Assembly: GCF_000826125.2 (NCBI RefSeq)
Contig: NZ_LN651373.1
Location: 976,333-1,010,154, forward strand
Length of the DNA: 33,822 bases
Direction of reading: 5' to 3'
Source: Bhargavaea cecembensis
GTDB lineage: Bacteria > Bacillota > Bacilli > Bacillales_A > Planococcaceae
Shown here: piece by piece, positions 1-33,822 of the stretch
How positions within the stretch are numbered: the stretch's first letter is position 1
Layout: every line of letters begins with the position of its first letter
The notes under the pieces: generated by a model
Told to the model about the DNA's origin: nothing
Seen by the model: the letters and a program-made list of their open reading frames with translations, nothing else
The model's database searches: none
Made by a program: the position numbers and the translations under genes

Positions 1-705
1 GCGGACGAGAAACTCGCGAAGCTCGGCCGGTCTGCCGGCGGCAGCCTCGCTTCAGGTGAACCGGCCGGGGAGAACGGGACTGGCGGCAGTGAAAAAACCG
101 GCGGAGACCCGCCGCCGGGGAGCGACGGCGGGCCTGCCGGGTCGGATGCTGCTCCGGGAAGCGACGGGAACAGTAGCGGAAACGCCGGCGGCCCGGGCAA
201 CGGGACGGATCAAGCCGGCGGCCAGGGCGGTTCTGGCCAGAACGGTGTTGGCCAGGACGGGGCAGGCCGGGACGGAAGCGCCGGAAACGGTACGGGCCAG
301 GGAGGTTCGGGCCAGGGAGGCTCAGGCCAGGGAGACTCGGGCCAGAATGGCTCCGGCCAGGGAGGCTCCGGCCAGGGAGGCTCGGGCCAGAATGGCTCCG
401 GCAAAGGCGGCGACGGAACAACCGGCAGCGGGGCGGGAATGGGGCAGGGCAGCCGTGACCTCGTCAGCACGCCTCCGCCCGGATTCGATCCGCGCGCACC
501 CGTCCAGGACACGGGGAAACAAGAAGACGGCGGCCGGACGGAAAAAGGGACCGTCCCTGCCGGAAAAGGGACCGTCCGCCCGTACGGCGAGGCAACCGGC
601 GACTATCGGGATGCCTACATGGAAGATGCCGGCCGTCTCGGACTGCCCGAAGACCTGCAGCGGATCTTGTCCGACTATTTCTCCTCGATCGAAAACAGAG
701 ACTAA
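1..705 (+). CDS. 3' end of a Gly/Gln/Ser-rich protein heading a MoxR/VWA operon (partial)
   Basis: Frame 1 is open from the first base to the TAA at 703-705, so the gene begins left of the window and at least 234 residues are visible. The visible part is low-complexity and hydrophilic, rich in Gly, Ser, Asn and Asp, with seven tandem GQGGS-type pentapeptides at codons 99-133. It ends in a short, well-composed segment (YRDAYMEDAGRLGLPEDLQR, then an ILSDYFSSIE-like tail). A Gly/Gln-rich linker followed by a tyrosine-rich 'P-x-Y..YF' tail is reminiscent of the membrane coiled-coil proteins encoded next to MoxR/VWA genes (DUF4175-like); that is inference, because the N-terminal domain is not seen. 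The stop overlaps the ribosome site of the next gene, so they are co-transcribed. ORFs in other frames here arise from repeat composition. Confidence 0.75.
   Translation, partial: ADEKLAKLGRSAGGSLASGEPAGENGTGGSEKTGGDPPPGSDGGPAGSDAAPGSDGNSSGNAGGPGNGTDQAGGQGGSGQNGVGQDGAGRDGSAGNGTGQGGSGQGGSGQGDSGQNGSGQGGSGQGGSGQNGSGKGGDGTTGSGAGMGQGSRDLVSTPPPGFDPRAPVQDTGKQEDGGRTEKGTVPAGKGTVRPYGEATGDYRDAYMEDAGRLGLPEDLQRILSDYFSSIENRD
295..399 (+). repeat. Seven tandem 15-bp units encoding GQ(G/N)(G/D)S
   Basis: Seven in-frame 15-base units of the form GGCCAGGGAGGCTCG encode GQGGS, GQGDS or GQNGS. The units differ mainly at synonymous positions and at the third and fourth codons. The array is a flexible linker in the protein and a likely site of slippage-driven length change. 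Confidence 0.85.
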
Positions 706-719
706 GGAGGCGGAATGCC

Positions 720-1706
720 TTGGATAAAGCAGAATTCAGCGAAATGGGACGGAAGATCGGTGAAGTGCGCGCCGAAGTCGGGAAGTTCATCGTCGGTCAG
801 GAAGAGGCGGTCGATTTTATTTTGTATGCGATCATCGGCGGCGGCCACGCCCTGCTGGAAGGGCTGCCGGGGCTCGGCAAGACGATGCTCGTCCGGACCT
901 TTTCCGATGTGCTCGACCTCGGATTTTCACGAATCCAGTTCACGCCCGATCTGATGCCGTCCGACATCACCGGGACGAATATGATCGAACGGACGCCGGA
1001 CGGAGGCCAGCGGTTCGTCTTCAAACAAGGGCCGATCTTCAGCGAGATGGTGCTCGCCGATGAGATCAACCGGGCCACCCCGAAAACGCAGAGCGCCCTG
1101 CTCGAGGCGATGGGGGAAAAGACGGTCACCGTCCTCGGGGAGACGCGGACGATGGCCGATCCGTTTTTCGTCTTGGCCACGCAGAACCCGATCGAGCTGG
1201 AAGGGACCTATCCGCTTCCGGAAGCTCAGCTGGACCGGTTCCTCTGCAAGATCCTTGTGCCGTATCCGGACGTCGGCGAACTCAAGGAAATCATGAGGCG
1301 GACGACCGGGGCAGGCAGCCCGGAACTGCAAAAAGTGATAGGGCCGGAAACCGTCAGAAGGGCAAGGGAACTGGCCCGGGCGGTGATCCTTCCGGAAGAG
1401 ATGCTCGATCTGGCGGCGAGGATCGTCGTGGCCACCCGTCCCGGCGAGTCGGGCATCGAAGAAATCGACCGTGCCGTCCTGATCGGCAGCGGACCGCGGG
1501 GGCTCCAGAGCCTGATCGCCCTCGCAAAAGCCCGTGCCCTGTCGGAGGGCCGGTACCATGTGTCCATCGCCGACTTGAAAACGGCGGCCGCCCCCGCGCT
1601 CCGGCACCGCCTGATCCTGAATTATGAAGGGGAAGCGGCGGGCACTTCACCGGATGACCTGATCGGCCGGATCGTCGGGGATGTGCTCACCGGTGTGAAC
1701 ACATGA
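720..1706 (+). CDS. MoxR-family AAA+ ATPase
   Basis: A 328-residue ATPase of the MoxR group, whose members act as chaperones that activate or assemble VWA-domain partners. The Walker A motif GLPGLGKT is at residues 48-55, Walker B LADEIN at 112-117, and a sensor-1-type 'LATQNP' segment follows. The C-terminal AAA lid contains the typical 'GPRGLQSLIALAKARAL' stretch. The start is TTG at 720: AGGAGG at 705-710 is nine bases upstream. The ATG at 715 is out of frame and too close to that site; the next in-frame ATG is at 744. The stop overlaps the next start by four bases (ATGA), which indicates translational coupling. Cytoplasmic. Substrate unknown, but the neighbours are its probable clients. 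Confidence 0.95.
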   Translation: MDKAEFSEMGRKIGEVRAEVGKFIVGQEEAVDFILYAIIGGGHALLEGLPGLGKTMLVRTFSDVLDLGFSRIQFTPDLMPSDITGTNMIERTPDGGQRFVFKQGPIFSEMVLADEINRATPKTQSALLEAMGEKTVTVLGETRTMADPFFVLATQNPIELEGTYPLPEAQLDRFLCKILVPYPDVGELKEIMRRTTGAGSPELQKVIGPETVRRARELARAVILPEEMLDLAARIVVATRPGESGIEEIDRAVLIGSGPRGLQSLIALAKARALSEGRYHVSIADLKTAAAPALRHRLILNYEGEAAGTSPDDLIGRIVGDVLTGVNT

Positions 1707-2578
1707 AGCCGGAGTTGTTTTTCCCTCCGGAATGGATGGCCCGGATCGGCCGCTGCCGGTTGGCGACCCGCTCTTCCCGGCGGGGGATGCAGCGCGGGAC
1801 GAGCCTGTCGGCGAGGAGCGGGAACTCGCCGGATTTCTCCGATTTCACCGAATACCACCCGGGCGATGATATCCGGAACATCGACTGGAACGTGTACGCC
1901 CGGTCCGAAAAGCTGTATATCAAACGCTTCCGGGATGAGCGGGAACTCCGGGTCTCGGTCATCCTGGACGGAACCCGGTCGATGGACGGGGCGGGCCGGT
2001 GGCTGTTTGCCCGGAGGCTCGCCTGTGCGCTCGGCTTGATTGCGCTCGGTTCGGATGACCATTTCGCTTTCGGGATTGCCGGTGACGGCCGGACGGCACG
2101 GTTCAGCCGGAAAGGATCCGGGCACCGGCATGAACTGATCCGACTCCTGTCGACAGAATCGGAGCCGGACCGGACAGGCGGCTTTTCGGAAGAGGCATGG
2201 AAACTTGCCGGGCAGGGCACGACGATCCGTTTTCTCATCACCGATGGCCTCGAGCCCGCCGGATCGTTCCGGCCCCTGTTCCGCCGGCTGCTTTCGGCAG
2301 GCGGGGAAACCCGGCTGATCCTGATCGGGGGCGATGAAGAGGTTCGCCCGTCCGCCGCCGGGGATTACCGGCTCATCGACGCGGAGACCGGACAGCCGGT
2401 CGAAATGACGCTGACGCCCGCGGCCGTCGCCGGCTACCTGGACCGGCGGGAGGCTCACCGGCTGGAACTCGCTTCGCTTTGCCGGGAGTTCGGAATCCCC
2501 ATTTTGGAGGCCGACCCGTCCGGAGGGGTTGACGGGTTCGTGAACGGCGGGATGCGCAGGGCCGGATGGGTGAGCTGA
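1703..2578 (+). CDS. DUF58 domain protein
   Basis: A 291-residue protein of the DUF58 family, which is nearly always encoded next to MoxR. The family signature is clear near residues 46-80: YHPGDDIRNIDWNVYARSEK, followed by a VSVILDGTRSMDG segment that resembles a VWA metal-site strand (D-G-T-R-S rather than the canonical DxSxS). No convincing membrane helix is seen, unlike many DUF58 proteins that have two N-terminal helices. ATG at 1703 overlaps the moxR stop. The role is presumed to be an adaptor or client of the ATPase; a precise function is not known for the family. Confidence 0.92.
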   Translation: MKPELFFPPEWMARIGRCRLATRSSRRGMQRGTSLSARSGNSPDFSDFTEYHPGDDIRNIDWNVYARSEKLYIKRFRDERELRVSVILDGTRSMDGAGRWLFARRLACALGLIALGSDDHFAFGIAGDGRTARFSRKGSGHRHELIRLLSTESEPDRTGGFSEEAWKLAGQGTTIRFLITDGLEPAGSFRPLFRRLLSAGGETRLILIGGDEEVRPSAAGDYRLIDAETGQPVEMTLTPAAVAGYLDRREAHRLELASLCREFGIPILEADPSGGVDGFVNGGMRRAGWVS

Positions 2579-2638
2579 CCCGTTCGGGAAGCTGACGGGC
2601 CGTTTTGACAAGTGCGCATGCGGAGAGGGGGAAAGCAG

Positions 2639-4399
2639 ATGGAGTTCGGAACACCGGGCATGATTTGGACGGCTGCCATTCCGGCGGCGGTCCTGCTTTA
2701 CTATTTTTACCGGAGACAATATGAAGAACGCCGTATTCCGAGTGTTTTGTTCTGGGAGGAATCGCGCCGCCATGCGGAAACCGTCCCGTTTCTTCGCCAT
2801 CTCCGCAGAAATGCCCTGTTTTATCTCCAGATGGCGTCTCTGCTCCTTCTCGTGCTCCTTCTGCTCAGCCCGCGATCGAGCGGCGCCTTCCAGGAGACGG
2901 GGGACCTGATCATCGTTGCCGATCTGTCTGCGTCGATGCTCGCGGAAGAAGACGGGAAAAGCGTGTTGGAGCGGCACCGTCCGCTCATGCGGAAGCTGGC
3001 GGAACAAGCGGATGAACGCCCAGTTACCGTCATCCGGGCGGGGAAGAGCCCGGAGATTCTGCTGGACGGCACGCGGGACAGCCGGCAGGCCGTGAGGGTC
3101 ATCGACGATCTGGACATTTCCTATGAACCCGGGGAAATGGAGACGACGCTGCCGTTCGCGAAGACGGCAGCCCGCGGAAGGCCTGCGACGATCCACGTAT
3201 TCACTGACGGACCGGCAGGGGATCTGCCGGAAGGAACCGGCGGCATCGCCTGGGAGATCCATGCGGCGGCACATGCGCCGGATAATGTGTCGGTCGAAGT
3301 GTTCGGCGTCGCGCGAACAAGCGACGGCCTGTCGGCAATCGCGAGGATTTCCAATGACTCGGAAGCTGAAAAACGGGCAGCCGTGACGGTCCGGGACGCG
3401 GACGGCGTGACGGCCGGAAGCCCGAAAGAAATCATGCTGCCCCCCGGCGGGACGGAAAACATCCGGTTTGACGGCCTGCCGGATTCTCCGGCGTTTTCTC
3501 TTGAGGCCGAAACCGATGACGGCTATGAACCGGATAACCATGCGTTTGCGGTGGCGGGCGGGCGGCATCTGCCCGTCTTCGCGGATGCCGGTCTCCACGA
3601 ACTCGTCCATAAGGGACTGCAGGCGGCTGGCGCGGACGCGGTGCTGGTTGCCCCCGAGGAAGCGGCTGCAATTCCGGAAGAGGCGGTCGTATTCACGAAG
3701 GATGAGGAACTGTTCCAAAAGCGGAACGGGCGGACGGTGCTGTTCGGCCGGCCGGACTTTGAACCGTCGGAAGAGCCGGCCGTTGTCACGACTTCCGATG
3801 ACCCGCTGTTTTCCTATGCATCGCCGGAAGGAATATATGTTTCGGGCGTCTACCCGCCGTTTGACGGGTTTGCGTCCGTGGCCGAAGCGGGTGGCCGCCC
3901 GTTCGTCCAGCGTGCCGCAGACGGAAAGATCGCTGTTTTGGCCGATGTTTCCATGACGGACTGGCCGCTCCGTCCTTCGTTCCCTCTTTTTCTTTGGAGT
4001 GCAATCGACTCATTTTCAAGAGAAGACGGCGCGCTCGGCTCGTTCCTTCCCGGCGAAGTCAGGCCCGTCTCCGCTCCGTCATCGGGCGGCAGTTGGGAAT
4101 TATATACGGCGGACGGTGAATTCAAAGGCGAGATTGCCGGCGGTGAAGCACTTCGCGCGCCGGCAAAGCCGGGTTTGTATGTGCTGAGGTCAGGGGACGA
4201 TGCGCGCCACTTGGCGGTAACGCTGCCGGACTCCGAGAAGCGTCCGGCGTCGGGTCCGTCGTTCACAGCCGGTGAACAGGGCGGGAAGGCGGTGGCCCGG
4301 GAAGAGCCGGTTTCACCGGCCGTGCCGCTCATCCTACTCGTGCTGGCCCTGATTTTGGCGGAATGGGAGGTGCAGCGCAGACATGGACTTTCGTATTGA
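2639..4399 (+). CDS. BatA-like membrane-anchored VWA protein
   Basis: A 586-residue protein from the ATG at 2639. That start has a purine-rich AGAGGGG at 2624-2630, eight bases upstream, and gives MEFGTPGMIWTAAIPAAVLL, which fits the BatA/aerotolerance N-terminal domain; GTG 2612 and ATG 2618 lack a site. Order: N-terminal helix, basic loop, second helix (LFYLQMASLLLLVLLLLSP), VWA domain with MIDAS-like D-L-S-A-S near residues 95-99, a central beta-rich region, and a C-terminal helix (VPLILLVLALILAEW). Most of the protein should face outside. Its end overlaps the next start by 17 bases. It lies 60 bases after the DUF58 gene. Ligand unknown. Confidence 0.88.
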   Translation: MEFGTPGMIWTAAIPAAVLLYYFYRRQYEERRIPSVLFWEESRRHAETVPFLRHLRRNALFYLQMASLLLLVLLLLSPRSSGAFQETGDLIIVADLSASMLAEEDGKSVLERHRPLMRKLAEQADERPVTVIRAGKSPEILLDGTRDSRQAVRVIDDLDISYEPGEMETTLPFAKTAARGRPATIHVFTDGPAGDLPEGTGGIAWEIHAAAHAPDNVSVEVFGVARTSDGLSAIARISNDSEAEKRAAVTVRDADGVTAGSPKEIMLPPGGTENIRFDGLPDSPAFSLEAETDDGYEPDNHAFAVAGGRHLPVFADAGLHELVHKGLQAAGADAVLVAPEEAAAIPEEAVVFTKDEELFQKRNGRTVLFGRPDFEPSEEPAVVTTSDDPLFSYASPEGIYVSGVYPPFDGFASVAEAGGRPFVQRAADGKIAVLADVSMTDWPLRPSFPLFLWSAIDSFSREDGALGSFLPGEVRPVSAPSSGGSWELYTADGEFKGEIAGGEALRAPAKPGLYVLRSGDDARHLAVTLPDSEKRPASGPSFTAGEQGGKAVAREEPVSPAVPLILLVLALILAEWEVQRRHGLSY

Positions 4400-6959
4400 A
4401 CAGCCGTACTGGCTGCTTCTTGCCGTTCCGGCGGCGATTTACCTGGCGTGGTCTTACCGGAAAGCCGTAAAAGGAAGCGGCCGGAGGGGTGGCCTGCTGC
4501 TTGGCCTGCGCTCGCTGGCCGTTCTGCTGCTTGTAGTCGCGGCGGCCTCCCCTTATCTTCTGCTCAGGACGGGCGAGGAAAAGATTTTCATTCTCGCCGA
4601 CCGCTCCGCTTCGATGGGCGGAACGGAACCTGAACTCGCTTCCTGGCTGGCCAAAGTAACGGAAAACCGAAAAGACAAACAGCAGCTTCGGGTGCTGTCC
4701 TTTGCCGGCGGAACGAACGAAGCGCCTGCGGACGGTGCGCTCCGGGAAGATACGGAACCCGTTAAAGCCGGAGAAACGGATATCGAGCAGGCCATCCGCC
4801 ACGCCGCAGCGGCGGCGGGAGGAGACCCCGCACGGATCGTCCTGCTGAGTGACGGGAAAGAGACGGGGGGAGACGCGCTCGCATATGTCAGCTCGCAGCT
4901 GCCCGAAGGAATATCGGTGGACGGCTCCCTCGTTCCCGCCCCGCAGCAGGAGGACGCTGCCATCTCGGCTTTCCGGATTCCGCCGTCCGGCCGTTCGGGG
5001 GAGCGCCTCAAGCTGGAAGTGGATGTGGAATCGACGAAAGAGGCATCCGCCCGGCTGCTCCTGTTCCGGGATGACCGGCCCGTCTCTGAAAAGTCCGTGC
5101 AGCTTGCCGAGGGCGAGAACCGGTTTTCGTTTGATGAATTGCAGGATGAAGAAGGATTCATCAAATACGAGGCGCAGATCATCATGGAAGGGGACGGCAT
5201 CCCGGAAAACAACCGGATGGCCGCTGCCACAGAAATCGAAGGACCGCCGAAATTCCTCGTTGTCGGCACGGAGGAGGCCCCAAGCCCGCTCGGGAAATGG
5301 ATCGGCGGCGGGGAGGCCGGGGTCGATTCGATCAGCGCCGGGGAGTTGCCGAATGATCTTTCCTCCTATCTGTCCTACGACGGCATCATTTTCGATAATG
5401 TGCCGGGCCATCTGGTCGGCGAAGACCGGATGGCGGTCATCAGCCAGGCCGTGCAGACGTTCGGAACCGGGTTCATGATGGTCGGCGGCGAAGAGAGCTT
5501 CGGACTCGGCGGCTATTACAAAACGCCGATCGAGGAGCTGCTTCCGGTCAACATGGACGTGACGGGGACACATATCATCCCTTCCCTCGGACTTGTCATC
5601 GTCCTGGACCGGTCCGGCAGCATGACCGGATCCAAGCTGGAACTGGCCAAGGAGGCGGCCTCCAGATCCGCCGCACTTCTACGGAAGGACGACACACTCG
5701 GGTTTATTGCATTCGATGACAGTCCGTGGGAAGTCATCGAAACGGGCCCTGTCGGCGAGCCGGACGAGGCGGTCGAGAAAATCTACTCCGTCACGCCCGG
5801 CGGCGGGACGGACATCTTCCCTGCCGTCGCACTGGCCGTTGAGCGTCTGAAGGAAGTGGATGCGGAACGGAAGCACATGATCTTGCTGACGGACGGCATG
5901 TCGGCCGAGACCGGGGACTACGGGACCGTGCTCCGTGAAGCGGAAGAAGACGGCATCACCCTGTCCGCCGTCGCCATCGGATCCGACGCCGACCGGGTCC
6001 TGCTCGAGCAGCTGGCGGGGCTCGGATCCGGACGATTCTACGATGTACGGGATCCCGATACCGTCCCGGCCATCCTGTCGAGGGAAACGGCGATGCTGTC
6101 CCGGACGTATATCGTCGATGAGCCGTTCCGCCCGCTCGTCCGGGGAGGGGCCGGCTGGGAAGTCCTGTCGGGAGCACTTCCGCAGATGAACGCCTACATT
6201 GCGACGACCGCAAAGCCCGCCGCCGACGTCATCATGGAAAGTCCGGAAGGAGACCCGGTCATCGCCGAATGGCGGTACGGGCTCGGCCGGACGATCGCCT
6301 ATACGTCGGGTTCCGGCGGCTGGAGCGGCGGATTCGCTTCGTGGGAAAACTGGCCGGCCCTCTGGACGGCGGCCGCCGCCCGGATGCTTCCGGATTACCG
6401 CGATGAGCCGTTCGATGTCCGGATGAGCGGGGACGGATCCTTCCTCGTGTCGGGCACCGGTTCTTCTTCCTTCCTGGACATCGCGGTCGCAGATGAGCAG
6501 GGCAGGGAGCTGGAAGCGACGGTTGACCCGGTCGGACCGGGGAGCGCCCGGGTCCGGCTGGATGAAGCTGCCCCGGGTCTCGTGTTCTTCCGTATTTCCG
6601 GAGACGGCGAGTCGTACGCCAAGGCCGGGGTTTCGATTCCGTACGGAAAGGAATACAAACCCGGCCCGGCAGACGGAGAATTCATGGCCGCCCTGGCCGA
6701 AGAGACCGGCGGAAAAATGCTGGACGCTCCCGAAGAGGCTCTCCGGCCGCTCGGGGAAAAAGAGACCGACTCACGTCCGGTCTGGCATTGGTTCGCCCTC
6801 GCAGCGATGCTCATCTTCTTTGCCGACATCACTCTGCGGCGGTTCGGACTGCCGTCACGGACTCCCGGACTCAGAGTGAGGAGGAAAGATGAAAATGACC
6901 CGCAGGAAAGCGAATCAAGCATCGGCCGGCTGCTGGATGCCAAGAGAAGAGACCGTTGA
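4383..6959 (+). CDS. Large VWA / glutamine-amidotransferase-like membrane protein
   Basis: An 858-residue protein. Two N-terminal helices (YWLLLAVPAAIYLAW and SLAVLLLVVAAASPYLLL) precede a first VWA-like domain with D-R-S-A-S near residue 78. A middle class-I-glutamine-amidotransferase-like region follows (FLVVG...GGEESFGLGGYY), without an obvious catalytic Cys, so it is probably structural. A second VWA domain has a perfect MIDAS, VLDRSGSMTG near residue 408, plus GGGTDIFPAV and MILLTDGMS. A C-terminal helix (WFALAAMLIFFADI) and a basic tail close the protein. Such two-helix/VWA/GATase-like proteins are known companions of BatA-like proteins and MoxR. It is the last gene of the operon; no strong hairpin terminator follows, only the repeat array. 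Confidence 0.9.
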   Translation: MDFRIEQPYWLLLAVPAAIYLAWSYRKAVKGSGRRGGLLLGLRSLAVLLLVVAAASPYLLLRTGEEKIFILADRSASMGGTEPELASWLAKVTENRKDKQQLRVLSFAGGTNEAPADGALREDTEPVKAGETDIEQAIRHAAAAAGGDPARIVLLSDGKETGGDALAYVSSQLPEGISVDGSLVPAPQQEDAAISAFRIPPSGRSGERLKLEVDVESTKEASARLLLFRDDRPVSEKSVQLAEGENRFSFDELQDEEGFIKYEAQIIMEGDGIPENNRMAAATEIEGPPKFLVVGTEEAPSPLGKWIGGGEAGVDSISAGELPNDLSSYLSYDGIIFDNVPGHLVGEDRMAVISQAVQTFGTGFMMVGGEESFGLGGYYKTPIEELLPVNMDVTGTHIIPSLGLVIVLDRSGSMTGSKLELAKEAASRSAALLRKDDTLGFIAFDDSPWEVIETGPVGEPDEAVEKIYSVTPGGGTDIFPAVALAVERLKEVDAERKHMILLTDGMSAETGDYGTVLREAEEDGITLSAVAIGSDADRVLLEQLAGLGSGRFYDVRDPDTVPAILSRETAMLSRTYIVDEPFRPLVRGGAGWEVLSGALPQMNAYIATTAKPAADVIMESPEGDPVIAEWRYGLGRTIAYTSGSGGWSGGFASWENWPALWTAAAARMLPDYRDEPFDVRMSGDGSFLVSGTGSSSFLDIAVADEQGRELEATVDPVGPGSARVRLDEAAPGLVFFRISGDGESYAKAGVSIPYGKEYKPGPADGEFMAALAEETGGKMLDAPEEALRPLGEKETDSRPVWHWFALAAMLIFFADITLRRFGLPSRTPGLRVRRKDENDPQESESSIGRLLDAKRRDR

Positions 6960-6977
6960 ATGTCCGCATCCGGCATC

Positions 6978-7237
6978 GAGTCGTCCAGTTTTTTTGTTCC
7001 AGCCGGGTATCCGGCCGAGTCGTCCGTATCCGGCCTTGAGTCGTCCGCATATCGGTCCGAGTCGTCCGTATCCGGCCCTGAGTCGTCCGTATCTCGGTCC
7101 GAGTCGTGCGCATCCGACCTCGAGTCGTCCAGGTTTTTATTTCCAACCGGGTATTCGGCCGAGTCGCCCGCATCCGGCCCTGAGTCGTCCGCATTCGGCC
7201 TTGAGTCGTCCAGGTTTTAATTTCCAACCGGGTATCC
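6978..7237. repeat. 21-bp-period array A, left part (interrupted by an IS)
   Basis: GAGTCG begins at 6978, 7017, 7038, 7059, 7080, 7101, 7122, 7161, 7182 and 7203. Steps are 21 bp (unit like GAGTCGTCCGTATCCGGCCYT) or 39 bp. The 39-bp unit replaces the unit end with a T-rich segment (CAGGTTTTTATTTCCAACCG) and closes with GGGTATYCGGCC. Because 21 and 39 are multiples of three, several frames stay open (6889-7254, 6960-7220, and the reverse strand), but codon content is that of the repeat and no independent gene is supported. The array lies tail-to-tail between the VWA operon and the MFS gene. Confidence 0.93.
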
Positions 7238-7307
7238 TGATATGGTCCCCTTAGAGTTTACACCTTGATTCTGTCACACTAGGAGTAACGAAAAGGGGTG
7301 CCGAAAA

Positions 7308-7583
7308 ATGAACCAGAAGCGGGATTACGATATAAAAGTGAAAGCAGTGGAGGAATTTTTTGAAGGCTCTTCCACTGAGGAGTTGGCTCTTTCGTACAAT
7401 GTCTCGGATCGGACGATCCGACGCTGGGTCGAAAAAGTGGAGATGGATGGCTTCGAGGCTTTGCATGACGCCAGGGGCAAGAATGGCCGGAAACCGTCGG
7501 ATGAGAAGGATGCTCTGATTGAACTGCAGAAGGCGGAGATCCTCCTCTTAAAAAAGCTCTTGGATCTGAAAAGGGGGTGTTAA
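7308..7583 (+). CDS. IS3-family transposase OrfA (helix-turn-helix)
   Basis: A 91-residue basic protein. Residues 1-50 hold an IS3 OrfA-type helix-turn-helix (DYDIKVKAVEEF, then STEELALSYNVSDRTIRRWV). The C-terminal part has leucines and isoleucines in the heptad-like ELQKAEILLLKKLLDLK, as expected for the leucine zipper that multimerises OrfA/OrfAB. AAGGGGTG precedes the ATG. It ends at the TAA at 7581-7583, overlapping orfB by seven bases, and contains the slippery heptamer at 7550-7556. Confidence 0.92.
   Translation: MNQKRDYDIKVKAVEEFFEGSSTEELALSYNVSDRTIRRWVEKVEMDGFEALHDARGKNGRKPSDEKDALIELQKAEILLLKKLLDLKRGC
7550..7556 (+). other. Programmed -1 frameshift site A AAA AAG
   Basis: The heptamer AAAAAAG lies in orfA frame as A|AAA|AAG (zero-frame codons at 7551 and 7554). 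A -1 slip moves ribosomes into the orfB frame at 7556, which is open through the GTG at 7577. The fused OrfAB transposase would end at 8455. This is the standard IS3-family mechanism. Confidence 0.88.
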
Positions 7584-8455
7584 GCAAACAAGATAGTTTC
7601 CTGTTCATCGACCTGAATAAGGACACCTTTTCGGTCTCCCTCCTCGCGGAGGCGTCGGATGTCTCCCGGCAGGGTTATGCCAAGTGGAAGAAGCGGCAGG
7701 ATCACTCTGCCCAGGATCTCAAGGATGAGCAGATGTTTCACTATATCTCCAAGGTGTTCGCCAAGTCCCGGGGAACCTATGGGCGACGCCGGATCAAGCT
7801 GGCGCTCCAGAGAGAGTTCGGGCTCACCGTCAATATCAAGCGAATCTCCAGAATCATGCGCCGATATGGGCTCAAATGTCGGATTCGCCGCAAAGGGTAC
7901 CGTCACGGCGGTACAGAGGGGAAGGTGGCGCAGAACCTCTTGAAGCGTAACTTTAAAGCCACGAAGCCGATGAAGAAATTCTCGGTGGATATCACATACG
8001 TGCGCGCTTTCGTTCCTACGGAACACTGGACCTATCTGTGCGCCATTAAGGACCTGTACGACGACTCGATCGTAGCATTCGCCTACGGGCCGAACCAGGA
8101 CACCGGCCTGGTCCTGGAAGCGCTCGAGATGCTGGAGAAGGTGAAAGGGAACCGGAAGAAGGCCATTATCCACAGCGACCAGGGCAGCCAGTTTATGAGC
8201 CTGAGATACCAGAAACGCCTTCAGTCGATGAACCTGACACCGTCCATGTCACGGCGCGGCAACTGTTGGGATAATGCATGCATCGAGAGCTTTTTCAGTC
8301 ACTTCAAAACTGAGATTGCCTGCTTTGGCGACCCTCGGTCTCTTGAGGAGCTTCGGATTGCCATCGAGGAATATATCTACTTTTATAACCACGAACGCCT
8401 CCAGCTCAAGCACGGCGTGCCTCCTGCCGAGGTCGGAAGTGTGTTGGCTGCCTGA
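7577..8455 (+). CDS. IS3-family transposase OrfB (DDE integrase core)
   Basis: A 292-residue protein from GTG 7577, with AAGGGGG directly before the start, so it can be made alone or as an OrfAB fusion by frameshifting. An HTH_21-like segment (YGRRRIKLALQREFGLTVN) lies near residues 68-86. The catalytic triad is intact: D138 (VDITYV), D201 (HSDQGSQF) and E237 (CIESFFSHFK), with 35 residues between the second Asp and the Glu. The reading frame is uninterrupted, so the element may be active. Confidence 0.95.
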   Translation: MLSKQDSFLFIDLNKDTFSVSLLAEASDVSRQGYAKWKKRQDHSAQDLKDEQMFHYISKVFAKSRGTYGRRRIKLALQREFGLTVNIKRISRIMRRYGLKCRIRRKGYRHGGTEGKVAQNLLKRNFKATKPMKKFSVDITYVRAFVPTEHWTYLCAIKDLYDDSIVAFAYGPNQDTGLVLEALEMLEKVKGNRKKAIIHSDQGSQFMSLRYQKRLQSMNLTPSMSRRGNCWDNACIESFFSHFKTEIACFGDPRSLEELRIAIEEYIYFYNHERLQLKHGVPPAEVGSVLAA

Positions 8456-8505
8456 ATCTTTATCGGACAGAATCAACTGTAAACTTGACAGGGACCAGAC
8501 CACCA

Positions 8506-8575
8506 GGCCGAGTCGTCCGCTTCCGGCCTTGAGTCGTCCAGGTTTTTTATTCCAGCCAGACTTTCCGACAAGGCC
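8506..8575. repeat. 21-bp-period array A, right part
   Basis: GAGTCG recurs at 8510 and 8531 (21 bp apart). The second copy is followed by the T-rich long-unit segment, somewhat diverged. It continues the array on the other side of the IS. Confidence 0.88.
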
Positions 8576-8580
8576 AATTT

Positions 8581-8627
8581 AAAAACCGGACGGATCCCAG
8601 TTTTCGAGCGGGATCCGTCCGGTTTTT
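8581..8627. terminator. Bidirectional rho-independent terminator
   Basis: An 18-bp perfect stem pairs 8581-8598 with 8610-8627, with A-run and T-run at the ends so that it can stop transcription in both directions. It follows the MFS gene on the minus strand and would also stop reads leaving the IS. Confidence 0.93.
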
Positions 8628-8643
8628 TCTTTGAATGCAGAAT

Positions 8644-9867
8644 TCATCCCGCTGCCTGCACTTTGCGGGTGCGGAGGCGGTTGAGCGTTCCGCGGTTCCT
8701 GGCTGCCCATACGGCGGTGATGCCGAGGCAGGCCAGCAGGATGATCGTGCCGGCTATATACGGGGAGGCCATGTTCCAGTCGAATAACGTTCCGGCAAGC
8801 GCCGGGCCGAACATGTTGCCGAGGCTCATGTACGCGTTCATGAGGCCGGCGGCAAATCCCTGCTCGTTCCCGGCCATTTTGGAGATGAGTGTATTGATCG
8901 CCGGCCGGAGAAGGGACGTCGCGGTGAAGAAGAATGTGGCGACGAGCAGGATCGTCCAGAACGTGTTGACGAACAGGATGCCGACCATCGCGACGGCCGC
9001 CACTCCGAGATTCACGAGGATGACATTCATCTCCCCGAACTTCTTGAACAGCGGATCGACGACGAACGTCTGCACGATGACTCCGACGAATCCGCCGACC
9101 GTCAGCAGTACCGCAATGTCGGACGGCGTGTAATTGTATTTCTTGTCGACGTACATCGAGATCGTCGCCTGGAAGTTCGCCAGGCCGAACGAAAAGACGA
9201 GCATGATGATCAGCATGACGAAGTACGGCATCGCCGCGGAGCGCCGGAGCTGCAGGAAAATGGTCTCGGGACGCTTTTTCTCCTGTTCCGGCTTGACGAC
9301 GGGCCTCGGGTCGGGAAGGATGAACCAGGAAGACGCCGCCGCAACGAGGGCCGCCGCGCAGGCGATGTAAAACGGGAACTGCATGCTGACATTGGCGAGG
9401 AATCCGCCGATCGACGGACCGATCATAAAGCCGAGCGACATCGACGCGCCGAGGTAGCCCATCCCTTTTCCCCGTTCTTCGAGCGTCGTGATGTCGGCGA
9501 CGAACGCCATCATCGGCGGGATGAGGAAGGCGGATCCGAAACCGCTCAGGAACCGGGCAGCAAACAAGATCCACAGCTGGCCCGCCAGGCCGAAGATCAG
9601 CTGGGAAATCCCGAACACGATGAGGCCGAACACGATGAGTTTCTTCCGGCCGTACTTATCCGACAGGTTTCCGGACAGCGGGGAGAAGAGGAATTGGGAG
9701 AAGGCGAATGTGGCGATGAGAAAGCCGAGCACTTGCCCGGCCGCACCGAAGGTTTCCAAATATCCGGGCATGATCGGAATGATGAGTCCGATTCCCGACA
9801 TGGCGATGAACATGTTGAACATCAGAATGTAAAGGGCAAAACGGTTGCTCTTTACGGCCATGGACAT
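8644..9867 (-). CDS. MFS multidrug exporter, Bmr/Blt/NorA type
   Basis: A 407-residue, 12-helix major-facilitator protein. It has the DHA1 drug/proton antiporter motifs: an N-terminal FNMFIAMSGIGLIIPIMPGY segment, motif A in loop 2-3 (GNLSDKYGRKKLI), the antiporter motif C region in helix 5 (LGFMIGPSIGGF), and a second GNMFGPALAG in helix 11. The pattern is closest, from memory, to B. subtilis Bmr and Blt. The start is placed at ATG 9867, which has AGAGAG upstream; GTG 9870 and ATG 9861 are alternatives. Single-gene unit with its own terminator. No regulator gene is adjacent, so the drug or physiological substrate cannot be guessed. Confidence 0.9.
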   Translation of the reverse strand: MSMAVKSNRFALYILMFNMFIAMSGIGLIIPIMPGYLETFGAAGQVLGFLIATFAFSQFLFSPLSGNLSDKYGRKKLIVFGLIVFGISQLIFGLAGQLWILFAARFLSGFGSAFLIPPMMAFVADITTLEERGKGMGYLGASMSLGFMIGPSIGGFLANVSMQFPFYIACAAALVAAASSWFILPDPRPVVKPEQEKKRPETIFLQLRRSAAMPYFVMLIIMLVFSFGLANFQATISMYVDKKYNYTPSDIAVLLTVGGFVGVIVQTFVVDPLFKKFGEMNVILVNLGVAAVAMVGILFVNTFWTILLVATFFFTATSLLRPAINTLISKMAGNEQGFAAGLMNAYMSLGNMFGPALAGTLFDWNMASPYIAGTIILLACLGITAVWAARNRGTLNRLRTRKVQAAG

Positions 9868-10089
9868 CACACTCTCTTTCTTTCGCGGCTCTAATCATCT
9901 TACCACATCGTGCCGGGCGAGGCGCCTTCTTTGACCGTATTATTTCTGTTTCATGATGGGACTTTGCTGGCCGGGGAGCACCGCAGAGTCTTCAGCCCGT
10001 GCCGTCCCCGAGGAAGTCGCCGTCTTTCACTCCAGTCAATCGATCGGAAGAAGGAGCGCTATTTAAATACAGCTTTGAATATGCAGAGA

Positions 10090-10122
10090 AAAACGACAAG
10101 AGCGCGGGGCTCCTGCCGTTTT
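10090..10122. terminator. Terminator after potD
   Basis: The stem pairs 10090-10103 (AAAACGACAAGAGC) with 10109-10122 with two mismatches. A T-run follows on the minus strand, directly after the potD stop. The rest of 9868-10089 holds the upstream region of the MFS gene; I see no further gene in it. Confidence 0.85.
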
Positions 10123-10124
10123 TT

Positions 10125-11201
10125 CTAATTCATTTCCATCTTAAATTTCAGGAAGCGTTCGTTGTAGTCGCCGAGCATTTCCGGGCCGAGGTTCCGGTAC
10201 ACTTCGAGGTGCTCCCGGGCTTCTTCGTCCGGATAGAATCGCTCGTCATTGACGATTTCCGGATCCATCAGATCGAGGGCGTCGGCGTTTGGCGTGGAGT
10301 AGCCGACGTAGTCCGCATTTTGCGCGGCCACTTCGGGGTCGAGCATGAAATTGATGAATTGATGGGCGCCGTCAATGTTGGCGGCCGTTTTCGGAATGAC
10401 CATGTTGTCAAACCAGAGATTGGAGCCTTCTTCGGGAACGGCGTAATCGAGCGACTCGTTTTCACTCATCATGTCGAGCGCCTGGCCGGACCAGGTGAGC
10501 GCGACCGTTGCCTCGTTTTGCTGCATCATCTGGGTGATTTCGTCTCCGATGATCGCCTTGACGTTCGGGGCAAGTCCGGAAAGCTTGGCGGATGCCTCGT
10601 CAAGTTCACGCACGCTCGTTGAATTCAGGGAATAACCGAGCACGTTCAGGCCCATCCCGATGACTTCGCGTGCACTGTCGACGAGGATGACCTTCTGATT
10701 GAGCGCAGGGTCCCACAGGTCTTCCCAGCTGTTGAAATCATAGTCGCCGTCCAGCAGTTCAGGATTGAATACGATGCCGAGCGTTCCCCAGAAAAACGGT
10801 ATCGAGTATTCATTCCCCGGGTCGAACGCCAAGTCCAGGAAGTACGGATCGAGATGTTTCATGTTCGGAAGCTTCGAATGATCGAGCGGGATGAGCAAGT
10901 CGTTTTCCCTCATTTTTTCGATCATGTATTCGGAAGGCACGGCGATGTCGTAGGAAGTGCCGCCCTGCTGGATCTTCGTCATCATCGCTTCGTTCGAATC
11001 AAACGTCTCATAAACGACCCGGATGCCGGTTTCTTCGGTGAATTGCTTCAAAAGGTCGGGATCGATGTACTCGCCCCAGTTATAGACTGTAATCGTATCC
11101 GCCCCTGCGTTTCCGGCAGACTTGCCGAGCTCGCTGTTCGCCCAGATGAGGAGGGCGGAGGCGATGAGGACGGCGAGCGCCGCCCGGACGATGTCTTTCA
11201 T
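10125..11201 (-). CDS. potD: Polyamine ABC transporter substrate-binding protein
   Basis: A 358-residue PotD-family protein that captures spermidine/putrescine outside the membrane and delivers it to PotBC. Family features: TVYNWGEYIDPDLLKQF at the start of the mature domain, GGTSYDIAVPSEYMIEKM, YSIPFFWGTLGIVFN, and LTWSGQALDM. The N-terminus has one hydrophobic helix (VRAALAVLIASALLIWANSE) but no lipobox Cys, so it may stay anchored by an uncleaved helix or be released, rather than being a lipoprotein. ATG 11201 overlaps the potC stop by four bases. Confidence 0.95.
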   Translation of the reverse strand: MKDIVRAALAVLIASALLIWANSELGKSAGNAGADTITVYNWGEYIDPDLLKQFTEETGIRVVYETFDSNEAMMTKIQQGGTSYDIAVPSEYMIEKMRENDLLIPLDHSKLPNMKHLDPYFLDLAFDPGNEYSIPFFWGTLGIVFNPELLDGDYDFNSWEDLWDPALNQKVILVDSAREVIGMGLNVLGYSLNSTSVRELDEASAKLSGLAPNVKAIIGDEITQMMQQNEATVALTWSGQALDMMSENESLDYAVPEEGSNLWFDNMVIPKTAANIDGAHQFINFMLDPEVAAQNADYVGYSTPNADALDLMDPEIVNDERFYPDEEAREHLEVYRNLGPEMLGDYNERFLKFKMEMN

Positions 11202-11998
11202 CTTTTCACCCCCGTGATCGGCGTCTTGTTCCGGCTGTTCAGCGCGTAGTATCCGAGCACGAGCCCGACGGTCACGACGAACAGCAGTCCGGAGAGGGCG
11301 TTGATCGTGAGCGTGACGCCTGTGCGCGCCATCGAATAGATTTCAACAGACAGGGTGCTGAAGCCGTTGCCGGTGACGAAGAAGGTCACCGCAAAATCGT
11401 CGAGCGAGTAGGTGAGCGCCAGGAAAAAGCCCGCGAAGATGCCCGGCTTGATGTACGGGATGATGACCCGTGTGAGCACGTCGCGTCCCGAGGCGCCGAG
11501 ATCACGTGCCGCATCGATCAGCGAATCGCTCATCTCGAGTAGCTTCGGAAGCACCATGAGGACGACAATCGGCACGCTGAATGCGATATGCGAGATGAGC
11601 ACCGACGTGAAGCCGAGCCGCACGCCGATCGCCGTGAACAAGATGAGGAATGACGCCCCGATGATGACGTCCGGGCTGACGATCAGGATGTTGTTCAGGG
11701 ACAGCAGCGTGTTCCGGAGTTTCCGGTTTTTGATATAGACGATGGCGAGCGCGCCGAGAACGCCGATCGTCGTGGCGAGCAGCGAAGACAGGAGGGCGAC
11801 GATCACCGTGTTCAGCACGATCATGATGAGCCGGGTGTCCTCGAACACCGCCGCGTAATGCTCCCAAGTGAACGACTCGAATGAAGTCATCGTCCCGCCC
11901 GAGTTGAACGAATAAAAGATCAGGAAGAAGATCGGGGCATACAGGATCAGGAACACGAGGCCGAGGAATAGCTTCGGGCCTTTAGCGGTTTTTCCCAT
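11198..11998 (-). CDS. potC: Polyamine ABC transporter permease PotC
   Basis: A 266-residue inner-membrane permease with six predicted helices, starting with LFLGLVFLILYAPIFFLIFY. The EAA loop that contacts the ATPase is seen as DAARDLGASGRDVLTRVIIP near residues 162-181. It overlaps potB by 17 bases and potD by four. It forms the channel with PotB. Confidence 0.95.
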   Translation of the reverse strand: MGKTAKGPKLFLGLVFLILYAPIFFLIFYSFNSGGTMTSFESFTWEHYAAVFEDTRLIMIVLNTVIVALLSSLLATTIGVLGALAIVYIKNRKLRNTLLSLNNILIVSPDVIIGASFLILFTAIGVRLGFTSVLISHIAFSVPIVVLMVLPKLLEMSDSLIDAARDLGASGRDVLTRVIIPYIKPGIFAGFFLALTYSLDDFAVTFFVTGNGFSTLSVEIYSMARTGVTLTINALSGLLFVVTVGLVLGYYALNSRNKTPITGVKR

Positions 11999-12806
11999 GG
12001 TTCGCCCCTCCTTTTTCCTTTTGTTCGGTGAACAGCATGATGAGGAACATGAACAGGATCAGGAAGACGGCGATCGTCGAGCCCATGCCCCAGTTCTGCG
12101 TGACGAGGAATTGCTGCTCGATGGCCGTCCCGAGCGTAATCACTTTGTTGCCGGCGATGAGCCGGGTGATCATGAAGAGGGACAGTGCCGGGATGAACGT
12201 CACCTGGATCCCGGACTTCACCCCGTTCATCGTGAGCGGCAGGATGACCCGCCGGAACGTCGTCCATGCGTTGGCGCCGAGATCGCGGGAAGCATCGATG
12301 AGCGCCGGATTCAGCCGGTCGATGGCATTGAAGATCGGCAGGATCATGAACGGAATGAAAATGTACACCGAAACGAAGATGAAGCTGAAATCGGTGAACA
12401 GCAGTTGCCGGTGGCCGATGCCGATGGCCGCGAAGAAGGCATTGATCGGACCATACTGCCCGAAGATTCCCATGAAGGCATAAGTCTTCAGCAGGAGGTT
12501 GATCCAAGACGGGATGATGATCAGCAGTAGCCAGAGCTGTTTATGCTTCGTCTTCGTCAGGAAATAAGCCGTCGGATAAGAGATGAGAAGCGAAAACAGC
12601 GTGATGAGGAAGGCATACCAGAACGAACTGATCGTGAGCTTCAGATAGATCGACGAGAAAAAGGCCTTGTAGTTGCCGAGCGTGAACCCGCCGTGCAGAT
12701 CAAAGAAGGAATAGTAGCCGATCAGGACAATCGGCGCGATGACGAACAGCAGGATCCAGGCGCCGTACGGGATGAGGTAGAGTGCGCGGGCCGCCTTACT
12801 CTGCAT
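11982..12806 (-). CDS. potB: Polyamine ABC transporter permease PotB
   Basis: A 274-residue permease with helices beginning [20 protein letters not shown]. The EAA loop reads [20 protein letters not shown]. The NLLLKTYAF segment is also typical of PotB. The start overlaps the end of potA by 11 bases and the end overlaps potC, so the four transporter genes are tightly coupled. Confidence 0.95.
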
Positions 12807-13902
12807 GGCCCGTCACCTCATACGATTCGAGCCTCCGGTCAAAGTCTTCCTCGGACTCGTTCAATCTCATGACGTGGATCGCCTCCGGATCAAAGTCAAG
12901 GCCGATCTCATCGTCGACCTGCGCTTTTTTCGTCGAATGAACGAGCCATTCATTGCCGTCTTTGTCATAGGTCGAAAGCTCATAATGAACACCCCGGAAA
13001 AGCTGGGTGTCGACCTTGACGATCAGCTTGCCTTTTTCGGCAGACGTGATTTCCAGATCCTCCGGCCGGATGACGACTTCAATCTTTTCGTTCGGATCAA
13101 GCCCCGCATCCACGCATTCGAATTCCTTGCCGGCGAAGTGGACGAGCCGATCACGCACCATGATGCCGTCCACGATGTTTGATTCGCCGATGAAGTCCGC
13201 GACGAACCGGTTGATCGGCTCATCATAAATATCGATCGGAGTTCCGGACTGCACGATTTCGCCCGCATTCATGACGAAGATTTCATCGGACATCGCCAGC
13301 GCTTCCTCCTGGTCATGCGTGACGAAGATGAACGTCTTGCCGAGGCGCTGCTGAAGTTCGCGCAGTTCATACTGCATTTCGGTGCGCAGTTTCAGATCAA
13401 GCGCCGAAAGCGGTTCGTCAAGCAGGATCACTTCCGGGTCATTGACGATCGCCCGTGCAATAGCCACGCGTTGCCGCTGGCCGCCGGACATTTCGGAGAT
13501 CTCCCGGTTCTCATATCCGTCGAGGTTGACGAACTTGAGCGCTTCGAGAACACGCCTTTTCACTTCGGCTCCCTTTACTTTCTTGATGCGAAGGCCGAAC
13601 GCGACATTTTCGAACACATTCAGGTGGGGGAAGAGGGCATAGTCCTGGAACACCGTGTTCACTTGGCGTTCATTCGGCGGGACGTCGTTGATCTTCCGGC
13701 CGTTGAACCGGATTTCACCGTCGGACGGCTCAATGAACCCGGCGATGAGGCGGAGGATCGTCGTCTTCCCGCACCCCGACGGCCCGAGCAGAGTGTAAAA
13801 TTTCCCGCGTTCCATCTCGAAACTGATGTGATCGAGAACGGTGGCATCTTCGCTGTAGCGCTTGGTGACACCCTCGAAGCGGATGATGGGCTGAGTAGTC
13901 AT
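12796..13902 (-). CDS. potA: Polyamine ABC transporter ATPase
   Basis: A 368-residue ATPase that powers polyamine import. Walker A GPSGCGKT is at residues 40-47, the signature MSGGQ at 138-142, Walker B VILLDEP at 158-164, and the switch histidine at 196 ([10 protein letters not shown]). A C-terminal TOBE-type domain follows from about residue 240. GGAGG lies six bases before the ATG. The gene follows xre by 18 bases and heads the transporter genes. Confidence 0.97.
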
Positions 13903-13920
13903 GTCAAACCTCCATATTCA

Positions 13921-14463
13921 TTAAAGATAAGATTCGGTGGCGACGAGCAGGCACTTCGCCTCGCTTTTTCCGGCGTTCGAGACGCGGTGGACGTCGGATG
14001 CTTCATAGTAGATCGCGTCCCCTTCAGCGGCCTCGAATTCTTCCTTTCCGAGTTCCAGCCGGACTTTCCCTTTAAGGACATAGATGAACGTCTCGGCGAG
14101 GGACGGCTCAAACTCCTTGAACTCCCCGCCGGGTCCGAGGCTCAGAAGCACAGGCTCCATCTCGTTCTCATTGGACTCCGACACGAGCCAGCGGACGGTA
14201 AATCCCCGCTCCTCGTCGATGTTAAGCGTATGTTCATCTTTGTGGAACACCACTTTCCGGTGAATTCCGCTGTCATCGAAGAAATCCCTCGGCGACGAGC
14301 CGAGCACTTCCAGCAGGGAGAAGAGCGTCTCGATGGAAGGGGAAGTGAGGTCCCGCTCAAGCTGGGAGATATACCCTTTGCTCAAATCCGCGCGTTCGCC
14401 GAGCTCCTCCTGGGTCAGCCCCTTTTTCAACCGGAGCCGTTTAATCTTCTTGCCGATCTGCAT
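13921..14463 (-). CDS. Xre-family regulator with C-terminal cupin domain
   Basis: A 180-residue regulator from ATG 14463, with GGAGG well placed upstream; the longer frame to 14544 runs through the promoter and is not used. Residues 1-60 form an HTH_3 domain (KIKRLRLKKGLTQEELGERA, then SKGYISQLERDLTSPSIETL). Residues 105-180 form a cupin_2 sensor (ETFIYVLKGKVRLELGKEEF, AIYYEASDVHRVSN). It is first in the pot operon, as in related Bacilli, and is likely to control it in response to polyamines (inference by context and by similarity of layout to PuuR). Confidence 0.93.
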   Translation of the reverse strand: MQIGKKIKRLRLKKGLTQEELGERADLSKGYISQLERDLTSPSIETLFSLLEVLGSSPRDFFDDSGIHRKVVFHKDEHTLNIDEERGFTVRWLVSESNENEMEPVLLSLGPGGEFKEFEPSLAETFIYVLKGKVRLELGKEEFEAAEGDAIYYEASDVHRVSNAGKSEAKCLLVATESYL

Positions 14464-14488
14464 CGGGAATCCTCCCGTCAGTTTACTA

Positions 14489-14511
14489 TTATCAAACTTA
14501 AAGTTTAATAA
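14489..14511. promoter_or_regulatory. Candidate operator for the Xre-cupin regulator
   Basis: A 23-bp near-perfect palindrome: TATCAAACTT at 14490-14499, one central base, AAGTTTAATA at 14501-14510, plus one further outer pair; only one arm pair is mismatched. It covers about +6 to +29 relative to the start expected from the promoter, so bound protein would block transcription of xre-potABCD. Confidence 0.7.
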
Positions 14512-14523
14512 AACACGTTTTTC

Positions 14524-14551
14524 ATTATACAAAAAAAGAAACAAAAAGCAA
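14524..14551 (-). promoter_or_regulatory. Promoter of xre-potABCD
   Basis: Minus strand: -35 TTGCTT (14551-14546), 16-bp spacer, -10 TATAAT (14529-14524). The spacer is an almost pure pyrimidine tract. The structured repeat array starts immediately upstream. Confidence 0.8.
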
Positions 14552-14554
14552 AGG

Positions 14555-14988
14555 CCAAAAGCGGAGCGGGCCGTTCAGACCCGACAGGCATAAGACAGCC
14601 GGCGGCGTGAAGCCTGCTTCACAGAGCCGGATGACTTATGACCCCGAGGGTTTGGCCCGCGCAGCTGGACAGACCAAAAGCGGAGCGGGCCGTGATAAGG
14701 AAGTCTGCCTAAAGGCGCCGCTTCTCGGCAACGGCTGACTGACCTGCTCCCGCAGGCCTCCGACAGGCATAAGGCGCGTTGCAAAGTGAAGCCCGCTTCG
14801 CGGCGCAACGTGACTTATGACCCCGAGCCCCTGCCGCCCGCAGCTGGACGGGCAAAAGCGGAGGGCGCCCGTTTGGAGGCGACAGGCACAAGAGGGTCTG
14901 CGTCGCGAGGCCTGCCTCGCAGAGCGGAACGGCTTGTGACCCCGAGCCTCCGGCGCCCAAAGCTGGACGGGCAAAAGCGGAGGGCGCC
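14555..14988. repeat. Array B: three structured ~115-bp repeats plus a leading fragment
   Basis: Units at 14576-14691, 14752-14869 and 14875-14988; a 3' fragment at 14555-14572. Shared blocks are GACAGGCAYAAG, CTTRTGACCCCGAG, AGCTGGAC and CAAAAGCGGAG. Between them lie segments that differ between units but stay self-complementary. Basal stem: CAGACCC/GGGTTTG, GCAGG+CTC/GAG+CCTGC, GGAGGC/GCCTCC. Second stem: CATAAG/CTTATG twice, CACAAG/CTTGTG. Apical: TGAAGC/GCTTCA, GAAGC/GCTTC, GCGAGGC/GCCTCGC. 3' hairpin: GGCCCGC/GCGGGCC in unit 1, GGCGCCC/GGGCGCC in unit 3. The 61-bp spacer 14692-14751 holds small hairpins. No coding gene is supported in 14552-15030. Confidence 0.9.
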
Positions 14989-14995
14989 GATACAT

Positions 14996-15026
14996 AAAAA
15001 CAGCGGCCTGAAAATCCGGCCGCTGT
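14996..15026 (-). terminator. Terminator of the CorA-like gene
   Basis: Minus-strand stem ACAGCGGCC (15026-15018) with its complement at 15008-15000, then a T-run from the A-tract at 14996-15000. It lies just after the stop at 15031. Confidence 0.88.
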
Positions 15027-15030
15027 AGGT

Positions 15031-16485
15031 TCACAAATTCAGGTCGTCCCATCTCATCCGGAACTTACGCCAGAGCGTGCGGCCGAGCGTAGTGAGGAAC
15101 AGATAGATCGACATGCCGATTCCGAGAACGGCGGTGAGCAGGGAAATCCACTCGAAGAAGCCGTATGACTCGACTTCCTTCCAGCTGAAGTCATCCTTCC
15201 AGTCATCAATGACGAGGTTCATTCCGTAGATTCCGGAAATCACGGTGAAGACGGTCAGGAAGAAGAGAAGCAGGTTCATCCGCGATGAAGCCGCGTTCTC
15301 CTGCACCCGGTACAATTCATCGAGCGTTCCTTTCACTTCTTTAAAAAGCAGATCTATATTGAAGGCTTCCCGAAAATGGGAGCTGAGCTCGCGGCCTTCC
15401 TGGCGTGCGCTGATATGCTCGAAGTAATACCAGGAGGAGAAGATCGTGATCAGCTGGATCAGCCGCTTGACGTATTCTTCGTCCTTATCCCATTTCAGCC
15501 GGCTATACTCAAAAGAGACGCGCAGCAACATGATCCGGTAAAAGTAATGAAGGATAAAGTTGTAGTAATGCGTGCTCATGAAGTGCGCGAGCGGACGCTC
15601 CATGCTGCTTCGCGGTTCAGTCGAAACGGCGGAAAACGAATAATCGGTCGTCAGCAAATAATAGCCCGGCGCCCACCGGTCGTGCAGATACTTTTTCAGA
15701 TAGTCTTCAATATAATCCATGTTCGACGTCGAGATAAATCGCCTGCCCGATGCATCGAGCCCGTCAACCCGCCCGATCCGAAATAGCTGCTCATCCGTGA
15801 TCTCGGTTCCCGGTTCGGCAAAGAAGAAGGCGTTCACATACATCCGCTCGTCATCGAAATACGGCAGGCTTCCGAAATAACCGGTCAGCCGCTCGTCGTG
15901 GATCACAAACGGTCTGATGGCTGATGCCGGGCGTTCGATCAGGAAGTCGTGGATGCTTCTGTATTTGCTTCCGTCCGGACAAGTAATGGAAGATCCCTTT
16001 TCCTCTTTCAGCTTGTTCTCTGCAGCCCGGAAATGCTGCGTGAAGTCGAGGATGCTGGACAGCGGAAGCGGACCGGCCGACAGCTCGACCCGTGATGTCA
16101 GAAACGCGATTCCGAACGGGGCGAGGATGATATCCAGGCTGATGATCCGAAATGGATAAGAGCGGTCCTTGACTGACAGTGTAAAGTCTTCGTTGATGGG
16201 CTTCGAGAACCGGCGGAACCCGTACTCGCCTGATGACTGAGGAAACAGCTTCTGCTCGACATACGGGAGAAAGTACTGGTCGAGCTCCTCTCGCATGACC
16301 CGGACGCCTTCCGGATGAATTTCTTCAATCGTGGAGGGGTCGTCCAGCGAGAAAAAACGGAATCCGTCCTCCTCCAGACGTTTGACGACTTCGCCGGCCT
16401 TCTTTTTCCGGTAGGCGAACGGAAGGATGAATGATAAGTGGGATTCCACAACCGTGAAATCAGTCGGTTCAGAGATGGATTTCAT
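15031..16485 (-). CDS. CorA-like (GMN-motif) membrane protein with a long N-terminal domain
   Basis: A 484-residue protein from ATG 16485, preceded by GCGGTGA; ATG 16503 lacks a site. The last 85 residues have the CorA layout: helix 1 (LLLFFLTVFTVISGIYG), the GMN motif at 421-423, a short acidic loop (IDDWKDDFSWKE), helix 2 (FEWISLLTAVLGIGMSIYLF) and a basic tail. GMN is the selectivity signature of CorA/Mrs2 Mg2+ channels. The N-terminal ~390 residues are longer than the roughly 240 usual in CorA, and I recognise no domain in them beyond helix-rich segments near 310-390. Divalent or other cation transport is inferred from the C-terminus only. Divergent from the zinc-ribbon gene. Confidence 0.75.
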   Translation of the reverse strand: MKSISEPTDFTVVESHLSFILPFAYRKKKAGEVVKRLEEDGFRFFSLDDPSTIEEIHPEGVRVMREELDQYFLPYVEQKLFPQSSGEYGFRRFSKPINEDFTLSVKDRSYPFRIISLDIILAPFGIAFLTSRVELSAGPLPLSSILDFTQHFRAAENKLKEEKGSSITCPDGSKYRSIHDFLIERPASAIRPFVIHDERLTGYFGSLPYFDDERMYVNAFFFAEPGTEITDEQLFRIGRVDGLDASGRRFISTSNMDYIEDYLKKYLHDRWAPGYYLLTTDYSFSAVSTEPRSSMERPLAHFMSTHYYNFILHYFYRIMLLRVSFEYSRLKWDKDEEYVKRLIQLITIFSSWYYFEHISARQEGRELSSHFREAFNIDLLFKEVKGTLDELYRVQENAASSRMNLLLFFLTVFTVISGIYGMNLVIDDWKDDFSWKEVESYGFFEWISLLTAVLGIGMSIYLFLTTLGRTLWRKFRMRWDDLNL

Positions 16486-16502
16486 GAATTCACCGCAGTT
16501 CA

Positions 16503-16530
16503 TTGTAGTTTCGTTTGGATGTGGTACACT
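16503..16530 (+). promoter_or_regulatory. Promoter of the zinc-ribbon gene
   Basis: TTGTAG (16503-16508), 16-bp spacer, TACACT (16525-16530). On the opposite strand TACAAT (16507-16502) could be the -10 of the CorA-like gene, so the two divergent promoters would overlap. Confidence 0.5.
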
Positions 16531-16552
16531 AATGGAAAAAGGAGGGGCGGCA

Positions 16553-16834
16553 ATGGAACGAAAGATTAACTTCTTCCTTGAATCCGGCGGCAGGAAAGGC
16601 CGGAGCGGTGTATCCCCGGTTGTTGAAGGAATCTTCCTGATGACAAAGGACCGGATCATCCCTTACGAGGAGCTCGACGATTATTGCGAAGTATGCCTTG
16701 AACCTCTGTCTTATGACGCGACGTACGATGCCGCCTACTGCGCCGAATGCAATGAATGGCGCGAAGAGGCATGCAACGATCCATCTTGCCAATTTTGCTC
16801 GGCCCGTCCGAAGCGGCCCTCCAACCGGGACTGA
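16553..16834 (+). CDS. Small Cys-rich (zinc-ribbon-like) protein
   Basis: A 93-residue protein from ATG 16553; AAAGGAGG lies eight to nine bases upstream, whereas the longer frame to 16427 has no site and overlaps the divergent gene. The C-terminal half has seven cysteines as CEVC, CAEC, then a Cys followed by C-x2-C in CNDPSCQFC, which can form one or two zinc sites. The N-terminal half (RKINFFLESGGRKGRSGVSP) is basic and could bind nucleic acid. I do not recognise the family. It is monocistronic or reads into ktrC 93 bases downstream; no terminator is seen between them. Confidence 0.8.
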   Translation: MERKINFFLESGGRKGRSGVSPVVEGIFLMTKDRIIPYEELDDYCEVCLEPLSYDATYDAAYCAECNEWREEACNDPSCQFCSARPKRPSNRD

Positions 16835-16927
16835 CCGATTCATTAGATTCATTCCCTAAAGAGCGGACAAGGTAAACACCGGTCCGGCTTTCGGGACTGC
16901 ACTTCAGACAGGACGGGGGAACGACTC

Positions 16928-17587
16928 ATGAAAAAAGAATTTGTTGTCATCGGCCTCGGCCGGTTCGGCGGCAGCATTGTCCGTGAATTGGTTCATCAAG
17001 GAGCGGACGTGCTTGCGATTGACCGGGACCATGAGCGGGTCGATGAATATGCGTCGATCGCCACACAGGCGGTGGCAGCGGACACGACTGACGAACAGGC
17101 ACTCGTGTCGCTCGGCATCCGCAATTTCGAACATGTCATTGTCGCGATCGGCGAGCATATCCAGTCCAGCATCCTGACGACGCTGATCCTCAAGGAACTG
17201 GGCGTTGAAAAAATCACCGTGAAGGCGCAGAACGATTACCATGCGAAGGTGCTGCAGAAGATCGGCGCCGACCAGGTCGTTCATCCGGAGCGGGACATGG
17301 GCATCCGGATCGCCAATAATATGATGTCCAACAACATCCTTGATTATCTCGAATTGTCCGAAGAACATTCGATCATGGAGATTAAGGCCAATGAAATTTT
17401 GGCGGGACACACGATTCTGGATCTCGACATCCGGGCGAAATACGGCATCAACATCGTGGCAATCAAACGGGCGGAAGAAGTCGTCGTCTCCCCGATGGCC
17501 GATGAACATATCCAGCTCGGCGATATCCTGATCATCATCGGTTCCGATGCAGATATTCTCCGGTTTGAAAAGAAAGCCCTACACTGA
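16928..17587 (+). CDS. ktrC: Ktr potassium channel regulatory subunit (RCK domain)
   Basis: A 219-residue cytoplasmic gating ring subunit of a Ktr K+ uptake system. The N-terminal RCK_N (TrkA-N) Rossmann fold has GLGRFG at residues 9-14 and a nucleotide-binding acidic residue in VLAIDRD. The C-terminal RCK_C domain (from about 135) ends with GDILIIIGSDADI; in relatives this domain binds c-di-AMP. Length and order match B. subtilis KtrC, which is also near rnjA. No membrane partner is adjacent, as in B. subtilis, where ktrD is elsewhere. GGGGGA precedes the ATG. No ydaO-type riboswitch is visible in the 93-base upstream gap. Confidence 0.95.
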   Translation: MKKEFVVIGLGRFGGSIVRELVHQGADVLAIDRDHERVDEYASIATQAVAADTTDEQALVSLGIRNFEHVIVAIGEHIQSSILTTLILKELGVEKITVKAQNDYHAKVLQKIGADQVVHPERDMGIRIANNMMSNNILDYLELSEEHSIMEIKANEILAGHTILDLDIRAKYGINIVAIKRAEEVVVSPMADEHIQLGDILIIIGSDADILRFEKKALH

Positions 17588-17593
17588 TGAAAC

Positions 17594-17630
17594 AAGCCGA
17601 GCGCCCCGAGGGACGCTCGGCTTTTCTTTT
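17594..17630 (+). terminator. Terminator of ktrC
   Basis: A 10-bp perfect stem, AAGCCGAGCG (17594-17603) with 17614-17623, followed by a T-rich run to 17630. Confidence 0.93.
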
Positions 17631-17654
17631 GAAAGCAATGAACGGGGATTCCGC

Positions 17655-17817
17655 GGATGCAACGGGCGTTTTCGCGGATACATTTTCGAATGAGGGAAAT
17701 TCATGGACGCATCCACTATTTCCGTGGACGCATTTTCGTCCGAGGGAAATTCATGGACGCATCCACTGTTTCCGTGGACGCATCCTCCGTTTTCATGGAT
17801 GCATTTTCCCATCGCCT
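17655..17817. repeat. 21-bp-period array C
   Basis: GGAYGCA-type unit starts at 17655, 17676, 17705, 17726, 17755, 17776 and 17797: steps 21, 29, 21, 29, 21, 21. The 21-bp unit is like GGACGCATCCACTATTTCCG; the 29-bp unit ends GAGGGAAATTCAT. The array lies between the ktrC and rnjA terminators, in a tail-to-tail gap. Open frames across it (17587-17844 and others) are repeat artefacts. Confidence 0.9.
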
Positions 17818-17841
17818 TCCCTGGACAACCCCGCCGCCATA

Positions 17842-17875
17842 TAAAAAACCGCACCCCGGCAAAGGAGTGCGGTTT
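17842..17875 (-). terminator. Terminator of rpoY-rnjA
   Basis: Minus-strand stem AAACCGCAC (17875-17867) with its complement 17854-17846, followed by a T-run (A-tract 17843-17848). Confidence 0.9.
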
Positions 17876-17884
17876 CGGACGTAT

Positions 17885-19555
17885 TTAGACTTCCATGACG
17901 ACCGGCAGGATCATCGGCCGGCGTTTCGTCTTGTCGTACAGATAAGGTCCGAGGATGTCGGTGATCTGGCTCTTGAGGCTTTCGGTGTCCGGTTCTTTTG
18001 AAGAAGAGACGGATTGCCGGAGCCGGCGGTTCAGGACCGATTGGGCCTCGTTGATCATCGCGCCGGATTCACGCATGTAGACGAAGCCCCGGGAGATGAG
18101 GTCCGGCCCGGCGACGATCTTGCCTTTCGACTTGTTGAGCGTGACGACGACGATAACGAGCCCGTCCTCGGACAGGACCCGGCGGTCGCGGAGGACGACG
18201 TTGCCGATGTCTCCGATTCCGCTGCCGTCGATGTACACGTCGCCCGACGGGACTCGTCCGGCGGGGCGGGCCTCGTCGGATCCGAGGGCGAGCACATCTC
18301 CGTTTTCCATGATGAAGACGTTCTCTTCAGGCACGTCGCACTGAACGGCGAGCGATTTGTGCATCTTCAGCATCCGGTATTCCCCGTGGATCGGCATGAA
18401 GAACTTCGGCTTGATGAGCCGGAGCATGAGTTTCTGTTCTTGCTGGGATCCGTGCCCGGATGTATGGATGTTGTTGAGCGATCCGTGGATGACCTCGGCG
18501 CCCGCCCGGAACAGGAGGTTGATCGTCCGGTTGACGCTCGCGATGTTGCCCGGAATCGGGGAAGATGAGAAGATGACAGTGTCGCCGGGCTGGATCTGGA
18601 TCTGCCGGTGCGTTCCGTTGGCGATCCGGGAAAGGGCCGCCATCGGTTCGCCCTGGCTGCCGGTGCAGAGGATCATGACTTCATTTGCCGGGAGCCGGTT
18701 CAGCGTCTGGGTGTCGACGAACATTTCTTTCGGTGCATCGATGTATCCGAGTTCGCGGCCGATCGTGATTGCGTTGTCCATGCTGCGGCCGAACACGGCG
18801 ATTTTCCGGCCGTGCGCAATCGCGGCCGTCACCGCCTGCTGGAGCCGGTAGATGTTCGAGGCGAACGTGGCAAAGATGATGCGCCCGTCCACTTTGCGGA
18901 AAATCTCGTCGATGCTTTCGCCGACTTTCTTCTCGGACATCGTGAAGTCCGGCACTTCGGCGTTCGTGCTGTCAGACAGGAGGCAGAGGACGCCTTCCTC
19001 GCCGATCTGGGCCATTTTCGCAAGGTTCGCGGGCTCTCCGACCGGTGTGAAGTCGAACTTGAAGTCACCTGTATGGACAATGTTGCCCGGAGGCGTTTTC
19101 ACGACGATCCCGAAGGCGTCCGGAATGCTGTGGGTTGTCCGGAAGAAGCTCACGGACGTTTTGCGGAACTTGATGACATCGTCTTCCTGGATCTCGATGA
19201 GCTTTGTCCGCCGGAGCAGGCCGTGCTCCTCGAGCTTGTTGCGCAGGAGGCCGAGTGCCAGCTTGCCGCCGTACACCGGGATATTCACCTTTTTCAGGAG
19301 GTACGGGATCCCGCCGATGTGGTCTTCGTGGCCGTGCGTGATGAACAGGCCCTTCACTTTATCGACGTTCCGCTCGATATACGTATAATCAGGGATCACA
19401 TAGTCGATGCCGAGAAGATCGTCTTCGGGAAACATGATGCCTGCATCGATCAGGATGATTTCATCCTGGAACTGCACCCCGTACGTGTTTTTGCCGATCT
19501 CGCCCAGTCCGCCGAGCGCGAAAACGGCTGTTTGGTCATTTTTTACGGACTTCAT
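17885..19555 (-). CDS. rnjA: Ribonuclease J1
   Basis: A 556-residue metallo-beta-lactamase/beta-CASP nuclease with 5'-3' exonuclease and endonuclease activity in mRNA decay and rRNA maturation. The zinc motif HGHEDH is at residues 74-79, further ligands lie in [10 protein letters not shown] and HTGDFKFD, and the beta-CASP signature follows ([44 protein letters not shown]). The C-terminal domain carries the [17 protein letters not shown] segment. Length and sequence match B. subtilis RnjA (555). AAGGTG overlapping the end of rpoY serves as ribosome site; the genes are five bases apart, so they are coupled. Confidence 0.98.
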
Positions 19556-19560
19556 GCGGC

Positions 19561-19770
19561 TTACACCTTCTCCACGTGGAAGTGATCGGACTTCTTCTCG
19601 TACTCAAGATGCCCTTCCTCCAGCATTTGGATGTACTCGATGTTGATGTTGCGGTCTCTTAGGCCAACGCGCACCTGGCGCTCGGATTCCGCTTCGACAT
19701 ACATGGTTTTCGTGTTTTCGCGGACCGGCACTTCATGCATGTTTTCTTGATAATAAACTTTGTAGATCAT
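19561..19770 (-). CDS. rpoY: RNA polymerase epsilon subunit
   Basis: A 69-residue protein of the RpoY/YkzG (DUF1447) family, a small subunit of Bacillota RNA polymerase. It begins [20 protein letters not shown] and ends in an acidic/basic [15 protein letters not shown] tail. It is directly upstream of rnjA, the usual Bacilli arrangement. AAAAGGAGA precedes the ATG. Confidence 0.97.
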
Positions 19771-19814
19771 AGTCTGCTCTCCTTTTCCACGTTCAAATAC
19801 TTGCCATATCCTTT

Positions 19815-19823
19815 ATAATAGCA
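19815..19823 (-). promoter_or_regulatory. Extended -10 promoter candidate for rpoY-rnjA
   Basis: The minus strand reads TGC-TATTAT (19823-19815), an extended -10 element; no good -35 is seen 17 bases upstream. It lies between the terminator of the small upstream gene and rpoY. Confidence 0.45.
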
Positions 19824-19840
19824 TGCAGACCCCCTGAAAT

Positions 19841-19869
19841 AAAGAAAAGCCCCCGTATTGGACGGGGGC
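19841..19869 (-). terminator. Terminator of the 23-codon gene
   Basis: Minus-strand stem GCCCCCGT (19869-19862) with ACGGGGGC (19856-19849), then TTTTCTTT (19848-19841). Perfect eight-pair GC-rich stem. Confidence 0.9.
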
Positions 19870-19877
19870 GAGTCATA

Positions 19878-19949
19878 TCATGCAATGGACTTTTTGCCGA
19901 GGATGCCATTGAGCCGTTTCAACCATCTGCGCTTCAGGCGCTTAAGCAT
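19878..19949 (-). CDS. Unlisted 23-residue cationic peptide gene
   Basis: ATG 19949 to TGA 19880-19878. The peptide begins MLKRLKRRWLKRLNG and ends in ILGKKSIA: nine Lys/Arg, no acidic residue, and hydrophobic residues spaced as in an amphipathic helix. AAGGAGTG (19963-19956) lies six bases before the ATG. The gene has a consensus promoter (19999-19971) and a GC-rich terminator (19869-19841), so the whole unit occupies about 160 bp. The expected start point near 19964 leaves a leader of only about 15 nt. I do not recognise a family; it might be a membrane- or nucleic-acid-binding microprotein, or a leader peptide controlling rpoY-rnjA behind it. Confidence 0.75.
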   Translation of the reverse strand: MLKRLKRRWLKRLNGILGKKSIA

Positions 19950-19970
19950 GGCAATCACTCCTTGTCCTTT

Positions 19971-19999
19971 ATTATATGCTTGAATGAATGTTCTGTCAA
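19971..19999 (-). promoter_or_regulatory. Perfect consensus sigma-A promoter for the 23-codon gene
   Basis: Minus strand: TTGACA (19999-19994), 17-bp spacer, TATAAT (19976-19971). Every consensus base is present; it is the best promoter in the window. It lies just upstream of, and points away from, ykrA. Confidence 0.92.
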
Positions 20000-20031
20000 G
20001 TCATTTCTTATATATATGGAGGCGTTCCCAG

Positions 20032-20802
20032 TTGGAAAAAATTTTGTTTTTTGATATCGACGGCACCTTGTACGATGATGAGAAAAAGCTTCCTGCCTCT
20101 GCCAGGAAAGCGATCGTCGCCGCGAAGGAAAAAGGGCATCTCATCGCGATTGCCACGGGACGGGCGCCGTTCATGGTGGGACCTGTCCTGGAAGAGCTTG
20201 ATGTCGACACCTACATCTGCTTCAACGGCCAGTATGTCGTCCACCGGGGAGAAGTGATCCACCGCGGGACACACGACCCTGAATGGATCGGCAGGATCAA
20301 GGATTTCGCCACGGAAAAAGGACATCCGCTCGTCTACATGGATGCCCGTGAAATGGTCGCTTCCGACGAGGGCTACCCCCATATCTACGAAAGCCTCGGC
20401 ACGCTGAAGCTGCCGTACCCTAGAGTGGAGGGTGATTTTTACAAAGACCATCCGATCAACCAGGTTCTTCTTTTCTGCACGGAGGAAGAGGAAGATGAGT
20501 ACCGCAAGCGCTTCCCGGGTGTGAAATTCGTCCGTTGGCAGCGGGTCTGCTGCGACATCCTGCCGGGCGGCGCTTCAAAGGCCGCCGGCATGGAATGGAT
20601 CCTCGAAAGGGAAGGCCTCACCATGGCCGACGCGATTGCGTTCGGTGACGGTCTAAACGACATTGAAATGCTGGAAGCGGCCGGTATCGGCGTCGCGATG
20701 GGCAACGGCCATGACGAGGCGAAGAAGCGCGCCGACTATGTCGCCGGGGATGTATCAGAAGACGGCATCGCGCGTATCCTCGACCAGCTTGGCCTGATTT
20801 AA
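20032..20802 (+). CDS. ykrA: Cof-type HAD-superfamily phosphatase
   Basis: A 256-residue HAD hydrolase of the Cof/IIB subfamily, probably a sugar-phosphate or nucleotide phosphatase. Motif I is FFDIDGTLYDD (nucleophile D8, D10), motif II is in AIATGRAPFM, and motif IV is AFGDGLNDIEMLEAAGIGVA. Length matches B. subtilis YkrA. The start is TTG 20032: GGAGGC (20018-20023) is eight bases away and the residues begin with EKILFFDIDGT. The longer frame from 19984 would run through the divergent promoter region and is not used. The IS hairpin directly after the stop now acts as its terminator. Confidence 0.93.
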   Translation: MEKILFFDIDGTLYDDEKKLPASARKAIVAAKEKGHLIAIATGRAPFMVGPVLEELDVDTYICFNGQYVVHRGEVIHRGTHDPEWIGRIKDFATEKGHPLVYMDAREMVASDEGYPHIYESLGTLKLPYPRVEGDFYKDHPINQVLLFCTEEEEDEYRKRFPGVKFVRWQRVCCDILPGGASKAAGMEWILEREGLTMADAIAFGDGLNDIEMLEAAGIGVAMGNGHDEAKKRADYVAGDVSEDGIARILDQLGLI

Positions 20803-20805
20803 AAA

Positions 20806-20863
20806 GGGGCTGTCCAGAAAGTCGATAAAAACGACTTTCTGTGACAGCCCCTTTCTGTTTTTT
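20806..20863 (+). terminator. Hairpin/terminator at the IS1182 left end
   Basis: The stem pairs 20806-20824 with 20832-20851 (19 pairs, one bulged A), then TTTCTGTTTTTT. It shields the transposase from transcription arriving from ykrA and ends ykrA mRNA. The inner arm repeats the element's right-end sequence GACAGCCCCTTT. Confidence 0.88.
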
Positions 20864-20948
20864 ATCTCTCTCAAAAAAATAGAAAAAGACCGCTGCCTTT
20901 TGTAGAATGGAGTCACCACAACAACACACACAAAGGAGCGATCTTTTT

Positions 20949-23183
20949 ATGTGCAATCCGAAGACTGCTACAACAGAGTATATCACAGAAATGGAGATCT
21001 TGGCAGAGGTGAACAAGCCTGAGGAAAAACGTCCAAAACGCCGGTTGGCGCCTGTCTTCAAGCCCTATGATAACCGCCAGTCCTTCGCCATCTTCGATGT
21101 CGAATCGCTGGTTCCCGATGACCATGTGGCACGTGTCATTGATGAAATGATCGAGACGATTCCGGATGATCAGCTCATTGCGCATTATTCCGGAGGCGGC
21201 CGCAGTTCTTACCACCCGAAGATGATGCTTAAGATCATTCTTTACGCCTACTCCCAAAAGGAATATTCCTGCCGGCGCATTGAAAAGCTGACAAGGGAAA
21301 GCATTCCTGCTATGTGGCTGGCCGCCGGCCAGCTTCCCGACTACCGGACCATCAATGAGTTCCGCGGGGTCCGAATGCCCAAGATGATCGATGATTTATT
21401 CGAAGCGATGGTGATGGAATTGCATCATCGCGGCTTCATTGACTTTGAAAATTACTTCCTCGATGGGACGAAAATCGAGGCGGATGCCAATAAATATTCC
21501 TTTGTATTCAAGAAAGCGGTGTTGGGATACGAGGAAAAGCTGAAAAAGAAAATCAGCGAGACCCTGCAGGAGATCCATGAGATTGCAGAGGCAGAGGGAT
21601 TCGAAATGGGAAGTCTGCCTGAAGGTGATCCTTCGGTGGAGGAACTGATGGAGACCGTCTCCCGTTTGGAAGGACAGGAAGAGATCCTGACGGACAAAAG
21701 TGAGAAAGAGACAGATACAGCGGTCCGCAAGGGAATCCGTAGAAAACGCTCGATGATCCGCAGGAAGCTCAAGTTGGTCCGGGATGACTTCATTCCGAGG
21801 AAAGAGAAATATGCTGCCCAGCTTGAGGTTTGCGGAGAAGACCGGAATAGCTACTCGAAGACAGACCCGGATGCCACATTCATGCGGATGAAAGAAGATC
21901 ATATGAAAAACGGGCAGCTCAAGCCCGGATACAATATCCAGATGGCCACCGAAAACCAATTTGTTCTCTTCTATTCTGTTCACCAGCGGCCCACAGACAC
22001 CCGGTGTCTGATCCCACACATGGAAGCCTACCGGGAAACTGCGCTGCCGATGCCAAAGCGCATTGTCGCGGATGCGGGATATGGAAGTGAGGAGAATTAC
22101 CTGTATCTTCTCGGAGAGGAAGACGGAGAAGCGGTTGCCGATTTTCTAATCCCGTATAACACCTACTTGAAAGAACAATCGCGCAGTTATAAGAAAAACG
22201 CATACAACGCCAAGAACTGGGCGTATCACGAAGAGGATGATCTGTTCGTCTGTCCGAACGGACGGAAAGTCCGCTTCAAGAAATACATGAAAAAGAAAAA
22301 TGCGTCTGGCTTCGTCCAGGATTTCAAAATCTATGAGTGCGAGGATTGCAGTGACTGCCCGTTGAAAGCACTGTGCACCAAGGCAAAAGGGAACCGGCAG
22401 GTTCACTGGAATCCGATTTATGAGGAATTGAAGGCCAAGGCAAGAAAAGCCCTTGATGATGAAACCCTAAAACAGATCTACGCCCTTCGGAAAATCGAAG
22501 TGGAGACAGTTTTTGGGAATCTCAAGGGCAATTTGGCGTTCCGTCGATTCCATCTTCGAGGGCTGGATAAGGTTCACTTGGAGTTTGGAATCCTGGCACT
22601 CGCCCACAATTTCCTGAAAGTGGCGGGCATCCTGCGGATGCCTTCTGCCAAACATATTCAAAATAAAAGGAAGGAGGCGAAAAACGATTTGTTTTTCGCC
22701 TCCTTCATCATTTTAGGGACTTATCGGACAGCCCCTTTCGCTATTTTACTGTTCCCCGAGAGGCTCGGCGTCCGGGTAATCGCGGAACGGCTCGTCCGGA
22801 TCGATGTGATCATAGAACATGATTCCGTTCAGGTGATCGAGCTCATGCTGGAATGCGATGGCGGACAGGCCTTTCAGCCGCCGCTTGATCGGTTCTCCTT
22901 CCGGCGTGAAACCCTTGATCGTCACTTTTGCGTAGCGGGGCACGAATCCCGGCACTTCGCGGTCGACCGACAGGCAGCCCTCGCCACCCGGAAGATAAGC
23001 CTTGGCGGCGGAGTGGCTGGCGATTTTCGGGTTGACGATCACGAAACTGACCGGTTCGGTCCCCTCGTCGACGATATGGAGGGCAAACATCCTTTTGGGG
23101 ACATCGATCTGGTTTGCCGCAAGCCCGATTCCGGGCCGGAGGCCGTATTTCTCGGCGAGTTCAGGATCTTGGCTGTTTTGTAG
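20949..23183 (+). CDS. IS1182-family transposase whose frame runs out of the element
   Basis: From ATG 20949, with AAAGGAG ten bases upstream, the frame is open for 744 codons. The first ~575 residues are a normal IS1182-type transposase: N-terminal DUF772 region (RLAPVFKPYDNRQSFAIFD, PDDHVARVID, HPKMMLKIILYAYSQ), a DGTKIEADANKYSF catalytic segment, RIVADAGYGSEENY, a CPNGRKVRFKKY zinc-type region with paired cysteines (CEDCSDCPLKALC), and the C-terminal IEVETVFGNLKGNLAFRRFH. No stop codon lies inside the IS: about 148 further codons come from DNA antisense to defB and its start region, and carry no domain. The biologically relevant product probably ends in or near the IS. Confidence 0.85.
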   Translation: MCNPKTATTEYITEMEILAEVNKPEEKRPKRRLAPVFKPYDNRQSFAIFDVESLVPDDHVARVIDEMIETIPDDQLIAHYSGGGRSSYHPKMMLKIILYAYSQKEYSCRRIEKLTRESIPAMWLAAGQLPDYRTINEFRGVRMPKMIDDLFEAMVMELHHRGFIDFENYFLDGTKIEADANKYSFVFKKAVLGYEEKLKKKISETLQEIHEIAEAEGFEMGSLPEGDPSVEELMETVSRLEGQEEILTDKSEKETDTAVRKGIRRKRSMIRRKLKLVRDDFIPRKEKYAAQLEVCGEDRNSYSKTDPDATFMRMKEDHMKNGQLKPGYNIQMATENQFVLFYSVHQRPTDTRCLIPHMEAYRETALPMPKRIVADAGYGSEENYLYLLGEEDGEAVADFLIPYNTYLKEQSRSYKKNAYNAKNWAYHEEDDLFVCPNGRKVRFKKYMKKKNASGFVQDFKIYECEDCSDCPLKALCTKAKGNRQVHWNPIYEELKAKARKALDDETLKQIYALRKIEVETVFGNLKGNLAFRRFHLRGLDKVHLEFGILALAHNFLKVAGILRMPSAKHIQNKRKEAKNDLFFASFIILGTYRTAPFAILLFPERLGVRVIAERLVRIDVIIEHDSVQVIELMLECDGGQAFQPPLDRFSFRRETLDRHFCVAGHESRHFAVDRQAALATRKISLGGGVAGDFRVDDHETDRFGPLVDDMEGKHPFGDIDLVCRKPDSGPEAVFLGEFRILAVL
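22671..22705 (-). terminator. Hairpin near the IS1182 right end
   Basis: A perfect 15-bp stem (22671-22685 with 22691-22705) with a five-base loop. On the minus strand it is followed by TTTTATTTT (22670-22662), so it can stop defB transcription entering the IS. It lies inside the transposase reading frame. Confidence 0.8.
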
Positions 23184-23303
23184 AAACTCTAACATCTGGC
23201 GGGCTGTTTCTTTTTCTTTGTCGGTCAGGGGGAAGCTCAATTCTTCTGCTTTTTTGCGGAGTGTCGGGTGACCTTCCCTGATGATCTGATCCATCGTAAT
23301 CAT
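22746..23303 (-). CDS. def: Peptide deformylase
   Basis: A 185-residue class-2 type deformylase that removes the N-formyl group from nascent proteins. The three motifs are present: GIGLAANQ (58-65; Asn replaces the more common Pro), EGCLSV (108-113) and QHELDH (152-157), giving the metal ligands Cys110, His153 and His157. ATG 23303 has AAGGAAG upstream and matches the MITM start of B. subtilis DefB (YkrB). Divergent from ykyA. Its normal downstream region is replaced by the IS1182 element ten bases after the stop. Confidence 0.96.
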   Translation of the reverse strand: MITMDQIIREGHPTLRKKAEELSFPLTDKEKETARQMLEFLQNSQDPELAEKYGLRPGIGLAANQIDVPKRMFALHIVDEGTEPVSFVIVNPKIASHSAAKAYLPGGEGCLSVDREVPGFVPRYAKVTIKGFTPEGEPIKRRLKGLSAIAFQHELDHLNGIMFYDHIDPDEPFRDYPDAEPLGEQ

Positions 23304-23389
23304 TGCATTGACTTCCTTTCGTACAATTGGCGTTAACCCAAGTATATACACGGACATGCCGGGCATGAAATAAAAATGCATACATTTCA

Positions 23390-23418
23390 TTGAAAACAGC
23401 CCGAACTACTAATATAGT
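23390..23418 (+). promoter_or_regulatory. Promoter of ykyA
   Basis: TTGAAA (23390-23395), 17-bp spacer, TATAGT (23413-23418), followed 35 bases later by the ATG. Confidence 0.75.
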
Positions 23419-23452
23419 AAAAGCAGGATATTGAACGAGAGGAGGAAGGAAA

Positions 23453-24097
23453 ATGAAGAAAAAAATTGCCGGAACCGCTCTTGCCGCAGCCCTGCTCCTT
23501 TCTGCCTGTTCGTTCGGAGCATCGGCCGGGGACAAGCTCGCAGATGCAGTCGGATCCATCCAGGAACAGGAAAAGCCGTTCCATGAGGCTCAGGAAGAGA
23601 TGGCCGGGCTGGAGAAAAAAGAATTTGATTTATTTAACTCGATGATGGAACTGACGAAAGATGATGCCGACAAACTCTCCGAAATGGCCGGAGAAGCAGA
23701 GTCGTCCGCCGATGAGCGGCTGGACCTGCTTGATAAAGGCGACAAATCGATCGAAGAGGCCGAAAAGAAGATGTCGGACCTGGACTCGGCCGAAAGCGAT
23801 GACGAACAGATCAAGAAAGCCGTCGGTCAGCTGAAGGAAGCGATGGAGGCCCGGTATGCCGCGCGTGAAGATTACTCGGCCCTGTACAAGGAGACGGCCG
23901 ACCTGCAGAAAAAGCTGTATGGCATGCTGACTCAGGAGGACGCCGACTTCAAGGAAATCCAGGACCAGGCAGACGCCGTCAATGCAAAAAATGCGGAAGT
24001 CCGCACCGCGCTCGCCCATTTCAACGAAGCGACTGAACAAGTGAATGAAGCGAAGACGAAAGCCTTCGACCTCATCGATTCGAAGGAAGAAGAATGA
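23453..24097 (+). CDS. ykyA: YkyA-family cell-envelope lipoprotein
   Basis: A 214-residue lipoprotein: basic N-terminus, hydrophobic stretch, and lipobox LLSAC with Cys19. The mature part is highly charged and almost entirely alpha-helical, with heptad-like coiled-coil segments (EKPFHEAQEEMAGLEKKEFD, IEEAEKKMSDLDSAESDDEQ, KETADLQKKLYGML). It matches the putative cell-wall-binding YkyA family (YkyA/OapA-like) found between defB and pdhA in B. subtilis. Ribosome site GAGGAGGAAGG. Molecular function not established. Confidence 0.9.
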   Translation: MKKKIAGTALAAALLLSACSFGASAGDKLADAVGSIQEQEKPFHEAQEEMAGLEKKEFDLFNSMMELTKDDADKLSEMAGEAESSADERLDLLDKGDKSIEEAEKKMSDLDSAESDDEQIKKAVGQLKEAMEARYAAREDYSALYKETADLQKKLYGMLTQEDADFKEIQDQADAVNAKNAEVRTALAHFNEATEQVNEAKTKAFDLIDSKEEE

Positions 24098-24113
24098 ACA
24101 AGGAACGAACGGG

Positions 24114-24137
24114 GGACGCTGAATGCGTCCTTTTTTC
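24114..24137 (+). terminator. Terminator of ykyA
   Basis: Stem GGACGC (24114-24119) with GCGTCC (24125-24130), five-base loop, T-run 24131-24136. Confidence 0.85.
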
Positions 24138-24233
24138 TTTGCATGAAAAAGGGCCGGAAATTTGTCCGGTTTCCCCGCTGCACAGTCGGGGAAAGGGATA
24201 AGTATGATTGCATTTTTAAGGATGATACAAAGT

Positions 24234-24252
24234 TTGTTAATGTATTAATACA
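24234..24252. promoter_or_regulatory. Palindrome upstream of pdhA
   Basis: TGTATTAATACA (24241-24252) is a perfect 12-bp palindrome. It overlaps TTGTTAA (24234-24240), and the combined TTGTTAA-N4-TTAATA loosely resembles the clostridial type of Rex (NADH sensor) site. The identity of any binder is speculation. Confidence 0.4.
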
Positions 24253-24283
24253 GTTAAGCGAAAAGAGATAGGTGTACTAATAC

Positions 24284-24297
24284 TAAAAGCGCTTTCA
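24284..24297. promoter_or_regulatory. cre site (CcpA) upstream of the pdh promoter
   Basis: TAAAAGCGCTTTCA differs at one position from the ideal cre TGAAAGCGCTTTCA and has a perfect AAAGCGCTTT core. Its centre lies about 52 bases before the predicted start point, just upstream of the -35. Confidence 0.75.
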
Positions 24298-24307
24298 AAT
24301 CCTTGGA

Positions 24308-24336
24308 TTGACCGGTCTTTTCCGTTCTTGTATAAT
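24308..24336 (+). promoter_or_regulatory. Promoter of pdhABCD
   Basis: TTGACC (24308-24313), 17-bp spacer, TATAAT (24331-24336). The predicted leader is about 60 nt. The rest of 24138-24403 holds the cre site and the palindrome; I see no small gene. Confidence 0.9.
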
Positions 24337-24361
24337 TCACAGGAGAAAAGTTGTACTATAG

Positions 24362-25519
<1,158 letters not shown>

Positions 25520-25522
25520 CCG

Positions 25523-26500
25523 ATGGCACAATTGACGATGATCCAGGCCATTACGGATGCCCTCCGTACTGAGCTTAAAAACGATGAAAATGTTCTCGTC
25601 TTTGGTGAGGACGTCGGCGTCAACGGCGGTGTATTCCGTGCAACGGAAGGCCTCCAGAAAGAATTCGGAGAAGACCGCGTATTCGATACGCCACTGGCGG
25701 AATCCGGAATCGGCGGCCTCGCGATCGGCCTGGCCCTGGAAGGGTTCCGGCCAGTGCCGGAAATCCAATTCTTCGGCTTCGTCTTTGAAGTGATGGACTC
25801 CATCAGCGGCCAGCTCGCACGGATGAGCTTCCGGACTGCCGGCCATTTCCATGCGCCGGTGACGATCCGTTCGCCGTTCGGCGGCGGCGTTGCAACGCCG
25901 GAAATGCACGCGGACAGCCTGGAAGGGCTCATGGCCCAGCAGCCGGGGCTGAAAGTGGTCATTCCGTCCGGTCCGTATGACGCGAAGGGGCTGCTCATCT
26001 CGGCGATCCGTGATGAGGATCCGGTCATCTACCTGGAGCACATGAAACTGTACCGATCCTTCCGGGAAGAAGTTCCGGAAGAAGAATACTCGATCCCGCT
26101 CGGCAAGGCAGCGGTTAAACGGGAAGGTTCCGACCTGACCATCATCGCCTACGGGGCGATGGTCCGTGAAAGCCTGAAAGCTGCGGAGGCCCTTGAGAAG
26201 GAAGGCCACTCGGTTGAAGTGGTCGATCTTCGGACCGTCCAGCCGCTGGACGTCGAAACGATCATCAGTTCCGTTGAGAAGACGAACCGGGCGATCGTCG
26301 TGCAGGAAGCCCAGCGCCAGGCGGGCATCGCGGCGAACGTCGTTGCAGAAATCACCGAGCGCGCGATCCTGAGCCTTGAGGCACCGGTACTCCGCGTCAC
26401 CGCTCCGGATACGGTCTATCCGTATGCGCAGGGAGAGAACACATGGCTCCCGGATGCGAACGATATCGCTGAAACTGCAAAACAAGTACTTGAATTTTGA
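25523..26500 (+). CDS. pdhB: Pyruvate dehydrogenase E1 component, beta subunit
   Basis: A 325-residue transketolase-like subunit, partner of PdhA. Signatures: [20 protein letters not shown], the TPP-activating glutamate region [15 protein letters not shown], and [20 protein letters not shown]. The C-terminal transketolase_C domain contains [19 protein letters not shown] inside the end of pdhA serves the start. Confidence 0.98.
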
Positions 26501-26530
26501 TCATCATAAATGAAAGGAAGGGTGAGAGGC

Positions 26531-27865
26531 GTGGCTTATGAATTTCGGTTGCCGGACATCGGCGAAGGGATCCACGAAGGGGAAATCGTGAAATGGTTTG
26601 TCGGCAAAGGCGACACCATCGAGGAAGACGATACCCTCTGTGAGATCCAAAACGACAAGGCTGTTGTCGAAATTCCGTCCCCGGTCGGCGGAACAGTCGA
26701 GGAAGTGCTCGTCCAGGAAGGGGAAGTCGCGGTTGTCGGCGACGTCATCATCCGCATCGATTCTCCTGACCATGAAAGCGATGAAAGCGAAGGCGGGACG
26801 GCAGAGACGGAATCCCAGGTCCAATCGACGATGGAATCCGGACAGGAAGTGGACAAAGCCGAGTCTCCGAAAGGGGAAAAAGAAGAAGGCGTCCCATCGG
26901 CACCCGCACAGTCTGCCGGTGAAGAGAAAGACGGCCGCCGCGTCATCGCGATGCCGTCCGTTCGGAAGTATGCGCGCGAACAAGACGTCAATATCCGGGA
27001 AGTCCAGGGCAGCGGCAAAAACGGCCGCGTTCTGAAAGCGGACATCGACCAGTTCCTGAGCGGCGGAACCGGAAAGGAAGAACAGGCGCCTGCAGCGGAA
27101 GAGGCCGTGCAGCAGGAAGCTGCACAGCAGCCGGCTGCGGCACAGGCCATTCCGGAAGGCGAGTTCCCGGAAACCCGGGAGAAGATCTCGCCGATCCGGA
27201 AGGCGATCGCAAAAGCGATGGTCAACTCCAAACACACGGCACCTCACGTCACGCACCTCGACGAAGTGGACGTGACCGAGCTCGTCGCGCACCGCCGCAA
27301 GTTCAAAGAAATTGCCGCGGAGCAGGACATCAAGCTGACTTATCTCCCGTACGTCGTCAAGGCGCTCGTTTCCACGCTTCGTGAATATCCGCAGCTGAAC
27401 GTGTCGTTCGACGACAGCACGGAAGAGGTTGTCCACAAGCATTACTTCAACATCGGGATCGCAGCGGACACGGAACGGGGACTCCTCGTTCCGGTCATCA
27501 AGCATGCGGACCGCAAGTCGGTCTTCGCCATTTCGGATGAAATCAACAAGCTCGCCGAGAAAGCACGTGACGGCAAGCTCGCCCCGAACGAAATGAAGGG
27601 CGGATCGATCTCGATCTCAAACCTCGGTTCAGCCAGCGGCCAGTGGTTCACGCCGGTCATCAACCATCCGGAAGTCGCCATCCTCGGAATCGGTCGGATC
27701 GCGGAGAAACCTGTCGTCAAAAATGGTGAAATTACGGCCGCTCCTATGTTAGCATTGTCATTGAGCTATGATCACCGGATGATCGACGGCGTCACGGCCC
27801 AGCAGGCGCTGAACCATATCAAGAAGCTGCTCGCAAATCCGGAACTTTTACTAATGGAGGCGTAA
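26531..27865 (+). CDS. pdhC: Dihydrolipoamide acetyltransferase (E2)
   Basis: A 444-residue core of the complex, which transfers the acetyl group to CoA. A single lipoyl domain has the modified lysine K43 in QNDKAVVEI. An acidic linker, the E1/E3-binding domain ([20 protein letters not shown], about 140-175), a second Ala/Gln/Glu-rich linker and the catalytic domain follow; the active site is YDHRMIDG with His415 and Asp419. The start is GTG 26531, because AAGGAAGG at 26515-26522 is correctly spaced and [13 protein letters not shown] is the family N-terminus; ATG 26510 would add seven residues without a ribosome site. Confidence 0.96.
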
Positions 27866-27869
27866 AACA

Positions 27870-29279
27870 ATGGTAGTAGGTGATTTTCCAATTGAAACGG
27901 ACACACTCGTCATCGGTTCGGGCCCAGGAGGGTATGTAGCGGCAATCCGTGCTGCACAGACCGGGCAGAAAGTGACGATCGTGGAACGCGGAAGCCTCGG
28001 CGGCGTTTGTCTGAACGTCGGCTGCATCCCGTCGAAAGCCCTCATTTCCGTCGGCCATCGCTATGTGGATGCGAAAGGCTCCGACGCCATGGGCATCACG
28101 ACTTCCGACGCGAAAATCGACTTCTCCAAAGCCCAGGAATTCAAGAACGGCGTCGTCAAGAAACTGACGGGCGGCGTCGAAGGCCTCCTGAAAGGCAACA
28201 AGGTGGAAATCGTAAAGGGCGAAGCATACTTCGTCGACGAGCACACAGTACGGGTGATGGACGAAAAATCCGCCCAGACTTATAAATTCAACAACGTCAT
28301 CCTGGCGACCGGCTCCCGTCCGGTTGAGATCCCATCGTTCAAGTTCTCGAAGCGGATCATCGACTCGACCGGCGCGCTGTCGCTGGAAGAAGTGCCGGGC
28401 AAGCTCGTCGTCATCGGCGGCGGCTACATCGGCACGGAGCTCGGTTCCGCGTATGCGAACCTCGGCTCCGAAGTGACAATCCTCGAAGGCGCGAAAGACA
28501 TCCTCGCGGGCTTTGAAAAACAGATGACCCAAATCGTCAAAAAAGGCCTCAAGAAAAAAGGCGTTGAAATTGTCACGGGCGCCATGGCCAAAGGCGCTGA
28601 AGAAACCGAGAACGGCGTAACGGTCACATACGAAGCCGGCGGCGAAGAGAAGAAAGTCGAAGCCGACTACGTGCTCGTCACGGTCGGCCGCCGTCCGAAC
28701 ACCGATGAGATGGGACTTGAAGAAGCCGGCGTGAAGTTCGGAGAACGGGGACTGATCGAAGTCGACCGCCAAGGCCGGACAAGCGTGTCCAGCATCTTCG
28801 CAATCGGCGACATCGTGCCGGGCCCTCAGCTTGCACACAAAGCTTCGTATGAAGGCAAGGTCGCAGCCGAAGCGATCGCCGGAGAAAAATCCGAAGTGGA
28901 CTACATGGCGATTCCTGCCGTTTGCTTCACGGATCCGGAACTCGCAACAGTCGGCCTGAACGAACAGCAGGCGAAAGACGAAGGCTACGAAGTGACGGCG
29001 GGCAAATTCCCGTTCGGCGCAAACGGCCGCGCACTTGCGCTTGATGCGACCGACGGCTTCGTGAAGCTCGTTGCGCGCAAGGAAGACGGACTGCTCCTCG
29101 GTGCGCAGATCGTCGGCACCGGCGCATCCGATATGATCGCAGAGCTCGGCCTCGCCATCGAAGCCGGCATGACGGTGGAAGACGTCGCCATGACGATCCA
29201 TGCCCACCCGACACTCGGCGAAATTTCCATGGAAGCGGCAGAAGTCGTCCTCGGCTCGCCGATCCACATCCTGAAGTAA
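27870..29279 (+). CDS. pdhD: Dihydrolipoamide dehydrogenase (E3)
   Basis: A 469-residue flavoprotein that reoxidises lipoamide and makes NADH. FAD-binding GSGPGG is at residues 16-21. The redox disulfide is C47/C52 in [16 protein letters not shown]-binding [17 protein letters not shown] and the C-terminal IHAHPTLGE with the catalytic His-Glu pair are intact. Its ribosome site GGAGG lies in the last codons of pdhC. It may also serve other 2-oxoacid dehydrogenases. Confidence 0.98.
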
Positions 29280-29294
29280 TCGTTGAACACTCGG

Positions 29295-29340
29295 AAGAGC
29301 TGTCCCGAAGGCCGACCCGGCCGGCGGGGCAGCTCTTTTT
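29295..29340 (+). terminator. Terminator of pdhABCD
   Basis: AAGAGCTGTCCC (29295-29306) pairs with 29326-29337 with one mismatch and encloses a smaller GGCC-type hairpin; TTTTT follows. Confidence 0.88.
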
Positions 29341-29366
29341 AATGTGTGTAAAAACCGAAGATCGAA

Positions 29367-29408
29367 GAAGCGTTGCTGAATCAGCGTGAAGCGTTGCCGA
29401 AAGATGTT
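29367..29408. repeat. Two 21-bp direct repeats
   Basis: GAAGCGTTGCTGAATCAGCG at 29367 and GAAGCGTTGCCGAAAGATGT at 29388 are exactly 21 bp apart. They lie between the pdh terminator and the next gene; no ORF uses them. Confidence 0.6.
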
Positions 29409-29507
29409 GAGCCGCCATGATTCCTTCAGCCGGCGGATTGGCCGGAGTCCATTGCGAAGGCGGGAGTGTGCGTGATAGACTGGAAATTCGAAGGGAGAGT
29501 GGACAAC

Positions 29508-30392
29508 ATGAGAAAGATGAAGTGGCTGATGTACATAGCACTCGCCGCTCTGCTCCTGCTCGGGGCGTGCGGCGACGGCAGCAAGGACAACAGTTCTGCC
29601 GACGCAGGCGAAGGAGAAACAGTCACCGCCGGCGGACAGGCGGACGACTCGGCAGAAGGCGAAGGGGAAGATCCGGAAGGGGAAGACGGCAGCGGAGCCG
29701 AAGCTGATCAAGAATCAGGCGAAGAAGAGGCGGACGCGGAAGAGGAACCGTCCGAGCCGCTCTATGAGCTGAACGAAGCGACATGGGCGTTCCAGCCGAT
29801 CGGCGATGCGGATCCGCAGGCCGCGCTCCTCACATTCGACGACGCGCCTGACAAGCATGCGCTGGATATTGCGAAGACATTGAAAGAAAAAGACGCACCC
29901 GCGATCTTCTTTGTGAACGGGCACTTCTTGAACACGGACGAAAAGAAAGCCTTGCTGAAGGAAATCCACGACATGGGCTTCCCGATCGGCAACCACACGA
30001 TGACGCACGCCAACCTGAAGAATCTTTCCGAAGATGAACAGCGAGAAGAAATCCTCGGTGTCAATGAACTCGTCGAGGAAGCGATCGGCGAGAAGCCCCG
30101 GTTCTTCCGGGCCCCGTTCGGCTCGAACACCGACTTCAGCCGGCAGCTCGCAGCCGATGAAGGCATGCTCATCATGAACTGGACATACGGCTACGACTGG
30201 GAGAAGGACTACATGGACGCGACAGCGCTCGCGGACATCATGGTGAACACCGAGCTCCTGAACAACGGGGCGAACCTGCTCATGCATGACCGGGAGTGGA
30301 CTTCCGAAGCACTCCCGCAGATCATCGACGGCCTGCGAGGAAAAGGCTACGAGCTGATCGACCCGGCGACGATCAAGCTCCCGGAGAATTGA
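29508..30392 (+). CDS. Polysaccharide deacetylase (NodB) lipoprotein
   Basis: A 294-residue protein from ATG 29508 (AAGGGAG ten bases upstream). It has a signal peptide with lipobox LLGAC (Cys21), a very acidic Gly/Glu/Asp linker (22-85), then a CE4/NodB deacetylase domain. Motifs: TFDDAPD (109-115; the usual TFDDGP has Gly for Ala), HTMTH (163-167), RAPFG (201-205) and LLMH (257-260). The Asp and two His metal ligands are present, so activity on peptidoglycan or another N-acetylated glycan outside the membrane is plausible. A TTGCGA/TAGACT pair at 29452-29481 (18-bp spacer, TG extended) is a possible promoter. It sits where B. subtilis has slp. Confidence 0.9.
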   Translation: MRKMKWLMYIALAALLLLGACGDGSKDNSSADAGEGETVTAGGQADDSAEGEGEDPEGEDGSGAEADQESGEEEADAEEEPSEPLYELNEATWAFQPIGDADPQAALLTFDDAPDKHALDIAKTLKEKDAPAIFFVNGHFLNTDEKKALLKEIHDMGFPIGNHTMTHANLKNLSEDEQREEILGVNELVEEAIGEKPRFFRAPFGSNTDFSRQLAADEGMLIMNWTYGYDWEKDYMDATALADIMVNTELLNNGANLLMHDREWTSEALPQIIDGLRGKGYELIDPATIKLPEN

Positions 30393-30423
30393 CGCTCCAA
30401 CCTCCCGAGGGGGTGGTTTCGGG

Positions 30424-30528
30424 CGAATGTTAAGCAAACCGGCGCGAATGTTAAGCAAACGCCCCCGAATGTTAAGCAAACCGGCGCGAATGTTAAGCAA
30501 ACGTCCCCGAATGTTAAGCAACCTGACC
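30424..30528. repeat. 21-bp-period array D
   Basis: Five units start with CGAATGTTAAGCAA at 30424, 30445, 30466, 30487 and 30508, each exactly 21 bp apart. The variable part alternates between CCGGCG-like and CGYCCC-like endings. It lies tail-to-tail between the deacetylase and speA, before their shared terminator. Confidence 0.95.
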
Positions 30529-30558
30529 GCATCGGCCTCACCGGACAGGCCGGACGAC

Positions 30559-30594
30559 AAAAAGCAGTTCCGCACAATCGCGGAACTGCTTTTT
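30559..30594. terminator. Bidirectional terminator between the deacetylase gene and speA
   Basis: A perfect 15-bp stem, AAAAAGCAGTTCCGC (30559-30573) with 30580-30594, six-base loop, A- and T-runs at the ends. Confidence 0.94.
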
Positions 30595-30604
30595 CGGCAT
30601 GGGT

Positions 30605-32077
30605 TCAGGAAAGGATCGGCTTCTGCTCGCGGATGACGAGAAGCGAGCCGATCGTGTCGTCTTCGGGTCCCTGGACGGGAAGGCCGGCTTCCATGTTCAT
30701 CCGGATGTAGTCGATGTTGTCACGGGTGACGATCTCCCCCGGGATGACGATCGGGATTCCCGGCGGGTAGACCATGATGAACTCCGCGGAAATGCGGCCT
30801 TCCGACTCTTCAAACGGGACGGTCTCGGTCCGGGCGTAAAATGCGTCGCGCGGCGACAGGGCGAGGGACGGGATCTCCGGCAGCGTGACGAACGGCGGAT
30901 ATTCGGAGCCGTCTGGCGCGAATGTATCGGCGAGGCGCTTCAGTGCGTTGACGAGCAGGCTGGCTTCGCGGGACGTATCGCCGATCGTCAGGATGCAGAG
31001 GATGTTGTACAGGTCCGACAGTTCCACTTCGATGTTGGCCTGCTCGCGGAGCCACACTTCCGCCTGGCTTCCCGTGATCGACAGGTCTTTCACGCTGATG
31101 AGAAGCTTCGTCGGATCGACGTCATATGATGCGGAGCTGCTCATCAGCTCCTTGCCCGGGCACCAGAGACCGGGGATCTTATTGATCCGCTTCCGTGTGT
31201 CGCGGGCAAGACGGATCGTTTCGTCCAGCAGTTCCCGGCCGTTCACGGCAAGCTGGCGGCGTGCACAGTCGATCGACGCAAGGATCGGATAAGACGTCGA
31301 CGTCGTCGTCAGCATCGAGAAAATCGACTGGACCCGCTTCCTGCTGACGAGCCCTTCGCGGAGGTTCAGGACAGAGCCCTGCGTCATCGCTCCGCCGAGT
31401 TTATGAACGGACGTCGCGGCGAGATCCGCTCCCGCTTCCATCGCCGACACGGGCAGCCGGTCGTGGAAATGGATATGAACGCCGTGCGCTTCGTCGACGA
31501 GGACCGGAATTCCGTATGAATGGGTGATCTCGACGATGCGTTCAAGATCCGCACAAACGCCGTAATAGGTCGGATTGATGACGAGCAGGCCCTTGGCATC
31601 GGGGTGGGCCGCCAGCGCCGTCTCGACGGCCTCCGCCGAGATGCCGTGGGAGATGCCGAGCTCGGGGTCGACTTCGGGATGAATGAAGACCGGGATGGCC
31701 CCGGCAAACACGATGGCCGACATGATCGATTTATGGACGTTCCGCGGGACGATGATCTTGTCGCCGGGTTCGCAGACGCTCAGGATCATCGTCATGATCG
31801 CACCGCTCGTCCCCTGCACGGAAAAGAACGTATAATCGGCGCCGAATGCTTCGGCCGCAAGCATCTGCGCTTCGTGGATCGCGCCTTTCGGAGAGTGCAG
31901 GTCATCGAGCGGCGAGATGTTGATCAAATCGACGGACAAGATATTCTCTCCTGCGAATTCCCGGAATTCGGGATCCATTCCGCGTCCTTTCTTGTGGCCG
32001 GGTATATGAAACTGGACCGGATTGCGGTCCCGGTGTTTAAGCAATGCATCAAATAGCGGGGTTTCCTTCTGGGACAA
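30605..32077 (-). CDS. speA: Arginine decarboxylase (Orn/Lys/Arg decarboxylase family)
   Basis: A 490-residue PLP-dependent fold-I decarboxylase, the same length as B. subtilis SpeA, which converts arginine to agmatine for polyamine synthesis. The N-terminal FHIPGHKKGRG, the phosphate-binding VQGTSGA, the cofactor Asp195/His198 in VDEAHGVH and the Schiff-base lysine K226 in SVHKLGGA are intact. The start is TTG 32077, with AGGAGG nine bases upstream; no nearby in-frame ATG fits. Substrate choice (arginine rather than lysine) rests on synteny with pdhD. Confidence 0.93.
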   Translation of the reverse strand: MSQKETPLFDALLKHRDRNPVQFHIPGHKKGRGMDPEFREFAGENILSVDLINISPLDDLHSPKGAIHEAQMLAAEAFGADYTFFSVQGTSGAIMTMILSVCEPGDKIIVPRNVHKSIMSAIVFAGAIPVFIHPEVDPELGISHGISAEAVETALAAHPDAKGLLVINPTYYGVCADLERIVEITHSYGIPVLVDEAHGVHIHFHDRLPVSAMEAGADLAATSVHKLGGAMTQGSVLNLREGLVSRKRVQSIFSMLTTTSTSYPILASIDCARRQLAVNGRELLDETIRLARDTRKRINKIPGLWCPGKELMSSSASYDVDPTKLLISVKDLSITGSQAEVWLREQANIEVELSDLYNILCILTIGDTSREASLLVNALKRLADTFAPDGSEYPPFVTLPEIPSLALSPRDAFYARTETVPFEESEGRISAEFIMVYPPGIPIVIPGEIVTRDNIDYIRMNMEAGLPVQGPEDDTIGSLLVIREQKPILS

Positions 32078-32112
32078 TCGTTTGCCTCCTCATCTTGCAT
32101 AATTCAAGGGGA

Positions 32113-32141
32113 ATTATAGCACCGCAGAAACACAATGTCAC
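32113..32141 (-). promoter_or_regulatory. Promoter of speA
   Basis: Minus strand: GTGACA (32141-32136), 17-bp spacer, TATAAT (32118-32113). Predicted leader about 28 nt. Confidence 0.8.
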
Positions 32142-32159
32142 CGGAAAATCCCGGTCCGG

Positions 32160-32188
32160 TTCAACTTATCCGCGGTCTGCGTTATCAT
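32160..32188 (+). promoter_or_regulatory. Promoter candidate for the nitronate-monooxygenase-like gene
   Basis: TTCAAC (32160-32165), 17-bp spacer, TATCAT (32183-32188). The match is moderate and leaves a very short leader. Confidence 0.45.
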
Positions 32189-32208
32189 GGACGAAAGGGG
32201 GAATGACG

Positions 32209-33177
32209 ATGGAGTGGAACACAAGGCTGACAGAGCTTCTGGGCGTCCGCTATCCGATCATCCAGGGGGGCCTTGCCTATCTGGCCTACGCGGACCTCGC
32301 GGCGGCTGTATCGAATGCAGGCGGGCTCGGACAGATCACGGCGATGAGCCTGCCGGGGCCCGATGAGCTCCGGGAAGAGATCCGGAAAGTGAGGGCCATG
32401 ACCGATCAGCCGTTCGGCGTCAATTATGCGATCGGCCAGCACGGACGGCCGTTCGAGCACATGCTTGATGTGGCGGTGGAGGAGAACGTTCCCGTCGTCA
32501 CGATGACCGGCGGGAATCCGGCGCCCATCCTCGAGCGCCTGAGCGGAACGGGGATCAAGAAACTCGTCCTTGTCGCCGCGGTGCGACAGGCCCAGAAGGC
32601 CGAGAGCCTCGGCGCGGACGCCGTCATGGTCGTCGGACAGGAAGGGGGCGGCCATCTCGGAAGGGACGATGTCGGCACGATGGTGCTCGTTCCGCGGGTG
32701 GTGGACAGCGTCACCATTCCGGTGGTGGCGTCCGGCGGCATCGGCGACGGGCGCGGCTGGATGGCGGCCATGGCGCTCGGCGCGGAGGGAATCGAAATGG
32801 GGACCCGGTTCATCGCAACGAAGGAATGCGTCCATGCATCCGAAATCTACAAGGATGCGCTGATCGCCGCGCATGAGACCGGAACGGCCGTCATCAAGAG
32901 GGGGCTCGGCACGCCGGCACGCGCCCTCTCGAACAGCTGGACGGACAAAATCCTGGATATCGAAGAACAGACGCCGACCTACGAAGCCTTGAAGGATTAT
33001 ATCAGCGGTGAAGCGAACCGCCGCTACATCCATGAAGGCGACGGGGAGGCGGGATACGGATGGGCCGGGCAAGTGGCCGGGCTGATCGGCGACGTCCCGT
33101 CCGTCCGCGAACTGATCGACAGGATGGCCGGGGAGGCCGGGGCGATCCGGTCCCGCTGGTGCGGCGGAGCGAACTGA
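32209..33177 (+). CDS. Nitronate monooxygenase / 2-nitropropane dioxygenase family protein
   Basis: A 322-residue FMN-dependent TIM-barrel protein. Family signatures: the N-terminal YPIIQGGLAYLAYADLAAAV, SNAGGLGQI, then FGVNYAIGQ, the VGQEGGGHLG flavin/catalytic loop, VVASGGIGDGRGWMAAMALG and GTRFIATKEC. Similar proteins include FabK-type enoyl-ACP reductases, so a role in lipid metabolism is not excluded. The start is ATG 32209, with AAGGGGG eight bases upstream; ATG 32203 is too close to that site, and the open frame to 32044 overlaps speA. It is followed 13 bases later by yktA. Confidence 0.88.
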   Translation: MEWNTRLTELLGVRYPIIQGGLAYLAYADLAAAVSNAGGLGQITAMSLPGPDELREEIRKVRAMTDQPFGVNYAIGQHGRPFEHMLDVAVEENVPVVTMTGGNPAPILERLSGTGIKKLVLVAAVRQAQKAESLGADAVMVVGQEGGGHLGRDDVGTMVLVPRVVDSVTIPVVASGGIGDGRGWMAAMALGAEGIEMGTRFIATKECVHASEIYKDALIAAHETGTAVIKRGLGTPARALSNSWTDKILDIEEQTPTYEALKDYISGEANRRYIHEGDGEAGYGWAGQVAGLIGDVPSVRELIDRMAGEAGAIRSRWCGGAN

Positions 33178-33190
33178 GGAGGGGAACCGG

Positions 33191-33469
33191 ATGGAGTATT
33201 CATATCCGCTCCAGCTTGACTGGACGACGGAAGAGATCATCGACGCAGTGAAGTTTTTCGAGGCAATCGAGAAAGCATATGAAAAAGGAATCCGGCGGGA
33301 TGAGCTGCAGGCGGCTTACCGGCGCTTCAAGGAGATTGAACCGTCGAAATCCGGGGAGAAGAAAATCTTCGGTGAGTTCGAAGAGGCGAGCGGCTACGCG
33401 GCCTGGCCGGTCATCCGCCAGCTGAAGGATGCGCCGGATGACCGGATCATAAAAGGAGCGGGGGCCTAA
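33191..33469 (+). CDS. yktA: UPF0223 family protein
   Basis: A 92-residue small cytoplasmic protein with the UPF0223 pattern: MEYSYPLQLDWTTEEI at the start, VKFFEAIEKAYEKGIRRDEL, YRRFKEIEPSKSGEKKIFGE and a C-terminal SGYAAWPVIRQ. AGGAGGGGA precedes the ATG. Family function unknown. Its stop codon lies in the terminator loop. Confidence 0.93.
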   Translation: MEYSYPLQLDWTTEEIIDAVKFFEAIEKAYEKGIRRDELQAAYRRFKEIEPSKSGEKKIFGEFEEASGYAAWPVIRQLKDAPDDRIIKGAGA

Positions 33470-33490
33470 GCCTCCGCTCCTTGCTTTTTC
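33453..33490. terminator. Bidirectional terminator overlapping the yktA stop
   Basis: AAGGAGCGGGGGC (33453-33465) pairs with 33470-33482 (one G-T pair); the loop holds the TAA. TTGCTTTTT follows on the plus strand and an A-run precedes it for the minus strand. Confidence 0.88.
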
Positions 33491-33822
33491 ATCCGCGGCC
33501 GGTGACAGTCCGGTAAAACGGAAGGAGCCGGTCGAATGTTTCTTCGGCCGCCGCCAGAAATTCCTCTTCCGACATCCGGACCGCTTCTTCCCGCGGGATA
33601 TGCCGGCCGACGAGGAATTCGGCTTTCTTGACCGTCTTGAGCCGCTCGAGCAGCCGGATCGTTTCATCGCCGCCGTCCCCGTGCACGGGTGAAGCCTCCG
33701 GTGACATATGGTCTCCGGAAACGATGAAGCTGCCGGGCAGCTCGTCGAACAGGTCCGAAGCCCCGATCAGCCGGTCTGCCATCTCTTCTTTCCCGGGCAG
33801 CTCATAGACGAGCGCCATGATG
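33489..33822 (-). CDS. yktB: DUF1054 (YktB-like) protein, C-terminal part
   Basis: The visible ~110 residues match the C-terminal half of the YktB/DUF1054 family: ALVYELPGKEEMADRL, PGSFIVSGDHMSPEA, ERLKTVKKAEFLVGRHI, MSEEEFLAAAEETFDRLLPF. Full-length relatives are about 210 residues, so the gene starts beyond the right edge; the ATG at 33818 is internal, and the codon before it (ATC) is still open. It lies next to yktA, as in B. subtilis. Function unknown. Confidence 0.88.
   Translation of the reverse strand, partial: IMALVYELPGKEEMADRLIGASDLFDELPGSFIVSGDHMSPEASPVHGDGGDETIRLLERLKTVKKAEFLVGRHIPREEAVRMSEEEFLAAAEETFDRLLPFYRTVTGRG

Follow-up and report, generated by a model that had tools for sequence, protein, structure and literature searches.

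A mobile-like structured repeat of Bacillaceae and Planococcaceae keeps a plus-strand fold, follows replication in its orientation and carries exchangeable cores in one end frame

The window analysed here is the whole stretch of 33,822 nucleotides from Bhargavaea cecembensis (the host), and coordinates count from its first letter. An array at 14557-14988 consists of three units of about 114 nucleotides and a truncated left end, and was also seen as direct repeats. The original prediction had placed a repeat at 14555-14988; the repeat itself stands, with its start corrected to 14557. To one side of the array is a regulator gene with HTH and cupin parts (13921-14544), and to the other a gene (15031-16659) whose protein has no Pfam match and carries a GMN motif reminiscent of CorA. 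Simple scans of 14400-15100 for sigma-70-type promoters and for terminators gave none.

Unit 1 (14557-14670, plus strand) reads in the sequence as left end AAAAGCGGAG, a basal helix GCGGGCC/GGCCCGC, the core GACAGGCATAAG..CTTATGACCCCGAG and right end AGCTGGAC. It matches a covariance model at 14558-14670 with 110.7 bits and folds at -57.9 kcal/mol (z -5.4). Unit 3 (14854-14968, plus strand) has CACAAG/CTTGTG in its long helix and GGGCGCC/GGCGCCC as its basal helix, matches the model at 14855-14968 with 109.1 bits, and folds at -62.5 kcal/mol (z -3.5). The model was built from 35 divergent copies that include units 1 and 3 and exclude unit 2, and the first two scores are therefore partly matched by construction. 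Unit 2 (14676-14849, plus strand) runs from left end and left arm through a Bacillaceae-1 RNA to the core and right end. The RNA module (RF01690) lies at 14693-14756 on the plus strand (cmscan 43.5 bits, gathering score 35), which makes unit 2 a chimera. Its core was found by pattern at 14762-14827, plus strand, and by the model at 14761-14827 with 49.9 bits; on the plus strand it folds with z -2.0, and 8 of 200 shuffles were equally good. The array ends in the truncated left end AAAAGCGGAGGGCGCC (14973-14988, plus strand), a match of the left-end pattern at genome position 991305-991320.

The host genome has 45 matches to the pattern GACAGGCAYAAG..CTTRTGACCCCGAG and none to the same pattern read backwards. 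Two identical groups of three lie near an N at C3:590349-590654 and 591363-591668, and three of the 45 matches may be an assembly duplicate. Seen as one locus (L181, C3:590349-591668), the array and its right flank appear twice, about 1 kb apart, with the N near the second copy. Directly 3' of array ends in the host (L182, L185, L192, L195, L197) there are short tandem repeats of about 20-27 bp with a locus-specific motif, and similar short repeats form repetitive ORFs in the window at about 6990-7250, 8500-8580, 17600-17850 and 30400-30560.

The fold of the unit was derived from 102 distinct complete units, taken from the host and from loci of named genomes, of which 35 were kept at less than about 87% likeness. 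The consensus fold comprises 36 pairs. Its five helices are an outer AGC/GCT clamp, the basal helix, a second and a long helix, and an apical hairpin. Ahead of the long helix lies an internal loop that does not vary, in which GACA faces CCGA and an A is bulged. In these 35 units 95.9% of the cells pair, double changes occur in 26 of the 36 pairs, and covariation is present in all five helices. The covariation score is 0.592 versus 0.176 in shuffles, none of 500 shuffles scored as high, and sliding the partners gave at most 0.143. A tree-based test of our own, in the manner of R-scape, re-placed the changes on a FastTree tree of 94 sequences in 40 simulations; 13 of 6555 column pairs were significant, of which 11 are among the 36 fold pairs and 2 directly extend the upper helices, in an alignment that was fitted to the model and so leans towards the fold. 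The observation is real and far beyond chance.

The compensatory change from CATAAG/CTTATG to CACAAG/CTTGTG, the paired changes in the apical stem and the constant unpaired blocks are all confirmed. The original prediction had also described a basal stem that pairs in all three units; for unit 2 the stem so described is largely the end of the Bacillaceae-1 RNA. A proposed 3' hairpin, GGCCCGC/GCGGGCC, joins the 3' arm of one unit to the 5' arm of the unit that follows it. Within a unit of a host array, an average of 6.93 of 7 arm positions are paired (n = 44), whereas the arms of neighbouring units pair at 5.41 of 7 (n = 44, of which 20 come from one array of 11 identical units) or, with that array removed, at a mean of 4.1 of 7 (n = 24). 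A hairpin between neighbours was rejected as a conserved helix on these values, and it is the conserved basal helix that closes each unit.

Mispairs tell which strand is kept. Among 78 non-redundant units there are 100 G.T and 20 A.C mispairs (55 to 20 without one pair that is mostly G.T), in an alignment whose fitting may bias the count somewhat, and Watson-Crick pairs fill 2531 of 2793 paired cells. This count and the tree test omit near-identical rows, as well as the 13 of 139 rows in which fewer than 29 pairs are standard. A palindrome kept as double-stranded DNA should give equal numbers, and the excess of G.T therefore points to the plus strand as the one whose pairing is kept. Strand-biased deamination of C was rejected as its source, since in this orientation it should yield A.C. 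The pairing of the plus strand is under selection, as RNA or as single-stranded DNA. The claim of a selected single-stranded structure is thus borne out by the shuffles, by the tree-tested pairs in or extending the fold and by the strand-specific wobble, and covariation in the 35 divergent copies lies far above background.

The paired changes might also arise without selection on the fold, if the arms of palindromes correct each other during replication, which would fit the predominance of Watson-Crick pairs and the change of arms as blocks; this is very improbable, as it predicts equal G.T and A.C and leaves the invariant loop unexplained.

Copies of the unit are dispersed through genomes of Bacillaceae and Planococcaceae. 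A scan of named genomes gave at least 117 stretches, and the 80 matches listed fall in Neobacillus, Mesobacillus, Cytobacillus, Litchfieldia, Metabacillus, Niallia, Aquibacillus, Domibacillus, Planococcus, Sporosarcina and unsorted Bacillus. One listed match is in a record titled Pseudomonas. This record (JAGGRA010000031.1, "Pseudomonas sp. ISL-84", L070) carries the repeat together with a stretch that shares 92% identity with Cytobacillus G317 (L256), and the assembly is probably mislabelled or contaminated. A model search at E 1e-6, which scored up to 12 candidates per genome, found the repeat in 38 of 299 genomes of the host's class and 19 of 118 genera, and five copy-rich genomes hold 25 to 94 model matches each at 1e-10. 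In the host's own genus the exact pattern has 0 to 7 matches in seven other genomes, versus 45 in the host; G004 has 0 by exact pattern, yet 8 by model. Viral contigs gave no match to the exact pattern, plasmids none with two units as query and phages none with one unit.

Rfam gave a single gathering match in the window, the Bacillaceae-1 insert, and a permissive rescan of 14500-15050 added one match far below its gathering score. Units 1 and 3 match no family. The part of the array that belongs to an already described family is therefore the insert of unit 2 only, and the units themselves are in no Rfam family. An earlier description of the repeat was not found in the open-access literature, which was the scope of the search, as distinct from subscription papers. 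Searching the literature for the core letters gave papers that each matched one 12-letter string and were unrelated by title.

The ends and the covarying basal helix are a frame for different structured cores. A second structured core (GTATGGCC..GATAAAGGAAACACGAAGAG..CTTGACTTATCG) sits in the same end frame at L143 (100-460, minus strand), L141, L032 and L057, and at several loci the repeat's own core is nested inside the second one. Bacillaceae-1 lies inside the same ends and basal helix at L050 and L274. Composites like unit 2 were seen by eye in the host loci L173 (truncated), L177, L184, L188 and L191; L173, L191 (twice) and the window reach the Rfam cut-off and make up the four Bacillaceae-1 matches of the host, every one of them within such a unit and one truncated. 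Outside the host genome Bacillaceae-1 occupies different repeat frames as well (L263-L292), and it is a dispersed repeat itself, with 47 matches in G317 and 33 in G158. It is absent from 4 of 10 genomes searched, including three Neobacillus-like carriers of the repeat. The units of three host arrays (L185, L188, L191) share an extra hairpin (TTGCCCAACGCTTTGCTTTTGGGCA..) within the 3' arm.

By a simple ORF call, 4 of 120 clusters in named genomes and 3 of 18 in the host overlap a long frame, and the rest are intergenic except for 11 named ones near a locus edge. Copies without recognisable ends were excluded from the unit set and from the spacer, stop-codon and flank counts. For 59 of 96 first units a codirectional ORF ends within 400 nt to the left, and for 25 of the 96 the stop codon of that ORF lies at -5 to +9 nt from the left end; the right side has no such peak. 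Left flanks are A-rich, with GA preferred directly ahead of the left end (86 flanks), and target terminators often start with AAAAGC, like the left end. Relative to genes, 48 of the 120 named clusters are antisense to both neighbours and 31 are sense to both.

The original prediction had called the array a tandem mobile-like repeat. Mobility is supported by empty sites in relatives and by arrays, and in other places many copies stand alone instead of in tandem. In G003, from the same genus, 18 bp stand in place of the 462 bp at 14536-14997 (BLAST matches on both sides; L149). One gene end in three species has three, two and one units ahead of the gene's own terminator (L062, L143, L146). Two clean nested insertions were found, L280 compared with L265, L270, L275 and L290 (with an additional deletion in L285) and L147 compared with L045 and L262, and at both the target duplication is at most one base. 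By eye, L108 resembles these insertions.

Within arrays the spacers repeat their surroundings. The last 4 nt of a spacer equal the left flank of the array at 40 of 82 junctions (49%), versus 11% after permutation, and at the first junction spacer and left flank agree in 30 of 52 arrays. This repetition also occurs between unlike cores: L184 repeats AAAG, and at L057 the repeat's core alternates with the second core around one common spacer. In L191, whose 11 units are identical, CT is all that spacer and flank have in common. The arrays had suggested a fixed target duplication of 5, 8-9 or 14 bp, but this was dropped since L280 and L147 have none, and a same-looking TSD at L141 proved to be part of a nested composite present in several copies. 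We were unable to reconcile the repeated spacers and the insertions without duplication under one insertion mechanism. Several single copies (L034, L053, L058, L059, L116, L119, L135) have a common conserved 3' tail beyond the right end (ACTAAAACTAAGT...), as though the complete element extended further at these loci.

Orientation was compared with the direction of the replication fork in three chromosomes, those of Neobacillus drentensis, Neobacillus sp. SuZ13 and Cytobacillus oceanisediminis, whose starting ORF was recognised as dnaA without a profile and whose terminus was placed at half the chromosome length. In these, 67 of 88 listed sites run against the fork (p 9e-7; five genomes gave 270 matches, of which the best 150 were listed). 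In stretches that include a neighbouring gene on each side the count is 40 of 51, and these are mostly the same sites as the 88. Sites run against the fork in 14 of 15 cases between convergent or divergent genes, in 4 of 4 where both neighbours run against it, and in 22 of 32 where both neighbours run with it. Across these classes the fork is a better predictor of orientation than gene direction. ORFs of 150 codons or more run with the fork by 221 to 47; that the bias is a mere outcome of gene direction was rejected on these counts.

Two genomes were left out of the fork count and have no significant bias: G316, whose start is not at dnaA, since its first 3 kb contain no dnaA-like ORF (16 against, 12 with the fork), and G314, whose start is not anchored, because it is a draft record (10 against, 6 with). 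Adding G316 gives 83 listed sites against and 33 with the fork. The Bacillaceae-1 copies of G317 run against the fork at 32 of 47 sites (p 0.02), a count that is not independent, as some lie inside such units.

The genomes were also searched for an enzyme that could move the repeat. At 1e-10, Y1_Tnp is found in 26 of 38 carriers and 123 of 261 non-carriers (p 0.015), and RVT_1 in 18 of 38 and 127 of 261 (p 1.0). Nine of the 38 carriers, the host included, have neither at this threshold, and so Y1 is enriched but not required. Four of the nine (G000, G013, G151 and G212, the host included) have no Y1_Tnp at E 0.01, and the host has 0 RVT_1 candidates. Movement that needs a resident Y1 or RT protein was rejected for the host genome, whose assembly is 98.9% complete, so that the absence is not absolute. 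End patterns recognised no larger element with the same ends in the host genome, nor among the orphan left ends of fetched loci, of which 60 of 101 were listed. The window holds two DDE-type transposase genes (7308-8455 and 20907-22700), one with rve and HTH_21 and the other with DDE_Tnp_1_6 and DUF772.

Taken together, the unit is firmly a selected plus-strand fold in a dispersed mobile-like repeat, with an orientation that follows replication and a frame with exchangeable cores. We consider it probable, and the most likely reading, that this is a non-autonomous, chromosome-borne mobile repeat copied at replication forks. New copies would be joined to DNA at the fork, with the plus strand in the direction of the nascent lagging strand. 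The preferred targets would be A-rich sites at gene ends that resemble the element's own left end (AAAAGCGG). As every copy supplies another such left end, further copies could insert next to it, and arrays of unlike units would result. The fold would probably be recognised by a copying machinery acting in trans, and an RNA role of some copies, as 3' UTR structure or as Bacillaceae-1, would be secondary.

The main rival is template switching that needs no dedicated enzyme. A nascent lagging strand that has stalled with AAAAGC at its end would pair with the left end of another copy, be extended through that copy and return upstream; the return would duplicate target bases, and the hairpins themselves would cause the stalls. 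The against-fork orientation fits a plus strand made as the lagging strand, and the nine carriers without Y1 and RT, the AAAAGC at the start of target terminators and the exchange of cores between units all agree with such a process. It nevertheless seems unlikely to us, as L280 and L147 are precise insertions without left-end homology at the target, and template switching alone leaves the conserved unpaired end blocks unexplained.

Still less likely is a regulatory or stabilising RNA, a 3' UTR structure or a small RNA, that is kept for a host function and copied by occasional duplication. The Rfam proposal for Bacillaceae-1 is of this kind. The selected plus strand, the invariant internal loop, the position after stop codons and the association with an Rfam RNA all speak for it. 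Against it, the orientation tracks the fork and not the genes, with more named clusters antisense to both neighbours than sense to both. The window's copies are also missing at the same place in G003, and the scans around the array, made for sigma-70-type promoters among promoter types, gave neither promoter nor terminator.

A slightly poorer prospect again is an ordinary MITE, in which the paired arms would simply be the terminal inverted repeats used by a DDE transposase. Size, intergenic location and an AGC...GCGCC partly mirrored at both ends suit this idea, as do the two DDE-type genes in the window, and fork-oriented insertion is also reported for Tn7 and several IS families (PMC5371812). 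Yet the arms vary freely while they pair, which a sequence-specific transposase would not allow, and neither constant end block is the inverted form of the other. Target duplication is inconsistent, and no larger element with these ends was recognised by end patterns in the host genome or among the orphan left ends listed.

Copying of a non-autonomous repeat at the fork, the preferred reading, has points against it as well: no enzyme or parent element was found, target duplication is inconsistent, no transposition event was observed, the bias is not significant in G316 and G314, and Y1 is somewhat enriched in carriers. We would only tentatively go further and propose a new class of repeat, dependent on structure and coupled to replication, in which one frame with interchangeable cores is oriented by the fork, targets its own left end and moves without Y1 or RT. 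Many Bacillaceae and Planococcaceae carry this apparently unnamed repeat with its strand-specific fold preserved, and Bacillaceae-1, an Rfam RNA without known function, gains a physical home in it. The clear replication-linked orientation makes the spread of small, gene-free structured repeats testable, and the case is a caution that structured repeats can pass for RNA genes.

Among known systems, the repeat works like a REPIN or a MITE, yet does not show what defines either. REP sequences and REPINs are likewise short, folded, extragenic, dispersed and clustered by insertion beside earlier copies, and REPINs, too, are proposed to move in trans (PMC3116915). The REP/REPIN-RAYT system needs a Y1 protein (RAYT), which 0 of 4 carriers of the repeat have at E 0.01, though 26 of 38 have one at 1e-10. 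A REPIN is two inverted short palindromes, and the repeat is one hairpin of about 114 nt with five helices and exchangeable cores. A MITE has conserved terminal inverted repeats, whereas the arms of the repeat covary, and its constant end blocks, AAAAGCGGA and AGCTRGAC, mirror each other only in AGC/GCT. As to the fixed-length target duplication of a MITE, spacers are repeated in arrays of the repeat, and no duplication is seen at L280 and L147.

Elements reported to have a fork-related orientation include IS200/IS605, Tn7 and other families (PMC5371812). IS200/IS605 resembles the repeat in its single-strand structures and this orientation (PMC5371812). Its Y1 gene is missing in several carriers, and, judging from mispairs and orientation, the strand with the selected fold would here not be the lagging-strand template. 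A retroelement such as a group II intron or a retron needs an RT; the host has no RVT_1, and RT is equally common in carriers and non-carriers. Bacillaceae-1 (RF01690) is physically within unit 2, and the units themselves have no RF01690 match at the gathering score.

The bcr1-type repeats of the Bacillus cereus group, in the excerpts of PMC6542083 and PMC3446304 that concern them, are intergenic, 100-400 bp long, MITE-like and often found in transcripts. Compared by description, bcr mobility is linked there to TTTAT motifs, and the repeat has A-rich flanks and locus-specific spacers. The pneumococcal BOX, again compared by description, is like the repeat made of modular folded units with variable middle modules (PMC3049150). 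BOX is reported to follow the coding bias, with 60.8% on the leading strand (PMC3049150), whereas the repeat runs against the fork.
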